NCBI RefSeq assembly: GCF_000013405.1
Contig: NC_007759.1
Coordinates: 745,001-809,000, forward strand
DNA: 64,000 nucleotides
Origin: Syntrophus aciditrophicus SB
GTDB lineage: Bacteria; Desulfobacterota; Syntrophia; Syntrophales; Syntrophaceae
Reading direction: 5' to 3'
Positions within the stretch are counted from its first letter, which is position 1, and every line of letters begins with the position of its first letter. The position numbers and the translations under genes were made by a program. Positions 1-64,000 of this stretch are shown in pieces. The notes beneath the pieces are model-generated. The model ran no database searches. It was given only the letters and a program-made list of their open reading frames with translations, and was not told the origin of the DNA.

Positions 1-543
1 GCTCATGATGCTATTGCCAAAACGCGTCAACGCTGCTGGTTTTATGACTGGGTTGTAGAGTTCGACATTAACCCGGAAAAATCCCGGATGGTGTACTGTA
101 AGGATAGGAATAGCTCCGAGGAGCATGACGTGATCAACTTCGACTTTTTGGGCTTCATGTTACGCCCGCAACGGTGCTTATCCGAAAGTCATTGTATCCA
201 TGCGAATTTTCTTCCGGCAATCAGCCGATCATCCAGGAAAGAAATCAATCGGGAAATTTGCAGGCGGCATATCCAGTTAAAGAACGACAAAACACTCGAT
301 GATTTGTCGAACATGTTCAAGGCGAAGATCCGCGGTTGGATCGCTTATTACGGTCGATTCTATCCAAGCGAAATCGGCTGGATTTGGAAGAACATCAACG
401 GCTATCTGATTCGTTGTGTACGTCGTAAATATAAACGTTTTGCCTCCCACAAAAAGCAGGCGCGTTGTTATTTGCGACAACTTGCCCAGGGAAATCAAAG
501 GCTTTTCATTCACTGGGAGCTTGGATGCTGCCATATGGCTTGA
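1..543 (+). CDS. Group II intron reverse transcriptase/maturase, C-terminal part (5' end outside window)
   Basis: The frame is open from base 1 and ends at TGA 541-543, so this is the 3' part of a longer gene. The visible residues cover the end of the RT domain (NPEKS...MVYCKD, then FDFLGFMLRP) and the maturase domain X (KIRGWIAYYGRFYPSE, then a basic stretch RRKYKRFASHKK), which bind and help splice the host intron RNA. Family members are about 400-600 aa, so well over half is missing to the left. The active-site YADD would lie outside the window. The first 30 codons are an unusual match to the family and may be diverged. Intron domain V follows directly, as expected for an ORF located in domain IV. 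Confidence 0.9.
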   Translation, partial: AHDAIAKTRQRCWFYDWVVEFDINPEKSRMVYCKDRNSSEEHDVINFDFLGFMLRPQRCLSESHCIHANFLPAISRSSRKEINREICRRHIQLKNDKTLDDLSNMFKAKIRGWIAYYGRFYPSEIGWIWKNINGYLIRCVRRKYKRFASHKKQARCYLRQLAQGNQRLFIHWELGCCHMA

Positions 544-549
544 GTGGTA

Positions 550-624
550 GAAGCCGGATGAGAGCTGAGAGGTTCACGTCCGGTTCTCGGAGGGGCTTGG
601 GGTTAAAGTCCCACGGTCTACTCA
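550..624 (+). ncRNA. Group II intron 3' end (ribozyme domains V and VI)
   Basis: Directly after the maturase stop, AGCCGGA (551-557) and TCCGGTT (579-585) can pair around a short internal stem. This is the domain V hairpin layout with the catalytic AGC triad on its 5' strand. A second G-rich/C-rich segment (about 590-620) fits domain VI. The exact splice junction is not certain; the homology of the flanking transposase starts at about 626, so the intron most likely ends at 620-626. Confidence 0.8.
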
Positions 625-625
625 A

Positions 626-1062
626 CCATATATTCTAATGGCCAAGTGATTCTGTTATATTGCGGCAAACATGGACTGGGCAAGCAGGATAGCCCATTTC
701 TGGCGAAGGTCCAACACCATGGACAGTTCATGCTGTGTAGATGAACTGGAAGAAGCAATGAACCAATATATCTGTCCTGAAATATTAAAACGTAATAGGG
801 AAGCCAGTTTACTGCTGTTGTATTCACAGAAGCTCTCCATAGCAGAGGCATTGCAATCAGCATGGATAAAAAAAGTTGTTGGATGGAAAATGTCTTTATC
901 GGAGGGCTATGGAAAAGCGTCAAATATGATGATATTTATCTGAAGGCTCACAATTATATGGAAGAAACCAAGAAGGGTTTGGATACCTATTTTACTTTTT
1001 ACAATGAAAAGAGATGGTACCAGTGCTTTACTAGGAAATCCCCAGTTTATGGTTTACCTTAA
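626..1062 (+). pseudogene. IS3-family transposase (OrfB, DDE integrase core) remnant
   Basis: Reading 626-782 in one frame gives a decayed TYIPMAKGFCY-like stretch with a TGA at 647, then YIAANMDWASR and NTMDSSCCVDELEEAM, typical of the IS3 OrfB core. After a frameshift near 783 the match continues in another frame with two consecutive stops where the D-Q of NTDQGSQFT should be, then GSQFT, GIAISMDKKSCWMENVF and YDDIYLKAH to the end at 1062. The catalytic Glu of the NVFIERLW motif is Gly here (NVFIGGLW). In-frame stops, a frameshift and a lost catalytic residue show that it is dead. Its 5' part is missing at the intron junction and may lie upstream of the intron, outside the window. Confidence 0.85.
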
Positions 1063-1241
1063 TTTAAAACGCAAAACAGATCGCGGCATGAAACCCTGCA
1101 AGAGCAGTCTCCCAATTGTAAATACCTGTTAACTATCCAATTTATCACGACCATCTCTGTGAACAAGATGATAGGCTCCCTTAAATTTGTGCGAAGGTTG
1201 AGATGTTTATAAAAGATTCTGTAGAAAAAGGAGAAGAATGA

Positions 1242-1994
1242 ATGTCAGGTCATTCAAAATGGAGTACAATCAAAAGAAAAAAAGGTGCTATTGATTCAAA
1301 GAGAGGAAAGATATTTACTAAAATCATTAAAGAAATTACTTTGGCTGCAAGATTGGGAGGGGGAGACACTGAAGGAAACTCCAGACTGAGGCAGGCCATT
1401 CTGGCAGCCAAGAATGAAAATATGCCGAGGGATAATATAGACAGAGCGATAAAAAAAGGGACCGGAGAGATAGGGGGAGGCGAAAGTTACGAAGAAGTTA
1501 CATATGAAGGATATGGACCCGGCGGAGTTGCCGTTCTCGTTGAGGTCATGACAGATAATAAAAATAGGACCGTTGCTGAAATCAGGCATATATTTTCAAA
1601 GCACGGTGGCAATCTTGGGGGGAATGGATGTGTGTCATGGTTGTTTGAAAAAAAAGGAAGCATCGTGTTTGATAGGGATTTAATCGATGAAGATGCATTG
1701 ATGGAATTAGCCCTGGAAGCGGGAGCTGAAGATATTCGTGAAGAAGAAAGCCAAATGGATGTGATAACAGACCCATCAATGTTTGATAAAGTAAGAGATG
1801 TATTGGAAGGAAAGGGCATGAAATATGTTCAGGCTTCCATCGAAATGGTACCTCAAAATACAATAAGATTGGATGAGGGGAAAGCCGAACAGATGCTGAA
1901 AATGATCGAAAAATTAGAAGACAATGACGATGTTCAGAATGTCTATGCAAATTTCGATATACCAGATGAGATTATGGAAAAATTAAGTGCATAG
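1242..1994 (+). CDS. yebC: YebC/PmpR family (TACO1-like) regulatory protein
   Basis: A 250-aa cytoplasmic protein with the family start [18 protein letters not shown], the glycine-rich [19 protein letters not shown] segment and an acidic C-terminal domain; full length for the family. Members are described as DNA-binding transcription regulators or, for several, ribosome-associated factors aiding difficult translation, so the role is not settled. AAGGAG lies about 9 nt before the ATG. It precedes ruvC and ruvA, the common bacterial order yebC-ruvC-ruvA-ruvB, which supports the identity. Codons are AT-rich (many AAA, ATA), as in its neighbours up to about 12 kb. Confidence 0.95.
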
Positions 1995-2200
1995 GTTATA
2001 AATAGCAGCTTTGATAATGTGCCTTCATTAAAAATTGTGGTTTATTATCAATAAAGAGCAATAAAAATCTTTAAAGATAATGCAAAAGCATCATAATTGT
2101 CAAAGAAATGTGACTGATGACTCTCTGAGCACTTGGTTGATTGTCTGCATTCGGGTTATGCGTAAAGGTTAACTTTAAAATACCACATGAGTCATGGATT

Positions 2201-2686
2201 ATGAGATTGAAAGTGTTGGGAATTGATCCGGGAAGTGTTGTTACGGGTTTTGGAATCGTGGAGCAAATTCAGGAGCGGTATATTGATATTGTCCATGGAG
2301 AAATCAGGTTAAAAAGAGGAACATCATTCACTTCATCATTGGAGAAAATCTATGATGAATTGTTTTCTCTTGTAGAACGTGAACAACCTGATGCGGTCGC
2401 GATTGAGGATATATTTTACGGTAAAAATATCAAGAGTTTAATCAAGCAGGGGCACGTAAGGGGGGTGGCTATTTTGGCAGGTTCAAAACATCATTTGCCT
2501 GTGTTTGAATACACGCCGCTTGAAATAAAAAAAGCAGTGGTCGGCTATGGTCATGCTGAGAAAATTCAAGTACAGAACATGATAAAAGTCATTATGAAAT
2601 TGTCAGAGCTTCCTCCCGCAGATGCTTCAGACGCAATCGCAGTAGCCATATGTCATCTCAACCATCAGAAGAAAAATCACATATAA
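2201..2686 (+). CDS. ruvC: Crossover junction endodeoxyribonuclease RuvC
   Basis: This is the Holliday-junction resolvase, which nicks two strands symmetrically in complex with RuvAB. The RNase H-like acidic residues are visible: Asp in VLGIDPGS near the N-terminus, Glu in AIEDIFYGKN, and the two Asp of DASDAIAVAICH near the C-terminus. The frame is open from a TTG at 2141, but family homology begins exactly at the ATG at 2201 (MRLKVLGIDPG), giving 161 aa, a normal length. No strong ribosome binding site is seen. ruvA begins 4 nt after the stop, so the two are very probably co-transcribed and translationally linked. Confidence 0.95.
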   Translation: MRLKVLGIDPGSVVTGFGIVEQIQERYIDIVHGEIRLKRGTSFTSSLEKIYDELFSLVEREQPDAVAIEDIFYGKNIKSLIKQGHVRGVAILAGSKHHLPVFEYTPLEIKKAVVGYGHAEKIQVQNMIKVIMKLSELPPADASDAIAVAICHLNHQKKNHI

Positions 2687-2689
2687 TCC

Positions 2690-3304
2690 ATGATTGCGCA
2701 GATTCGAGGAAAACTGATACTTAAAACCGTATCGATGGTTATCATTGATAATCACGGGATCGGCTATGAGGTAATGATTCCGCTATCCACGTATTATGAA
2801 CTACCCGACGTGGGAAGCGAAGTCAGTTTGTTCGTTTATACCTTTTTTAAACAGGATTCAATACTTCTCGTAGGTTTTTGCACAGAAAACGAAAAACAGC
2901 TTTTCAAGTTGATGATTTCGGTTTCCGGTATCGGTCCGCGCCTTGCGGTAAATGTGTTGTCCGGGATCAACTCGAGTGAACTTATTCATGCCATAGCAAA
3001 TAATGATTTGAATCGTCTTCTGAAAGTTCCGGGTCTTGGAAGAAAAATGGCACAAAGAGTCATTTTGGAACTTCGGGACAAGGTATCTGGATGGACATCC
3101 AAAGAGCAGATAACCTTCATAAATAATAAAAAGGATGCAATCGATCAGAGCGTTATGGAAGAGGATGCCATCTCCGCGTTGATAAATCTGGGGTATAAGA
3201 GCCAGGCAGCAAAGGATGCAATTGATCGAGTCATTTCAGAGGGTGGTGAAAATAAATCATTGGATGTGATCCTGAAGAAAGCGCTGAAAGTACTGGCCAT
3301 GTAG
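2690..3304 (+). CDS. ruvA: Holliday junction branch migration protein RuvA
   Basis: A 204-aa protein with the usual three parts. These are an N-terminal OB fold (MIAQIRGKLI, then GIGYEV), a central region with two helix-hairpin-helix motifs (SGIGPRLAVNVLSGI and VPGLGRKMAQRVILEL) that grip the junction, and, after a linker of about 20 residues, a C-terminal domain (DAISALINLGYKSQAAKDAI) that contacts RuvB. RuvA tetramers load the RuvB motor onto four-way junctions. The gene sits 4 nt after ruvC. A 276-bp gap then separates it from ruvB, in which I see no gene. Confidence 0.96.
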   Translation: MIAQIRGKLILKTVSMVIIDNHGIGYEVMIPLSTYYELPDVGSEVSLFVYTFFKQDSILLVGFCTENEKQLFKLMISVSGIGPRLAVNVLSGINSSELIHAIANNDLNRLLKVPGLGRKMAQRVILELRDKVSGWTSKEQITFINNKKDAIDQSVMEEDAISALINLGYKSQAAKDAIDRVISEGGENKSLDVILKKALKVLAM

Positions 3305-3580
3305 CCAAACGGAAATAAGATTCATAAACCGGATGAATCGTTTGGCGAACCGATATAAAGTGTGTCCCTCATTGCATGAGTTAATCCAAAAAATATCAGT
3401 AGTGACGATGTGTTATCAGAGTGAAATAATAGGATTGATAGAATTCGAAAAGCAGGTTGATTCCAGATAAAGTCGGATGTCTGGGGTAATTGGATATTAG
3501 GTGTCGCAGAGCGTTTGTTTGAATGGACTCTAATGTTTGTATTTTAAAAAATAAATAAAGTATCCATTTTATGGAAGGCT

Positions 3581-4603
3581 ATGAAGAGAGATGATCTGGT
3601 GAGTCCTGAATGCATGGATGGAGATAATGTTTATGAAACGACATTACGTCCCCATAGCATCAAGGAATATGTTGGTCAGAAAAAAATAAAGAAAACTCTG
3701 CCCATTTTTGTTGAGGCGGCCCAAAAAAGGAAAGAGGCCCTCGATCATGTCCTGCTTTATGGACCTCCCGGTTTGGGTAAAACAACGCTGGCGCTTATTA
3801 TTGCCAGAGAAATGGGATTCAATATCAAGGTAACTTCGGGACCTGTTATTGAACGTCCGGGAGATCTGGCGGCAATTCTGACAAATCTGAAAGATTATGA
3901 CATCCTCTTCATTGATGAAATTCATCGACTTCCTCATTCCGTCGAAGAAATCCTGTACCCGGCGATGGAAGACTTTTATATCGACATTGTGATTGGGCAA
4001 GGGCCTTCCGCACGAAGTATGAAATTGGACATCCCGAAGTTTACATTGGTGGGTGCGACAACAAGAGCCGGGTTACTTACTTCGCCACTGAGAGACCGGT
4101 TTGGGATAAGTTTCAGACTTGATTATTATGCTGTTGAAGAATTGACGAAGATCATAAACCGTTCTGCAAGCATTATGTCCATTGAAATCGAGCATTCAGG
4201 CGCTCTCGAAATAGCAAAACGTTCAAGAGGTACGCCGAGAATTGCCAATCGTCTCCTTAAAAGGGTCAGAGACTATGCCCAGGTAAAGGGGGAGGGGATA
4301 ATAAAAAGGGCTGTCGCTGTTCACGCGCTGGAAATGCTGGAAATTGATGACAGAGGATTTGATCAAATGGATCGGAGTATTCTTTTGTCCATAATCGAGA
4401 ATTACGGTGGCGGACCAGTAGGCATTGACACATTATGTGCTACAGTCGGGGAAGAAAAAACGACGATTGAAGACGTTTATGAGCCTTATCTGATAAAGGA
4501 AGGCTATCTACAAAAGACGGCACGCGGCAGGATAGCCACAAAAAAAGCGTACGAACATTTCGGGAAAAGAAAATTCGAAGTTGGACAAAAGGAATTATTT
4601 TAA
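3581..4603 (+). CDS. ruvB: Holliday junction branch migration ATPase RuvB
   Basis: A 340-aa AAA+ motor that drives branch migration with RuvA. Visible motifs are Walker A ([10 protein letters not shown], near residue 62), Walker B ([10 protein letters not shown]), sensor I (LVGATTRAG) and the arginine-finger region (SPLRDRFG), followed by the C-terminal winged-helix domain ([21 protein letters not shown]). Length and motif order are normal. GGAAGG precedes the ATG at 3581. queH follows after 18 nt, so the two may share a transcript, although ruvB is separated from ruvA by 276 bp and may have its own promoter. Confidence 0.97.
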
Positions 4604-4621
4604 TTTCAGTAATCTCTGTTT

Positions 4622-5230
4622 ATGAAAATATTAATGCATGTCTGCTGTGCGCCCTGCACGATTTATCCTTTAAAGTTTCTGAGGGACTGCAACCATGATG
4701 TTCATGGGTTTTTCTTCAATCCAAACATCCATCCTTATCTTGAGTATTGTCGACGCCGAGACGCCTTGCGGGCATATGCGGAGGAGGAAAATCTACCGAT
4801 CATATGGAAGGATAATTACGACTTGGAGCAATTTTTGAGGACTGTCGTATTTCGTGAAAGTGATCGTTGCCGTTTCTGTTATTACAGTAGAATGAGTTAT
4901 GCGGTGCATATCGCAAAAAAAGGCAAATACGATGGATTTACTTCTACGCTTTTGTACAGCAAATATCAGAATCATGAATTGATTCGTAGTATTGGTGAAA
5001 ACCTGGCAAAGGAAAACGGGGTAAGCTTTATCTATCACGACTTTCGAGAAGGATGGGAAAGTGGAATTCGTATCTCAAAATCCCGTGGTATATATCGACA
5101 GCAATATTGCGGGTGTATCTATAGTGAGAAAGATCGATATTATAAACAAGCACCCCGTCAAGTAGTCCGGGAATCCAAAACGGAATCCGGAGGGTTCAAA
5201 CAGGGCGTAGCTGACGAGTCAAATGGATGA
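4622..5230 (+). CDS. queH: Epoxyqueuosine reductase QueH (DUF208 family)
   Basis: A 202-aa protein starting MKILMHVCCAPC. QueH catalyses the last step of queuosine synthesis, reducing epoxyqueuosine to queuosine in tRNA, and replaces the cobalamin-dependent QueG in many anaerobes. Conserved cysteines expected to hold the Fe-S cluster are present: CCAPC at residues 8-12, a C-x-x-C pair (DRCRFCYYSR) and QQYCGC near residue 161. The last 30 residues are hydrophilic and probably not conserved. The gene follows ruvB by 18 nt. The IS5-type element begins about 40 nt after its stop and did not damage it. Confidence 0.92.
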   Translation: MKILMHVCCAPCTIYPLKFLRDCNHDVHGFFFNPNIHPYLEYCRRRDALRAYAEEENLPIIWKDNYDLEQFLRTVVFRESDRCRFCYYSRMSYAVHIAKKGKYDGFTSTLLYSKYQNHELIRSIGENLAKENGVSFIYHDFREGWESGIRISKSRGIYRQQYCGCIYSEKDRYYKQAPRQVVRESKTESGGFKQGVADESNG

Positions 5231-5269
5231 TAAAAAGCTTTAGAGAATAAAAACATAGGATGCTAAATA

Positions 5270-6864
5270 GTCCGTCCTGAAAAATACGGGCTGCAACCCG
5301 CATAAATAATGAAACTGTTCTTTGAAAACTGAAGAAAATTGTGGATTTGCAGTTGTTTCTACTCTGAAAATGTACTATAAGTGGCTGATATGAAAGTACA
5401 TATTCCAGAAAGGCAACTTCTTATGTTCGAGACGCAGTTTTCGGATGTCCTCAACCCGGAGCATGAGTTACTTCGTGCCGCACGCTTGATCGATTGGGAC
5501 AACATCCATGATACACTGTCTGCTTACTATAGCCTCCGGGGTCGCCAGGGGAAATCCATTCGACTGATGGTCGGCATACACATTTTGAAACATCGCTATA
5601 ACTGTTCCGACGAACGAGCGGTTGAAATGCTGCATGAAAACGCCTACTGGCAGTGCTTTTGCGGATTCAACAGCTTTCAGCGTGGACAGATTATGGAAGC
5701 CACATCCCTGGTGAAGTTTCGGAATCGAATCGGCACGGAAGGGATGAAAGAGATAGAGGCGGCGTTGCTCAAGACCTGGTCCGAGATGGGCTTGGTAAAA
5801 GCCAGACGGGTGGCGGTCGATACCACTGCTCAACCCAAGAACATCGCCTATCCGACGGACGCCGATCTCCTTTACCGGATTAGAGAGAAGATCGTCAAGC
5901 AAGTCCAAAGGGTTCGTGAGGAGGTAACCCTTCGGAAGCCCTTTCGCACCTTCAATCGATCTGGTAAAAAACTCCTCCTCGGAATCAAGAAGTTCCACCG
6001 AAAAAATCCGGAAGGCAGGAAAGAGGAGATCAAAAAACTCAAAGAGATGACCCGTCATGTGGTCGAAAAGACCGGAAGGGTGGTAAGCAGTCTTTACCGT
6101 CGAGGGCTCAAGGAATCGGGACGGAAACTCAATCGTCTGGTTTCTCTCGGGAAGAAAATCGTCAATCAAACGGAGGAGGTTCTCTCCGGCCACCTTCCTC
6201 GAAAGCGGATTTACTCCCTTCATGAGCCGAATGTGGCCGTGATCAGGAAAGGAAAGAGCCACCCCGACACTGAGTTTGGAGCACTTATTGCTCTTGCAAA
6301 AAACGATGACGGTTTGATCCTGTCCCATGTGGAATATCAGCATAACGTCGCCGATGTGAAGACCTTGGGACGGGTGATCACCGGAATCAAGACCAATGTG
6401 GGACAACGACCACGAGAAGTTGCGGCGGATCGGGGATTCGATCAATCCCTCAAAAAACAGGAAAACTGCCGCAGACGGTGGGGCATCAAAAGAATCGCCA
6501 TTCCAAAGAAGGGAAAGACGCCTCATCCGGACAGCAAAGAATCCTGGTTCAGAAAAGCCTTGAAGCAAAGAGTCAAGATTGAACCCGTTATCGGTCATCT
6601 CAAAAGCGATCATCGCATGAATCGCTGTCGGTACAAGGGAGCGGCAGGAGATACCGTCAATGTTGTATGGGCCACCCTCGCCTGGAACATGAAAAAGATT
6701 GTCCAACTGCATGGGCAAATGGGATAAAAGCAAGCCTTAGAGGGAATCGACAGACAGTGTAGAGAAAATCATTCAGAAAATCTCTTCTTTAGCCGCAATC
6801 ATCTTCAGTTTTCAAAGAATCGATCAACCAAAAAATTTTTCACATCCTATTTTTCAGGACGGAC
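5270..6864 (+). mobile_element. IS5-type insertion sequence, intact
   Basis: About 1,595 bp bounded by matching inverted ends: GTCCGTCCTGAAAAATA at 5270-5286 and its reverse complement at 6848-6864. The direct repeat TAAATA flanks both sides (5264-5269 and 6865-6870); because the tips and repeat share bases, a shorter target duplication is also possible. A second perfect inverted pair of 18 bp lies further in (TTCTTTGAAAACTGAAGA at 5318-5335, its complement at 6802-6819). One full-length transposase gene lies between. Clean ends and an open reading frame suggest a recent, possibly active copy. It landed between queH and the tRNA gene, 11 bp from that gene's candidate -35 box. Confidence 0.9.
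5390..6727 (+). CDS. IS5-family transposase
   Basis: A DDE transposase of about 446 aa with an N-terminal DUF772-like region (SIRLMVGIHILKHRYNCSDE) and a catalytic domain. The first Asp is in VAVDTTAQPKNIAYPTDA, the second in EVAADRGFDQ, and the Glu in KIEPVIGHLKSDHRM. A basic Lys/Arg-rich insert sits between the first and second Asp, as in many IS5 relatives. A GTG at 5381 is an alternative start; I prefer the ATG at 5390. No frameshift or internal stop is seen, so the protein is probably functional. The IS5 family assignment rests on motifs; the subgroup was not determined. Confidence 0.92.
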   Translation: MKVHIPERQLLMFETQFSDVLNPEHELLRAARLIDWDNIHDTLSAYYSLRGRQGKSIRLMVGIHILKHRYNCSDERAVEMLHENAYWQCFCGFNSFQRGQIMEATSLVKFRNRIGTEGMKEIEAALLKTWSEMGLVKARRVAVDTTAQPKNIAYPTDADLLYRIREKIVKQVQRVREEVTLRKPFRTFNRSGKKLLLGIKKFHRKNPEGRKEEIKKLKEMTRHVVEKTGRVVSSLYRRGLKESGRKLNRLVSLGKKIVNQTEEVLSGHLPRKRIYSLHEPNVAVIRKGKSHPDTEFGALIALAKNDDGLILSHVEYQHNVADVKTLGRVITGIKTNVGQRPREVAADRGFDQSLKKQENCRRRWGIKRIAIPKKGKTPHPDSKESWFRKALKQRVKIEPVIGHLKSDHRMNRCRYKGAAGDTVNVVWATLAWNMKKIVQLHGQMG

Positions 6865-6875
6865 TAAATAGGATA

Positions 6876-6902
6876 TTGACAAAAAGAGGGATTAATTATA
6901 TC
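6876..6902 (+). promoter_or_regulatory. Candidate promoter of the tRNA(CAT) gene
   Basis: TTGACA at 6876-6881 and TATATC at 6897-6902 resemble sigma-70 -35 and -10 boxes, but the spacer is 15 bp, shorter than ideal. It lies about 50 bp before the tRNA and immediately outside the right end of the IS5-type element. Confidence 0.35.
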
Positions 6903-6955
6903 AAACGCGATCTGTGGTTGGTTATTTCAGAATAAACGCTTATTGTGTGACGTGG

Positions 6956-7031
6956 GGGCCCATAGCTCAATTGGAAGAGCCACCGGCTCATAACCGGTAG
7001 GTCCCTGGTTCGAACCCAGGTGGGCCCACCA
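6956..7031 (+). tRNA. tRNA with CAT anticodon (elongator Met, or Ile2 if lysidine-modified)
   Basis: A complete 76-nt cloverleaf can be drawn. The acceptor arms are GGGCCCA and TGGGCCC with an encoded ACCA tail. The D arm is GCTC/GAGC, the anticodon stem ACCGG/CCGGT has loop CTCATAA, and the T arm CCTGG/CCAGG has TTCGAAC. The anticodon stem lacks the three consecutive G:C pairs of initiator tRNA and the acceptor begins with a Watson-Crick pair, so it is not the initiator. Met versus lysidine-Ile2 cannot be decided safely by eye. Confidence 0.95.
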
Positions 7032-7180
7032 TTTTTGAAACTCCATGTAATGAGATCATCGGGAATGAATTTCAACTTTCAAGAAAAGAAAGAGGGAGAG
7101 TCTGGTGATCAAGGTTGTGTAAAGAAGACTCCAATTTATCGCAAAAGGACTCATTCAGGGTCGGGCAGCTTTGTTTACTG

Positions 7181-7212
7181 AAAATGCACCTTTATATGGT
7201 GCATTTTTTTTT
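7181..7212 (+). terminator. Rho-independent terminator after the tRNA gene
   Basis: AAATGCACC and GGTGCATTT form a 9-bp stem around a short TTTATAT loop, followed by a run of T. It lies 150 nt after the tRNA and 34 nt before the next gene. Confidence 0.75.
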
Positions 7213-7245
7213 GCATTTGTAACTCAGGAAGGGGGAGGTCATTGA

Positions 7246-7968
7246 TTGAATAAACATTTATCATTGCTTGTTGCTTTGCAGAGTCTTGATGCGGAGGTTC
7301 TGAAACTCAAAACTAAGAAAAGAGACCTTCCTTTGCAACTGAGTCAGTTGGATGAAGAGTTCAAGAAATATAATCAGTTTTTTGCCGAGAACAAAAGAAA
7401 GTATGAAGAAACTGCAGCGCAGCATAAAGAATTGGAGAACAAACTTAAAAAAGGCCTAGATTCTTTGAGCAAAGCGAAAGATCGCCTTGGTGAAGTCAAA
7501 ACGAATAAGGAGTATCACGCAATTCTCAAAGAAATCGAAAATATTGAACTGAAAAACAGCGGGATAGAAACAGAAATTATATGCCTGCTGGATGAAATTG
7601 ATGACCGCAGAAAGAGCCTGCAGGAAGCAGAAAAAGAAAAGGAGAAATACGAACGGCAATATGAAAGTGAAAGGCAACAGATAGAAAAGGAAATTGATTC
7701 GCTGGAAGAAAAAATTTTTGCCTGTACTCAACAGTGTCAAAAGCTCACAGAAAGCATTCCGAAAGATCTTATCAAACGGTATGAAATGATCAAAGCTCTG
7801 AATAGCGGGACGGCTGTGGTATCTGCATGGAAAGGGGTCTGTGGAGGTTGCCACATGAATATTCCCCCTCAACTTTATAATGAACTTCAAAAATCAAGTG
7901 ATTTGATCTCCTGTCCAAATTGCAGCAGAATAATTTACTGGCAGAATCAAGAAGAAAGTATTACTTGA
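7246..7968 (+). CDS. Coiled-coil zinc-ribbon protein (COG1579 family)
   Basis: 240 aa starting at a TTG (MNKHLSLLVALQSLDAEV) with a strong GGAAGGGGGAGG ribosome binding site 6 nt upstream. Residues 15-180 are a long charged Glu/Lys/Gln-rich coiled coil. The C-terminus has a four-cysteine zinc ribbon: VCGGCHMNIPP near residue 200, then ISCPNCSRIIYW about 24 residues later. The family is widespread; functional work is limited and includes a flagellar role (HP0958/FlgZ) in Helicobacter, but no flagellar genes are nearby here. Its stop codon overlaps the candidate -35 box of rnpB. Confidence 0.88.
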   Translation: MNKHLSLLVALQSLDAEVLKLKTKKRDLPLQLSQLDEEFKKYNQFFAENKRKYEETAAQHKELENKLKKGLDSLSKAKDRLGEVKTNKEYHAILKEIENIELKNSGIETEIICLLDEIDDRRKSLQEAEKEKEKYERQYESERQQIEKEIDSLEEKIFACTQQCQKLTESIPKDLIKRYEMIKALNSGTAVVSAWKGVCGGCHMNIPPQLYNELQKSSDLISCPNCSRIIYWQNQEESIT

Positions 7969-7992
7969 ATATCAGCAAGCTTATATTATACT
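7965..7992 (+). promoter_or_regulatory. Candidate rnpB promoter
   Basis: TTGAAT (7965-7970) and TATACT (7987-7992) are separated by 16 bp and lie about 20 bp before the predicted start of RNase P RNA. The -35 box overlaps the stop codon of the preceding gene. Confidence 0.5.
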
Positions 7993-8011
7993 TATAAAAA
8001 AGAAGGTTGTT

Positions 8012-8387
8012 GGAGTGGATCAGATGATCGCCGGCCTGCAGCAAGCAGACGGGAGGAAAGTCCGAGCTCCAGAGGGCAGGATGGTCGCTAATGACGACTG
8101 GAGGCGACTCTAAGGAAAGTGCCACAGAAAATATACCGCCCGACTCCGTTGGGTAAGGGTGAAAAGGCGAGGTAAGAGCTCACCGTTTTCCGGGTGACCG
8201 GAAAAGCATGGTAAACCCCATCCGGAGCAAGACCAAATAGGAGAACATTTGAGAGTGGCCCGCTCGACGTTCTCGGGTAGCGTCGCTTGAGGCAGCAGGC
8301 AACTGCTGTCCTAGAGGAATGATCATCGCCATACTCCGGGAGATTGGAATATGGAACAGAACTCGGCTTATGATCTGCTCCGACTCC
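8012..8387 (+). ncRNA. rnpB: RNase P RNA (bacterial type A)
   Basis: This is the catalytic RNA that removes 5' leaders from pre-tRNAs. Conserved blocks are clear: GAGGAAAGTCCGAGCTCC near 8051-8070, the GGTAAGGGTG-like segment, GCATGGTAAACCCCATCCGGAGCAA-type core near 8208-8230, and the AGAGGAATGATCATCGCC-type P4 region near 8313. The ends pair as helix P1 (GGAGTGGATCAGAT with ATCTGCTCCGACTCC). Length of about 376 nt fits type A. A dyad terminator lies 150 nt downstream. Confidence 0.95.
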
Positions 8388-8540
8388 TTCTATAAATTCA
8401 GATTTACCCTTCTTTAGCGAAAGTCCTCTTTATTCCCCCACAATAAAGAATTAAGATTGATGCGAAACATAATAGATTCCTCATTCCAGTGGATTGGGTG
8501 AATCTCAGTTTTGACCTAAGGACTATTAAGTCTTGCAGAA

Positions 8541-8608
8541 AAAATACGGCCATGACACAGACTTTCAATATTATATATGTCTGCGTCATGGCCGAAGAAG
8601 AGGTTTTT
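8541..8608. terminator. Bidirectional terminator between rnpB and ppsA
   Basis: CGGCCATGACACAGAC (8547-8562) pairs with GTCTGCGTCATGGCCG (8579-8594) with one mismatch, giving a 16-bp stem with a 16-nt loop. There is a T-run on the + side (from about 8603) and an A-run on its left (8540-8544), which is a T-run for the - strand. It separates rnpB (+) from the convergent ppsA (-) and could stop both. Confidence 0.75.
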
Positions 8609-8654
8609 TACCGGAATAACAGGAAATACTATTCCGAAATCCAAACTGAATTTT

Positions 8655-11066
8655 TTAAGAAATCTTCAAGCTTTTTTCTGTTTCCAGAATATCTGCAGTG
8701 GTTTTGATTACTGTATCGGCATTGAGTGAAATACTGTTGATGCCGCATTCAACCAGGAAACGGGCGAATTCAGGATAATCACTGGGAGCCTGTCCGCAAA
8801 TCCCGATTTTCTTACCCATAGCTCTGGCTTTGGTAATGGCGGTACGAATAAGTTCCTGTACAGCCTGGTTTCTCTCATCGAAAATGTGAGAGATTTCGGC
8901 AGAGTCTCTATCCAGACCAAGGGTAAGCTGGGTCAGATCATTGGACCCGATGGAGAAACCATCGAAGATTTTGCCGAATTCTTCGAGCAGAATGACATTG
9001 GCCGGAATCTCCACCATCATGTAAACTTCCAGTCCGTTTTCCTTCTGGATAAGGCCTTTGCTCGCCAGGACTTGCATAACCTTTTTGCCTTCATCTACCG
9101 TGCGGCAGAAGGGAATCATGAGTTTCACGTTGGTCAATCCCATATCATTCCGGACTTTTTTCATGGCTTCACATTCAAGCTCAAAGGCATCGCGATACTT
9201 GTCGTCATAGTATCGTGATGCCCCCCGGAAACCGATCATGGGGTTTTCTTCATGGGGTTCGAAGTGTGATCCACCCATCAGATTCGCATATTCATTGCTC
9301 TTGAAATCGCTCATTCGAACAATGACATCGTTGGGGTAGAAGGCTGCAGCGATTTTCGCTACCCCCTGTGCCAGCACATCGACAAAGAAGTCGCTCTTCT
9401 TTGAATAACCTTGCGTTCTTCTCTCGATTTCTTTTCGGGTTGCCTCATCGGTCACTTTATCGAAATGAATCAGTGCCAGCGGATGGATACTGATGAAGTT
9501 ATTAATGATGAATTCCAGCCGGGCAAGTCCGACACCGTCATTAGGTATCGCAGCCAGGGTGAAGGCGTTATCCGGGCTTCCCACATTCATCATGATTTTG
9601 GTTTTTGGCCTCTGCATGTCCTGGACATTGACCTTCTGCACTTCATATTTCAGAATGCCTTCATACACATTTCCCACTTCACCTTCTGCACAGGACACCG
9701 TAGCCTCGGTAATGCCTTCTAATCTTTCCGTGGCATTACCGCTGCCGACGATACAGGGGACTCCCAGTTCACGGCTTACGATGGCTGCATGACAGGTTCT
9801 TCCTCCCTTGTTCGTTACAATGGCCGCGGCGATTTTCATGACCGGTTCCCAATCGGGATCAGTCATGTCTGTAACCAGGACTTCGCCTTTTTTGAAGGAT
9901 TTAATGTCGCTGACGGATTCAATAATATGCACAGGGCCGCTGCCAATCTTTGATCCAACGCTCGTTCCCGTGATAACAGGGGTTTTCTTCTCGAGCAGGA
10001 CATAACTTTCCAAAACGTTGACGTCCCTTTGAGACTCTACAGTTTCCGGCCTGGCTTGCAGGATGAAAAGTTCATTGCTGATGCCGTCCTTGCCCCACTC
10101 AATATCCATGGGTTTGAAATAACCGGCCTGCTGGGAATAATGATCTTCGATAATGGCTGTCCAGCGGGCAAGCGTGAGTACGTCGTCTTCTGTAATGCAG
10201 AATCGGTCACGATCCTCCTGAACTGTGGGTACAATTTCAGTGGATTTCCCGGTTGCGGTGTCAGCGTAAATCATTTTGATTTCTTTCGATCCCAGCTTCT
10301 TCTGCAGAATAGGCCGGTATCCCTGCTTAAGCGTCGGTTTGAAAACGAAAAATTCATCAGGATTGACAATACCCTGAACGACGGTTTCGCCAAGTCCATA
10401 AGCGCCTGTCACGAGGATGGCATCCCTGAAGCCGGATTCCGTATCAATGGAAAAAATTACGCCGGATGATCCAACATCGGAGCGAACCATTTTCTGGACA
10501 CCGATCGATAGAGATACGGACATATGATCAAAACCTTTATCTACTCGATAAGATATGGCGCGGTCTGTGAAGAGGGAGGCAAAGCATTTTCGACAGGCAT
10601 CGATGAGAGCGTCGTTACCTCGAATATTCAAGTAAGTTTCCTGTTGACCGGCGAAACTGGCATCCGGCAAGTCTTCAGCTGTCGCCGAACTGCGTACGGC
10701 TACGTCGGTGTTCTCTCCATACTCCTCGCAGAGTTTCTGATAGCCATCGATAACTGCGGCTTTGAGATCTTCAGGAAATTCAATGCTATAAATCAGGGAG
10801 CGGATCTGTTTTCCCTTGTCGCTCAGATTCTGAAGGTCATGGGTATCCAAGTCAGAGAGAATTTGTTTGATCTGATCACTGACTCCGGCTGATCTAAGAA
10901 GATATTGATAAGCATGAGCCGTAACTGCGAATCCATCAGGAATGCTGACCCCTTTAGGGCGCAGTTCACGTCTCATTTCTCCCAGAGAGGCATTTTTACC
11001 ACCGACCTGGGGGATATCACTCAACTGCAAATCATCAAACCATATCACAAGTTTATCGTCCTTCAT
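8655..11066 (-). CDS. ppsA: Phosphoenolpyruvate synthase (pyruvate, water dikinase)
   Basis: 803 aa; it makes PEP from pyruvate and ATP (giving AMP and Pi), the entry step of gluconeogenesis. An N-terminal ATP-grasp-like domain (VGGKNASLGEM; VAVRSSATAEDLPDASFAGQQ) is followed by a mobile phosphohistidine domain with the catalytic His in GGRTCHAAIVSRELGVPC. The C-terminal TIM-barrel PEP site has FSIGSNDLTQLTLGLDRD and the KKIGICGQAPSDYPE cysteine loop. Length fits PpsA rather than pyruvate,phosphate dikinase (about 870-900 aa). AGGAGGGG precedes the ATG. In a syntroph it would feed carbon from acetate/pyruvate into the sugar-phosphate genes at 24-31 kb. Confidence 0.95.
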   Translation of the reverse strand: MKDDKLVIWFDDLQLSDIPQVGGKNASLGEMRRELRPKGVSIPDGFAVTAHAYQYLLRSAGVSDQIKQILSDLDTHDLQNLSDKGKQIRSLIYSIEFPEDLKAAVIDGYQKLCEEYGENTDVAVRSSATAEDLPDASFAGQQETYLNIRGNDALIDACRKCFASLFTDRAISYRVDKGFDHMSVSLSIGVQKMVRSDVGSSGVIFSIDTESGFRDAILVTGAYGLGETVVQGIVNPDEFFVFKPTLKQGYRPILQKKLGSKEIKMIYADTATGKSTEIVPTVQEDRDRFCITEDDVLTLARWTAIIEDHYSQQAGYFKPMDIEWGKDGISNELFILQARPETVESQRDVNVLESYVLLEKKTPVITGTSVGSKIGSGPVHIIESVSDIKSFKKGEVLVTDMTDPDWEPVMKIAAAIVTNKGGRTCHAAIVSRELGVPCIVGSGNATERLEGITEATVSCAEGEVGNVYEGILKYEVQKVNVQDMQRPKTKIMMNVGSPDNAFTLAAIPNDGVGLARLEFIINNFISIHPLALIHFDKVTDEATRKEIERRTQGYSKKSDFFVDVLAQGVAKIAAAFYPNDVIVRMSDFKSNEYANLMGGSHFEPHEENPMIGFRGASRYYDDKYRDAFELECEAMKKVRNDMGLTNVKLMIPFCRTVDEGKKVMQVLASKGLIQKENGLEVYMMVEIPANVILLEEFGKIFDGFSIGSNDLTQLTLGLDRDSAEISHIFDERNQAVQELIRTAITKARAMGKKIGICGQAPSDYPEFARFLVECGINSISLNADTVIKTTADILETEKSLKIS

Positions 11067-11308
11067 TAGCCCCTCCTAAACAACAGGTTTTTTGGCCTTT
11101 CATTAAATCCTCCTGCACTGTTAATTTGTTAGATTTCTGGTGGGATAAATTTGGAAAGAATCATATATTTAGTACCAATTATGCGTGTTAAAGTCAATTG
11201 AAAAGACCGTGTTTGTTGAGATTGATGAATATTTGGAAGTGACCGAGTTTTCACAAATACGAAAGAAAGATGGAAGATGATATTTTATAATTAAGGTGAA
11301 ATTTAGAT

Positions 11309-11342
11309 AAAAAAAGCCGGAAAATCATCCGGCTCTTTTTAT
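11309..11342. terminator. Terminator downstream of atpE
   Basis: GCCGG and CCGGC form the core of an A/T-flanked hairpin (11316-11334, AAAATCAT loop). There is a T-tract on both strands, so it can act after atpE (-). The rest of the 315 bp between ppsA and atpE shows no gene. Confidence 0.75.
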
Positions 11343-11381
11343 CTAAATTAAAATTTAAAATTGTATGACAAGTTAGCTGGC

Positions 11382-11762
11382 TTACCCGACAAAGAAAAAT
11401 TTGGTGTAAGGGTTGGCGAAAATCAGAACCAGTGAAACAACCAGGGCGTAAATGGCGATTGATTCAGCCATGGCCATACCGACCAGCATGGTCATCATGA
11501 TTTTACCCTGAACACCAGGATTCCGACCGACTGCCTGGCAGGCTCCGCTGGCCGCTGTACCAATACCCAAACCGGCTCCAACCGCACCCACGCCAATCGC
11601 AATACCGGCGCCAATCATCGCGCCGACGGCAAAAATGGCTTTGACATAGGACTCACCGCCCGGAGCGGCTGCTTCGGCAGCCGACGCAACCGCGGCTGTC
11701 AGCAGGAGTACTGCAAATGTTGTTAAACATGTAACCATTGATTTCCTGATCTTCATAATCAT
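11382..11762 (-). CDS. atpE: F-type ATP synthase F0 subunit c, with cleavable N-terminal signal
   Basis: A 126-aa proteolipid that forms the rotor ring. Residues 1-30 look like a signal peptide (KIRKSMVTCL...LLLTAAVASAAEA), as in many deltaproteobacterial c-subunits. Two transmembrane helices follow, with the glycine-rich first helix (GVGAVGAGLGIG) and the polar loop GRNPGVQ. The second helix carries the ion-binding Glu in MAMAESIAIYAL. The Gln of Na+-binding c-rings (GQG) is Ile here and the Val before Ala-Glu is Met, so H+ coupling is more likely, by inference. No atpB or other ATP synthase gene is adjacent. AAGGAG lies 6 nt before the ATG; an ATG two codons later is also possible. Confidence 0.93.
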   Translation of the reverse strand: MIMKIRKSMVTCLTTFAVLLLTAAVASAAEAAAPGGESYVKAIFAVGAMIGAGIAIGVGAVGAGLGIGTAASGACQAVGRNPGVQGKIMMTMLVGMAMAESIAIYALVVSLVLIFANPYTKFFFVG

Positions 11763-11788
11763 TTCTTCTCCTTCTTAATATTTTGATT

Positions 11789-11816
11789 CGCTTTTCTCTG
11801 GAACCAGGGAAAAGCG
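11789..11816 (-). promoter_or_regulatory. Stem-loop in the atpE 5' leader
   Basis: An 11-bp stem with one G:T wobble and a 6-nt loop (arms CGCTTTTCCCT and AGAGAAAAGCG on the - strand) lies 26 nt upstream of the atpE start, just before the ribosome binding site. It lacks a T-run and is not a terminator. A role in mRNA stability or translation is only a guess. Confidence 0.4.
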
Positions 11817-12170
11817 TTCACGCTGTGATATTTAGCAATGTCTGTGCCATGATAGCGGCATGTATGAAATGGATGACAAACATATTGAAATCACTGTGGA
11901 TAAAGCTATATATATGAGAAACGGAAAAACTTTTTTGGGGAAATCACTTGAACATTGTGTTCAATAATGCTGAAAGATTAAACAAAATTTGCAAGGTCAT
12001 GAACGCAGTCATTTGTCAGTCTTGTTCAAGTGCCACAGGAAGCCGCCGTTAACAATCAATCTGGTGCACTGGGGGACGATTGTGGGTGGTTTGGAATCCG
12101 GGAACGGTGAAAGGGCGCGGCTTCTCCTCTAAGGATAGGCTGACATCGTCAGGGGAATGGAGTGGTATTC

Positions 12171-12320
12171 ATGAAGAGATGTTCATCTTGGCAGGATATG
12201 ATTGAATACGGGAAGCATGTCCTTAGTATGATTGGAATTTTCAATTCTGTACTAGATGAAGTTCCTTTCGGTGAAATTCTGGGTGAAATTCTGATGGAAA
12301 AGTGGATCGGGCAGATCTAA
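12171..12320 (+). CDS. Possible small protein, 49 aa, unknown
   Basis: An ATG at 12171 with AGGGGAATGGAG 7-20 nt upstream opens a 49-codon frame (begins MKRCSSWQDMIEYGKHVL, ends KWIGQI). It contains the tandem sequence FGEILGEILMEKW. I do not recognise it. It is the only candidate gene in the 670 bp between atpE and the aminopeptidase; the rest of that stretch holds only the atpE leader hairpin and AT-rich sequence. It could be a chance frame or a remnant. Confidence 0.3.
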   Translation: MKRCSSWQDMIEYGKHVLSMIGIFNSVLDEVPFGEILGEILMEKWIGQI

Positions 12321-12431
12321 AAAGGTGTTGACAGAACTGGATCCCAGCGGCACCCTGCCGCAGCCGCTGCTTCTAAAGAAATAATGCAATAAACCCTTTA
12401 ATTTCAGATTGATATAGGAGGTTCTGTGTAC

Positions 12432-13631
12432 ATGTTGACTCAGGAGATACTGGAAAGATACGCGGATGTGCTGGTCTGGGGGTTGACGACCGCCCGGAAG
12501 GAAAAGTTCAAAAAAGGGGATATCGTTCTTATTCAGTTCGACCTGCCCGCCCTCCGCCTGGCCGAGATGCTCTACGCGAAACTGATCGATCGGGGGATGA
12601 ACGCCCTCCAGCGTCTAAGCATGACCTCCTTCATGGAGCATCACTTCTATTCCCGGGCAAAAGCGAAACAGCTTCTTTTTATCCCCCCTGGTGAGAGGGA
12701 ACTCTATGCCAGTCTTAATGGCCGGATTTATCTCCATGCGCCGGAATCGCTTACCCATCTGGCGGATGTCGATCCTGCCGTCATCGCCAGGGTCCAGCTT
12801 TCCCGCAAGTTCCTGCGGGATATCTTCAACGAGCGCGAAGATCAGGGTTTGTACGCATGGACCCTTTGCACCGTTCCCACGAAGGATATGGCGAAGCAGG
12901 CCGGTCTTCCCCTGGATGACTATGAAAGGCAATTGATCCGGGCCTGTTATCTCGATGAACAGAATCCCGTGGGAAAATGGACTGCGATCTATCGGGAAGT
13001 GGGAGAAATCAAGGCCTGGCTGAACAGCCTGCCTGTCCGGTCCTTCCTGATTGTCTCGCAGAACGTGGATTTGCGAATCACCCCCGGTGAAAAACGCAAA
13101 TGGATCGGAATATCCGGTCACAACATTCCCAGCTTTGAAATCTTCCTTTCGCCGGACTGGCGGGGTACGGAAGGGACTTATTATGCAAACCAACCTTCCT
13201 TCCGCATGGGGAATTATGTGGAAGGCGTGCGGCTCCGCTTTGAAAAAGGCGTGGCCGTCTCCACCGAGGCGCAGAAGGGGCAGGATTTTGTCGTCAAACA
13301 ACTTGCCATGGACAAGGGGGCGGCTCAGGTCGGCGAATTCTCCCTGACTGACAGACGCTTTTCCCGGATCGACCGGTTCATGGCGGATACGCTGTTTGAT
13401 GAAAATTACGGCGGAGAATACGGAAACTGCCACATCGCCCTGGGTTCTTCCTATTCGGATACTTATTCCGGCAATCCGGCGGAACTGGACAAGAAAAAGA
13501 AACGGGTGCTGGGATTCAACGATTCGGCCCTTCACTGGGATCTGATCAATACGGAGCCAAAAACCGTCACGGCGGAACTGACTACGGGAGAAAAGATTCT
13601 CATCTATGAAAACGGCGAGTTCTGTTATTGA
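12432..13631 (+). CDS. Aminopeptidase, M29 (thermophilic metalloaminopeptidase) family
   Basis: About 399 aa, starting MLTQEILERYADVLVWGL. M29 enzymes are cytoplasmic two-metal aminopeptidases. Candidate metal ligands are visible in order: Glu in IPSFEIFLSPDW, Glu in VGEFSLTD, His in NCHIALGSSYSDTYSG, and His and Asp in SALHWDLI near the C-terminus. AGGAGG lies 10 nt before the ATG at 12432; a GTG at 12426 is in frame but too close to the ribosome site. Base composition becomes clearly GC-richer from this gene onward. The pyrimidine-dimer glycosylase-like gene follows 48 nt later. Confidence 0.92.
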   Translation: MLTQEILERYADVLVWGLTTARKEKFKKGDIVLIQFDLPALRLAEMLYAKLIDRGMNALQRLSMTSFMEHHFYSRAKAKQLLFIPPGERELYASLNGRIYLHAPESLTHLADVDPAVIARVQLSRKFLRDIFNEREDQGLYAWTLCTVPTKDMAKQAGLPLDDYERQLIRACYLDEQNPVGKWTAIYREVGEIKAWLNSLPVRSFLIVSQNVDLRITPGEKRKWIGISGHNIPSFEIFLSPDWRGTEGTYYANQPSFRMGNYVEGVRLRFEKGVAVSTEAQKGQDFVVKQLAMDKGAAQVGEFSLTDRRFSRIDRFMADTLFDENYGGEYGNCHIALGSSYSDTYSGNPAELDKKKKRVLGFNDSALHWDLINTEPKTVTAELTTGEKILIYENGEFCY

Positions 13632-13679
13632 GGCCGGCAGAATGGAAGAATTCCGCAAAACTCATCGGGGATAGAAGCC

Positions 13680-14108
13680 ATGCAGACCTTCCTGCCTTAT
13701 CCGGATTTCCGCAAGTCTCTGGAGATTCTCGATTCAAAAAGGCTCGGGAAGCAGCGGGTTGAAGCGTATCAGCTTATCCGCGCCATTACGTCAGGGACGG
13801 GCTGGAGTCGGCATCCCGCCGCCCGGATGTGGTCCGGCTATCTCAATGCCCTGAAACTCTACCATAATCTGGCCATCGAGGAATGGGTGAAGCGCGGATA
13901 TCGGAACCAGATGAACAGGATGGTCATCGAAGGGCAGATTGTCCTGCCGCCCTGGGTCGGCGATGAGGCGTTTCATGCATCACACCGTTCCAATCTCCTG
14001 CGGAAAGATCCTTTTTATTACGGGCGGTTCGGCTGGCGGGAGCCGCCGACGCTTCCCTATGTCTGGAATGAGGATAAGTGGCAGGAACCGAAGCGTGAAA
14101 AGTTCTGA
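13680..14108 (+). CDS. T4 endonuclease V-like (pyrimidine dimer DNA glycosylase) / MSMEG_6728 family protein
   Basis: A 142-aa protein starting MQTFLPYPDFRKSLEILD, with the family core DSKRLGKQRVEAYQLIRAI and HPAARMWSGYLNALKLYHN and a C-terminal aromatic stretch (FYYGRFGWREPPTLPYVW). Relatives carry the PF03013-type fold related to T4 endonuclease V, which excises UV-induced pyrimidine dimers. Whether this short bacterial version is an active glycosylase is not established. The upstream GGGGATAG gives a modest ribosome binding site. It converges with the CofD-like gene 38 nt away, with no clear terminator between. Confidence 0.8.
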   Translation: MQTFLPYPDFRKSLEILDSKRLGKQRVEAYQLIRAITSGTGWSRHPAARMWSGYLNALKLYHNLAIEEWVKRGYRNQMNRMVIEGQIVLPPWVGDEAFHASHRSNLLRKDPFYYGRFGWREPPTLPYVWNEDKWQEPKREKF

Positions 14109-14146
14109 AGATGTGGCCTTGTCATGCAGGGAGTTATGAAAGCAAG

Positions 14147-16252
14147 TCATTCATCTCCGTGCTGGAACACGACGTTACGGAAAAACCTTACGAGGGCCTG
14201 TTTGCGGTTCCGTTCTTCCAGCTGATGGGGGATGAGTTTATCGGGCGGCCAGCGCAGCAGGGACATCTCATATTCCATGATGCCGCCATAGGCATTGTTC
14301 AGATACCACGCATACAGGAGTCCGAAAAGCAGGCCTGGGGGAAGGAATCCTTCCCGGTCGTTCAGCGTGATCCCGAACGTGTTCAGGTCATGGGGACATG
14401 GCAGCATGCGAGCCAGCCTCAGATAGGCCCGCAATGCTCCATCATCAAGGAAACACGCACGATCCTGCACCGGCCGCAGCCGGATCTCATATCGCCGCGC
14501 TCCCCAGTGAAGGCCGTCTTCCGGATTCACCCAGTGACGGCTTTTCAGGTACCGCCCGAGCAGTGACTCACCCAGGGCCGTGAGCAGATTATCCCGGAGG
14601 CGTTCCGGATCGAGGTTTGCGTGTTCATGTACCTTCAGGATGCGGTCTTCAGGATCATAGTATCCCAGGACGTTATCCCACTCCTTGCTCCTTGTCCAAC
14701 GGGATGCGGGAACGATCCGCGCCCCGCAAAAGTATTTCAGATGGTCGATACGGATATCCCGGTTTTCCCAGATCATCTCATGCATGGTGTTGCGCAGGGT
14801 TTTTGATGAGAAACGTTTTTCTGCCAGGATCGCACCGATCTGCTTATAGTACGTACAGAGCAGAGGCGCATCCGCGCGGGGGGGCTTCATGAGCCGTGGA
14901 GAGAAGCGGCGCAGTGAGCCGCGTTCCTGTTTCAGATTCAATCGCTGGTGCGCAATGAGGAGCGCCCGTACCGCAAGGGCAAATTTTTGCGGATCATGAT
15001 GGATCACTCCGGCGGAATTCAGCCGCTCCCGGGAATAAATGGTTGCCTCCACAGGTAGCACTCCGAGGCTTTCCACGGAGCTTCGGTCAAGATAGATTGG
15101 GCTCTTGCCTTCCAGCGCATAGTTGCGAAGCACACTTCCCGGCATGTGTTCCAGGTTGGCGCTCAACACGACATCGAACAATCCCTCTGAACCGCCCGCG
15201 ATATTGTGATCGTAAGCCTCTACCAGATCGGATACGCGGAACCCGCGGTCCCGGCTGCGTCGCGATATGTCTGTCTCTCCTTCCTGAATCCAGAAATTGG
15301 CCCCCAGAATCTTCAGGGCCTTATGGTTCTCCCGGATGGCCTGAACAATGGGTGGGATCTGGAGGATCGGCATGATGCTCGTATAGAGGCTGCCGGGTGC
15401 GAAAAGGATAAGGTCCGCCTCCCGTATCGCCCTGCAGACGACCTCGCTCACGCGGGGAACCTCGCAGCACTCCACGGATACCCGGTCAATTGGCATCAGA
15501 CGGCGGGTAATCGCCGATTTCCTCTGTCCCCGGACCGCGACTCCGTTGCTGTAACGTAGTACAAGCTGGCCGGGGGTCGGAGTTGCCGGATGCAGGCAGC
15601 CCGGGGTCACTCCAATGGCCTGAGCGAGTGCCTCGATTCCTTTTTCGATGGCGTCCATGCCCGGATGACGATTGCTCCCTGTCTTACCATTGAATTGAAA
15701 TATGGCCGCCGTGAGCAGCAGATTTCCCAGGCAGTGTCCACCCGGCGCAATAACCGGTCCCCCTCCGCCCGGAGAGACATAACGGCCGAAGGATGACAAC
15801 AGATCAGCCAGATCTTTCGGGCAGTATTTCCGCAGATGCCTGGGGACGACGAGGAGAGGGTTGACGACATGCTGGAAATTCCTGCATCCGCTCGGGAAGC
15901 GATGGTTGAAAATGCAATGAATCACGCGGATGATCTGCCGGGTCAGAACATCGTCAAGACCGTGGAGCTTCTGAAGGTTTTTATGCAGAATTAGAGAAAG
16001 CAGGAGCTTTCGGAAGTCACCGATCCCGATCATCGGCAGTTCCTGCAGGAGCAGGCCCGTTGATCCTCCGTCATCTGTTGTGCACACGACGACATCCAGG
16101 AGGGGAAAATCCTGCTTCAGCCCGATAAAGGGATTCTCGGGCCAGTCGTCAAGCTGGGAATTCCCGCCGATCACCGTGGAGAGCCCTGTCCCGCCTCCGA
16201 AAGTCACAATCCGTTTTGCACGGCATTCAAAGGAATAAATCTCATCCGCCAT
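14147..16252 (-). CDS. CofD/YvcK-family protein (gluconeogenesis factor-like), long form
   Basis: At least 701 aa. The N-terminal third is a CofD/YvcK domain: RIVTFGGGTGLSTVIGG, then CTTDDGGSTG and IGIGDFRKLLLSLI, and later LILFAPGSLYTSIMPIL. CofD enzymes transfer phospho-lactate to F420 precursors. YvcK members bind UDP-sugars and affect cell-wall and gluconeogenic growth. The conserved domain ends near residue 430 and is followed by about 270 unrecognised residues, far longer than YvcK (about 320-450 aa). The frame stays open for over 60 codons upstream of this ATG with no ATG/GTG/TTG, and a strong Shine-Dalgarno sits before an in-frame ATT at 16360, so the true N-terminus may be 36 residues longer. 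It is divergent from the amino-sugar cluster, consistent with a YvcK-like role. Confidence 0.85.
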   Translation of the reverse strand: MADEIYSFECRAKRIVTFGGGTGLSTVIGGNSQLDDWPENPFIGLKQDFPLLDVVVCTTDDGGSTGLLLQELPMIGIGDFRKLLLSLILHKNLQKLHGLDDVLTRQIIRVIHCIFNHRFPSGCRNFQHVVNPLLVVPRHLRKYCPKDLADLLSSFGRYVSPGGGGPVIAPGGHCLGNLLLTAAIFQFNGKTGSNRHPGMDAIEKGIEALAQAIGVTPGCLHPATPTPGQLVLRYSNGVAVRGQRKSAITRRLMPIDRVSVECCEVPRVSEVVCRAIREADLILFAPGSLYTSIMPILQIPPIVQAIRENHKALKILGANFWIQEGETDISRRSRDRGFRVSDLVEAYDHNIAGGSEGLFDVVLSANLEHMPGSVLRNYALEGKSPIYLDRSSVESLGVLPVEATIYSRERLNSAGVIHHDPQKFALAVRALLIAHQRLNLKQERGSLRRFSPRLMKPPRADAPLLCTYYKQIGAILAEKRFSSKTLRNTMHEMIWENRDIRIDHLKYFCGARIVPASRWTRSKEWDNVLGYYDPEDRILKVHEHANLDPERLRDNLLTALGESLLGRYLKSRHWVNPEDGLHWGARRYEIRLRPVQDRACFLDDGALRAYLRLARMLPCPHDLNTFGITLNDREGFLPPGLLFGLLYAWYLNNAYGGIMEYEMSLLRWPPDKLIPHQLEERNRKQALVRFFRNVVFQHGDE

Positions 16253-16357
16253 GCGGGAGATAGAACTTCCGTGAGGCCCTTTGGGAATCGTCTGGTTAAT
16301 GACCGTTTCCAGAAGCTGGTCGACGTACCGTCCGGTCTGTGATGCCCGCTTTAAGGA

Positions 16358-16375
16358 AATAGAGTTTACCTCCCT
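16358..16375 (-). promoter_or_regulatory. Shine-Dalgarno with ATT as possible start codon of the CofD-like gene
   Basis: On the - strand AGGGAGGT (16375-16368) is followed after 7 nt by ATT (16360-16358), in frame with the CofD-like gene 36 codons before its first ATG. No other canonical start exists back to the upstream stop TAA near 16443. The ATG at 16252 has no recognisable ribosome site. Confidence 0.5.
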
Positions 16376-16603
16376 GAATAGAGCCCTGTGAAAAGCGGTG
16401 AGCTCAAGGATTGACAGGATGAGATTGGTATAAGCCTGCTTTTATAGAAACGGAACTATAGGGAGATCATCTGAGTGTGTCAATGTTAAAATGAAATGAA
16501 TCCATATGAAATCCAGACCGGTCCGGATTCGGCAAAAATTTCTAAAAAAATCTTGAAATCTATAAGGATTAATATAATATCCCTCCACTTTGGAGGAGAG
16601 AAT

Positions 16604-17854
16604 ATGGACATTCAACCGAGATGTTATGACAAAGTCATTCAGTTGATGAAGAAGGGCGTTGATATTCCCAATCCCCTTACCCTGGATCTGGGCGACGAGG
16701 TCAGGGTGGATCAGATATCCGGAGATGGCGTCAAAATTTATCCAGGGTGCCGGCTCTACGGTGAAAAGACGGTTATCTCAGCAGGTTGCCGGATTGGCTA
16801 TGAAAGTCCGGTCACCATTGATAACTGCCAGTTAGGGACCGACGTTGAATTGAAAGGCGGATATTTTACGGAATCCGTCTTCCTGGACAAGGCGAACATG
16901 GGATCCGGGGCGCAGGTGCGTGAAGGCTGCATTCTCGAGGAGGAAGCCAACGGCGCCCATTGTGTCGGCCTGAAACAGACCATTCTTTTCCCTTTTGTCA
17001 CTCTCGGCAGCCTGATCAACTTCTGTGATTGTCTGATGGCCGGAGGGACAAGTCGGAAGGTTCACAGCGAGGTAGGCAGTTCTTATATTCATTTTAACTT
17101 TACGCCGGACGGGGATAAAACCACGGCGTCGCTTTTCGGTGATGTGCCGAGAGGCGTCATGCTCAATCAACCTCCCATTTTTCTCGGCGGCCAGGGCGGC
17201 ACTGTAGGTCCTTCCCGCATGGGATACGGCAACGTCGTTGCCGCCAACTCGGTGCTGAGGAATGATTTTATTGAAGACAACAAACTGATTGTCGAAAAGG
17301 CACAAAGCGGAAAGATCATCGATTTCATGCCCCGGGCATATCCGAACATCCGCCGGGTTGTGGAAAACAACGTTATCTATATCGCCAATCTCAGAGCCCT
17401 TGAGGAATGGTACCTGCGTGTGAGGCGCCCTTTCTTTGATGACCATGAATTCGGTTCGCTTATTTTTTCAGGGCTGCTTGACAAACTCGGCCTGGCGACA
17501 AAAGAACGGATCAAACGTTTACAGGTGATGGCTGAAAAAGCGAAAAGTTCTAACGAAGCGGATGCGGCAGCAGAACCGGGAATATTCGAAAGAAACGAAT
17601 TTTTTGAGAAGTTTGCAGAGATAGAGGCGCTGTTCACTGTACCCTTGGATGGCGGTATCGAAAAATACCGCGATGATTTTCTCTCTGCTTTGCATAAAGC
17701 CGGGAGCGAAAAAAGCGCCGGATATATCGCTGTTATACAGGGACTGCCCGCGAATGTCGCTTATAAGGGGACCGCATGGCTTCAGAGGATTGTCGATACC
17801 TTTTGCCAGAAGACACAAGAGGTTTTTCCGAGATTGAAGCTGTTCGGTAAATAA
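16604..17854 (+). CDS. Left-handed beta-helix protein, GlmU acetyltransferase-domain-like, without a uridylyltransferase domain
   Basis: A 416-aa protein starting MDIQPRCYDKVIQLM after GGAGGAGAG (ATG 16604; the frame is open further but without a ribosome site). Residues about 35-260 contain hexapeptide-type repeats (ISAGCRIGYESPVTIDNCQLGT; FLDKANMGSGAQV). A segment NFTPDGDKTTASLFGDV resembles the NYDG..K..T active-site region of GlmU, and VGPSRMGYGNVVAANSVLRND resembles the next GlmU coils. The N-terminal nucleotidyltransferase domain (GxGTRM) is absent. The C-terminal 150 residues are helical and unrecognised. TATAAT at 16573-16578 is a possible -10 box. It lies 31 nt before glmM, so a role in UDP-GlcNAc synthesis is likely but inferred. 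Confidence 0.8.
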   Translation: MDIQPRCYDKVIQLMKKGVDIPNPLTLDLGDEVRVDQISGDGVKIYPGCRLYGEKTVISAGCRIGYESPVTIDNCQLGTDVELKGGYFTESVFLDKANMGSGAQVREGCILEEEANGAHCVGLKQTILFPFVTLGSLINFCDCLMAGGTSRKVHSEVGSSYIHFNFTPDGDKTTASLFGDVPRGVMLNQPPIFLGGQGGTVGPSRMGYGNVVAANSVLRNDFIEDNKLIVEKAQSGKIIDFMPRAYPNIRRVVENNVIYIANLRALEEWYLRVRRPFFDDHEFGSLIFSGLLDKLGLATKERIKRLQVMAEKAKSSNEADAAAEPGIFERNEFFEKFAEIEALFTVPLDGGIEKYRDDFLSALHKAGSEKSAGYIAVIQGLPANVAYKGTAWLQRIVDTFCQKTQEVFPRLKLFGK

Positions 17855-17885
17855 ATTCTTACTTATTGATCATGGAGGAATTTTA

Positions 17886-19235
17886 ATGGGTAAACTTTTC
17901 GGAACGGATGGCGTCAGAGGCGTTGCCAATGAATATCCCATGACGGCGGAAATGGCCTTGAACATTGGAAGGGCGACCGCGTTCATGTTCAAACGCGAGG
18001 GCCATAATCCCAAAATTCTTATCGGAAAAGATACTCGGCTTTCCGGCTACATGCTTGAAAATGCCCTGGTTTCCGGCATCTGCTCTATGGGTGTCAATGC
18101 GATTCTCGTCGGCGTCATTCCGACGCCGGGCATTGCCTATCTGACCAGCAGCATGAGGGCTGATGCCGGGATCGTCATCTCCGCATCCCACAATCCTTTT
18201 CAGGACAACGGCATAAAAATCTTTTCCGGTGACGGTTTCAAACTTCCTGATGAGACGGAACTGGCCATTGAAGATATGATTCTGAACAATAAAATGGATC
18301 AACTTCTGCCCAGGGTAAGCGAATTGGGCAAGGCCTATCGCATGGATGACGCCCGGGGGCGTTATATCGTGTTTCTAAAGCATACCTTTCCCCGGGAACT
18401 TTCCCTGGAAGGCGTCAAGGTCGTCCTGGACTGCGCCAATGGGGCGACTTACCGGGTGGCGCCGGAAACATTCTACGAACTGGGCGCGGAAGTCACAACC
18501 CTGTTCGACGATCCCGATGGAAGAAATATCAATGTGAATTGCGGCTCTCAATACCCGGAAACTCTGGCCGCTGAAGTTTTGAAACAGGGCGCTGACGTCG
18601 GTTTCGCTTTTGACGGCGACGGCGACCGGCTGATTGCCGTCGATGAAAAAGGCAACGTCCTGACGGGAGATCAGGTTATTGCGATCTGCGCCAATGTGAT
18701 GAAAAAGGAAGGGAAGCTGACCAAAAATCTCGTTGTCAGAACCGTCATGAGCAATATCGGCCTTTCCGTCGCTCTCGAAAAGCTTGACATCAACTCCATC
18801 ATGACAAAGGTGGGCGACCGGTATGTTCTGGAGGAAATGCAGGCCAACGGCAGTTCCATCGGCGGCGAAGATTCCGGGCATGTGATCTTTTTACAGCATC
18901 ACACGACAGGGGACGGGATTGTCACGGCGATCCAGGTTATCGCGGCAATGAAAAAAGAAGGGAAACCCCTGTCCGATCTGGCGAAAATCATGGACGTTTT
19001 CCCCCAGACCCTCATCAATGTGGATACCAAGTCACGACCGGAAATATCCACGGTTCCGGAACTTGTTGCCGTCATCAAATCGGTGGAAGAAAAGTTGGGA
19101 ACGAGCGGCCGGGTCCTTGTCCGGTATTCGGGGACGCAGAACATGTGCCGCGTCATGGTGGAAGGCCCCACCCAGGAAGAAACCCTCAAATATTGCAAAC
19201 AGATCGCCGATGTGGTGAAGGAAGAGCTCGGCTGA
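17886..19235 (+). CDS. glmM: Phosphoglucosamine mutase
   Basis: 449 aa, full length. It interconverts glucosamine-6-phosphate and glucosamine-1-phosphate for peptidoglycan and LPS precursors. Visible motifs are the start GKLFGTDGVRGVANEYP, the phosphoserine loop VISASHNPFQDNG (Ser101), the Mg-binding DGDGDR, the sugar-specificity loop GGEDSGHVIF (GEXSG of GlmM) and the C-terminal phosphate-binding RYSGTQNMCRVMVEG. GGAGG precedes the ATG. It sits between the beta-helix protein and the NagB-like gene with 26-31 nt gaps, so the three probably form an amino-sugar operon. Confidence 0.97.
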   Translation: MGKLFGTDGVRGVANEYPMTAEMALNIGRATAFMFKREGHNPKILIGKDTRLSGYMLENALVSGICSMGVNAILVGVIPTPGIAYLTSSMRADAGIVISASHNPFQDNGIKIFSGDGFKLPDETELAIEDMILNNKMDQLLPRVSELGKAYRMDDARGRYIVFLKHTFPRELSLEGVKVVLDCANGATYRVAPETFYELGAEVTTLFDDPDGRNINVNCGSQYPETLAAEVLKQGADVGFAFDGDGDRLIAVDEKGNVLTGDQVIAICANVMKKEGKLTKNLVVRTVMSNIGLSVALEKLDINSIMTKVGDRYVLEEMQANGSSIGGEDSGHVIFLQHHTTGDGIVTAIQVIAAMKKEGKPLSDLAKIMDVFPQTLINVDTKSRPEISTVPELVAVIKSVEEKLGTSGRVLVRYSGTQNMCRVMVEGPTQEETLKYCKQIADVVKEELG

Positions 19236-19261
19236 TCCTTTAGAGAAAGCAGGGAGACAGC

Positions 19262-20221
19262 ATGTCATTCAAGGTCATCGTCACACGTGATTTCGAACAC
19301 ATGAGCGAGGTCGCCGCCGGGTTGGTCATTGAAAACATCCGCCAGGTCCTCAAAGAAAAGGATATTTTCAACCTGGGGCTGGCGACGGGAAATTCGCCGA
19401 CGGGCCTGTATAAGCATCTCGCTAGGGCGGCTAATGAAGGCAGCTTTGACAGCGGCCGCATCCGGAGCTTCAACCTGGATGAGTATTGCGGCCTTCCCGG
19501 CGAAAATGCCCAGCAGCGGGCCCTCCATCCGGAAAGCTACAGCTTTTTCATGATTCAGGAACTGTTCGGCCTTCTCGACAGGAAGTTCAAGGAAACATAC
19601 GTTCCCTGGGGCACCTTGATTGATCAGGGAAGGCTGATTGAGGAGCTTGCGGCGAATCCCGCAGACTGGAAAGAAGTCGGGGCCGACAAGGGAAAGGCCA
19701 TCGTCATTGACCTGCAGGCAAAATCCGAATATCTGAGGTGGGTGCGCAAATCGATTCTGGACGCATACGTAGAAAAGATTTCGGGATATGGCGGGATCGA
19801 TCTTCATATCATCGGGGTTGGCGGTCGCGGTCACGTGGCCTTTCATGAATCGGGCATCCCCTTCGAGGGAAACTCGATGCTCCTGGTAAAACTGGATGAA
19901 AATACCATAGAAAACGCTGTTAAAGACGGCCACTTTGTCAGCCGGAATGACAGCCCTTCCTACGCTGTCTCCATGGGCGCCGAGCTGGTCTATAAGGCCC
20001 GAACCGTCGTTCTTCTGGCGAACGGCGCCCGCAAAACGGAACCCATTGCGGAATCGATTCTGGACGATCCCAGCCCCCTGGTGCCCATATCTTACGGAAA
20101 ACATTACGCCAGGCAGGGCGGCCGGATGATTTATGTCCTTGATAAAGCCGCGGCGGAAAAGCTTCTCCGGAATGCCGATGCCGTAAAGAAACAGGGAATT
20201 GAGCTCGATGATTTAAGCTGA
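19262..20221 (+). CDS. Glucosamine-6-phosphate deaminase family protein (divergent NagB)
   Basis: 319 aa. NagB (about 240-266 aa) converts glucosamine-6-P to fructose-6-P and ammonia. Present are the phosphate loop GLATGNSPTGLYKHL, the catalytic Asp motif FNLDEYCGLP, and GVGGRGHVAFHE. The last differs from E. coli GVGNDGHIAFNEP: the Asp (141 in E. coli, Asn in Bacillus) is Arg, while His and Glu are kept. About 50-60 extra residues sit between FNLDEY and this motif. The activity is thus uncertain; it could be a deaminase variant, act in reverse as a GlcN6P former, or use a related sugar. It is the last gene of the amino-sugar cluster, 26 nt after glmM. Confidence 0.82.
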   Translation: MSFKVIVTRDFEHMSEVAAGLVIENIRQVLKEKDIFNLGLATGNSPTGLYKHLARAANEGSFDSGRIRSFNLDEYCGLPGENAQQRALHPESYSFFMIQELFGLLDRKFKETYVPWGTLIDQGRLIEELAANPADWKEVGADKGKAIVIDLQAKSEYLRWVRKSILDAYVEKISGYGGIDLHIIGVGGRGHVAFHESGIPFEGNSMLLVKLDENTIENAVKDGHFVSRNDSPSYAVSMGAELVYKARTVVLLANGARKTEPIAESILDDPSPLVPISYGKHYARQGGRMIYVLDKAAAEKLLRNADAVKKQGIELDDLS

Positions 20222-20231
20222 AACGAGTGAA

Positions 20232-20264
20232 GGCAGGCGGAAAGGTAACGCTTTGCCGCCTGCC
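20232..20264 (+). terminator. Stem-loop after the amino-sugar operon
   Basis: GGCAGGCGGAAAG pairs with CTTTGCCGCCTGCC (one bulged G), a strong GC-rich hairpin 10 nt after the nagB-like stop. No T-run follows, so termination is likely but not textbook. Confidence 0.55.
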
Positions 20265-20463
20265 CTCTGATCCCTTCCGCATATCTCCGTGAGAAATCTG
20301 TAATACAAAAGCAGCACCTGCAGACCGGAAGTTCAAAACGGAAGGCTGCCTGTTGGCTTCGATCTCTGGATGTGAGAACCGCCCTCGATCACAGCAGTTT
20401 CGCAGGTCTTCAAGAATGCGTTGATTATCCCGATATTTCCCCAACATCCCACAACCAACGGGA

Positions 20464-20559
20464 CACGGTCAAACCGTGCCATCAGAATTTACCCTCCCGG
20501 ACAAGGTAATCTTTAACTCCCAACTGGACCGTCATACGCCTCTTATGCGAATACGCATA
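20464..20559. promoter_or_regulatory. Two short palindromes in a 630-bp non-coding stretch
   Basis: CACGGTCAAACCGTG (20464-20478) and TATGCGAATACGCATA (20544-20559) are perfect inverted repeats with 3- and 4-nt centres, of operator size. They lie in the 20,265-20,890 interval where I see no gene; its right part (20,600-20,680) is AT-rich and may hold the promoter of the DUF3313 gene. Either could be a repressor site; the regulator is unknown. Confidence 0.3.
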
Positions 20560-20890
20560 TATTGGGCCCGGGAGGAAATGATTTCAAATCGTTCCTTGAT
20601 ATGAGCTGTTTAAGAAGCTGACATGAAAATAAACAATAATAAGTGAACTTTAAAATAAAAGTGATATATTTCATAAACAGGATGCACCCCGTTCATGATG
20701 GGAGGCAGGCAAACCCGGACAGCACAGCAAAATGAAAGCAATAAAGTAAACGAAGCCGCTCTCTCCCTTTCCTTTCCAAATGTTCAGTTCAGCAATATCG
20801 CAGTAAAGCTTGATGTTCATGGATGTTCCTTTTGGCAGACCGGTGTTTGAATATGCTTTCCGGGACTTTTTGACAACAAAGGAGGAGATC

Positions 20891-21580
20891 ATGAAGAAGA
20901 CCATGGAAATTGTCATATCGATCGTAGGTCTATTTTTGTTGGCGATTCCCGTCGGTTTTACGGCGGACAATTCCTTCTCCGGGTTTCTTGGCGATCCGGC
21001 CAGGTATGACCTCCTGAAGCCCGGACCCAAAGACGGGGCCAGACTGCGCTGGCTGAAAGAGGGGGTAGATATAAAGAAATACAACAAGTTCATGGTGGAC
21101 AGCGTTATCTTCTACCTTGCCGATTCATCCGAGTACAAAGGCATCGATCCCCAGGAGATGAAGGAACTGGCCGATTCCTTCAACAGGGAACTCGTGGCGG
21201 CCTTTAAGGACAAGTGGCCGATCGTTGCCGAGCCTGGTCCCGACGTCGTCCGTATCCGTATTGCCATAACGAATATCAAGCCGAGTAAGCCGGGTGTCAG
21301 TGCCGTTACCTCGATCATACCCATTGGATTGGGAGTCAGCCTCGTCAAGAAAGGCGCCACGGGTGGCTGGTCCGGCAGCGGGGAAACAGGCATCGAGTTA
21401 ATGACCATGGATTCCATGACGGACGAAGTGATCGCGATGGCGGTGGATCGTCGAAACGCCGAGTTCGAACAGAGGTTTTCGAAATGGGGTTCGGCCAACG
21501 ATGCCTTCAAGTTCTGGTCCGAGAAAATCGTCTCGTTCATTGACGATGCGCATGGAATCAAGAGGGAGTCCGGGAAATAA
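20891..21580 (+). CDS. DUF3313-like exported protein
   Basis: 229 aa starting MKKTMEIVISIVGLFLLA after GGAGGAG (ATG 20891; an upstream ATG at 20810 has no ribosome site). The N-terminal 23 residues form a signal peptide ending at VGFTA; no lipobox cysteine is seen. The mature part has SGFLGDPARYDLLKPGPKDGARLRW, which matches the DUF3313 opening (SGFL..Y..L), and the later VRIRIAITNIKPSKPG segment. DUF3313 proteins are periplasmic or outer-membrane proteins of unknown function. It stands alone between the amino-sugar operon and the sigma-54 activator. Confidence 0.8.
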   Translation: MKKTMEIVISIVGLFLLAIPVGFTADNSFSGFLGDPARYDLLKPGPKDGARLRWLKEGVDIKKYNKFMVDSVIFYLADSSEYKGIDPQEMKELADSFNRELVAAFKDKWPIVAEPGPDVVRIRIAITNIKPSKPGVSAVTSIIPIGLGVSLVKKGATGGWSGSGETGIELMTMDSMTDEVIAMAVDRRNAEFEQRFSKWGSANDAFKFWSEKIVSFIDDAHGIKRESGK

Positions 21581-21719
21581 GCCACTCATTTTTGCGCGGC
21601 ACTTAAGGTCTTGATAATCAAGGGAAGTAATTTTGCCGAACTTCCGGCATGGTAGTTTATATCCACGGGCCGCGATGTTGTGTCGAGAAAGGCCTCAAAG
21701 CGCGGAACCAGGGGGGAGA

Positions 21720-23726
21720 GTGCGAACGCTTACGGATACCGGCGAACGACTGAACAGTGAGATCGCAAGGCGGAAGCGGGCCGAGCGAACCCTGAGAGAT
21801 CGCTTGCTCTTCGAGGAAATGCTTTCCGTAATTTCCGCAGGATTCATCAATTTGTCTTTCGAGCGGATTGATGAGGAAATCCATCATGCAATGAAGAAAG
21901 TTCTGAACTTCTTCAAAGTAGATCGGTTCGCCCTTCTTGAAACGTTACCGGACAGAAAATCATGGATGATCACTCATTGTGTATCCGGCACAGATGTGCC
22001 TTCCGTTCCTGTTGGTGAAAATCTCCCGGTCTCTCTTCATCCCTGGGCCTATGAAAAGCTGATTCAGAAACGGGAAGTTCTCTCCTTTTCAAAGATAGAC
22101 GATTTACCGGCTGAGGCAGACGTTGATAAAGAAAACTGGATCGTATGGGGTATCCGATCCAACCTGAACATACCCATTAGAATCGGAAAACCCGTTGATC
22201 ATATTGTTGCCATCAATTCAGTGAAGTACGAACGTGTCTGGCCGGATGAATTGATCCCGCGACTGCGGCTTCTGGGAGAAATTTTCGTCAATGCCCTGGA
22301 GCGAAGCAGAGCCTGGAAGGCCTTGCAGGAAAGCGAGGAACGTCTGAACCTGGCGACTGTCGCGGCGGGAGCCGGTCTATGGATTCTGGACACAAATACG
22401 GGTCAATTCTGGGTGACGCAGATGCTCAGAAAATTATTTAATTTTCTTCCCGGGGAAGAATTAAGTTTTGAGCGGTATGAGAAAACAATCCATCCCGACG
22501 ATCGGAAAGGAGTCAGAGAACTTGTTCAGCGAAGCTTGAAGACGCAGAATGATCTGACCATCGAATATCGTATCCTGAAACCCGATGGGAATGTCTGCTG
22601 GATTATGACCCGTGGGCGTCCATATGGCGGCGCCACGGGAATTCCCCTGCGCCTGATGGGCATATGCATGGACATTACAGAAAGAAAGGAGATGGAAAAC
22701 GAGCTCAGGAAGCAACTGGCGGAGATCAACAAACTGAAACTCCAATTGGAGAAAGAGAATATTTATCTCCGTAATGAGATAAAGACGGAACGGGGCTTCG
22801 GCGGGATTATCGGACACAGCGATACCCTGCGATATGTCCTTTTCAGGGTTCAGCAGGTCGCCCCTACCGACGCTACGGTCCTTATTCTTGGCGAGACCGG
22901 TGTGGGCAAGGGGATGGTGGCCCACGCCATCCACGAAATGAGCGCACGCAAGGATAAGACAATGGTCACTGTAAACTGTGCCGCCCTGCCGTCAAACCTC
23001 ATCGAAAGCGAACTCTTCGGGCGGGAGAAAGGGGCCTTTACAGGTGCTTACGCCCGACAGGCCGGTCGTTTTGAGGTGGCGGACGGGGGTACGATCTTCC
23101 TGGATGAAATCGGTGAGCTCCCTCTTGAACTTCAGACAAAGCTCCTGAGGGTGCTGCAGGACGGAGAGTTCGAGAGGCTTGGTTCCCCCAGGACGGTCAA
23201 GGTGGATGTGAGGGTGATCGCGTCGACGAGCCGGGATCTGAAGGTTGAGATGCACAACGGGCGGTTCAGGGAGGACCTCTACTACCGGCTTAACACATTT
23301 CCCGTTACACTGCCGCCGTTGAGGATGCGAGTCGAGGACATTCCGGAGCTTGCCAGGCATTTTATAGACAAGTATTCCCGGAAGTTAAACAAACAGTTTG
23401 AATCTCTTTCGAAAGATACGATGCAGATGCTTCAAGCGTATGCATGGCCCGGCAATGTGAGGGAGTTGGAACATGTCATAGAAAGAGGAGTCATCACAAG
23501 TCCGGAACCTGTATTTCAGCTTGTTGAACAGCTTGAACAGGGGCCTGGCATGGAGGCTGATAAGCCGATTAAGGGGTTTGAAACCATGGCGAGGGAGCAC
23601 ATCCTGCAGGTCCTTCACAAAACAGGGTGGAAAATCGAGGGTAAAGGCGGGGCTGCCGCCATCCTCGGTCTCAATCCAAGCACGCTTCGGTTCCGGCTTA
23701 AAAAGCTGGGGATCAAACGACCCTGA
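21720..23726 (+). CDS. Sigma-54-dependent transcriptional activator (GAF-PAS-AAA+-Fis)
   Basis: About 668 aa. Residues about 30-200 form a GAF-type sensor, about 205-330 a PAS domain ([18 protein letters not shown] ... MDITERK), then a coiled-coil linker. The AAA+ domain has GETGVGKG (Walker A), the sigma-54 contact loop GAFTGA, and [12 protein letters not shown] (Walker B). A Fis-type helix-turn-helix closes the protein ([23 protein letters not shown]). No receiver domain is present, so it senses a ligand directly. The start is uncertain: the GTG at 21720 follows AGGGGGG at a short distance, an ATG at 21675 is in frame, and the frame is open to 21633. Its targets are not evident; I found no clean -24/-12 promoter in the following 380 bp. 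Confidence 0.92.
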
Positions 23727-23738
23727 AAAGATGAATTT

Positions 23739-23790
23739 CCTCAATACGATTCCTCAAAATCTTGCAGATCCGCAATATGTTGAGGGTATT
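23739..23790. repeat. Dispersed 52-bp repeat, copy A, with dyad core
   Basis: About 80% identical over 52 bp, without gaps, to 31,161-31,212. The core (23752-23785) is symmetric: CCTCAA, 4 nt, TTGC, 6 nt, GCAA, 4 nt, TTGAGG. It starts 12 nt after the sigma-54 activator stop. The remainder of 23,791-24,104 holds no gene I can support. Confidence 0.7.
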
Positions 23791-24104
23791 CCCATATCCA
23801 TTCACCGGGACTGGCCAGTGTCATTAAAGATGTTCATTAGAAATCAACTCGTTGTGGTTTTCTGGAGAAGATGGTCCATCTGGAATACTTTTTGGCTGGA
23901 TTTCAGGTGACTGGTTGAATTGATGAATCCTGCTGTGCCGTTGTAATTGAGCGCAAACTCCCGTACTTCATGCTGATCCCGGCGGAATCCGTCAGCCTGT
24001 CCAAACTCCTCAAGCATTATGGATGCGGGCCGGACCCGCTACTCTGGCGACGATGAACGGATCACCCGATCCCTTAACCAGGAAGTATAGATAAGGAGGA
24101 TTCC

Positions 24105-25130
24105 ATGCCGGTAGCCGACTATGAAACGTTTTGCAGAATGATCGAAAGGGCCCGGAAAAATTCTTTTGCGTATCCCGCTATCAACGTGACATCGCTTACG
24201 ACGGCCAACGCGGTTCTGAAAGGGCTGGCAGAGAGCGGAAGCGATGGAATTCTTCAGGTTTCTACGGGCGGAGCCGCCTTTGCCTCGGGTTCCGCGGTCA
24301 AGGACATGGCTCTCGGCGCCATCTCGATTGCCGAACATGTCCACCGCGTTGCAGACCGATATCCCATTTACATAGCCCTGAACACGGACCATTGCACGGC
24401 GGGCAATCTCGAAAAATTCGTGATTCCGCTGGTGGAGGAAACGGAGAAGCGGCGTGCGGCAGGAAAACCGAACCTGTTCACGGCTCACATGTTCGACGGG
24501 AGCGTCCTCCCGCTGAAGGAGAATCTGGATATCGCGGAGAAACTGCTCGAACGCTTCCGGAAAAGCGACCTGATCCTTGAAATCGAAGCGGGTGTGGTCG
24601 GCGGCGAGGAAGACGGCGTCAAGGCCAGTGCCGCCGCCAAACTTTACACCACCCCCGAGGATACCCTCGCGGTCGCCCGCCGGCTGAACGCAATTTCGGG
24701 TGCGCGCTACCTGCTGGCGGCGACCTTCGGCAATGTTCACGGTGTCTACAAGCCCGGTCACGTTCAGCTGAAGCCTTCCATCCTGAAGGAGTGCCAGGAT
24801 GCGGTGGTGAAGACATACGGAGAAGAGGCCCGCTTCTATTTTGTGTTTCACGGCGGTTCAGGATCTTCGATTGAAGACATTCATGCCGCCGTCGATTACG
24901 GCGTGGTCAAGATGAACATCGATACGGACACGCAGTACGCCTTTACCCGGGCCATTGCCGATCACCTGTTCCGGAATTACAGCGGCGCATTGAAAGTGGA
25001 CGGCGATGTGGGCGACAAGAAAGTCTATGATCCGCGGGTTTATCTGGGCCTGGCCGAGGCCGCCATGGCACAGCGGGTCAGGCAGGCCGTGACCGAACTG
25101 CGAAGCCGGAACACGACGCTGATGAAATGA
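24105..25130 (+). CDS. fba: Fructose-bisphosphate aldolase, class II
   Basis: 341 aa; a Zn-dependent aldolase joining glyceraldehyde-3-P and dihydroxyacetone-P, or the reverse. Visible features are the N-terminal FAYPAINVTSL, the Zn ligand His in LNTDHC, LEIEAGVVGGEEDG, a second Zn His in ATFGNVHGVYKPG, a third in FVFHGGSGSS, and the phosphate site VVKMNIDTDTQYA. Length matches the longer class IIA/yeast-like form. AAGGAGG lies 7 nt before the ATG. The phosphofructokinase gene follows 14 nt after the stop, so the two are an operon of opposing-direction glycolytic/gluconeogenic enzymes. Confidence 0.95.
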   Translation: MPVADYETFCRMIERARKNSFAYPAINVTSLTTANAVLKGLAESGSDGILQVSTGGAAFASGSAVKDMALGAISIAEHVHRVADRYPIYIALNTDHCTAGNLEKFVIPLVEETEKRRAAGKPNLFTAHMFDGSVLPLKENLDIAEKLLERFRKSDLILEIEAGVVGGEEDGVKASAAAKLYTTPEDTLAVARRLNAISGARYLLAATFGNVHGVYKPGHVQLKPSILKECQDAVVKTYGEEARFYFVFHGGSGSSIEDIHAAVDYGVVKMNIDTDTQYAFTRAIADHLFRNYSGALKVDGDVGDKKVYDPRVYLGLAEAAMAQRVRQAVTELRSRNTTLMK

Positions 25131-25144
25131 GACAGGAGGGTGAC

Positions 25145-26431
25145 ATGGGGAATACGGAGCTTGATTTCACGATTGAACGGCTTGGCGAGTGCCATATCCC
25201 TTCCCCGGTGAAGGGGATCCGCTTTGTGGATGATGATGGGCGTGTCCTTTATCACTCTCATCTCCAGGAGATGAAGCCATGGCTTGACGAAGGGATTCAT
25301 CCGCCCGCGATGGAAGCGGCGGGGCCAAGGGAAAAAGTCTTTTTTGATCCGTCGCGGATCGCCTGCGGCATCGTGACCTGCGGCGGGATCTGTCCCGGAC
25401 TGAACGACGTGATCCGATCAATCGTTCTGAGTCTGTGTCACCATTACTGCGTGCAGAAGATATACGGGTTCCGTTTCGGTTACGAGGGGCTCGTGCAGCG
25501 GTATGGACATAAGCCACTGGAGCTGACAGCGGATTCGGTTGCCCAGATCCACGAGATCGGCGGGACGATTCTGGGCTCGTCCCGGGGACCGCAGGAACCC
25601 TCCGAGATGGTGAAAACGCTTGAGGATCTCAATGTCGGCATTCTCTTTACCATCGGGGGTGACGGGACGCAGCGCGGGGCTCAGAAAATCGCCGAAGAAG
25701 CGACCCGGCGGGGGCTCGAAATCAGTGTCATCGGCATTCCAAAAACGATCGACAATGATATTTCCTATATCCAGGCTACCTTCGGATTTGAAACGGCGGT
25801 TGCCGAGGCCCGTCGGGCCACCTACGCCGCCCACACCGAGGCGGATGCGGCGCGCAACAGCATCAGCCTGGTGAAGCTCATGGGCCGTGACTCCGGGTTC
25901 ATTGCCGCGTATTCTGTCCTCGTGAACAGCCATGTGAACTTTTGTCTGGTTCCGGAAGCCCGCTTCACCCTGGATGGCCTTCTCCGCGCCCTGAAAGAGC
26001 GCCTCGAGCGCAGGGGACACGCGGTGGTCGTCGTGGCCGAGGGGGCTGGTCAAAACCTGATGGAGGCGACAGCTGAACGCGATGCCTCGGGAAATATCAA
26101 GTATGGCGACATCGGCATATTTCTGCGTGATGCCATCAGGGATTATTTCAGGAAAGCCAGCCTGGAAATTAATCTCAAATACATCGATCCCAGTTATATC
26201 ATCCGGAGCATGCCGGCCAATCCGCATGACGCCGCCTTCTGCCTTCTCCTCGGGCAAAGCGCCGTACATGCCGGAATGAGTGGACGAACGAACATGGTGG
26301 TCAGTTTCTGGAACCGTGAATTCACGCATGTGCCCATAACGCTTGCCGTGTCGCAGCGCAAAAAGATCGATACGTCCAGCATGCTTTGGAACAGCGTCCT
26401 GGCGGTGACCGGTCAACCCGATATGATGTAA
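25145..26431 (+). CDS. pfkA: 6-phosphofructokinase (ATP-type catalytic loop in a PPi-PFK-like sequence)
   Basis: 428 aa from the ATG at 25145 (AGGAGGG 6 nt upstream; an ATG at 25127 overlaps the fba stop and is less likely). Motifs are CGGICPGLNDVIRS, TIGGDGTQRGA, the catalytic IGIPKTIDNDI, and GRDSGFIA. In this superfamily GGDG indicates ATP use and GGDD pyrophosphate use, while Lys in PKTIDND is the residue of the PPi group; the G-plus-K combination is that of the ATP-using plant/trypanosome/spirochaete-like clade. An N-terminal extension of about 70 residues precedes the catalytic core. Context with fba and pyk supports a glycolytic role; the phosphoryl donor is inferred from one residue. 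Confidence 0.92.
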   Translation: MGNTELDFTIERLGECHIPSPVKGIRFVDDDGRVLYHSHLQEMKPWLDEGIHPPAMEAAGPREKVFFDPSRIACGIVTCGGICPGLNDVIRSIVLSLCHHYCVQKIYGFRFGYEGLVQRYGHKPLELTADSVAQIHEIGGTILGSSRGPQEPSEMVKTLEDLNVGILFTIGGDGTQRGAQKIAEEATRRGLEISVIGIPKTIDNDISYIQATFGFETAVAEARRATYAAHTEADAARNSISLVKLMGRDSGFIAAYSVLVNSHVNFCLVPEARFTLDGLLRALKERLERRGHAVVVVAEGAGQNLMEATAERDASGNIKYGDIGIFLRDAIRDYFRKASLEINLKYIDPSYIIRSMPANPHDAAFCLLLGQSAVHAGMSGRTNMVVSFWNREFTHVPITLAVSQRKKIDTSSMLWNSVLAVTGQPDMM

Positions 26432-26518
26432 AGGTGAAACCTGGATGAAAGTGGAATCCGTCGAGGAAGACGCGAAAGCGGGCTATGCCGGGCGGCTCAA
26501 TGGACAGGGGGAAAAGGC

Positions 26519-27946
26519 ATGAAGATTTCTTCACCGAAGACGAAGATCGTCTGCACCATCGGGCCGGCGTCTGAGAATCCCGACGTGATGAAACAGATGA
26601 TCGAAGCGGGAATGAACGTCGCCCGACTCAACTTCTCCCATGGCGACTTCGCGTCCCACGGGAAAGTCATCGGGAATCTGCGGGCTGTGTCGGCATTGCT
26701 CGGCCGGAGGATCGCAATCCTGGCCGATCTTTCCGGTCCGAAGATGCGTATCGGAACGTTTGCATCCGAACCGATCCAACTCGATACGGGTGACCTGTTC
26801 ACGCTGACGACCGAGGACATCGTCGGTGACCGGAATCGAGTGTCCGTCTCATTCGATCGCCTTCCGAAGTCTGTAAGACCCGGGGACATGCTTTTTCTCA
26901 ATGACGGATACATTCAGCTCAAGGTGAACGAGGCCAGGGGCAATGATGTCTTATGCAGCGTCATGGTCGGCGGCGAACTTCGTTCCCGCAAGGGACTCAA
27001 TCTGCCGGGCATCGATCTCGGGATCAGCGCTTTTACCGAACGTGATCGTGAGTGCCTGCAGTTTGCCCTCGAGAACGGGGTGGACGCCGTGAGCCAGTCC
27101 TTCGTCGAAGGACCGGAGGATGTCGAGGCCGTGCGCAGGGCCGCCGCAGACATGGGATACACTCCCTTCGTTATCGCGAAGATCGAACGGTCCGGGGCGC
27201 TTGATCGCATTGAGGAGATCATCGCCGCAGCCGACGGCATCATGATCGCCCGCGGCGACCTGGGTGTTGAAGTTCCGATCGAACAGATCGCCATGGTCCA
27301 GAAGCGGGTTATGCTCCTTGCAAACATGTGCGCGAAGCCCGTCATTACGGCAACACAGATGCTCGAGTCGATGACGGAAAATCGACGCCCTACCCGCGCC
27401 GAGGCAACCGATGTGGCCAACGCGATTCTTGACGGCACCGACTGCGTCATGCTTTCAGGCGAATCCGCCATGGGGAGGTATCCTGTGGAAGCTGTCGGGA
27501 TGCTGGCGAAAATAGCCCTTTCGGCGGAAGCGCACCGCTCCATGATCGCGGTCAAAGAGATGTTCAAGGGAATCGATCTTCGAGGGAGGGTTCGTCTGGA
27601 ACATCTCATTGCGATCGGCGTAGAGGCGTGCTTCGAATTTGTGACACCGGCGGCCGTGTTTGTCCCGACGCGAAGCGGCGCCACGGCGCGGAGCATGGCC
27701 AGATTCCGCTTTCCCGTATGGACTGTGGCCGTGAGTTCCGAAGAATCGACCTGCCAGGAACTCCTTTTCTCCTCAGGGGTTTATCCGGTGCGCGAGCTTC
27801 CCATGCCTGAGAACTGGAATGATTATGTCAAAAGGCAAGTCGCTGATCTTGGTCTGGAAGGAAAAATCGCAATTCTGACCCGGGGTCCGTCGCGGGAGCA
27901 TTCCGAGACGAATCACGGCGTGGAAATTCTCGACCTGACCATTTGA
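26519..27946 (+). CDS. pyk: Pyruvate kinase
   Basis: 475 aa; transfers phosphate from PEP to ADP. The N-terminus KTKIVCTIGPASENPDVM with NVARLNFSHGD, the K+/Mg2+ site region ADLSGPKMRIG, the catalytic FVIAKIERSGALDRIEEI, IMIARGDLGVEVP and the signature KPVITATQMLESM are all present. The C-terminal allosteric-type domain (VFVPTRSGATARSMARFRF) is complete. GGGGGAAAAGG lies just before the ATG. It follows pfkA by 87 nt and faces the convergent glucokinase gene. With PpsA at 8.7 kb the organism encodes both directions of the PEP-pyruvate step. Confidence 0.97.
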   Translation: MKISSPKTKIVCTIGPASENPDVMKQMIEAGMNVARLNFSHGDFASHGKVIGNLRAVSALLGRRIAILADLSGPKMRIGTFASEPIQLDTGDLFTLTTEDIVGDRNRVSVSFDRLPKSVRPGDMLFLNDGYIQLKVNEARGNDVLCSVMVGGELRSRKGLNLPGIDLGISAFTERDRECLQFALENGVDAVSQSFVEGPEDVEAVRRAAADMGYTPFVIAKIERSGALDRIEEIIAAADGIMIARGDLGVEVPIEQIAMVQKRVMLLANMCAKPVITATQMLESMTENRRPTRAEATDVANAILDGTDCVMLSGESAMGRYPVEAVGMLAKIALSAEAHRSMIAVKEMFKGIDLRGRVRLEHLIAIGVEACFEFVTPAAVFVPTRSGATARSMARFRFPVWTVAVSSEESTCQELLFSSGVYPVRELPMPENWNDYVKRQVADLGLEGKIAILTRGPSREHSETNHGVEILDLTI

Positions 27947-28059
27947 CAGTGGAAACGATGAGGCGCAGACGGGGCAAGTGAGGAGGAAAAAATGAAATTG
28001 TTGTAAGGCTGTCCGGGGATTTTCGGGAATGAACCGGTCAGGATGGCATCGGTTGCATG

Positions 28060-29052
28060 CTATGATTCTTTTTCTTTTCTTCGCGCGGCACACCGGCCCG
28101 CGCCCAGCAGGGCGCTCTGTTCGTTGAGGATGACCATCACCGGGATCGTTTCCAGAAGAGGGCTCATTCGTCCCTTGGAGGTAAAGGCAAGCATGAAGCC
28201 GGGCCCCTTCAGCCGTTCGATGATCTTCGGGGCGATTCCTCCTCCCAGATAGATTCCTCCTGTGGCGAGGTATCGCAGCGCGGCATTGCCCGCCTCGGCT
28301 CCGTAAAGAGAGACAAAGAGATCGAGAACCTGTCCACAGAGGGGGCACCTGCCGGCCAGAGCCGCCTTGGTGATGACCGCCGGGGGATCATTCACCAGCA
28401 GCTCCTCTGCAACCTCGGGGGATTCGGGCAGATGCCGCACGTCTCTCAGGAAAAGATAGATGTTGTGCAGTCCGGGGCCGGATAAAACCCGTTCGTTACT
28501 GACCCGGCCGTACTTATCGCGGAGGTAGAGGAGCAGTTCCGTTTCGATTTCGTTACGGGGAGCGAAGTCGGCGTGTCCTCCTTCGCCGGGGCAGGGTCGA
28601 CGGGCTGTGCCATCCCGATAAGCGATGGCCTCTCCCAGTCCCGTCCCTGCCGAGACCAGGGCGATGGCGCCGTTTGGATTGGGGACTCCTCTGTTAAGGA
28701 CCTCGAAATTTTCCGGACCTAAAAGATCGATGCCATAGAGATGTGCCTCCATGTCGTTGATCAGTTGAACTTTGGGAATTCCCAGGGCCTGGGCCAGCTC
28801 CTCTGCATTCACGCTCCAGGGGAGGTTGGGTGTCCTGACCGTGCCGCTCCTGGCAGGACCGGCGATTCCGAAACAGGCCGTCTCCGCCGTCAGTCTGTGT
28901 TTTCCTGTAAAATGGCTGACAATCTCCTTCAAACTTCCTGCCTTTCGGCTCGGATAGCGTTCGTCCACCAGCAAGGTCAAATTTTCGCCCTCTGTGCTGA
29001 AATAAGCAAGCCGCGTGGATGTGCCCCCGATATCTCCTGCCAGGACCAGCAT
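28060..29052 (-). CDS. glk: Glucokinase
   Basis: 330 aa from the ATG at 29052, which follows GAGGGGGGAG; an ATG 7 codons earlier lacks a ribosome site. The ATP phosphate loop LAGDIGGTSTRLAYF, the sugar-binding LINDMEAHLYGI, SAGTGLGEAI and the second glycine-rich loop YLATGGIYLGGGIAPK identify the E. coli-type (ROK-unrelated) glucokinase group. Length fits the family (about 320). It phosphorylates free glucose, so this organism can probably use glucose released from a storage polymer, by inference. It is convergent with pyk, and pgi lies upstream on the same strand after 251 nt. Confidence 0.93.
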   Translation of the reverse strand: MLVLAGDIGGTSTRLAYFSTEGENLTLLVDERYPSRKAGSLKEIVSHFTGKHRLTAETACFGIAGPARSGTVRTPNLPWSVNAEELAQALGIPKVQLINDMEAHLYGIDLLGPENFEVLNRGVPNPNGAIALVSAGTGLGEAIAYRDGTARRPCPGEGGHADFAPRNEIETELLLYLRDKYGRVSNERVLSGPGLHNIYLFLRDVRHLPESPEVAEELLVNDPPAVITKAALAGRCPLCGQVLDLFVSLYGAEAGNAALRYLATGGIYLGGGIAPKIIERLKGPGFMLAFTSKGRMSPLLETIPVMVILNEQSALLGAGRCAARRKEKES

Positions 29053-29303
29053 GTGATCTCCCCCCTCAAGCATGAATAATATCCTCAGTTATTACGGATT
29101 TCCGAGATATCGGGAACTCGCGTTGAGGACATGTGATTTTTTTAAGCGCCTTGAAGATTATTAATTACGGCGTTGCGATCGGGAATTCAGGCGGGACGAT
29201 CAGAGAGGCCCCGTTCAAGGCAACACTCTGAACAGTGTTCTGTTTCACCTTTGCATCGGCGCTTTCCATAATCCCCAACGATACCCCAATGAGTCAAAAC
29301 TGT

Positions 29304-30944
29304 TTATTCCATCCTCTCCCTGAATTTCCGATAACGGCGGATCATGGCGTTTGTTGAACTGTCATGGCCTAACTCAGGTTCCTCCCGGCTTTCAAGCTCC
29401 GTGATGACGCGCTGGGCCAGAACCTTGCCCAGTTCCACGCCCCACTGGTCGAAGGGGTTGATATTCCAGATCGCGCTCTGAGTGAACACGCTGTGCTCAT
29501 AGAGAGCGACCAGTTTGCCCAGCGTTTCCGGCGTCAATCTTTGAGCAAGAATGGTGTTGGACGGCCGGTTGCCTTCGAAGACTTTGTGGGGTGCGAGCCA
29601 GGCCGGGATGCCTTCGGATGTGACTTCTTCAAGCGTCCGGCCGAAGGCCAGGGCCTCGGCCTGGGCGAATACATTCGCCATCAGCAGATCGTGGTGCCGG
29701 CCGAGAGGATGCAGCGGTTCGACAAAGGCGATGAAGTCACAGGGGATCAACTTCGTTCCCTGATGAATCAGCTGGTAGAAGGAATGCTGGCCGTTCGTGC
29801 CCGGCTCCCCCCAGTATATGGGGCTGGTCTGGTAGTCAACCTCCATTCCGTCAAGCGTGACGCGCTTGCCGTTGCTTTCCATCGTCAACTGCTGAAGGTA
29901 TGCCGGAAAGCGTTTCAGGTACTGTTCATAGGGGAGGACGGCGACGGTTTCCGCAGCGAAGAAATTGTTGTACCAGATGGTGAGAAGTCCCATGAGCACG
30001 GGAAGATTGACGCCAAAGGGGGCGGTGCGGAAATGCACGTCCATCGCATGAAAGCCGGCCAGCATGTCGCGGAAGTTATCCGGACCGATGGCCAGCATCG
30101 TCGACAGGCCGATGGCGGAATCCATGGAGTATCGCCCGCCGACCCAGTTCCAGAATCCGAACATGTTGGCGGTGTCAATGCCGAATTTCGCCACTTCCGC
30201 CGTGTTGGTCGAGACCGCGACAAAATGTTTCGCCACCGCTTTCTCGTCGCCCTTGAAGCCCTGAAGCAGCCAGGCACGGGCCGTGGAGGCGTTGGTCATC
30301 GTCTCCAGGGTCGTGAAGGTCTTGGAGGCCACGATAAAAAGCGTCTCCGCGGCATCGAGATCCTGAACGGCTTCCGCGAAATCCGTTCCGTCTATATTGG
30401 AGACAAAACGGAAAGTGAGGGAACGATCACTGTAGTACTTGAGCGCCTCATAGGCCATAACCGGCCCGAGATCCGAGCCGCCGATTCCGATGTTGACGAC
30501 ATTCCGGATGCCTTTGCCGCTGTGTCCTTTCCAGGATCCACTGCGAACCTGGACGGCAAACGCGGCCATCCTGTCCAGCACGTCATGAACCTGGGGCACC
30601 ACGTTTTCTCCATCCACCACAATGGACGTTCCTTTCGGCGAGCGCAGAGCCACATGCAGAGCGGCGCGGTTTTCTGTAAGATTGATTTTCTCGCCACGGA
30701 ACAAGGCCTCGATCCGCCCGCGCAGACCGGTTTCCTCTGCCAGCCGCAGGAGGAGCTTCAGGGTTTCGTCGGTGACGAAATTCTTCGAATAATCCAGAAA
30801 AAGGCCGACTGCTTCTGCCGTCATGCGTTCGCCGCGTCCTGGGTCGCCGGCGAAAAGATCCCGCAGATGCAGTTTCCAGTTTCTGCGGTGAGCCGCCAGG
30901 GCTTTCCATGCCTGACATCCCGTAAGTTTTTTGCTTGCCGTCAT
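29304..30944 (-). CDS. pgi: Glucose-6-phosphate isomerase
   Basis: 546 aa, close to E. coli Pgi (549 aa). Motifs include [16 protein letters not shown], the sugar-phosphate loop [15 protein letters not shown], the signature [34 protein letters not shown] with the catalytic His, and [15 protein letters not shown] near the C-terminus. It interconverts glucose-6-P and fructose-6-P. It completes, with glk, pfkA, fba and pyk, a compact hexose pathway. In the 495 bp upstream (30,945-31,439) I see only repeat copy B and the RND adaptor leader. Confidence 0.97.
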
Positions 30945-31160
30945 GATCCTGTTCCTTTCTGTGGACGTTTTCGCCGGTCTTTGACTCGACCATTTATATC
31001 ATCAAATGTTGAGTCATAAAACTGAAGTTTAACAGTTCATAAATAACAGTTGTTTCATGCCCGCGGTACCGGTTTCATGAAAAAAAAGTTTTCGGCGCCA
31101 TCCCGGTTTGACTCACCCGGATTTCTGCCGGAGGATCAAGCGGTCCGGAACATCTAAAAC

Positions 31161-31212
31161 CCTCAAAATGACCCCTCAATATCCTGCAGAACCGCAACAT
31201 GTTGAGGGCATT
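31161..31212. repeat. Dispersed 52-bp repeat, copy B
   Basis: Gap-free match to 23,739-23,790; most of the roughly ten differences are T/C or A/T changes. The outer arms CCTCAA and TTGAGG and the inner GCAA are kept; the inner left arm reads CTGC instead of TTGC. It lies in the intergenic space between the divergent pgi and RND-adaptor genes. Confidence 0.7.
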
Positions 31213-31439
31213 TCTTGATACAGCCATATAAAACATCTTTTTCAGGCGATAATAATTAACAGATATCAAATAGTTGCAGCTTGCCTGGCAATAATCCGCT
31301 TCAGGTATGTTTTTTGGACTTTATTTCGTAGATGTACCGGAAACAATCCCTGCCGGAGGGAAAAATCAAGGATCGGACTGAAGAATGTGTGAACCGCCTT
31401 AATAGAGGCTTTGGACAAAACATGGGGAGGAGATCGGAC

Positions 31440-32702
31440 ATGTGGAGCATTTCGGCACAGCGTCATCCAGCTCGCCATTTGTGGAGTTTATTGCGGATCA
31501 TTTCATACTTTGCAATCGTCATCCTGTTTCTCGCGCCGGTGGCGGGCTGCTCGAAAGGTTCGAAGGAGGCGCCCAAACCGCCGGTTGTGGAGGTGACGAC
31601 CGTCATCCAGAAGGACGTTCCCGTTTACAGAGAGTGGATCGGGACGCTCGACGGGATGGTGAATGCCACAATCCGGGCGCAGGTTCAGGGGTATCTCGTT
31701 AAACAGAACTATCGCGACGGCGACGTCGTAAAAAAGGGGCAGGTCCTCTTTGAAATCGACCCCCGCACCTTTCAGACAGCCCTGGGGCAGGCAAGGGGAC
31801 AATTGGAAGCGCAGCAGGCGCGCTGGAATACGGCCAGGGCAAATATGGTCCGGATCAAGCCTCTTGCCGATGCCAATGCCGTCAGCAAAAAAGATCTCGA
31901 TGACGCAATCGGAGCGGAACAGGCTGCCCGGGCGGCGGTGCATTCCGCCCAGGCCAGTGTCGACAGGGCCCAACTGGAACTGGGTTTCACAAAGATCGTC
32001 TCCCCGGTGGAGGGAATCGCCGGTCTTGCCAAAGCCCAGATCGGCAATCTCGTGGGGCCGGGGGCAATGGAAGAGCTGACGACGGTCTCCACGGTCAATC
32101 CGATCAAAGTCTACTTCCAGATAAGCGAGCAGGAATACATCCAGACCGCTCAACGTTCCGCTGCCTCGAGGGGGATAAGGGACGGTGAGCTGATTCTTGC
32201 CGATGGAAGCATCTATCCTCAAAAGGGTTATTTCGCCTTTGCCGATCGGCAGGTGGATATCACGACCGGGACCATTAAAGTTGCAGCCATCTTTCCCAAC
32301 CCGGACAACTTTCTGCGGCCCGGCCAGTATGGAAGAGTGCGTATCGCCGTGCATGTCCGAAAGAATGCCCTTCTCGTGCCCCAGCGGGCCGTGTCTGAAG
32401 TCCAGGGGAAATACATGGCGGCCGTGGTGGGATCGGATAACAGGGTGGAAATCCGGCCTGTAAAAACCGCGGAGAGGATCGACAACCTGTGGGTTATCCT
32501 TGAAGGCCTCAAACCCGGAGAGCGCGTGATTGTCGAGGGGATTCAGAAGGTTCGCCCCGGAATTCCGGTGATGCCAACGGCCTTTGTCGAAGCATCCTCA
32601 AAGCCGGAAGCGAAGACAGAAGCAGTTCCTGAAAGGAAAGCGGAAGAAAAATTCCAGTCTCCCTCAAAACCAGCAGATCCTGCAAAGACTGAAAAGAGGT
32701 GA
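31440..32702 (+). CDS. RND efflux periplasmic adaptor (membrane fusion lipoprotein)
   Basis: 420 aa from the ATG at 31440, preceded by GGGGAGGAG; the frame is open further upstream without a good site. A hydrophobic segment ends in the lipobox VAGC, so it is a lipid-anchored periplasmic protein. A lipoyl/biotinyl half-motif (TIRAQVQGYLVKQNYRDGDVVKKGQVLFEIDPRTF) is followed by a coiled-coil hairpin (about residues 100-180), then the second lipoyl half, a beta-barrel and a membrane-proximal domain. The last 35 residues are Lys/Glu/Pro-rich. It links the pump (next gene, 6 nt later) to the outer-membrane channel; AcrA/MexA type. Confidence 0.93.
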   Translation: MWSISAQRHPARHLWSLLRIISYFAIVILFLAPVAGCSKGSKEAPKPPVVEVTTVIQKDVPVYREWIGTLDGMVNATIRAQVQGYLVKQNYRDGDVVKKGQVLFEIDPRTFQTALGQARGQLEAQQARWNTARANMVRIKPLADANAVSKKDLDDAIGAEQAARAAVHSAQASVDRAQLELGFTKIVSPVEGIAGLAKAQIGNLVGPGAMEELTTVSTVNPIKVYFQISEQEYIQTAQRSAASRGIRDGELILADGSIYPQKGYFAFADRQVDITTGTIKVAAIFPNPDNFLRPGQYGRVRIAVHVRKNALLVPQRAVSEVQGKYMAAVVGSDNRVEIRPVKTAERIDNLWVILEGLKPGERVIVEGIQKVRPGIPVMPTAFVEASSKPEAKTEAVPERKAEEKFQSPSKPADPAKTEKR

Positions 32703-32708
32703 TCCGCC

Positions 32709-35700
32709 ATGTCCAGGTTCTTCATCAACCGCCCCATCGTGGCCATGGTGATCGCCATCCTTATGGTCATTGTCGGCCTCGTGGCCATGTCGGGTCTGCC
32801 GACGGCGCAGTTTCCCAACATCGTCCCGCCGGAAATGAAGGTCACCGGCATGTATCCCGGCGCCGATGCCCAGACCATCGAGCAGTCCGTGGCCACCCCC
32901 ATCGAGCAGCAGATGTCCGGCGTGGACAACATGAACTACATGTACTCCCTCAATTCCAACGACGGGAAGATGTCCCTGACGGTGAACTTCGATATCAAGA
33001 CAGACCCCAGCACCGATCAGATCCTCGCCCAGATGAGAACAAATCAGGCCAATTCACAGCTTCCCTCCGACGTGATCAGCCAGGGCGTCACGGTGCAGAA
33101 GTCGATGTCGGCGCCCCTGATCGTGTTCGCCCTTTTCTCTCCGAAAGGGACCTATGATAACGTTTTTCTGGCCAACTACTGCTACATCAACATCAACGAC
33201 CAGATGACCCGGGTGCCCGGCATCGCCAGCGTTACCGTCTTCGGCGCCGGACAGTACGCCATGCGTCTCTGGGTCAGACCCGACCAGCTCGCGAAACTGG
33301 GGATCACCATTCCCGAGATCGTCAATGCCGTCCAGCAGCAGAACACGGTGAACCCTGCCGGCCAGGTTGGCGGTGAACCTGTGCCGCCCGGTCAGGAATT
33401 CACCTATGCCGTCCGATCTCAGGGCCGCCTTCAAAACGAGGGGGAGTTCGGCAATATCGTGATCCGGGCAAACCGGGACGGCTCCCTTGTCCATGTCAAG
33501 GATGTGGGTCGGATCGAGCTTGGGGCGCAGTCATACAACCTCATCGGCCGTCTTAACGGCAGGCCCGCGGCGATCATTGCCCTCTATCAGTTGCCCGGCA
33601 CCAATGCGATCGAAGCGGCCGATGGGGCCAAAAAGCTCATGACGCAGCTGAAGGAGAGATTCCCCGCCGATCTGGACTACGTGGTTGCCCTCGACACGAC
33701 CCTCGCCGTCACGGAGGGCATCAAGGAGATCGTTCATACCCTCTTCGAAGCCCTGGCCCTTGTCATTGTCGTCGTTTTCATCTTTCTGCAGGGCTGGCGG
33801 GCGACACTCATTCCGCTTCTGGCCGTGCCGGTTTCGCTCGTGGGGACCTTCATGTTTTTCCCTCTCTTCGGGTTTTCCATCAACACGCTTTCGCTTTTCG
33901 GACTGGTCTTAGCCATCGGACTGGTCGTTGATGACGCTATCGTCGTCGTCGAGGCGGTGGAGCATCACATCGAACAGGGAATGCCCCCCCGGGAGGCAAC
34001 ACTCAAGGCCATGGAGGAAGTCTCCGGTCCCGTTATCGCCATCGCCGTCATCCTTGCGGCCGTTTTCGTACCAACGGCGTTCGTTCCGGGGATCACGGGG
34101 CGCCTCTACCAGCAGTTCGCCGTGACCATCGCGGTTTCCGTCATCATCTCGGCTTTCAACGCCCTGACTCTCTCACCGGCCCTGGCGGCCCTCCTGCTCC
34201 GGCCGAAAAAGAAATCCCGGGGGGCTCTGCAGAAATTCTTCGACGGATTCAACCGCATCTTCGGCCGTTCTACTGACGGATACGTGAGCTGGTGTGATCA
34301 TTTCATCCGCAAGAGCAGGATGAGCCTCCTTTTCCTTTTCGGTACCGTCATTCTGGCCGCCTTCTTCGGGAAGCACCTGCCGACCTCCTTCCTCCCTGAT
34401 GAGGACCAGGGATATGTCTACGCGGGACTTCAGCTTCCCGACGCGGCCTCCCTGCAGAGGACCGACGCCGCGACAAAAAAGGCCGAGGAGATCATCTTGA
34501 AGACCCCGGGGGTGAAGTACTGTACTTCCGTTATCGGTTACAGCATGCTCAGCGGCGTAGCGAACACCTACAGCGCGTTTTTCTTCATCACCCTGGATGA
34601 CTGGGCTGAAAGGAAAAATCCCGAGGAGAAATACGGCGCCATCAAGGCGCAACTGACCCGGCGACTGGGGGCCCTGCCCGAAGCCATCGGCTTTGCTTTT
34701 CCGCCTCCGGCCATCCCCGGCATCGGGACCTCCGGCGGCTTCACCTTCATCCTGGAGGACAGGGCAGGGAAAGACATTGCTTTTCTGGCCGATCAGACAG
34801 GCCGTTTTCTTGATGCGGCCCGGAAGAGACCGGAACTGGCCGGACTCAGCACAACCTTCCGCCCTGTCGTGCCCCAGGTTTTCGTGGGCGTGGACCGCGA
34901 CAAGGTTCTTAAGCAGGGGGTGAATCTCTCGGATGTCTACAAAACCCTGCAGTGCTTCATGGGGGGAGCCTTTGTGAACTATTTCAACCGGTTCGGCCGC
35001 CAGTGGCAGATCTATGTCCAGGCGGAAGGCCAGTACCGGACGAAGGCCGAAAACTTCGGACAGTTCCATGTACGCAACAGCAATGGTGTAATGGTTCCCC
35101 TTTCCGCTGTGACCAGTATCCGCTCTATTGCCGGGCCGGAGTTCACCATGCGCTACAACCTGTACCGCAGCGCCCAGATCAACGGCTCGGCGGCTCCGGG
35201 TTACAGCTCGGCCCAGGCCATGGCGGCCCTGGAGGAAGTCTTTGAACAGACGATGCCCCGGGAGATGGGCTATGACTACCTCGGCATGAGCTACCAGGAA
35301 AAAAAGGCCCAGGAAGGGGTGTCGCCTGCGGTCATCTTCGGTTTTTCACTTCTGTGCGTCTTTCTGATCCTGGCTGCTCAGTATGAGAGCTGGTCTCTTC
35401 CCTTCAGCGTGCTTCTGGGAACACCCATTGCCGTCATGGGGGCCTTCGGCGCCCTGTGGGTGTTGAGGTTCGAAAACAATGTCTATGCCCAGATCGGACT
35501 TGTCATGCTCATCGGGCTGGCGGCGAAAAACGCGATTCTTATCGTAGAGTTCGCCAAGATGGAATACGAAAAGGGAAAGCCCGTCGTCGAAGCGGCCCTG
35601 ACCGGGGCAAGGCTTCGATTGCGGCCGATCCTGATGACGTCCTTTGCCTTCATCCTGGGCTGCGTGCCGCTGGCGATGGCAAGCGGCGCCGGAGCACTCT

Positions 35701-35873
35701 CGCGGCGGGTGATGGGCTGGGCCGTTATCGGCGGGATGCTGGCCGCAAGTTTCATTGCCATCTTCCTCATCCCCGTCACGTTCACCGTTGTGGAAAAGCT
35801 GTCGCACCGGGAGGAAAGGGGCGCACAAATCCAGGCTGAAGAGACTGAAAAGGAGGGGAAGGGCCATGAATAA
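32709..35873 (+). CDS. RND multidrug efflux permease (HAE1 family, AcrB/MexB type)
   Basis: 1,054 aa inner-membrane proton antiporter with 12 predicted transmembrane segments and two large periplasmic loops. The start SRFFINRPIVAMVIAI, the proton-relay Asp pair in LVLAIGLVVDDAIVVVE (TM4), FVPGITGRLYQQFA, and the TM10-11 region IGLVMLIGLAAKNAILIVEFA are typical of the hydrophobe/amphiphile efflux branch rather than heavy-metal pumps. The substrate cannot be read from sequence. It is translationally coupled on both sides: 6 nt after the adaptor stop, and overlapping the channel gene by 8 nt. Confidence 0.96.
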   Translation: MSRFFINRPIVAMVIAILMVIVGLVAMSGLPTAQFPNIVPPEMKVTGMYPGADAQTIEQSVATPIEQQMSGVDNMNYMYSLNSNDGKMSLTVNFDIKTDPSTDQILAQMRTNQANSQLPSDVISQGVTVQKSMSAPLIVFALFSPKGTYDNVFLANYCYININDQMTRVPGIASVTVFGAGQYAMRLWVRPDQLAKLGITIPEIVNAVQQQNTVNPAGQVGGEPVPPGQEFTYAVRSQGRLQNEGEFGNIVIRANRDGSLVHVKDVGRIELGAQSYNLIGRLNGRPAAIIALYQLPGTNAIEAADGAKKLMTQLKERFPADLDYVVALDTTLAVTEGIKEIVHTLFEALALVIVVVFIFLQGWRATLIPLLAVPVSLVGTFMFFPLFGFSINTLSLFGLVLAIGLVVDDAIVVVEAVEHHIEQGMPPREATLKAMEEVSGPVIAIAVILAAVFVPTAFVPGITGRLYQQFAVTIAVSVIISAFNALTLSPALAALLLRPKKKSRGALQKFFDGFNRIFGRSTDGYVSWCDHFIRKSRMSLLFLFGTVILAAFFGKHLPTSFLPDEDQGYVYAGLQLPDAASLQRTDAATKKAEEIILKTPGVKYCTSVIGYSMLSGVANTYSAFFFITLDDWAERKNPEEKYGAIKAQLTRRLGALPEAIGFAFPPPAIPGIGTSGGFTFILEDRAGKDIAFLADQTGRFLDAARKRPELAGLSTTFRPVVPQVFVGVDRDKVLKQGVNLSDVYKTLQCFMGGAFVNYFNRFGRQWQIYVQAEGQYRTKAENFGQFHVRNSNGVMVPLSAVTSIRSIAGPEFTMRYNLYRSAQINGSAAPGYSSAQAMAALEEVFEQTMPREMGYDYLGMSYQEKKAQEGVSPAVIFGFSLLCVFLILAAQYESWSLPFSVLLGTPIAVMGAFGALWVLRFENNVYAQIGLVMLIGLAAKNAILIVEFAKMEYEKGKPVVEAALTGARLRLRPILMTSFAFILGCVPLAMASGAGALSRRVMGWAVIGGMLAASFIAIFLIPVTFTVVEKLSHREERGAQIQAEETEKEGKGHE

Positions 35874-37305
35874 ATCGATCTTCGCCATCCTGATTGTCCT
35901 TGTTCTGGCTGGCTGTGCCGTCGGTCCTGACTACAGGCGTCCGGTGATAGAAAGTCCTCCGGCCTGGCGCATCGATGAAGTTGAGGCACAGGAAACAGCC
36001 AATATGGCATGGTGGGATCAGCTCAACGATCCGGTCATGAACTCACTGATCGATGAGGCCCTGAAGCAGAACCTGGATCTGAAGATCGCCACCGCCCGGA
36101 TCGACGAGTACATCGGCAGGTACTGGATGGGACGCTCCGGCCTGTTCCCGCAAATCGGGGTGACCGCTGAAGCAGGGCGTAGCCGTTCCTCCGAGGAGGG
36201 AGCGGCCCCGATGTCGCCGCAGGTGGAAAATCCGGCGGATTTTTACCAGGGCTTCTTCAGCGGCAGTTGGGAGATCGATCTCTGGGGTAAATTGAGAAGG
36301 GCCACCGAAGCATCGCGGGCCGATCTGCTGGCCACGCAAGAGGCACGGCAGGCGGTCATCCTGTCGCTGGTCAGCGCCGTGGCGAACGGTTACATCACTT
36401 TGCGCGATTTCGATAAACAGAGAGAAATCGCCGTAAATACCGCTAAGACAAGAGAGGAATCCTACAAGCTATTCAAACAGCGTTTTGAAGGCGGGGTCAT
36501 TTCGGAACTCGAACTCAACCAGGTCAAGTCCGAGTATGAACAGGCCCTGGCCACGATACCGCAGATAGAGAAACAGATTGTCTTTCAGGAAAACGCCCTG
36601 AGCCGTTTGCTGGGAAGGAATCCCGGACCCATCGCCCGGGGAAAGCACATAGACGAACTGGTCCTTCCCGCCGTCCCCATGGGCCTTCCCTCGGATCTGC
36701 TGGCTAATCGCCCGGACATCCGCCAGGCGGAGCAGGTGCTGGTCGCGGCCAATGCCCGGATCGGAGTGGCAAGGGCGCAGTACTTTCCGGCACTTTCTCT
36801 TACCGGCCTGTTCGGCCAGGCGAGCGCGGATCTCTCGAATCTGTTCACCGGATCAGCACGGGTGTGGAGCTGGGGCGGAAGCGTAGCTGCTCCGATCTTC
36901 ACGGGAGGAGCCATCAGAGGGCAGGTCAAGGCTGCCGAGGCCGTGCGGCAGCAGGCCCTGTTCGGCTACCAGAGAGCCATTCAGACGGCCTTCCGGGAGG
37001 TCGAGGATGCCCTCGTCGATCAGCGGCGAACCCGAGAACAGCTTGAGGCTCAGCAGCGGCAGGTCGATTCCCTGCGTGATTACACCCGCTTTGCCCGGCT
37101 GCGCTATGAAAACGGCTACACCAGCTACATAGAGGTCCTCGATGCGGAGAGGAGTCTCTTCTCCGCGGAGCTTACCTACGTCCAGACCCAGGGGACCCTC
37201 TTTGGAGCGCTTGTAAATCTCTATAAAGCCATGGGCGGAGGATGGGTTGTCGAGGCGGATAAGCTGACGGTATCTTCATCGAAAAAAGAAGGTTCATCCG
37301 GTTAA
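35866..37305 (+). CDS. RND outer-membrane channel lipoprotein (NodT/OprM family), C-terminus altered by ISL3 insertion
   Basis: 479 aa from the ATG at 35866 (AGGAGGGGAAGGG upstream, overlapping the pump gene). The lipobox LAGC lies at residues 14-17, followed by AVGPDYRRPVI. Two repeated outer-membrane efflux domains are present (WWDQLNDPVMNSLIDEAL; LPSDLLANRPDIRQAEQVL), as in TolC/OprM trimers. The final codons GSSG and the stop TAA belong to the left end of the ISL3 element. Removing the element and one 8-bp duplication restores ...SSKKEQ-stop. The change affects only a hydrophilic tail, so the channel is probably still functional. Confidence 0.94.
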   Translation: MNKSIFAILIVLVLAGCAVGPDYRRPVIESPPAWRIDEVEAQETANMAWWDQLNDPVMNSLIDEALKQNLDLKIATARIDEYIGRYWMGRSGLFPQIGVTAEAGRSRSSEEGAAPMSPQVENPADFYQGFFSGSWEIDLWGKLRRATEASRADLLATQEARQAVILSLVSAVANGYITLRDFDKQREIAVNTAKTREESYKLFKQRFEGGVISELELNQVKSEYEQALATIPQIEKQIVFQENALSRLLGRNPGPIARGKHIDELVLPAVPMGLPSDLLANRPDIRQAEQVLVAANARIGVARAQYFPALSLTGLFGQASADLSNLFTGSARVWSWGGSVAAPIFTGGAIRGQVKAAEAVRQQALFGYQRAIQTAFREVEDALVDQRRTREQLEAQQRQVDSLRDYTRFARLRYENGYTSYIEVLDAERSLFSAELTYVQTQGTLFGALVNLYKAMGGGWVVEADKLTVSSSKKEGSSG

Positions 37306-38604
37306 TGAGTACCTTGGTATTGCATAAAATCACATGGACATGGCAAGAGCCCTGTTGTTTGAGACCAATCGAACAACAAAAGGAGGCTCCAGACCATGTC
37401 CACATCGGTTCTTTATCATGCTTTCAATCTGAAGGGTATTACTTATAGAGCAACACGCTTCACGGGTGACGTCATCGAATATTTTGCAGATGTGAAAGAA
37501 GAATACATTCGCTGTCCAAAGTGCGGGCAGCGTAAATTTACCTTTAAAGGACAGAAAACACGGAGTTTTCATCTGGGACCTATGGGGCGTAAGAGGTGTT
37601 TCCTTGTACTTTCCCTTCATCGAATAAAATGCAACACTTGCGACACCCTTTGGTGGCCCGATCTGCCTTTTATGGTGGGGAAGCATAGATTTGCCCGATC
37701 CTTTGCTCTGATTGTTCTGGATCTGCTTCGATTCGGCACGATTCGCTGGGTTGCCGATTACCTCGGCGTGGGTTGGGATATGATCAAAGAGATTCATAAG
37801 TTGAAATTGCAGCGCCTCTATCGGAACATTCCTCTTCATAAAGTTCGGTATATCGGTATCGATGAATTCAGCATCCGGAAAGGCCATGAGTACATGACCA
37901 CGGTGATGGATCTCTCCGAAGGACGAATCCTTTACGCCACTGAGGGAAAGGGCAAGGAGGGGATTTTACCCTTCCTGAAAAAACTTGCACGCAAGGGGAA
38001 AAAACTGCGAGCGGTTGCAATGGACATGGGAATTTCCTTCTTCTCCGCCGTCCGGGAAGCCCTTCCCAATATCGATGTCGTCTTCGACCGTTACCATATT
38101 ATGGCTCTGATGAATCAAGGCATCGAAAACTTGCGCAGAAATCATCAGAAAGAACTTGATGATACCGGGAAGCAAACCCTCAAGGGAAACCGCTTCCTCC
38201 TTTTGCGAAATTATGATTCCCTGAAGCCGGACCATAAGGAACGTCTCGATGCCCTGATGCAGGCCAATCAGCCTCTATTCGTCATGCATTCCATGAAAGA
38301 GCAACTCAGACTCTTCTGGGAAATACCGGAGTACGCCCAGGCTGTTACCTTCCTTGACACCTGGTGTAAGGACGCCATGCTGTCCGGAATCAAAGAACTC
38401 GTCAAAGTAGCCAAAACGCTCTCCGGATACAGGACTGCGATACTCAATTATTTCAAACATCACATTACAAATGCCGCCCTTGAGGGCACAAACAACAAGA
38501 TTAAAACTTTAAAAAGGCAGGCCTATGGATTCCGGGATATGGAATACTTCAAACTCCGCCTCTATCACCTGCATACTCAGAGGTACTCATTAACCGGATG
38601 AACC
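37291..38604 (+). mobile_element. ISL3-family insertion sequence with perfect 24-bp ends and 8-bp target duplication
   Basis: 1,314 bp. The left end 37291-37314 (begins GGTTCATCCGGTTAATGAGT) and the right end 38581-38604 are perfect inverted repeats of 24 bp. AAAAAGAA occurs directly on both sides (37283-37290 and 38605-38612), the 8-bp duplication typical of ISL3. A single intact transposase gene fills the element; its stop codon lies in the right repeat. Identical ends and duplication indicate a recent insertion. Confidence 0.96.
37396..38601 (+). CDS. ISL3-family transposase
   Basis: 401 aa. The N-terminal zinc-finger-like region has two C-x-x-C pairs (IRCPKCGQRKF; KCNTCDTLWWPD), followed by a helix-turn-helix (IRWVADYLGVGWDMIKEI). 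The DDE domain has Asp in YIGIDEFSIRKGHEY, Asp in DVVFDRYHIMALMNQ and Glu in NAALEGTNNKIKTLKRQAYGF. Length is normal for ISL3 and no lesion is seen. AAAAGGAGG is placed 9 nt before the ATG. Confidence 0.95.
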   Translation: MSTSVLYHAFNLKGITYRATRFTGDVIEYFADVKEEYIRCPKCGQRKFTFKGQKTRSFHLGPMGRKRCFLVLSLHRIKCNTCDTLWWPDLPFMVGKHRFARSFALIVLDLLRFGTIRWVADYLGVGWDMIKEIHKLKLQRLYRNIPLHKVRYIGIDEFSIRKGHEYMTTVMDLSEGRILYATEGKGKEGILPFLKKLARKGKKLRAVAMDMGISFFSAVREALPNIDVVFDRYHIMALMNQGIENLRRNHQKELDDTGKQTLKGNRFLLLRNYDSLKPDHKERLDALMQANQPLFVMHSMKEQLRLFWEIPEYAQAVTFLDTWCKDAMLSGIKELVKVAKTLSGYRTAILNYFKHHITNAALEGTNNKIKTLKRQAYGFRDMEYFKLRLYHLHTQRYSLTG

Positions 38605-38741
38605 AAAAAGAACAATAACATTGTTTACAGGTCAATTCTGCATCGCCGTTTCCGTGCATGGCTCGAGGGCCTGTACAGAGTGCAGGGGAATGAACATTGA
38701 ATTGAGATCCTGCCCTATTTGAACGCAAAAAGGAGAATTCA

Positions 38742-39065
38742 ATGAATCTCACCATCGAAGTGAGGGCCAAACCGGAAAAGTTTCAGGAGCTTTATCAGAC
38801 CTTACAGGCGCTCCTTCCCACAATGCGCAGGGAAAATGGATGTCTTGAGTCCCGCATCTACCGGGATGTGGAGGATGGCGAGGTTTTTTCCCTTGCGATG
38901 CACTGGGACGACGTGGAGAAATTTGAAAACTACATGCGCTCGATCAGCGGTAGCGCGCTTCTCGGAGCTGTCGACCTGCTGAGCAAAGCAGTGAGGGTCA
39001 GGATGGGCGGCGATAATCCCTGGGGTGGAATCGAAGTCCTGAAGCGGATGAGGAAGGGAGTCTGA
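38742..39065 (+). CDS. Antibiotic biosynthesis monooxygenase (ABM)-domain protein
   Basis: 107 aa starting MNLTIEVRAKPEKFQELYQ after AAAGGAG. The dimeric ferredoxin-like ABM fold is suggested by the pattern of an early beta strand, ARxKPxKxxEL helix, ENGCLESRIYRDVEDG and LAMHWDDVEKFENYM. Such proteins include small monooxygenases, quinol-modifying and stress enzymes, and many of unknown function; catalytic residues cannot be assigned here. It follows the ISL3 element by 137 bp and lies 178 bp before the AI-2E-type permease. Confidence 0.75.
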   Translation: MNLTIEVRAKPEKFQELYQTLQALLPTMRRENGCLESRIYRDVEDGEVFSLAMHWDDVEKFENYMRSISGSALLGAVDLLSKAVRVRMGGDNPWGGIEVLKRMRKGV

Positions 39066-39243
39066 GCCGGAACGAGGAATGACCATCCGGCAGATCTCTC
39101 TGATAATTGATGCTGAAGTTGTCGACAAAGGGCGGGGACCATTTCACTGATGTGACCGAATGGTGGAAGCGTAAGAGTAAAAGTCGAAGAAATCCGGCTT
39201 CAGAAACCAAGACTCAGAGATTGGAAATAAAAGAGGAGGCATC

Positions 39244-40335
39244 ATGTCGATGCAGAAATCCCCGGCCCCGGACCTGACCAGGATCATACTGCAGATTCTA
39301 TGGATCGGAATCCTGATTGCTTCAAGCCTCTGGATACTGAGGCCTTTCCTTCCGTCTCTTATCTGGTCCGTCATGATCGTTGTGGCCACCTGGCCATTCA
39401 TGCTGAAGATGGAAACCTGTCTGTGGCGGAAGCGGGGCCTTGCTGTCGCGGCAATGATGATCGCCATGCTGACCCTGTTCGTCGTACCTTTTTCGCTGGC
39501 CATTGTCGCCATCATCGATAATGCGGACAGAATCGCCGCCTGGGTGACATCCTTCCAGGGGCAGGCTCTGCCGGCACTTCCTGACTGGTTGTCTGGAGTT
39601 CCTGTTGTGGGATCAAAGTTAAACACTGCCTGGGAAGGTGTCAGGACCGGGCCGGAAGGAATAGCGGCACGCCTTGTCCCTTATGCGGGAAAGCTTCTGA
39701 GCTGGTTTCTCTCCCAGGCCGGAAGCGTGGGGATCATCGCGCTGGAATTTCTCCTCACGGTGATCATCGCCGCGATCTTATACGTCAATGGCGAGACGGC
39801 CTCCAAGGGCGTTTTTCAATTCGCACGTCGGCTCGGAGGGCATCGTGGAGAGGATGTCGCCATGCTGGCTGCAAAAACCGTACGGGGGGTTGCTCTTGGT
39901 GTGGTCGGTACGGCCCTGGTGCAGTCACTCCTCGGCGGCATCGGTCTGTCCGTCGCTGGAGTGCCGGCCGCTACGGTGCTGACCGGAGTGATGTTCATGC
40001 TCTGCATCGCCCAGCTGGGGCCGGGGCTTGTCCTTTTTCCCGCAGTGATCTGGCTTTACTGGAGCGGTCAGACGACCTGGGGAACGATGTTGCTCGTATG
40101 GACGATATTTGCCTGCACCATTGACAATCTCCTGCGCCCGATCCTCATCAAAAAAGGCGCCGATCTGCCGATGCTCCTGATCTTTGCCGGTGTCATCGGG
40201 GGACTTGCCTCCTTTGGCATCGTCGGGCTTTTTATTGGTCCGGTCGTGCTCTCTGTGACCCTCAGACTGCTGGGAGTATGGGTAGCAGACACAGAAGTGA
40301 GTCCAAGCCGGGAAGATGCAGGAGCCGGCCCTTGA
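39244..40335 (+). CDS. AI-2E family transporter (YdiK/PerM-like permease)
   Basis: 363 aa with about eight hydrophobic segments: two near the N-terminus (ILWIGILIASSLWILRPF), a pair after a basic loop, and a cluster in the C-terminal half (LLIFAGVIGGLASFGIVGLFIGPVV), which carries the family signature GLASFGIVGLFIGPV. A large periplasmic/cytosolic domain lies between residues about 90 and 165. The family was named for autoinducer-2 export (TqsA), but members also export other small solutes or ions, so the substrate is open. AAGAGGAGG precedes the ATG. Confidence 0.88.
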   Translation: MSMQKSPAPDLTRIILQILWIGILIASSLWILRPFLPSLIWSVMIVVATWPFMLKMETCLWRKRGLAVAAMMIAMLTLFVVPFSLAIVAIIDNADRIAAWVTSFQGQALPALPDWLSGVPVVGSKLNTAWEGVRTGPEGIAARLVPYAGKLLSWFLSQAGSVGIIALEFLLTVIIAAILYVNGETASKGVFQFARRLGGHRGEDVAMLAAKTVRGVALGVVGTALVQSLLGGIGLSVAGVPAATVLTGVMFMLCIAQLGPGLVLFPAVIWLYWSGQTTWGTMLLVWTIFACTIDNLLRPILIKKGADLPMLLIFAGVIGGLASFGIVGLFIGPVVLSVTLRLLGVWVADTEVSPSREDAGAGP

Positions 40336-40579
40336 GTTTTCCGTGTTTTATCTGCCATGAACGCTTATTTTCTCTTGAGTTTATAAAAATTTTTCCATAC
40401 ACGTATCACCTGATATGATGCAGGTGTCCGTTTGATGCCATGATCCTGATGCTGGATGTGTCGGGGGTTGAATATTCCCTGGTGAAGAAGCAAAAATCCG
40501 GATTCCCGATGAAAAAATGCCTGTAATGGCGGTTGCAATGTTGAGGATTTTATAATGGCTGTCTTTTTAAGGAGGAAAT

Positions 40580-40852
40580 ATGGAGGTTTTTTATTCGACC
40601 AGCTTTTCGGTTCCCATGGTTCAACTCTCTCTTCTTCTGCTGTTGAGCACTCTGGCCCTGCTTTTCAGCCGGATTAAACTGGCGCTGCTCATCAATTACT
40701 GCTTTACCCTGTACTGGGGGTATATCCTCAACATGGATGTCATTCAGGACGCCGGGCAGGGAATCACCGATACCTTCACCTACATGTATTTCGGCTTCGG
40801 CCTCATCATCCTCATGCTTGCTCTGGTCGGTTTTATCGTCCAGCGTGATTGA
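40580..40852 (+). CDS. Small membrane protein, unknown
   Basis: 90 aa, preceded by AAGGAGG. Two or three hydrophobic helices are visible: residues 12-28 (VQLSLLLLLSTLALLFS), a weaker segment at 30-45, and 68-87 (YFGFGLIILMLALVGFIV). It is rich in aromatic residues. I do not recognise a family. It precedes the HAD gene by 60 nt on the same strand and may be co-transcribed. The 244 bp to its left hold no other gene. Confidence 0.65.
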   Translation: MEVFYSTSFSVPMVQLSLLLLLSTLALLFSRIKLALLINYCFTLYWGYILNMDVIQDAGQGITDTFTYMYFGFGLIILMLALVGFIVQRD

Positions 40853-40912
40853 TGCCTGATGGGATGCAGCGAATTTCCGGCAGGTGGATGAATAAATGGT
40901 TTGGGGACTGAT

Positions 40913-41575
40913 ATGACGCAGGCGCTTCCAGGCGGCAAACATATTGATGTGGTCCTCTTCGATTTCGGCGGTGTCCTTGCTGAAGAGGGATGGAAACAGG
41001 GTTTCCGGGTCATCGCCGAAGCGAATGGACTCGATGGCGATGAGTTGATTCAGGCGGCCACGGATACCGTTTATGCCACGGGTTACATCCTCGGGACAGG
41101 GTCGGAAGGCAGCTTCTGGAACGCCCTGAGGGAAAAGACCGGCATCCGGGGGGAGGACGCATGCCTGATGCAGGAAATCGTTTCCCGGTTTCTCCCGAGA
41201 GCCTGGATGTTCGAGCTGGTAAAAAGATTGAGGAAAGAAGGGCTGACAGTCGGTATCCTCAGCGATCAGACGGACATCCTGGACAAATTGAATGAACGGT
41301 TTGATTTCTTCCCGCTGTTCGATCATGTCTTCAACAGCTATCACGTCGGAAAGGGAAAGAGGGACATTTCACTGTTCGATGACATCGCCCTGGTCCTGAG
41401 AACGAAGCCGGACAGGATTCTATTCATCGATGACGACTCTGGGCATGTGGAAAGGGCAAGACGGAAAGGCTGGAAGGCCGTTCAATATGTGGATCGTGAG
41501 ACTTTCCTTGCGGACATGGAGCGCGTCCTGCCGGTCCGTGATCTCACAGGGAACGTCAGAAACAGAGCGACCTGA
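40913..41575 (+). CDS. HAD-superfamily hydrolase
   Basis: 220 aa from the ATG at 40913 (a TTG at 40901 is also in frame). HAD motif I is VVLFDFGGVL, with Gly at the +2 position as in the YihX-like phosphatase group; motif II is VGILSDQT; motif III the Lys in VGKGKRD; motif IV ILFIDDDSGHVERARRKG. The alpha-helical cap (residues 30-95) is of the C1 type. The substrate is unknown; phosphatase activity on a sugar phosphate or nucleotide would be typical. It lies 60 nt after the small membrane protein gene. Confidence 0.88.
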   Translation: MTQALPGGKHIDVVLFDFGGVLAEEGWKQGFRVIAEANGLDGDELIQAATDTVYATGYILGTGSEGSFWNALREKTGIRGEDACLMQEIVSRFLPRAWMFELVKRLRKEGLTVGILSDQTDILDKLNERFDFFPLFDHVFNSYHVGKGKRDISLFDDIALVLRTKPDRILFIDDDSGHVERARRKGWKAVQYVDRETFLADMERVLPVRDLTGNVRNRAT

Positions 41576-41597
41576 AGGGAAAAGGGTTTTGACGACG

Positions 41598-41728
41598 GCC
41601 CCTGCCGGCGGTTCGGGGACGGTCCGGCCGCTCCTCTGAGGGATATCATAACCGGCAGGGGCATCGACCAGGTCCTTCCATATCCTTGTAATCCCGCCCT
41701 TTACGAGCCTTGCGTTAGCGACGCAAGG
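41598..41728. repeat. Two inverted repeats between the HAD gene and a small - strand gene
   Basis: GCCCCTGCCGG (41598-41608) pairs with CCGGCAGGGGC (41652-41662) around a 43-nt loop. Further right CCTTGCGT and ACGCAAGG (41708-41728) form a perfect 8-bp stem with a 5-nt loop. They fill the convergent intergenic space and could end one or both transcripts, but neither has a T-run. Confidence 0.45.
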
Positions 41729-41818
41729 AGATCCATTACCGGATGAATCCCGGAAATGTTCCCTGCCTCCGGGATGCCTGAATCAATATCCGTTCCCTCG
41801 CCAACAATCATGTCCTCT

Positions 41819-42058
41819 TCAGTAGCGGATGAACCATTCATCCAGGTGACCTGCATACATGAGAATGAAAACCCTGTCCTCACCGGTTTTGACCCTGAAG
41901 TAATCGATAACCGGCCTTTGTGAGTCACTCCCTCCTTCATACCAGCGATCGAGAATTTCCGATACGTTCCAGCGCCGTCCCTGGAACGTAAAGGAAACGG
42001 GATACTCGTTGATCTTGTAGCCGCTGTGGCACTCAACCTGGATTCGTTCGTATTCCAT
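41819..42058 (-). CDS. Small conserved-looking cytoplasmic protein, unknown
   Basis: 79 aa starting MEYERIQVECHSGYKINEYP at the ATG at 42058, with AGGAAAG 4 nt upstream; the frame is open further upstream but without a ribosome site. It is compact and rich in aromatic and charged residues (FTFQGRRWNVSEILDRWYEGG; LDEWFIRY at the end). The pattern of a strand-rich domain with a GRRW motif is seen in small proteins of unknown function. No membrane segment or metal motif is visible. Confidence 0.6.
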   Translation of the reverse strand: MEYERIQVECHSGYKINEYPVSFTFQGRRWNVSEILDRWYEGGSDSQRPVIDYFRVKTGEDRVFILMYAGHLDEWFIRY

Positions 42059-42116
42059 ATCTTTCCTTTTACACCATCGACGATATCCGCCCCGGTACTT
42101 TGCCGGCGGATAGATT

Positions 42117-42132
42117 GTATCCAACTGGATAC
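42117..42132. promoter_or_regulatory. Operator-sized palindrome between divergent small genes
   Basis: GTATCCAACTGGATAC is a perfect 6-bp inverted repeat with a 4-nt centre, in the 253 bp between the divergent 79-aa gene (-) and the 97-aa exported-protein gene (+). It is suitably placed for a shared regulator; no other evidence. Confidence 0.3.
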
Positions 42133-42311
42133 CCGGGATGACTATTTCCTATGCACTTTTTTCATCACGAACCGGGATAACAGGAATTTCAATACACTTG
42201 ACCTTTCGAAATTGTGAATGAATTCCTGCTGTTTGGATTGACTGAAGATATTCTGGCATGGGAAATGCCCTGTGGCAAGTTAAAATCAAAAATTTATTGG
42301 AGGTCATGTTT

Positions 42312-42605
42312 ATGAAAAAAACAGCAGCGATGTTGATCACGATATTTCTCGTGGCGGGATTGACGACTGCCGCTTCCGCATGCGGTCCGGGTAAACAGGG
42401 ACGTGGATGTCACGACTTTCGCCGGGCATATGTGCGCGGCTGGCATGACGGTCACCATGGGTATGATCGCTGGCGGCACGTTCATGCGCGGCGTCATGTT
42501 CAACCCGCGCCTTATCCCGGCGCCGGGGCTGTGGTCGCTCTTCCCGCTGTTCCGGTGGCGGGTGTCAGCGTTTTCTTTCCTGGTATCAGTGTCAGCATTC
42601 ATTAA
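42312..42605 (+). CDS. Small exported His/Arg-rich protein, unknown
   Basis: 97 aa from the ATG at 42312 (GGAGGTC 8 nt upstream; an ATG at 42306 is too close to it). The signal peptide KKTAAMLITIFLVAGLTTAASA is followed by a cysteine and a His/Arg/Tyr-rich region (GWHDGHHGYDRWRHVHARRH), then a hydrophobic Val/Pro/Ala tail ending in VFFPGISVSIH. The composition suggests metal binding or an envelope role, but there is no recognised domain. It is followed 104 nt later by another aromatic-rich exported protein on the same strand. Confidence 0.6.
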   Translation: MKKTAAMLITIFLVAGLTTAASACGPGKQGRGCHDFRRAYVRGWHDGHHGYDRWRHVHARRHVQPAPYPGAGAVVALPAVPVAGVSVFFPGISVSIH

Positions 42606-42709
42606 TAGGGCCTGTTTTTCTGATGAAGGGACAGGGCAGGAAAGCGTAAGGTTCAACTAATCAGAATCAATGAAGAAAATTAAAAATGAGAAATCAAGGA
42701 GGCAGTAAA

Positions 42710-43255
42710 ATGAAAAAAACGCTTTTTGGAGTTCTGTTCTGCGCATTGGCGCTGATTGCTCCGATGTCCGCGATGGCAAGAGTGGATGTTCATGTGAGTA
42801 TCCCGCTTCCTCCGCCGATCGTTTTTACCGCGCCGCCGGCGGCTGTGGTGATTCCTGAGACCTATATCTACGCCTTTCCTGATGTCCGGGAGGAGATTTT
42901 CTTCTGCGACGGCTGGTGGTGGCGTCAGTGGGACGGGCGCTGGTATCGGTCACGGAACCATAACTCCGGCTGGGCTCACTATCATCGGGCTCCCGCCTTT
43001 TATTCAAAAGTTCCGGCAGGCTGGAGAAATGACTACAGGAACAACCATTGGAAGGGGCATTATTGGAAACACCAGCGTGTGTCTTCTGATCAGCTTAAAG
43101 ATAACTGGAAACACTGGGAACGGAATAAGTATTGGGAGAAGCGTCACAACTGGGGTGTGAAGAAAGCACAGGTCCCGCCTCAGCACCGGCGTTCTCAGGA
43201 GCTCCGGCACCAGGGAAATCATGGAGGGGGGAACGAGAGGGCTGATAGGCGGTAA
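42710..43255 (+). CDS. Exported Trp/Tyr/His-rich protein, unknown
   Basis: 181 aa from the ATG at 42710 (CAAGGAGG 8 nt upstream). A signal peptide (KKTLFGVLFCALALIAPMSAMA) leads into a hydrophobic strand-rich part (DVHVSIPLPPPIVFTAPP), then DVREEIFFCDGWWWRQWDGRWYRS and a long basic, Trp/His/Arg-rich tail without hydrophobic segments. Similar 'YY/WW-H' exported proteins are common in Geobacter/Syntrophus-type genomes and are unassigned. It shares the exported, aromatic-rich character with the preceding gene, so the two may form a small envelope unit. Confidence 0.65.
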   Translation: MKKTLFGVLFCALALIAPMSAMARVDVHVSIPLPPPIVFTAPPAAVVIPETYIYAFPDVREEIFFCDGWWWRQWDGRWYRSRNHNSGWAHYHRAPAFYSKVPAGWRNDYRNNHWKGHYWKHQRVSSDQLKDNWKHWERNKYWEKRHNWGVKKAQVPPQHRRSQELRHQGNHGGGNERADRR

Positions 43256-43315
43256 TTCATTAAAAAAGTCTCTCCACTTCAACTCACGTGCTGAGAAACC
43301 CTGGATGGAATCTGC

Positions 43316-43432
43316 CGGCGCCCGGATGAGCCGGCGGCGGGGAGACTGGTGAACCTCAGCACAGCCACGCAGGCGGAGCTTGAGAGCCTGCCGGGTTGCC
43401 GGTCACCGAAACAGGGCTACAAACAGCAGTAA
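43316..43432 (+). pseudogene. ComEA-like helix-hairpin-helix fragment
   Basis: One frame reads RLVNLSTATQAELESLPGC before ending at TAA 43430. This matches the first half of the ComEA DNA-binding repeat (VNLNTA..EEL..LPGIG), then degenerates to CRSPKQGYKQQ. No start codon with a ribosome site and no second hairpin are present. It is most likely the remnant of a competence-type or HhH protein. Confidence 0.5.
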
Positions 43433-43538
43433 ATATACAGGTTGCCTTCAACGAGAGAAGGGGAGATCATGGGATTGTTCGTCGATCTGGCCGGGAAGCT
43501 GACTTAGACGAATTTCATACCATAGATCGTAAAGAAAG

Positions 43539-43574
43539 GGGGGATGATGCGGTGGGTATCATCCCCCCTTTTTC
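43539..43574. terminator. Strong terminator between the + strand remnant and sbcC
   Basis: GGGGGGATGAT and ATCATCCCCCC form a perfect 11-bp stem with a 9-nt loop, followed by TTTTT on +; on the - strand AAA precedes it, giving a short T-run. It ends 8 nt before the sbcC stop codon, so it probably ends the - strand sbcDC transcript. Confidence 0.85.
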
Positions 43575-43582
43575 GAATGAGT

Positions 43583-46500
43583 TCACATTCTTCGGCAGCC
43601 GGGGCCGGACAGGATGCTGCGGCCGCCTGTTTCGGGAATGACCTGTATCTGAGTGCCGATGCGCTCCTTCAGGGCCGCCACGTGAGAGATGATGCCGATG
43701 AGCTTGCCGTCCTGCCGCAATCCCGCCAGCGTTTCCAGGGCGGTTTCCAGGGCGTCTTCGTCGAGAGTGCCGAATCCCTCATCGAGAAAGAGCGAATCAA
43801 CCCGGACATTCCGGCTTGCCATCTGGGAAAGGCCGAGGGCCAGGGCGAGGCTCACGATGAAACTTTCGCCTCCGGAGAGATTTTTCGTTGAGCGGATTTC
43901 GCCGGCCTGATAATTGTCGATGACGTTGAGCTCCAGGGGGTGCGCTTCGTCGTGGATGAGAAGATAGCGATCCGTCATTTCTCTGAGGCGACGGTTGGCA
44001 TGGACCGTCATCATCTCGAAAGTGAGGCCCTGCGCAAAGTTCCGGAATTTCCTGCCGTCGGCGGAACCGATGAGCTGATGCAGGTCGTCCCAGCGGGCGC
44101 ATTCCCTTTTCTGGCGGTCGATCCTCTGAAGGCGTTCCTGCAGATTTTTCCTCCGGCTCTCGTTGTCGGAGAGGTTCTGAACCATGCCGCCGATATCCAA
44201 CCTCAGTTGTTTCAGCTCCATATCGCCGGTGCGGATCTGTTCCTTCAAAACTTCGGAAGACTGATCCGTCAGCTTCTTCTCCTGCTGGACGGCGAGGGTA
44301 TCCAGCCTGTCCTGACGGCGGGCGTCGAGTTCCGCCTTCTCCCTGAGCAGGATCTGTTTCTTTTCAAGAAGCCCTTGCCTCTCCTCTTCGGTCAGGCACG
44401 AGGACAGGAAGTCCGACTCATCTGCAAATCCAGACCTGCGAAGCCGGTCATCCCAGTGCTGTTTCGTCTTCATCAGCTCCCCGGCGCGCTGTTTCGTCCT
44501 GATCTGCAGAGAGACGATCCTTTCCCGCAGCATGCTGATTTCCTTTTCAATTTTTCCGCAGTTCTCCCGGGCCTTTTCAAGGGCATTGCCCGCTTTTTCA
44601 ACCTCTGCCGTAAGCCGTTTTTCTTCTTCATCGGCAATCTTTTCTCCAAACAGCGCCCGCCGGGCGCCGAACAGGGATTCCCGATCTCTGACCAGCTTTT
44701 CCCGGTCCCGGCGTCGTGCCGCCAGATCTTCCTCCAGGCTTGCCAGCAGGGCCTCACGCTTTTCAATGCCGGCCTTCAGCTCGTCAAGCGTCTTCTGTTG
44801 AAGGGTTTTTTCATTCTCCCGGGCGTGCCAGGCTTCCTTGCGCGCCCTGAGGCCGTTCAACAGAACATCGATTTTTTCCAATGGCAGGCGAGTGATTCCA
44901 AACGGTTTCACATCGGCAAGGGCGTCAGCGCGGGCCTTGTCCATTTCTTCTGTCAGTGTGGCACAGTCCCTTTCAGACCGCTCATGATCGGCAGCGGCCT
45001 TCTCCGCATTGTGCCGCGCTTCCTGCAAGGCTTTTTCCGCCCGTTCAAAGGTTTTTCTCACTTTATCCAGGGCATCCTGCGCCGACTTTTCCTGCTTGTC
45101 CTTCCCTTCGGCCTGACGAATGATTTTTTCCATTTCGGCAGTTATCGCCATCACTGTGGCGAGTTCCGCACGTATCCTGATGGCGCGTTCCGGCGGAGAA
45201 GCCTCGATCTGCAGTCGCGACAGAAAATCGGCGGCTTGTTTTTCATCCGCTTTCAGAGCCTCCGCCTTTTCTTCCCGTTCGTTTTTGCTGTGTTGAATCC
45301 CGGCTTCGGTCCGCGCGCGTTCGGCTTCCAGTCTGTTCAATAGATTCGATGCGCTGTTTAACTCATTTTTTGTTTTCTGAAGCTCCTCCTCCACCTCATT
45401 GGGAGCCGGTATGTTTCCCCGCGCGTAGGGATGTTCCGTAGCGCCGCACAGAGGGCAGGGCCGGCCGTCCGCCAGCCGTTTCCGTTCTTCTTCGAGATCG
45501 CGGATACGATTGAGAAGCGATACCTGGGCTTCCAGGGCGGCAGTAGTTTTTTCCAGGAGCGCTTTATGATCGGAGCAGGCTTTCAGCTCGCTGATAATTC
45601 TGTCCCGGTCAGCGTTCAGGATTTCCAGTTGTGTTTTCAGACTGACCAGCGCCGGGGCGATCCGGTCGATTCGTTTCAGGATTTCCTCTGTCTGGATCAG
45701 AAGCCGCTCCCGTTCCCTGAGAACATCCATTTCGTTGCGCCACGTGCTGAACTCGCGTCCCTGAAGGATGACGGAAAGTTCCTCTCTCACATCCTCGTGA
45801 GCCTTCCGGGTTTTTTCAAAGACCCGTCGGATTTTTTCATGCTCGCCCTCCCTGTCGGCAAGCTCGGCCAGGGCTGAATCCTTTTGAGCTGCGGCCGCAA
45901 CCAGTTCCCGACATGCCTTGTTCCACTTTGCCTCCACATCGCGAAGCGAGGCAAATCCTCTTTCAATGGCGCTGAAGTTGGCGATCAGGGCCTCATCCGC
46001 GGCAAATTTTTCCCGGTATGCGTAAATCGCTTCCAGGGCCGCATGGACCTCTTTCCATTTCTGCTTTCCCTGTTCGAGCAGATTTCCATATTCCTTTTCC
46101 TGACTTTCTATCTCTGCAATCGCCCGGTCCTTCTCCACAAGCTGCTTTTCCTGCTCACCCAGTCGGGAATCGAGGTCACGCACCTTTTTAAGCACCTCCC
46201 CCTCCGAGTGCTGTCTGGTCCGTGTCTCATTCAGGAGACTTTCCGCCTTTTTCCTCGCGAATAATCCCTCTGTGGCGGTCTTTTCCTTTTCGGGGAGCGT
46301 GGCGACGGCATCATGAAGTTCTTCCATTTCCTGAGTCTGCAGTTCCCTCAGGGTGGCAATACCCCGGAAGTCGCCTTCCAGACTCATCGCCAGGAGGGAT
46401 CGTTCCAGTCTGTGTGAGTCCGGTTCAAATGCCTTTTGACGCAGTTCGAAGTCCTGCCGTTTCCGGTCCAGTTCTTCCAGCTCTTTCTCCAGGACCGCCA

Positions 46501-47254
46501 TTCCTTCGAGCCAGGCCAGGGCCTTTTCTCCCTCCTTGATTCTTCCGGCGAGTTCGGTTTCCCAATCCTGCTTTTTTCTCAGGGTATCCTGCAAGGCCCG
46601 CTCTTCTTCTTCGCTCAGGATTGCAATGCCCTTGAGTTCTGCCTGCAACAGTTCGAGTTTATCCAACTCTTCGGAACGGCGTTCGTGAACCTTCATGGAT
46701 ATGCGGCTGTAGATTTCCGTTCCGGTAATCTGCTCAAGGATGGGCGCCCGTTCATGAGGAGGGGCCTGAAGAAAAGCGGCGAATCCGCCCTGGGCAAGAA
46801 GCATCGAACGGGTGAAACGCTCGAAATCCAGCCCAGTGACCTTTTCGATGAAGGTACCGACTTCGTTGATCTTTGATTTCAGGACCCGGCCGGAGTCGGC
46901 ATCGACGATTTCATGTCTGGCCTGCTGCAGCTCGCCGTCCGGTTTCTTATAGGCCCGCTGCTGGCTCCAGTGGCAGCGGTAACGTCCTTTCGCGGTTTCG
47001 AAGGTCACTTCTGCGAAGCATTCACCTGTCTGGCGCGACATGATTTCATTGCCGCTTTTCGTGACCTTGCCCAGCCGCGGCGTACTGCCATAAAGTGCAA
47101 GGCACACGGCGTCCATGAGCGTTGTCTTTCCTGACCCCGTGGGGCCGGTAATGGCAAAGATCCCGTCGGATATGTACGCGGGTCGGGTGAAGTCGACCTG
47201 CCATTCGCCGGCAAGGGAATTCAGGTTCTTGAATCGTACGCCGAGAATCCTCAT
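43583..47254 (-). CDS. sbcC: Nuclease SbcCD subunit C (SMC-like ATPase)
   Basis: 1,223 aa. The N-terminal Walker A is GPTGSGKTTLMDAV (near residue 36), followed by the Q-loop region LLAQGGFAAFL. Two very long coiled coils flank the zinc hook CPLCG (near residue 600). The C-terminal ABC signature NLSGGESFIVSLALALGLS and Walker B VDSLFLDEGFGTLD are intact. SbcC with SbcD cleaves hairpins and palindromes and processes blocked DNA ends. The start codon overlaps the sbcD stop (ATGA), so the two are translationally coupled. Length is slightly above the E. coli protein (1,048 aa), due to longer coils. Confidence 0.96.
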   Translation of the reverse strand: MRILGVRFKNLNSLAGEWQVDFTRPAYISDGIFAITGPTGSGKTTLMDAVCLALYGSTPRLGKVTKSGNEIMSRQTGECFAEVTFETAKGRYRCHWSQQRAYKKPDGELQQARHEIVDADSGRVLKSKINEVGTFIEKVTGLDFERFTRSMLLAQGGFAAFLQAPPHERAPILEQITGTEIYSRISMKVHERRSEELDKLELLQAELKGIAILSEEEERALQDTLRKKQDWETELAGRIKEGEKALAWLEGMAVLEKELEELDRKRQDFELRQKAFEPDSHRLERSLLAMSLEGDFRGIATLRELQTQEMEELHDAVATLPEKEKTATEGLFARKKAESLLNETRTRQHSEGEVLKKVRDLDSRLGEQEKQLVEKDRAIAEIESQEKEYGNLLEQGKQKWKEVHAALEAIYAYREKFAADEALIANFSAIERGFASLRDVEAKWNKACRELVAAAAQKDSALAELADREGEHEKIRRVFEKTRKAHEDVREELSVILQGREFSTWRNEMDVLRERERLLIQTEEILKRIDRIAPALVSLKTQLEILNADRDRIISELKACSDHKALLEKTTAALEAQVSLLNRIRDLEEERKRLADGRPCPLCGATEHPYARGNIPAPNEVEEELQKTKNELNSASNLLNRLEAERARTEAGIQHSKNEREEKAEALKADEKQAADFLSRLQIEASPPERAIRIRAELATVMAITAEMEKIIRQAEGKDKQEKSAQDALDKVRKTFERAEKALQEARHNAEKAAADHERSERDCATLTEEMDKARADALADVKPFGITRLPLEKIDVLLNGLRARKEAWHARENEKTLQQKTLDELKAGIEKREALLASLEEDLAARRRDREKLVRDRESLFGARRALFGEKIADEEEKRLTAEVEKAGNALEKARENCGKIEKEISMLRERIVSLQIRTKQRAGELMKTKQHWDDRLRRSGFADESDFLSSCLTEEERQGLLEKKQILLREKAELDARRQDRLDTLAVQQEKKLTDQSSEVLKEQIRTGDMELKQLRLDIGGMVQNLSDNESRRKNLQERLQRIDRQKRECARWDDLHQLIGSADGRKFRNFAQGLTFEMMTVHANRRLREMTDRYLLIHDEAHPLELNVIDNYQAGEIRSTKNLSGGESFIVSLALALGLSQMASRNVRVDSLFLDEGFGTLDEDALETALETLAGLRQDGKLIGIISHVAALKERIGTQIQVIPETGGRSILSGPGCRRM

Positions 47255-48495
47255 GCCTTGTGCACCACGTCAGCCAGCAGGTCCTGTTCGTTGAGGGAGA
47301 CAAGAATTTCCCGGTAGGCATCCAGAAGGGCCGAACGCTTCTCTTCCGGAATTTCGTGAGCTTCCAGGCAGCGCTTAAACACGTCCGTTGTATCCAGGTC
47401 TTCGAGGGTTTCGTTTGCGGTCATCCGCTTCAGGGCGTGTTCCAGTATCCGGTTGTTCCTGACGCGGAGTATCTCCATGCCTGTCCCGGCGATGGTTTCG
47501 TCCAGAAGCGCACGCATGTTTCCGATCATTTCATTTCCTTCATAAATTACCTCCAGCCAGGCATTGCTTCCCCGGGACTTCAAATCTTCGAGGTTCCGGA
47601 CGATGGTCTGCCAGTCTCCCCGCAGGGTCATCAATTCCCGGAATCGGGGGACGGAGATCTCGGTAGCGCGGGAGGTGGAACAGGGAAACTCTACGAGCAT
47701 CACGCTTTTTTCCTGCGTTCCTTCCCCGAAGCCGATCGGGAGGGGCGAACCGGAATAGCGGATCCGCCCCAGACCGCTTACGGTCTGCGGGATATGAAGA
47801 TGCCCCAGGGCAACGTAGTCGATATCCGGGGGAAACACATCCGTTCCGACATGCAGAAGGGTGCCGATGTAAAGTTCGCGCACGCCGTCGCCGTCGACGG
47901 TTTTTCCGCCGGCGGCGTACAGATGCCCCATGACGACGATGGGCACGGGGCTTTTCAGCCTGGAATTTTTTCTCCGGGCCGCGTCGTACACCTTCCGGTA
48001 ATGATCCCGGATGCCTTCAATGATCTTCCGTTCCTTGTCCTCGACGCTCTCTCCTGCTTCGGCGGTACGGATATCCCTGTCCCGGAGGTAGGGAACGGCG
48101 CAGACGATCAGCCGGGGTTCACCATCCGCTCCTGCAATCGTGACCAATTCTTCTTCCGGGGAGGGGCAGGCGCAACCTACTACATGGATGTTCAGGAATT
48201 TGAGGAGATCCCCGGGTGCGTTCAAAAAGGAGGGCGAATCATGATTTCCCGCCGTTATCACCACGTGGCGGCGCGATGAGGCCGCCACGCGGCAGAGAAA
48301 ACGGTAATACAGTTCCTGGGCGACATTGCCGGGTGTGCTGTTGTCAAACACGTCCCCCGCTACCAGCAGCACATCGATGTCTTCCGTCTCGATCAGCGCC
48401 GCCAGCCATTCCAGAAAGGCTTGATGCTCCGCATACCGTTTACGGCCATGCAGGGCGCGGCCCAGGTGCCAGTCGGAGGTGTGGAGAAGTTTCAA
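47251..48495 (-). CDS. sbcD: Nuclease SbcCD subunit D (Mre11-like)
   Basis: 414 aa metallophosphoesterase with all nuclease motifs: HTSDWHLGR (I), VLLVAGDVFDNSTPG (II), VVITAGNHDSP (III), VMGHLYAAG and ALGHLHIPQ (IV-V). The C-terminal capping domain (about residues 280-414) is present. It provides the Mn2+-dependent 3'-5' exonuclease and endonuclease activity of SbcCD. The gene starts 5 nt after the stop of the upstream lipoprotein gene and overlaps sbcC by 4 nt, so it is the middle of a three-gene transcription unit. Confidence 0.96.
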   Translation of the reverse strand: MKLLHTSDWHLGRALHGRKRYAEHQAFLEWLAALIETEDIDVLLVAGDVFDNSTPGNVAQELYYRFLCRVAASSRRHVVITAGNHDSPSFLNAPGDLLKFLNIHVVGCACPSPEEELVTIAGADGEPRLIVCAVPYLRDRDIRTAEAGESVEDKERKIIEGIRDHYRKVYDAARRKNSRLKSPVPIVVMGHLYAAGGKTVDGDGVRELYIGTLLHVGTDVFPPDIDYVALGHLHIPQTVSGLGRIRYSGSPLPIGFGEGTQEKSVMLVEFPCSTSRATEISVPRFRELMTLRGDWQTIVRNLEDLKSRGSNAWLEVIYEGNEMIGNMRALLDETIAGTGMEILRVRNNRILEHALKRMTANETLEDLDTTDVFKRCLEAHEIPEEKRSALLDAYREILVSLNEQDLLADVVHKA

Positions 48496-48500
48496 ATCCT

Positions 48501-49172
48501 TTATTTCGCATCCATTCCGGGAATTTTTCCCTTCATTCCCTCCGGCAGTCCGGGTATTGTCATTTTCTTGTAACCTGCCGGAACCTCGAAGAGACTGTCG
48601 GGCTGACCGCCGATTCTGATATCCCGGTATTCCATGACCCAGCTCCCATCAATCGCCGCGGTCTTGACGGGGAAGTTGATATCCGTCGCCCACCACTGAT
48701 AGGTCTGGACGGTTTTGTCATCCACACTGGCGGTTACTTCATATTTTATGGCGGGGTGTCCGTCGACGGTTTCGCTGCCTACTTCCTTCCGGCTTACTTC
48801 CCCCTTGACTTTTTCTTCGGCCATCTGAATCTGTTCATCTGTCACACCCGGCATTTCCATGTAGGTTTTCTGCGCGTTCATAATCATCCAGACTTTGTTG
48901 AGATCTTTCCTTACGATCGTGGATGATCCGGCTGCTTCGTTATCCGTCCGGAATTTGTCCGGTTTCATGTACATCTTTGATGACAGGGTCTGGCCCCCTG
49001 AGGTGCTCAAAAGGGTGGCTGAAAGTTCCTGAGCCACGGCGGTCTGCATGGCCTTTTCCGGCGCCTTTTCAGCAGCCTTTTCCAGCTTTCCTTCCTCCGT
49101 TCCCTTGCCGCAGCCCGCCACAAAAAGGAACGCCAATGACGCCATCATCAGCAGAATCAAGAATCTTTTCAT
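48501..49172 (-). CDS. DUF4412-like lipoprotein
   Basis: 223 aa from the ATG at 49172 (AGGAGAT 7 nt upstream; the ATG at 49178 is too close). A signal peptide with lipobox VAGC is followed by a Lys/Glu-rich linker of about 25 residues. The mature domain carries the pattern KMYMKPDKFRTD, VWMIMNAQKTYMEMPG and VDGHPAIKYEV typical of DUF4412/LolA-like outer-membrane carrier folds. Function is unknown. It is the first gene of the sbcDC unit, an odd partner for a DNA nuclease, so a link beyond co-transcription should not be assumed. Confidence 0.78.
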   Translation of the reverse strand: MKRFLILLMMASLAFLFVAGCGKGTEEGKLEKAAEKAPEKAMQTAVAQELSATLLSTSGGQTLSSKMYMKPDKFRTDNEAAGSSTIVRKDLNKVWMIMNAQKTYMEMPGVTDEQIQMAEEKVKGEVSRKEVGSETVDGHPAIKYEVTASVDDKTVQTYQWWATDINFPVKTAAIDGSWVMEYRDIRIGGQPDSLFEVPAGYKKMTIPGLPEGMKGKIPGMDAK

Positions 49173-49787
49173 ATGCATATCTCCTTTAAGAAATAGTGAA
49201 GATCATCGAAACTCATCAATCCTTATCAAAAACCCGGTTGACCGATGCCGTTTGGGGAAATGCTTGCGGCAGGCGCCGGATATCAGGATTTCTGCCCTGT
49301 TCAATGAATGCAGAATAAACGGCCCTTGAATGGAAACAAAGGTCACTCTTCCTGATGAGGTTCAAGGGTAAAGAAACGGTGTGGCGATGTCAAGGCATGT
49401 TTCTCTCATCCTGGCGTTGGCAACTGATATTCCTTTATCTGCATGCCTGCCGGGGTTCTTCCATGGGGGCCCGGTTATCCGGCGGGAAGGAGTCCGTGAT
49501 TCGTACATTGCCGCCGGTGGCGCTGTGGGTGCAATCCGTCATCATCCGGGGAAGGAGGGGGGGCTGCCCGATTCCCGGAAGGGGGCGCCGGAAGGACATC
49601 GCTCTTGACAAAAGGGGCCGTTAGGCCGTAAAATAACAAAGAAATTAATCAGTGATTTCAGCAATATATTCCCTTTGTCTCTATCGGAGGCAATACATTT
49701 CTGCCCTGGATTCCGGATGTGCGGCGCTTAAAGAAGGGGGGAAGCCCCGGCGTTTTCATAACTTTTTAAAGTGAAAGGGGTAGAGTC
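49173..49787. other. 615-bp stretch without a supported gene
   Basis: Several short frames exist (for example 49,381-49,608 on +, with HVSLILALATDIPLSACLPG) but none has both a ribosome site and a recognisable protein pattern. The 49,440-49,620 segment is GC-rich with runs of G and could be a decayed gene. A TTGACA at about 49,605 is promoter-like for the GYD gene but lacks a convincing -10 box. Confidence 0.4.
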
Positions 49788-50080
49788 ATGTCCATCTTTT
49801 TTATGTTCGGAAAGTATTCGACGGAATCCCTGAAAGAATCAGTCCCGAAAGAACACAAAGATCAATAGAGACGATTAAAAAACTGCAAGGCGAGGTCCGT
49901 TCCATGTACACCCTTCTGGGAGAGCATGACCTTGTTCTGATCGTGGATTTTCCCTCGGTGGAAAAGGCCATGATGGCCTCGGTGGCATTGCAGAGGCTGA
50001 CAGGGATTGCCTTCACCACCTCGCCGGTCGTGGATGTGGAGGAATTTGACCGGATGATCGGACAGGTAAAAGATATCTGA
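49788..50080 (+). pseudogene. GYD-domain protein gene broken by a single-base deletion
   Basis: The ATG at 49788 opens SIFFMFGKYSTESLK, the usual start of GYD-family proteins (about 95-100 aa, named from a conserved Gly-Tyr-Asp). Near 49,834 one base is missing: the first frame stops at 49,866, while the next frame continues ISPERTQRSIETIKKLQG, then MYTLLGEHDLVLIVDFP and LTGIAFTTSPVVDVEEFD to TGA 50,080. Adding one base restores a 97-aa protein. Conservation on both sides of the break means the lesion is recent, or is a sequencing error. GYD proteins are small ferredoxin-fold proteins of unknown role. Confidence 0.85.
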
Positions 50081-50169
50081 CTTGCGGCAGGCCACGCCGC
50101 AGCCGGATAGAGCATCCGTCCGGGAAACGGCGACGCTGCCGCGGTCAATCGAATCGAAACGACCCGGCA

Positions 50170-51372
50170 TTACAGCCGGACAAGGTCAAGGGGAGTCTTT
50201 GTGACCCGCTCCAGGCCTTCTCTGCGGACGATGAAATCGGCCTCGATGCCGATGCTTCCTTCTCCGGGGAAGACAAATTTAGGTTCGATTGCGAGGATCA
50301 TCCCCTCGGTCAGAATTTGCGGATGGCGCGGGGTGATGACCGGCAGTTCATTGATCTCAAGTCCCACGCCGTGACCGAGAAAACCGACCTGGCCTCCACC
50401 GTATCCCATGAAGTATTCATCAAGTTTTGCCGATTTTGCCCTGCTGCGGGCCCGCTCGAAGAGTTCTGAAGTTTCCGTGCCTTCCCTGGCGAAGGCTGCC
50501 GTCTCATCGAGGATCTCCCTTGCGACCTCATGCGCCTTGGCAAATTTTTCGTTCAGCGAACCAATCACAAAGGTTCTTGTCTCGTCGGTGATATAGCCGT
50601 TATAACCCGCGCCATAATCAAGGAGAACAGGCTGATCGCGGCGGATGGTCCTGAATGATGATCCGTGAGGAATAGCCGCGGTAACTCCCACACCGGCGAT
50701 GGCGGCGTTGACGCAAGTAGGAACGGCGCCCGCCTGTCCGGAAATCACGTAGAGACACATCATTTCCTGATTGAATCCACGCATGCGCAGCAATCCCTGG
50801 TGGCCGCGCCGTCTGCCTTCCGCGGCCAGCTCGGCTTCGACGTCGATTTCCCTCATGCCCTCCCGAAGAACTTGCGGTGTCCGGGAGAAGACGGCATCCA
50901 TGATTTCTCCCGCCCGTTTGATCTGGCGGATTTCAAAATCGCTCTTGACCATCCGCGATTCACGGATGAGAGGGGAGATATCCGTGAAAGAATCGAAACC
51001 AAGAATCTGGCGATAACGTTCATAAGTGGAAACCGGCAGAATATCCAGCTCCATGCCGCCCTTGCCGTGCAGGATTTCTTTCTCGTGCAGAATGTCGCCC
51101 GCGTCCTTATCGCGGCGGATCGGGATGACCGGGAGCGGGGATTCCCTCTGCGCCCGGTCCGGATTCTTTTCCACAAAAAGGAGGGGTGCGCTTTCGAGAG
51201 GAACAACGAGAACGGCTTTCTGTGTGGTGCCGGATAAATAGAAAAGATCGGTGTTCCCCAGAATAATGGAAAAATTGACGCCTTCCCTTGCCATTTTATC
51301 CCGGAAGAGGCCGAGCCTGTTCTGAATCTCAGCTTCCGGTGTGAGTTCACAGAGTTCCATTTCAGTCCACAT
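50170..51372 (-). CDS. M24-family metallopeptidase (Xaa-Pro aminopeptidase-like)
   Basis: 400 aa from the ATG at 51372 (AGGAGGCGGG just upstream). The N-terminal creatinase-like domain (residues 15-145, IILGNTDLFYLSGT) precedes a pita-bread catalytic domain. Its metal ligands are Asp in LLDYGAGYNGYITDETRTF (two Asp, the second in TDETR), His in FLGHGVGLEINELP, Glu in MILAIEPKFVFPG and Glu in GIEADFIV. It probably removes N-terminal residues before proline, or acts on other dipeptides. It is transcribed away from the RelA-like gene, with 356 bp between. Confidence 0.9.
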   Translation of the reverse strand: MWTEMELCELTPEAEIQNRLGLFRDKMAREGVNFSIILGNTDLFYLSGTTQKAVLVVPLESAPLLFVEKNPDRAQRESPLPVIPIRRDKDAGDILHEKEILHGKGGMELDILPVSTYERYRQILGFDSFTDISPLIRESRMVKSDFEIRQIKRAGEIMDAVFSRTPQVLREGMREIDVEAELAAEGRRRGHQGLLRMRGFNQEMMCLYVISGQAGAVPTCVNAAIAGVGVTAAIPHGSSFRTIRRDQPVLLDYGAGYNGYITDETRTFVIGSLNEKFAKAHEVAREILDETAAFAREGTETSELFERARSRAKSAKLDEYFMGYGGGQVGFLGHGVGLEINELPVITPRHPQILTEGMILAIEPKFVFPGEGSIGIEADFIVRREGLERVTKTPLDLVRL

Positions 51373-51728
51373 ATCCCGCCTCCTGAAAATAATAAAACAT
51401 ATCATATGACCGCTTTTCGGATGAACATCGGTTAATATTTTTTTATGCTACCCTGAAAGTGAGTATTTTTCAATAGATAATCTGGAACATTTTCTCCTGT
51501 CAGGTACTTTTGCTGCGTGAGGGTGCAAAGGGATTAAGAGGCTGCCACCGATGGTTGTTGGATCCCGCGGCTACAGCCGGCATGGCGGGGATTGCCGGGG
51601 CCGGGGCAATTTTGCCGCGTTTTCCCGCGCTCATCCCCGCGGATTCAGAGACCCTTTTGCCGAATCTGTGTGAAATGCCGGAAAATAACAGCTGCTCATT
51701 GCCAATGCCCTTGAAAAGAATTAAAATT

Positions 51729-52733
51729 ATGGACAAAGAAGCCGGGGGTCCTGAAATGGAAAAAAAGTGTTCGGAGTTTCTGAATCGGTATAACATTTCC
51801 GAGGAAGCTTATGCCGCTGCAGGGATCGCCTGGGATGAGCTCGAAGAAGTAAGGGATCATTATATCCAGACCCGGGATGAACTGGAGCCGACGGCGCGAT
51901 ACATCGTCAATATTCTCAATAAAACTGAAAAGGTCCATTCCGTCAGTTACCGCATCAAGGCCCCTGAACACCTGATAGCGAAAATTATCCGCAAGAGAAT
52001 CGGGAAGCCGGAAGGGATTATCAATCTCGCAAACTACAGACAGAAGATCACCGATCTGATCGGGATACGGGTCCTGCATCTCTTCAAGGAAGACTGGCTG
52101 GATCTTCACCAGTTCATCACCCGCACCTGGAATCTGAGGAAAGAGCCCATCGCCTATGTGCGCCGGGGCGATGCGGCGGGATACATCAACAGTTTCAAGA
52201 ACTGGGGCTGCACGATCAAGGAACACCCGTACGGCTATCGATCCGTTCATTACCTCCTGCAGTCCATGATTTCGGAGTCGGCGGAGCCGACGGTCCAGGT
52301 ATCGGAAGTGCAGGTCCGGACCCTGTTCGAAGAGGCCTGGAGCAGCATCGATCATCATGTCCGTTATCCTTACGAACCCCGCAATGTCCTGCTCAATGAA
52401 CTGCTCGTTATTCTGAACCGTCTTTCGGGCAGCGCCGATGAAATGGCTTCCTGTATCCTTTATCTGAAAGAAAAGATCAATACGCCAGGCATGCCGTCAC
52501 AAGATGTAAACGGGCAAGCCGGGCAGGGCGGCGGATTCTTTCAGCCCCTGGATGAGTTTGAATGGCCCGCGGAAACGGGGTCGGGAGTCATGGCCTGGAC
52601 GGACGGGAATATCGGGGAGGGCCTTCCGGAACCGTACCTTTTCCCCCCGGCCGATATGGCTGATCAGGAAAAGGGACCCGGCGAAGAGGGGCCTGAAAAG
52701 TCAGAAAAGCCGTCCTCTTCAGCGGAACGCTGA
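51729..52733 (+). CDS. Small alarmone synthetase-like protein (RelA/SpoT nucleotidyltransferase domain)
   Basis: 334 aa from an ATG at 51729 (start uncertain; the frame is open back to 51510 and there is no good ribosome site). The RelA/SpoT synthetase domain spans about residues 70-225: KITDLIGIRVLHLF (synthetase Asp), HPYGYRSVHYLL and VSEVQVRTLFEEAWSSIDH (the ExQxRT motif). It lacks the HD hydrolase, TGS and ACT domains, so it resembles single-domain (p)ppGpp synthetases. A tail of about 80 residues rich in Gly/Pro/Glu/Ser is unusual and probably disordered. The 51,373-51,728 upstream interval shows no other gene. Confidence 0.82.
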   Translation: MDKEAGGPEMEKKCSEFLNRYNISEEAYAAAGIAWDELEEVRDHYIQTRDELEPTARYIVNILNKTEKVHSVSYRIKAPEHLIAKIIRKRIGKPEGIINLANYRQKITDLIGIRVLHLFKEDWLDLHQFITRTWNLRKEPIAYVRRGDAAGYINSFKNWGCTIKEHPYGYRSVHYLLQSMISESAEPTVQVSEVQVRTLFEEAWSSIDHHVRYPYEPRNVLLNELLVILNRLSGSADEMASCILYLKEKINTPGMPSQDVNGQAGQGGGFFQPLDEFEWPAETGSGVMAWTDGNIGEGLPEPYLFPPADMADQEKGPGEEGPEKSEKPSSSAER

Positions 52734-52759
52734 AGCCCTTTTCCCTGAGCTTCAGCGTT
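52726..52759. terminator. Stem-loop between the alarmone synthetase and the activase genes
   Basis: AACGCTGAAG and CTTCAGCGTT form a perfect 10-bp stem with a 14-nt loop that contains the relA-like stop region. The loop is CCCTTTTCCCTGAG and no T-run follows. It lies between convergent genes. Confidence 0.5.
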
Positions 52760-52823
52760 GACTGGTCTGCGTGACTCGTCGTCTGCGTGCGGCAAAGGGC
52801 AAAAATCCGGTCTGCGGAAGCCG

Positions 52824-55800
52824 TCAGTGCCTTGCCTGCGAGAGGGCGTGAATTCTGGCCGCCTGCATGAGAAAGACTTCCAGCTTTGCCTGTATGATCT
52901 GCGGGAAGGGATTTCCATCGCTTTCGATGGCGAGAAAGGGAAGGGGCCGATTCAGGAGATCTTCCGCCACCGATCCTGATTCCTTCCCATAATGCTTTCC
53001 GGAGTTTCTCTTCCCCCGGTTCATTTCCCGGTTCAAAATGGCCTCTGAAACCCGATTCGGCATGCAGCCGAAAGGACCAAGGGCGATAGCGCCGCAGTAA
53101 GGAGTCGGGACTTCCGCAAGGGCCGCCCCCACGGTAAGAACGGCTTCCCCCAGCAGCAGGGGATTGATGATCGGACTGGCCTGTTCCACAATATGGGGGA
53201 TGTCCTCCGTTCGATCGGGAATCAGCCCCGATCCTGCCAGGATCTTCGTGATCGTCCGCTCATATTTTTTCATCCATGTGGAGCGGAGAAAAAGCGACGC
53301 CTTTTCTTTCGCCGACAGGGTTTTATATATCCATCCGTTCCTGTCGCAGAGGTCCGTGTAATAAATCCATTCCATCACGCTGGCCACTTTTGTCGCGAAG
53401 CCCTGATCCGCCAGACGTTCAATCAGAAACTGCCGGGAAATGGCGTCATGACGGACAAAGATTTCTCCCGTCAGCAGAATGGTGGGGATCTCTTCCGGCC
53501 GCCTCTTCAGCGGGATGGATTTCAGACGGGCGGCCGTTTTTTCCAGGACGGGCCGGAGGGTTTTCAATTCGGGAGATTCTTCCAGAGCCCGGATGATTTT
53601 CCGGCATTCCTCCCGGTAAATCTCCAGGGCTTCAACCCGGTCGCGGGCGGCGGTCAGCAGAACGCCGTAGATATCTTCCATGTCGTCCGCGATGACGACG
53701 CCCGTCCAGAGCTTCAGGGTGAGATTGCTGGCATCCAGATCGGCATAGCTGTTCTCGGCATCCGGGGAATAGAGGGTGACATCCTGGATTCCGAGTCGCT
53801 CGATCATCGCCTTCATGAACTGGGAATACTGGCCGAAGCGACAGGGGCCGCCGGCCGTCGGCATGAAATAGACGAGCAGTTCATCCGGGTCCTTCCTGTC
53901 CCGCAGATACTTTAACAGGCTGCCGACCGTCAACTGGAGGGGCAGGCATTCCTTGCAGGTGGTATTGCCGCGGCCGAGCTTCAGCACTTCCTCGTCTGAA
54001 TCGGGAAGGGCCGTCGCCCGAACCCCCGCGGAACGGAAAATAGCCGCTGCGACGTCCACATGGAACTGTCCCATGGAAGGGAAAACGAGGTGAACCCGGG
54101 GGTGCGAAAGGGGATAGGATTCTCCACGGGAATCGACGATCCGGGAATCTTCGTAATTCACTCCTGCCGAGGTGGTTTTCCGGGACGGCGCCGGAGCGGT
54201 ATTCCTGCTCTTCATGTAGAGTTCCCGATAATTCCGGATGATGTCCATGAAGGCTTCGATTCGGGTCTCCAGCCCGGCGTCCGCGACGTGGCTGTCCAGC
54301 TCCAGAATCAGGAAGGGCTTGTTTCCCATCATCTGGCGGAAATAGCCCAGAAGAAAGGAATCGGGACCGCAGGAGAAATTGGTGATATAGCAGCCGAAAA
54401 GCTGTGGGTGCCGGGAAACGAACGAAGCGCCTTTGAGGATGAGCTGGCCGGATGACCAGTACATGTTCCTGGGGACGGTTTCATCGGCAAGGGGAAGAAA
54501 GGTCAGGGGAACCGCGCCCACGCCCCGGGAGGCGAATTTCTTCGGGATTCCCATGTTGGCCTCGGGAACAAAGGCGTTATAAGCCCGTCCGAAGATCACG
54601 ATGCCGTATCGGTCCGAGTCCTCTTCCAGATCGCGGACAAATCGGCTGCCTGTTTCTTTCGTTGTCATGAAAACCTGTTCCTGGGCCGCGACGGCGACTT
54701 TGAAGGCGTCCCTGGCGTCCGTCTTCCTGCATCCGAGGGAGTGAGCCAAATCCACCATGACGTCCTGCACGGCTTCATAGCCCCGGGAGAAATCGAGGAC
54801 CGGCTGGAGAAGAGAATTTTCTTCCTTCAGCCGGCGGAGCATCTCCCAATCGTTGAAGGTGCTGGCCAGGTAGTAGGGCTCTCCCTGGGAGATGGGGCAG
54901 ATGGTGCTGACGGGATTTCCCTTTTCCACATGCATGCCCCGGATGTGGGGGAGAAAGAGAAGATCCGGTTTTTTCCGGAGCAGATCACTGAAAAAGCCGT
55001 GGGCGAGTTCAGCCGGGTAACAGAAGGCTGTTCCTTTCTGAACCATGCCTTCCGGGCGGGGATAATCAGGCAGGATCAACTCAAAACCCAGCCTGCTGAA
55101 AAAGGACGAATAGAAAGGGTAGTACGTATTGGTCAGGAAGGACCGATTGATGCCGACGGTGCGGCAGCCCCTTGTTGAAGAAACCGCCGGTTGGCCGGTC
55201 CCGGTGTTCCGGTAGGTCAGGGCTTCGTGCTGCCTGACCAGATCCAGATGCTCCGCGTCCACGGAAATATGATAGCGGAGATTATACCAGCGGTTGCAGG
55301 CTCCGCCAAAGGGATACACCTTTTCTTCAATCCGGATGCGGGCAATCTCGCACTTCCGGTCGCAGTTTTCTTTTCCGCCGTTGCAGACAAAGGGAGGCTC
55401 ATAGGCGATTTCCCGGTCCTTCAGGGAACGGAGCGAGAGAGAAGCCTCCTTCAGCAGGCCGTGCTCCAGCCGTTTCCGGATCTCCAGCGCCACGCCGAAG
55501 GCCCCCATCAGACCGGGTTCCGGGGGAACGACAATCCGCTTGCCCGTCAGGGCGGCCATGGCGACCGGGATCGCCCGGTTGTAGCAGACCCCGCCCTGCA
55601 TGAAGATGTTGTTTCCCATTGAGCGGTTTCCTTTAACCCGGTTGCTGTAATTCATACAGATGGAGTAAACCAGTCCTGCGACGATGTCTTCCCGGCTCAT
55701 ACCCTCGTGGGCGGCATTCTTGATGTCGCTGCTGATGAAGGCGGCGCACTGGTCGTTGAAGTTGGGGGGATTCATGCCCCGGAGCGCGATATCGGCAATA

Positions 55801-57155
55801 TCCTCCATGGCGACGCCCATGGATTCCCGGGCCGCTTCTTCGAGAAAGGAGCCTGTCCCCGCACTGCAGGCGTCGTTCATGGCATAGTCCGAGGGAATGC
55901 CGTCCTTCACATAGGTATATTTGGCATCCTGTCCCCCGATTTCAAAGATCGTATCGACTGTCGAATCGAAGAACAGCGCACCCGTGGCATGGGCGATGAT
56001 TTCATTGATGATGCCTTCCGTCATGGCATGCAGACCGGCGATCTGCCTTCCCGAGCCCGTCACGCCCAGTCCCGGAATCTTTATCTTTTCCGCCAGGGGA
56101 CCCAACTGCTCGTAAAGGCTGGCATAGCAGGCCCGTGAGGCCGCAACGGGATTGCCGTTGGTGCGCAGATAGATGGAGGCCAGGATCCGGTTGTCGCTCA
56201 GCCTCAGCAGAACGGCCTTCGTGGTGGTCGAGCCGACGTCCAGCCCCAGGATGCACTCATCCCCCTCGCAGGCAACGCCCCGTTCCATCGTCTGGAAATC
56301 CACTTTGTCCAGAGAATCAGCAAGGGGCGGCAGGCGGTGAAACGCCGTTTCATCGTGCTTCATGACGGCATCGGGCGCCGGGGCGGGCAGGGTTTCATGG
56401 TCCAGGGCCCAGAGCGCGCAACCCAGGGCTTCGAAATAGGTTGCTTCCTCCGGGATGATCAGGCTGGCGATATCTTTTTTCAGATAGTCCACCATGACGG
56501 TGTTCTGAGCGGTTCCGCCGATAAGCATCATGGTGTTCCGGGGAAGATGGCTGAGGATTTCCAGAATCTTTCCCGACATCATCTCGCAGAGGCCCGAAGC
56601 GATTCGTCCCTTGGGGACGCCTTTGTTGGTTGCATGGGTGCAGTCGCTTTTACAGAAAACGCTGCAGCGGCCGGATACCTTGTAGGGCTCTTCCTGCCGG
56701 GCGAATGAAATGGCATCCTCGATACCGAGGCCCATGCGGCGGATCTGCTGGAGAAAGAATTCCCCCGTTCCCGAGGCGCACTTGTTGCCTGTCTGAACGG
56801 AGCAGATCCTGCCGTCTTTCCCGATGACATAGATCAGGAAGGTCTCTCCCCCGGCGCTGATGACGGCATCCAGGGGGGCGTTGCCGTTGTGAACGTAAGA
56901 CAGGGCGGTTTCGACCGCCTGAGGTTCGGGGATGGAGGTGAGATTGACGAACTGGCGGAACTTGCGGCCTGTCACCGCGATCCGGTCGTACTGACCCGGT
57001 TCAAGGGTTGAAAAGATGTCCAGAAACGCCTGACGGGGATTTCCGTCATGGGGTTGAATATGAATGACGGATTTGGAAATTTCTCCCTGAGAATTTTTAC
57101 GGACGGCAACTGCGGACAGAGTGGTTGCGCCGATGCATATGCCGAGACTGTTCAT
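52824..57155 (-). CDS. Giant CoA-dehydratase activase-type protein (two BcrAD/BadFG ATPase domains plus dehydratase-like region)
   Basis: 1,443 aa from the ATG at 57155 (GGAGGGAGAAAGG upstream). The first ASKHA ATPase starts GICIGATTLSAVAV, with Fe-S cysteine candidates in NKCASGTGEFF and GRCSVFCKSDCTH. The second starts near residue 310 (LGLDVGSTTTKAVLL), with NDACSAGTGSF and NDQCAAFISSDI. The last about 780 residues contain DUF2229 and HgdB-like segments (TYYPFYSSFFSRLG; CKECLPLQLTVGSLLKYL; MPTAGGPCRFGQYS; GPFGCMPNRVSEAIL) with many Cys. Classical activases (about 260 aa) use ATP to push one electron into 2-hydroxyacyl-CoA dehydratases or benzoyl-CoA reductases. The role of these fused giants is not established. 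pdaD lies 87 nt upstream on the same strand. Confidence 0.9.
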   Translation of the reverse strand: MNSLGICIGATTLSAVAVRKNSQGEISKSVIHIQPHDGNPRQAFLDIFSTLEPGQYDRIAVTGRKFRQFVNLTSIPEPQAVETALSYVHNGNAPLDAVISAGGETFLIYVIGKDGRICSVQTGNKCASGTGEFFLQQIRRMGLGIEDAISFARQEEPYKVSGRCSVFCKSDCTHATNKGVPKGRIASGLCEMMSGKILEILSHLPRNTMMLIGGTAQNTVMVDYLKKDIASLIIPEEATYFEALGCALWALDHETLPAPAPDAVMKHDETAFHRLPPLADSLDKVDFQTMERGVACEGDECILGLDVGSTTTKAVLLRLSDNRILASIYLRTNGNPVAASRACYASLYEQLGPLAEKIKIPGLGVTGSGRQIAGLHAMTEGIINEIIAHATGALFFDSTVDTIFEIGGQDAKYTYVKDGIPSDYAMNDACSAGTGSFLEEAARESMGVAMEDIADIALRGMNPPNFNDQCAAFISSDIKNAAHEGMSREDIVAGLVYSICMNYSNRVKGNRSMGNNIFMQGGVCYNRAIPVAMAALTGKRIVVPPEPGLMGAFGVALEIRKRLEHGLLKEASLSLRSLKDREIAYEPPFVCNGGKENCDRKCEIARIRIEEKVYPFGGACNRWYNLRYHISVDAEHLDLVRQHEALTYRNTGTGQPAVSSTRGCRTVGINRSFLTNTYYPFYSSFFSRLGFELILPDYPRPEGMVQKGTAFCYPAELAHGFFSDLLRKKPDLLFLPHIRGMHVEKGNPVSTICPISQGEPYYLASTFNDWEMLRRLKEENSLLQPVLDFSRGYEAVQDVMVDLAHSLGCRKTDARDAFKVAVAAQEQVFMTTKETGSRFVRDLEEDSDRYGIVIFGRAYNAFVPEANMGIPKKFASRGVGAVPLTFLPLADETVPRNMYWSSGQLILKGASFVSRHPQLFGCYITNFSCGPDSFLLGYFRQMMGNKPFLILELDSHVADAGLETRIEAFMDIIRNYRELYMKSRNTAPAPSRKTTSAGVNYEDSRIVDSRGESYPLSHPRVHLVFPSMGQFHVDVAAAIFRSAGVRATALPDSDEEVLKLGRGNTTCKECLPLQLTVGSLLKYLRDRKDPDELLVYFMPTAGGPCRFGQYSQFMKAMIERLGIQDVTLYSPDAENSYADLDASNLTLKLWTGVVIADDMEDIYGVLLTAARDRVEALEIYREECRKIIRALEESPELKTLRPVLEKTAARLKSIPLKRRPEEIPTILLTGEIFVRHDAISRQFLIERLADQGFATKVASVMEWIYYTDLCDRNGWIYKTLSAKEKASLFLRSTWMKKYERTITKILAGSGLIPDRTEDIPHIVEQASPIINPLLLGEAVLTVGAALAEVPTPYCGAIALGPFGCMPNRVSEAILNREMNRGKRNSGKHYGKESGSVAEDLLNRPLPFLAIESDGNPFPQIIQAKLEVFLMQAARIHALSQARH

Positions 57156-57241
57156 ACCTTTCTCCCTCCATACTGCCAAAACGGTAAAACCGAAGTCATG
57201 GTATTGTCAGGTTCCGGAAAGTGATCCTCGGAGACACTATG

Positions 57242-57790
57242 TCAAAAAACGAAAACAGCAGCCGCGACAACCGTCGTATAGCGGTCGTCTTTGACGATGG
57301 TTGACTGAGTGACATTACGGGTCTTGACGATTTTTCCGCTGATCTTGAAAATTTCCTTTTTCTCATCCCAGCTTTCATCCACATTGAAATCGATGCCCAG
57401 AGTGGAAGCCAGCATGGCCGCGGCCAGATCTTCCGCGTAATCCCCGGCCTGCTTTTCGGTGAGACCAAAGGCGTGATGTTCGCTGATGTATCCGTAGGAT
57501 GTCTTGTCGGCCGGGATGGCGCAGCCGACAGAGGCTGCCAGGAGTCTTTTGGGTTCATTGCTGCAGCACCGGCTCATGACGCAGTACGTAATGGCTCCGG
57601 GGACCAGTTCCTTCAAGCCCTGAACCTTCGAGATGTTCTTGCACCCCGGAGGGAATATGCTGGATACCTGCACCAGATTGCATTTTTCGATCCCTGCGTC
57701 ACGCAGGGCGCGTTCGAAGGAATGGAGTTCATCGCGATGGGTGCCGACACCCTTTGTGAAAAAGATTTTTTTGGGGACAAAGTCATACAT
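57242..57790 (-). CDS. pdaD: Pyruvoyl-dependent arginine decarboxylase
   Basis: 182 aa proenzyme; self-cleavage between two serines creates the pyruvoyl cofactor. The cleavage motif VSSIFPPG (Ser43-Ser44) and later [11 protein letters not shown] and [10 protein letters not shown] match the PvlArgDC family of archaea and some bacteria. It makes agmatine from arginine for polyamine synthesis or acid tolerance. The start [20 protein letters not shown] is at the family's usual place, with AGGAGG about 14 nt upstream. The activase gene follows after 86 nt on the same strand, so the two may be co-transcribed although no metabolic link is known. Confidence 0.93.
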
Positions 57791-58046
57791 CGATGTTCGT
57801 CAGGCCTCCTGTTTACATGTGAATTTTTTCTGCTGCCGGACCTTTTTGAGCTCTGTGCCGACCCTTTTATTCCATGTCTCTTCTCAATTTCCCGGACACA
57901 TGTTGGTCTCACAAAGGTTCTTTTTATATCAGCACTCCCGGTTAAAAGCCACAAAATATTCCATGATGGAATGAAGCAGGACTGGGTGCCACCGGAAGCG
58001 ATGTTATCAGTCTTCGTGCCCCGGTGTTCATAAAAAGGTTGCACTG

Positions 58047-59486
58047 TTGGGGAAAATCCTTAAACTACGGAAAACAGTGAGACCAAGAAAGGTGCAGATA
58101 AAGACATTGCTCAAAAAGATCAGGATATGCGCATACTGGGGAATACTTTTCTTCATGATTTTTTCCGGCTGCGGCTGTTGCAGCCCTCCGGATGTCATCG
58201 GCGACATCAGCAGATTGCAGCAGGATCACACGTTTTACCTTTCCGGGATTTCTGCCGAGCAGCCGATTGTTGACGATGCGACCCAGAAGAAACTGAGTGA
58301 GGACTATACCCGGCGCTATTTTTCCGTCTGGCATCAGGACCGGCCCCGGTGCACACGGGAGGATATTCTTTGGGATTTCGACAAGTACGGGGAAAATCCC
58401 GGATATGGCGAGAACCAGCGGAAGCGGGATCGAGGCTGGACGGAGGCATTGAAGCAAAGCGCGGTTCTGGATCGTTATCCCAATCGAGGTGAGCGGGGGA
58501 TAGTCCTGGAAAACACGAATCTGCGGGCTCTGCCGACTTCCAGTCCCCATTTTGACGGATTGGACAGCGGATCCGGTTATCCATTTGATCGCTTGCAGGT
58601 GTCGGCTGTTGCGGTCAACACCCCGGTTTATATTTCCCACGTCAGCCAGGATGGGGCCTGGGTGCATGTGGAGACCAGTTTCTATTTTGGCTGGCTGCCG
58701 GCGCGGGATGTCGCCCCTGTGGATGAGTCCTTTGTCCGGTACTGGCAGAACGGGCGGTATGCTGTGATGATTCGGGATTCGATCCCGATTTCTGATGGGA
58801 ACGGCCGTTTTTATTTCAAGGCGCCGCTGGGAGCTCAGTTTCCTATTCTCAGGGAAGACAGGGAATATTTTTACGTTGGAATCGGTGTCGCCGATGAAAA
58901 TCGCCAGGCGGTTCTGAAAATTTCACGGATTTCCCGTGACGCCGCCGCGCAAAGACCCTTGAAGATGACCCGGGCGAACCTGGCCCGCGTGGGCAATGAA
59001 CTGATCAATAAACCCTATGGATGGGGCGGCCTGAATCAGAATAGGGACTGCTCCCTGCTGACCATGGATTTTTTTGCCCCCTTCGGCATCTGGTTGCCGA
59101 GAAATTCCGGCCAGCAGGCCCATGAGGCAGGGCGGTTCATCGATCTGGGAAATCTGTCTCCGGACAAAAAAGAAGCGATGATTCTTCAATATGGGGTTCC
59201 GTATGCAACGCTGATCTGGCGAAAGGGACACATCATGCTCTATATGGGGTCCCATGATGGGAAGGCCCTGGTCTTTCACAGCATGTGGGGAGTCTCCACG
59301 CGGGATTTCATGGGGCGAAAGGGGCGAAGGATTGTGGGGCATTCCGCCATTACGACGCTGCGCCCCGGCATCGAATTCTGCAGCGGCGAAGCCTCGGGCT
59401 GTGATCCCCTGCAGAGCGTTCTGGGGATGACTGTTCTGCTGCCTGATGTCACGACGCCGTCGATCCCGGCGCCGAAGCCGAATTGA
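58047..59486 (+). CDS. SH3-domain and NlpC/P60 cell-wall hydrolase, lipoprotein-like
   Basis: About 479 aa from a TTG at 58047 (start uncertain; a GTG at 58077 is in frame). A basic N-terminus and the segment AYWGILFFMIFSGCGCC resemble a lipoprotein signal. Bacterial SH3-like regions span about residues 150-300 (TNLRALPTSS; YFGWLPARDVAPVDES). The C-terminal NlpC/P60 papain-like domain has the catalytic Cys in NRDCSLLTMDFF and His in WRKGHIMLYMG. It should cleave peptidoglycan stem peptides, by family. The histidine-kinase gene begins at or just after its stop, so the three genes through 61,671 form one unit. Confidence 0.87.
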   Translation: MGKILKLRKTVRPRKVQIKTLLKKIRICAYWGILFFMIFSGCGCCSPPDVIGDISRLQQDHTFYLSGISAEQPIVDDATQKKLSEDYTRRYFSVWHQDRPRCTREDILWDFDKYGENPGYGENQRKRDRGWTEALKQSAVLDRYPNRGERGIVLENTNLRALPTSSPHFDGLDSGSGYPFDRLQVSAVAVNTPVYISHVSQDGAWVHVETSFYFGWLPARDVAPVDESFVRYWQNGRYAVMIRDSIPISDGNGRFYFKAPLGAQFPILREDREYFYVGIGVADENRQAVLKISRISRDAAAQRPLKMTRANLARVGNELINKPYGWGGLNQNRDCSLLTMDFFAPFGIWLPRNSGQQAHEAGRFIDLGNLSPDKKEAMILQYGVPYATLIWRKGHIMLYMGSHDGKALVFHSMWGVSTRDFMGRKGRRIVGHSAITTLRPGIEFCSGEASGCDPLQSVLGMTVLLPDVTTPSIPAPKPN

Positions 59487-59518
59487 TTGAAGAAGGGGAT
59501 AAAGCGGAGGAAAGGGAC

Positions 59519-61042
59519 ATGGAATATCCGGACAGCAACTCTGAAATGTCGGAAGTACAGCTTCTGCAAACCCTTTCCGATCTTCGGGAAAAGATGGCCG
59601 CCCTGGAAAAGGAGCGCAGCGAACATCTCCTCGAACAGGACCTTTACAAGACACTGGCCAACAGTTCGCAGGTGGGCGTCTATATCCTCCAGGATCGGAA
59701 GTTTCAGTTCGTCAACCCCCATATTGCCGAATACGCCGGGTATCGGGAAGAAGAAATGGTAGGAATGGAATCCCTCAGCCTCATCCATCCCGATGACCGT
59801 CTGACGGCCCGGAAAAACGCCATCCGCATGCTGAAGGGGCAGCGCTTTTCGCCGTACGAATTCCGCATCATTACCGGTGATGGCCGGATCAAATGGATCA
59901 TGGAAACTTCGACGCCCATCTATTACAGGGGTAAACGCGCCGTTCTGGGAAATTCCATGAACATCACCGGGCAGAAAGAAGCCCGCAACCGGCTGGAGGA
60001 ACTGGAAGCGCTGGAGTCTTCTATCCTGGACGCCATCCCGCATGCGGTGGTCGGTCTGCACAACCGCCGGTTCATCTTTGCCAACAACGCCGTTCAGGAT
60101 GTGTTCGGCTGGCTGCCGGAAGAGCTGATCGGCAGGAGCGTCCGGCTGATCTATCGCAATGACGCGGACCATGATGAAATCGCGCGGCGTTTTTACGACA
60201 GCCTGGAAAAACAGCGGACATACAGCACGGAATTTCCCTGCCGGCACAAGGATGGTCATGAGATCATCTGTTTGATGAGGGCTTCCCGCATCGGGGAACG
60301 GCTGACCGAACGGCGGATTGTCGTCACTTACGAGGACATTACGGAACGGAAAAAGGCGGAAAAGGAGCTGGAGGAGTCGCGGGAAAAAATGCGCAACCTT
60401 TCCATTCACCTTCAGTCTGTCCGTGAGGAAGAACGGACACGGATCGCCCGGGAGATACACGATGAACTGGGGCAGTCGCTGACCGCCTTTAAAATGGATC
60501 TGTCCTGGCTGGGGAAAAGGATGACCTCGGAGAAACTGCTGCACGATAAGATCAAAGCCATGTCGGGACTCGTGGATCGGACCATTGAATCGGTCCATCG
60601 GATTTCGGCGGACCTCAGGCCCGGCCTGCTGGATGACCTGGGGCTTGTGGCGGCGATGGAATGGCAGGCCAAGGAGTTTTCCGCTCGTTCCGGCATTGCC
60701 TGCGAGGCGGATCTGGAAGCGGAAGATGTCCCTCTGGATAAGGAACCGGCCACGGCCGTTTTCCGCATATTTCAGGAAACACTGACCAATGTTGCCCGTC
60801 ACTCCAATGCCACAAAGGTATTTGTGCGTCTGGAGACGAAGGGCGACAAGGTGATCCTGGAGGTGACGGACAATGGCCGGGGCATCACGCAGAAACAGAT
60901 CAACGATCCGAAATCGTTCGGAATTATGGGAATGCGGGAACGTGCCCTGCTCTGGGGAGGAGACGTTCAGGTGATCGGCAGCCGGTCCAGAGGAACAACG
61001 GTGAAGGTCAGCATTCCCCTGAAGTCAGGAGAGAAGGAATGA
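59519..61042 (+). CDS. PAS-domain sensor histidine kinase (HisKA_3/NarX type)
   Basis: 507 aa from the ATG at 59519 (GCGGAGGAAAGG upstream; a TTG at 59483 overlapping the previous stop is also in frame). A short coiled coil, then two PAS domains (about residues 40-160, ending MNITGQKE, and about 165-285, ending YEDITERK). The dimerisation helix has the phospho-His in RTRIAREIHDELGQSL. The HATPase has FRIFQETLTNVARHS (N box) and VTDNGRGI and SFGIMGMRERA (G boxes). No transmembrane segment is visible, so it is a cytoplasmic sensor. It overlaps the response-regulator gene by 4 nt. Confidence 0.95.
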   Translation: MEYPDSNSEMSEVQLLQTLSDLREKMAALEKERSEHLLEQDLYKTLANSSQVGVYILQDRKFQFVNPHIAEYAGYREEEMVGMESLSLIHPDDRLTARKNAIRMLKGQRFSPYEFRIITGDGRIKWIMETSTPIYYRGKRAVLGNSMNITGQKEARNRLEELEALESSILDAIPHAVVGLHNRRFIFANNAVQDVFGWLPEELIGRSVRLIYRNDADHDEIARRFYDSLEKQRTYSTEFPCRHKDGHEIICLMRASRIGERLTERRIVVTYEDITERKKAEKELEESREKMRNLSIHLQSVREEERTRIAREIHDELGQSLTAFKMDLSWLGKRMTSEKLLHDKIKAMSGLVDRTIESVHRISADLRPGLLDDLGLVAAMEWQAKEFSARSGIACEADLEAEDVPLDKEPATAVFRIFQETLTNVARHSNATKVFVRLETKGDKVILEVTDNGRGITQKQINDPKSFGIMGMRERALLWGGDVQVIGSRSRGTTVKVSIPLKSGEKE

Positions 61043-61671
61043 TTAAAATCCTGATTGCCGATGATCATACCATCGTCAGGGAAGGGTTGAAACAGATTGT
61101 GGGAGACGTCGGCGACATGATGGTGGCCGATGAGGCCGGCAACGGACAGGAAGCACTGCAGAAAATTCGGGAAAAGGATTATGATGTCGTCCTGCTGGAT
61201 ATTTCCATGCCGGGGCGCAGCGGCCTGGAAGTTCTGAAGGATATACGGGCGGAGCGGCCGAAACTGCCCGTCCTGATCCTGAGCATGCATTCCGAAGAAC
61301 AGTATGCCGTCCGGGCGCTCCGGGCCGGCGCGTCGGGCTATCTGACGAAGGCGAGCGCTCCCGATGAGCTGATCGGGGCGATCCGCAAGGTATCCCGGGG
61401 GCGCAAATACGTAACGGCATCGCTGGCGGAAAAACTGGCTCTGGAACTGGATGCCGATATCCGGAAACCGCCCCACGAGATACTTTCCGATCGGGAATAT
61501 CAGGTCATGCTCATGCTGGCTTCAGGGAAAACCGTCACGGAAATCGCCGAAGAGCTGTGTCTCAGCGTAAAGACCATCAGCACGTATCGCTCCCGGATTC
61601 TGGAAAAAATGAACATGAAAAAAAACGCGGAGCTGACACTTTACGCGGTTCAGAATCACCTTGTGGACTGA
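61039..61671 (+). CDS. NarL/FixJ-family response regulator
   Basis: 210 aa. The receiver domain has the acidic pair in IKILIADDHTIVREG, the phospho-acceptor Asp54 in VVLLDISMPG, Ser/Thr in LILSMHSE and Lys in GYLTKASA. The LuxR-type helix-turn-helix covers residues about 145-205 (EILSDREYQVMLMLASGKTVTEIAEEL, SVKTISTYRSRILEKM). It is the cognate partner of the preceding kinase; the ATG overlaps that gene's stop (ATGA). Its target genes are unknown; the NlpC/P60 gene in the same unit is a candidate for autoregulation. Confidence 0.96.
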   Translation: MIKILIADDHTIVREGLKQIVGDVGDMMVADEAGNGQEALQKIREKDYDVVLLDISMPGRSGLEVLKDIRAERPKLPVLILSMHSEEQYAVRALRAGASGYLTKASAPDELIGAIRKVSRGRKYVTASLAEKLALELDADIRKPPHEILSDREYQVMLMLASGKTVTEIAEELCLSVKTISTYRSRILEKMNMKKNAELTLYAVQNHLVD

Positions 61672-61773
61672 TGCTCCGCCGACCGCTTCAGCGAAATTCG
61701 CCGTTTGCGCCATCCGCGCATGTGGCGTGATTGCGCGACGTGTTTCTGCTTTTTCTCTATCCCGTTCAGTGTG

Positions 61774-62544
61774 TTATTCTTTTGAATGAGGCCTGATTGA
61801 ATCTATTTCGGAGGGCGCGGGGTCGCTCTCCGGTGCTGAAATCCGGGTCTTGCACGGAGGTGGTGCGGCTTCACGCAGGCGGTTTACCGCAAGATGGGCC
61901 TGCCTGACCGGTTCGGGAAGACGGTATCCCCGGCAGCAGTTCAGGACGATTTCAACAGCCCGCGGCAGACTGATCCGGTGCCCCTGGGACACGAATACGG
62001 GCCGGACCCTGTTCTTGGTTCTTACCACAGCGCCGATGACCGAACCCTTGTGGTACAGGTTTGTGTGGCAACCCCTCTCCTGATCTACCTCTTCAAAGGT
62101 TCCGACCAGTTTTGTCTTGGCGCAGCCGATCGTCGGAAGATTCAGGAAAAGGCCCAGATGGGATGCCAGACCGATGCCCCGGGGATGGGCGATTCCCTGG
62201 CCGTCAAAGATGATAATATCGGGCCGCTGCTTCAGTTTGTCAAAGGCCTTCAACAGAACAGGGCCTTCACGGAAACTGAGCAGTCCGGGAACATAGGGGA
62301 AAGGGACCTGAGCGACGGACGAGGCGATTTCGAGGATTTCCATCGCAGGCCAGGACAGAATCACCACGGCGCCGAAGAAACGGTCATCGCCCCGGGAATA
62401 TGAGATGTCCGCCCCGGCAATCGAATGGATTTCAACCGGGGGGGACTCGTCACAGAGGATCAGCTTTTCTCTGAATATTTTCTGAATGGCCACGGCTTCC
62501 CGACAGGTCACATCCCAGGAATGCAGGGGTTTTGTCCTTGACAT
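61774..62544 (-). CDS. nfi: Endonuclease V (deoxyinosine 3' endonuclease)
   Basis: 256 aa from the ATG at 62544 (GGAGAACGAG upstream; the frame is open to 62595). EndoV nicks the second phosphodiester 3' to deoxyinosine. The catalytic Asp in IAGADISYSRGDDRFFG, Glu in MEILEIAS, Asp in IFDGQGIAHPRGIGLASHLG and the KTKLVGTFE segment are present. The N-terminal TFR(A)Q-like region QKIFREKLIL is recognisable. The last 30 residues are a Pro/Ser/Glu-rich extension not needed for the fold. It stands alone, convergent with the response-regulator gene. Confidence 0.93.
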   Translation of the reverse strand: MSRTKPLHSWDVTCREAVAIQKIFREKLILCDESPPVEIHSIAGADISYSRGDDRFFGAVVILSWPAMEILEIASSVAQVPFPYVPGLLSFREGPVLLKAFDKLKQRPDIIIFDGQGIAHPRGIGLASHLGLFLNLPTIGCAKTKLVGTFEEVDQERGCHTNLYHKGSVIGAVVRTKNRVRPVFVSQGHRISLPRAVEIVLNCCRGYRLPEPVRQAHLAVNRLREAAPPPCKTRISAPESDPAPSEIDSIRPHSKE

Positions 62545-63072
62545 CTCTCGTTCTCCATAAAGAATCTCTTGTCCAAATTCCATATCCAAGGCCATTCCGC
62601 GCCGGATCGTGATCGGCTTTTCGACTGTCGTTCTGTGACTGTCTGCGCTGCCTCTGCATTGCCTCTCTAAGATCCTCTCTGATAAGGAACCGGGAAGTCA
62701 ACTTTCTTCAGACTGAAGAATCCGACTGCGCCTTCTATACCACGATTTCTATCCGCTGTTCGTAAAATTACACAGGGAACACTGTTCAGAGAATCAGCTT
62801 CCGGAGCCTGGCTTGCCGCTTGAAGGCCTTCCTTGTCAGACAAACGCCTGCAATGACATTCTTCTGTGTCCGACAGGAAATAGAGGGGGGGGCTGATAGA
62901 AATGCCTTTCGACCCATGATAAGGTTTTTTCCAACGAAGGGTTCCGTTTACCGCTTTTTCAAAGTTTGGCAAATTTTTGTATCCTTCGTGAATCGATGGA
63001 CTTCAAGGGGATCGGCAGGCGGGTTCCCATATCATTCAGGAAATGATGAAAGGATAGAAGGAGGATTGTAAC
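62545..63072. other. 528-bp stretch without a supported gene
   Basis: No gene with a ribosome site is recognised between endonuclease V (-) and the acyl-CoA synthetase (+). It should hold both divergent promoters. TGGCAAATTTTTGTA near 62,967-62,981 resembles a -24/-12 element but the GG-to-GT spacing is one base short, so I do not call a sigma-54 site. AGGAGG at about 63,058-63,063 is the ribosome site of the next gene. Confidence 0.4.
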
Positions 63073-64000
63073 ATGAGTTCTCGGGCTGTTGGAGGAGAGC
63101 GAACTTCTGGTGTTGAAAGCATGGTGGACGAAAAGCCGAAAGTGACGGAGCAGGACTGCGGCAGGATGCCGGTGGCGGAATGCCGGGCCATTTTCGAACA
63201 GGCCATCCGGGAAAACCGCACGTACCTGATGGAACATGAATGCAAGGAAATTCTCGAAAATATGGGGATTGCCACGACGGGTTTTCTGGTTGCCGGTTCT
63301 GAAGATGAAGCGGTCGAAATGAGCAACAAGCTTGGATATCCCGTCGTGTTGAAAATTGTTTCTCCCGATGTTGTGCACAAAACCGATTCGGGCGGCGTTA
63401 AATTGAATCTTGCGGGTGAGGATGCAGTGCGCCAGGCCTATCGTGCTATGGTCGACACGTTCAAGTACCAGCATATCATTGGCATCGCCGTACAGAAGAT
63501 GGCCGCACCGGGCGTCGAGGCGATTGTCGGTGTGACCCGCGACCCCAGCTTCGGGCCGGTTCTGATGTTCGGGCTCGGGGGGATCTTTGTGGAAGTCCTC
63601 AAGGATGTCACCTTCCGGGTGCTGCCCGTTACGGCTCAGGATATCGACGAAATGATCCGGGAAATCAAAGGATATCCCCTGTTGAAAGGCTATCGGGGGA
63701 AGGCTGTGGATATCGACGCCCTCAAGACTCTGCTGCTGAAGATTTCCGACTTCATCATGGCCTTTCCGGAAGTCCGGGAACTGGATCTCAATCCGGTCTT
63801 TCTCTATCCTTCGGGCAATGTAGCCGTCGACGCGCGGATGTTTGTCAGCACCGTACCGGAGAAGACCTCTGCGGCGAGGACGGGAAGTGCCATCGAAGAA
63901 ATCCGGAAACTCTTCTATCCGGACAGCATCGCCGTCATCGGGGCGACAAGCGCCGAAGGGAAGCTCGGGTACAATGTGTTCCGCAATCTGCTGTTCCACA
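63073..64000 (+). CDS. ADP-forming acyl-CoA (acetate-CoA) synthetase, N-terminal part, runs off the window
   Basis: The ATG at 63073 follows AAGGAGGATTG and the frame is open to base 64000, about 309 codons. An ATP-grasp subdomain comes first: residues about 55-240 with YLMEHECKEILENMGI, YPVVLKIVSPDVVHKTDSGGV, the glycine-rich GVTRDPSFGPVLMFGLGG and ELDLNPVF. The CoA-binding domain begins just before the edge (YPDSIAVIGATSAEGKLGYNVF). This order, ATP-grasp before CoA-binding, is the reverse of many single-chain enzymes. It converts an acyl-CoA, ADP and Pi to the acid and ATP, an energy-conserving step typical of fermenters and syntrophs. The substrate cannot be told from this part. Confidence 0.9.
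   Translation, partial: MSSRAVGGERTSGVESMVDEKPKVTEQDCGRMPVAECRAIFEQAIRENRTYLMEHECKEILENMGIATTGFLVAGSEDEAVEMSNKLGYPVVLKIVSPDVVHKTDSGGVKLNLAGEDAVRQAYRAMVDTFKYQHIIGIAVQKMAAPGVEAIVGVTRDPSFGPVLMFGLGGIFVEVLKDVTFRVLPVTAQDIDEMIREIKGYPLLKGYRGKAVDIDALKTLLLKISDFIMAFPEVRELDLNPVFLYPSGNVAVDARMFVSTVPEKTSAARTGSAIEEIRKLFYPDSIAVIGATSAEGKLGYNVFRNLLFH

Follow-up and report, generated by a model that had tools for sequence, protein, structure and literature searches.

AUU start codons are a known, very small class of translation starts, and to our knowledge few of them have been verified outside infC. The infC gene itself starts with ATT in E. coli and with ATC in Streptomyces (PMC5472188), and profiling has detected an AUA start for infC of S. 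aureus (PMC13009471). According to the latter report, reporters with AUU or AUA starts of S. aureus yielded about 10% of what AUG gave in poor medium, and an AUA start of citZ is described for the NCTC 8325 lineage only. The switch from an ancestral AUG start to AUU was counted once in 61,358 cases across 36 genome groups (PMC5622118). Belinky and colleagues found stronger Shine-Dalgarno sequences (SDs) with GUG and UUG starts, and start switches that were not significantly coupled to SD switches (PMC5622118).

The CofD-family gene described here would add to the class of AUU starts. It lies on the reverse strand of the window (the whole stretch of 64,000 nucleotides that was analysed, to which all positions refer unless another locus is named), and comparison with its relatives indicates that ATT 16360 is probably its start, the product then having 737 rather than 701 residues. 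Among the papers covered by a literature search, none on the start of this gene was found.

The start region

Codons are numbered here from the first one after TAA 16444-16442 (q1), ATT being q28 and ATG 16252 being q64. The preliminary description had reported a frame open for more than 60 codons before its first ATG and free of ATG, GTG and TTG. This is true, since 63 such codons (q1-q63) can be listed between TAA 16444-16442 and ATG 16252-16250. ATT 16360-16358 is in frame with this ATG, 36 codons 5' of it, and the strong SD that had been placed 7 nt before it was found exactly as described: AGGGAGGT at 16375-16368 is followed by AAACTCT and then by ATT. Between q28 and q39, ATT at q28 is the only codon of the types AUN, CUG, GUG and UUG in the window. 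The further statement that ATG 16252 has no ribosome site needs to be qualified, because it holds for sites at a usable spacing only: 13 nt upstream of this codon there is a weak GGAAG. The coordinates of all features are collected in Table 1.

Table 1. Features of the CofD-family gene, its leader and its neighbours in the window
Feature	Coordinates	Strand	Basis
Promoter -35, TTGACA	16478..16483	-	TTGACA-17-TATAGT, 11/12 positions
Promoter -10, TATAGT, which would put the start of the transcript near 16448	16455..16460	-	
TAA in frame, 5' limit of the open frame; the transcript would start a few nt before it	16442..16444	-	
Leader element GAGCTC...GGGCTC, common to close relatives; possible hairpin	16381..16405	-	Five-pair consensus stem
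Shine-Dalgarno AGGGAGGT, 7 nt before ATT	16368..16375	-	-12.5 kcal/mol, assumed anti-SD
Proposed start codon ATT, q28 of the stop-to-stop frame	16358..16360	-	Homology-bounded interval and SD
AAG, q31; ATG in this column in L002, L012, L013, L029, L030	16349..16351	-	
36-codon N-terminal extension, absent from the ATG-started model	16253..16360	-	Core YVDQLLETVIN; predicted helices
Earliest ATG of the frame (residue 37 if translation starts at ATT), not taken as the start	16250..16252	-	
CofD-family gene as proposed, 737 aa and stop	14147..16360	-	Pfam CofD PF01933, alignment, AlphaFold2
Divergent left-handed beta-helix protein, resembling the GlmU acetyltransferase half	16604..17854	+	Below curated cut-offs
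glmM, phosphoglucosamine mutase	17886..19235	+	TIGR01455, 605.5 bits vs cut-off 447.55

Conservation of the N-terminal extension

Homologues were collected by searching relatives (11 of 60 matched at E <= 0.001, 6 weakly), the order (5 of 155 genomes at E <= 1e-60) and the phylum (30 of 395 at E <= 1e-60), with the own genome counted in each search, and 17 further loci came from a named genome collection. Their stop-to-stop frames were aligned in 45 rows. Copies of L012 and L014 (L003 and L004), partial matches (L005, L028, L049 and L053) and weak matches (L006-L011) were left out of this alignment, and the count of 42 relatives used below excludes L001, L002 and the 5'-truncated L056.

Residues identical to those of the window were counted in the 24 relatives that are at least 50% identical to it, two duplicate pairs included. 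They amount to 30/355 in q1-27, 45/286 in q28-39, 129/264 in q40-50 (YVDQLLETVIN), 77/308 in q51-63 and 95/288 in q64-75, and in the 45-row alignment the core of the extension is recognisable beyond the order. The preliminary description had held that homologues without similarity in the 36-codon extension would speak against the ATT start; similarity was found, in q40-50. Conservation is weak over the first dozen residues that follow ATT, so that homology places the start within a range of about q28-q39, in which no start codon but ATT is plausible.

The codons of the window were also compared, without gaps, with those of the five nearest readable relatives (L002, L012, L013, L029 and L030). 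In q1-27, 23-26 of the 27 codons differ in meaning. In q32-63 the third position is the most often changed against all five, slightly so in L002 (7, 5, 10), and q32-39 alone shows little of this. Against L029, q1-27 too has a third-position excess (16, 15, 24), so that the third-position test is not clean.

Start codons in relatives

Start codons were compared in 22 of the 43 relative rows, namely the closer ones with an alignable N-terminus, the rest being more distant or different at the N-terminus; pooling L027/L032 and L015/L031 reduces the 22 rows to 20. All 22 have ATG or TTG at q28-q32. ATG is found at q31 in the five nearest readable relatives, L019, L033 and others, at q28 in L016, L017 and L027/L032, and at q32 in L035 and L036; TTG is found at q28, together with ATG at q31, in L015/L031, L018 and L020, and at q29 in L014. 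The AUU position q28 is therefore a start-codon position in some homologues, others having a canonical codon at q29-q32. From this alignment, the position of the start seems to have moved between q28 and q31 within the CofD-like family. At L019:4013-4024, TTT occupies q28 where L020 has TTG, with ATG at q31 left.

A canonical codon precedes q40 in 42 of 42 aligned relatives (at q28-q32 in 22 of them) and in L002, which has ATG at q31 and a TGA that breaks its frame further upstream; none of these shares the ATT start, and among the 44 compared only the genome of the window lacks a canonical start. As the relatives carry ATG or TTG, there is no conservation of the rare codon, which may be no more than a tolerated change. 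At q31 the window has AAG, one base from the ATG of the five nearest readable relatives, and an alternative alignment with a codon-sized indel would place TTA opposite this ATG. The column of ATG 16252 holds ATG in 5 and TTG in 3 of the 42 relatives, all of which have an earlier canonical codon, and hence is not a conserved start.

Strength of the Shine-Dalgarno sequence

All duplex energies were calculated with an assumed standard anti-SD and not with one read from the 16S of this genome, where a pattern search and RF00177 gave no match to a 16S gene. The duplex reaches -12.5 kcal/mol before ATT vs -5.0 before ATG 16252. The background sample consisted of the window and 20 stretches of 20 kb from the same genome (464 kb), with 218 ORFs of 250 aa or more that do not overlap one another. 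An SD as strong as that of ATT precedes the best start of 13 of these 218 ORFs (a count worked back from fractions). Inside genes it precedes 71 of 10176 in-frame ATT, ATC, ATA and CTG codons (0.70%), or 11 of 2191 when ATT alone is considered. With 8 codons of these four kinds in the 63-codon stretch, chance would provide an SD this strong in about 5-6% of stretches, so that the SD is suggestive and not decisive, and the decision falls to the relatives. Among the 196 near-cognates in 5' extensions of the 218 ORFs, five, one of them this ATT, are preceded by an SD of -10 kcal/mol or stronger; the other four in the 464 kb were set aside as ordinary or spurious by eye.

Candidate starts of the relatives have SDs weaker than that of ATT in 21 of the 22 rows, the exception being a canonical start in L017 (-15.4). 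Canonical candidates with almost no SD (-1.0 to +0.4) occur in L034 (q31), L035, L036, L037 and L041, and for this reason a poor SD alone does not exclude ATG 16252. To judge from the candidates of some relatives, the CofD-like genes of this family do not always use an SD. By eye, SD and ATG are already 11-14 nt apart in L002, L013, L029 and L030, which makes an ATG at q31 served by the same SD less odd here.

The infC gene of the same genome (L058:1492, G000:C1 about 654,908) has an ATA behind AGGAGGTG, with an SD of -13.6 kcal/mol, and an in-frame ATG 12 codons upstream with an SD of -3.7. As read in this single genome, infC probably starts at ATA and its start annotation may be misplaced. 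This anatomy suggests that near-cognate starts with strong SDs are probably already at work in this cell.

Promoter and leader

The motif TTGACA-17-TATA(G/T)(T/C) is present in all seven loci searched, which are those whose leaders align (the window, the five nearest readable relatives and L061); no such motif was seen by eye upstream of nine other printed loci. From the consensus and its conservation we infer a transcript start near 16448, just above TAA, which would leave no in-frame start further upstream.

Promoter and leader (16368-16483, reverse strand) are common to close relatives and include a GAGCyC...GGGCTC stem. Six leaders folded together gave 8 consensus pairs with a negligible covariation term (-0.22) and local fold energies not clearly below those of shuffles, and an Rfam search returned one chance-level match (RF01500, E 3.3). 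Given this match and the negligible covariation, an RNA element is not claimed; the leader is perhaps a control element, which six sequences are too few to show. In some relatives a T-rich stretch follows the leader stem, and the fold of L002 would hide the SD. In the window, SD and ATT lie within a small predicted hairpin of -7.3 kcal/mol (shuffles: mean -5.0, sd 2.3) that would lower initiation, if formed. The leader also contains one out-of-frame TTG (TTG AGC TCA ... TAA), whose reading ends 7 nt before ATT. A similar short reading is present in L002, and a coupled leader peptide was dropped because the TTG reading is not kept in L012, L013, L029 and L030 (by eye).

The protein and its genomic neighbourhood

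The protein matches Pfam CofD (PF01933) with 155.2 bits, the gathering cut-off being 30. Its score with the YvcK/GlmR profile TIGR01826 (121.3 bits) is below the curated cut-off of 196, and it falls below all the NCBIfam cut-offs for YvcK, GAK-system CofD and F420 CofD. The YvcK profile nevertheless matches 41 of 41 alignment members at E <= 1e-3, so that the protein is a relative of YvcK/GlmR and not a member. Identity to its two nearest relatives is 77-79%, and in q100-200 changes are concentrated at third positions. In the 701-residue reading, the Pfam CofD match runs over residues 15-404 and that of the YvcK profile as far as residue 430, which leaves about 270-300 C-terminal residues outside known families. 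About 270 C-terminal residues (14150-14960, reverse strand) are conserved among the 41 aligned relatives.

PDB searches with the whole protein gave significant matches to CofD/YvcK structures only. Foldseek identified B. halodurans BH3568 (2hzb) with a probability of 1.00 and a TM of 0.88 by target, and the structures matched by the CofD domain are those of BH3568 (2hzb, 2o2z), with weaker matches to CofD and FbiA. AlphaFold2, run with the ATT-started 737-residue protein on a 41-sequence alignment, gave a mean pLDDT of 88.9 and a pTM of 0.90. Helices are predicted at residues 2-22 and 31-43, before the first strand (50-55), with a mean pLDDT of 65 for residues 1-10, 93 for 11-20, 85 for 21-30 and 92 for 31-40. 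ATG 16252, as residue 37, is located within helix 31-43, which is predicted with confidence. Because the alignment behind this model includes the extension, the model indicates that the extension fits a fold, and its translation is not thereby shown.

The neighbour at 16604-17854 matches the GlmU acetyltransferase half with an E of 1.3e-11, far below the cut-off. This GlmU-like gene is divergent to the CofD-like gene in the window, L002, L012, L014, L029 and L030, and on the same strand in L015, L017-L020, L027 and L031-L033. It had no match in L013 (4 kb of flank on each side) or in more distant loci, where the flank length varies among loci. Elsewhere in the genome, a 261-codon open frame (G000:C1:730839-731549) matches the GlmU N-half. 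The two GlmU halves lie apart, the uridyltransferase-like one in this frame and the acetyltransferase-like beta-helix beside glmM and the CofD-like gene, and GlmU seems, from these matches, to be split in this genome. The idea that the CofD-like protein is a missing GlmU uridyltransferase is weakened by this separate frame. YvcK/GlmR proteins are described as binding UDP-GlcNAc or having a role in its synthesis (PMC7525490, PMC10128056, PMC6171935, PMC5482804), and by analogy it might be guessed that the CofD-like protein acts in UDP-GlcNAc supply.

Alternative explanations and proposed mechanism

The main rival to the ATT start is a sequence error, in which q31 (16351-16349) is really ATG and an ordinary gene starts as its closest relatives do. 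The five nearest readable relatives all have ATG there, a single wrong base in AAG would remove the need for ATT, and the SD-ATG spacings of relatives include the 11-14 nt mentioned above. However, the window comes from a single-contig genome of 3,179,300 bases, and wrong bases should be rare in a finished genome. Besides, the SD would sit 16 nt from q31, further than in those relatives, and is well placed for ATT and stronger than in any of the five, which renders an error improbable. A second reading of the AAG base was sought in congeners, where the G001 contig stops within the leader and G002 has no match to the gene. Translation from ATG 16252, with the extension untranslated and a protein of 701 residues, is a different possibility. 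This is the first canonical codon, as in the ORF list, its column is also ATG in some relatives (5/42), the candidate starts of others likewise lack an SD, and a weak promoter-like match is present at 16392-16363. This match covers only 9 of 12 positions, three such matches having been found where 0.8 (sd 1.1) are expected, and the SD is of only -5.0. A start at ATG 16252 is made highly improbable by the conserved extension core, the third-position excess in q32-63, the earlier canonical codon of all 42 relatives and the predicted structure, in which the protein would begin mid-helix.

The gene could also have lost its start and be on its way to a pseudogene that yields hardly any product or none, as the absence of a canonical start from this genome alone, among the 44 compared, might suggest. 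This is scarcely to be expected of 737 open codons with 77-79% identity to the two nearest relatives, with the third-position pattern of q100-200, and with both the promoter-like element and the SD intact, the latter being stronger than the SD of the candidate start in 21 of the 22 relatives. The proposal of the preliminary description that this CofD/YvcK-like gene may start at ATT is thus supported by the relatives, the SD, the promoter and the predicted helix.

In the mechanism proposed for the ATT start, transcription from the sigma-70-type promoter would begin near 16448 and produce a leader of about 88 nt. Ribosomes would bind the strong, well-spaced AGGGAGGT, and fMet-tRNA would initiate at AUU 16360. 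The q31 ATG of the closest relatives would have become AAG here, or have been lost via a codon-sized indel, and initiation would have shifted by three codons in the 5' direction, to an AUU at the position that is ATG or TTG in a second group of relatives. The stronger SD would compensate in part for AUU. The product would belong to the CofD superfamily and have 737 residues, and a start at ATG 16252 would cut its predicted N-terminal helices. By the known behaviour of AUU starts, expression would be low and IF3-sensitive; this low output and sensitivity, like AUU initiation and the compensation by the SD, are what we infer, and what we observe is the layout of the sequence, the limits that homology sets to the start, the lack of canonical alternatives and the recurrence of the promoter motif. 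IF3-controlled genes include infC and sigR of Streptomyces. By analogy IF3 feedback control is plausible, and the fact that no relative shares the rare codon counts against a purposeful control of this kind. A fuller history can be put forward tentatively, and is doubtful as a whole: a relocation in one species, in which the ATG of a CofD-family gene beside GlmU-like and GlmM genes was destroyed, AUU three codons upstream and a strengthened SD rescued the gene, and a probably UDP-GlcNAc-linked protein came under IF3-dependent low-level translation in a cell whose infC also uses AUA.

Start finders restricted to ATG, GTG and TTG truncate such proteins, and here the first 36 residues would be lost. 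The ATT start would supply a corrected N-terminus for a conserved CofD-family protein encoded beside UDP-GlcNAc synthesis genes. A comparison within the order, with ATG in relatives and ATT here, offers a case in which start loss and SD compensation can be measured.

Comparison with known systems

The protein resembles the CofD/YvcK-GlmR superfamily (UPF0052) in its Pfam CofD score above the cut-off and its fold match to BH3568, and differs from it in the helices predicted at its N-terminus and in about 270-300 residues at its C-terminus that the Pfam and YvcK matches leave uncovered. Its start resembles those of infC (AUU, AUA or AUC) in having a near-cognate AUN behind a strong, well-placed SD. 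However, the rare start of infC serves autoregulation (PMC5472188), whereas that of the CofD-like gene is found in one genome and belongs to a product without a known tie to initiation. The pncA gene (BBE22) of Borrelia burgdorferi also has an AUU start for which databases list a shorter protein, and in that case the fold depends on the N-terminus that is left out (PMC13398362). The pncA start is backed by genetics, biochemistry and a crystal structure, and the CofD-like gene by sequence and a predicted model. In S. aureus, cvfC1 (AUU), ccpN (AUA) and infC (AUA) likewise combine a rare start with a strong extended SD. The codon of cvfC1 is kept among staphylococci and that of ccpN between S. 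aureus and B. subtilis (PMC13009471), while the ATT of the CofD-like gene is unshared. A rare start kept among relatives is a mark of regulatory use, and it is not required of AUU starts.
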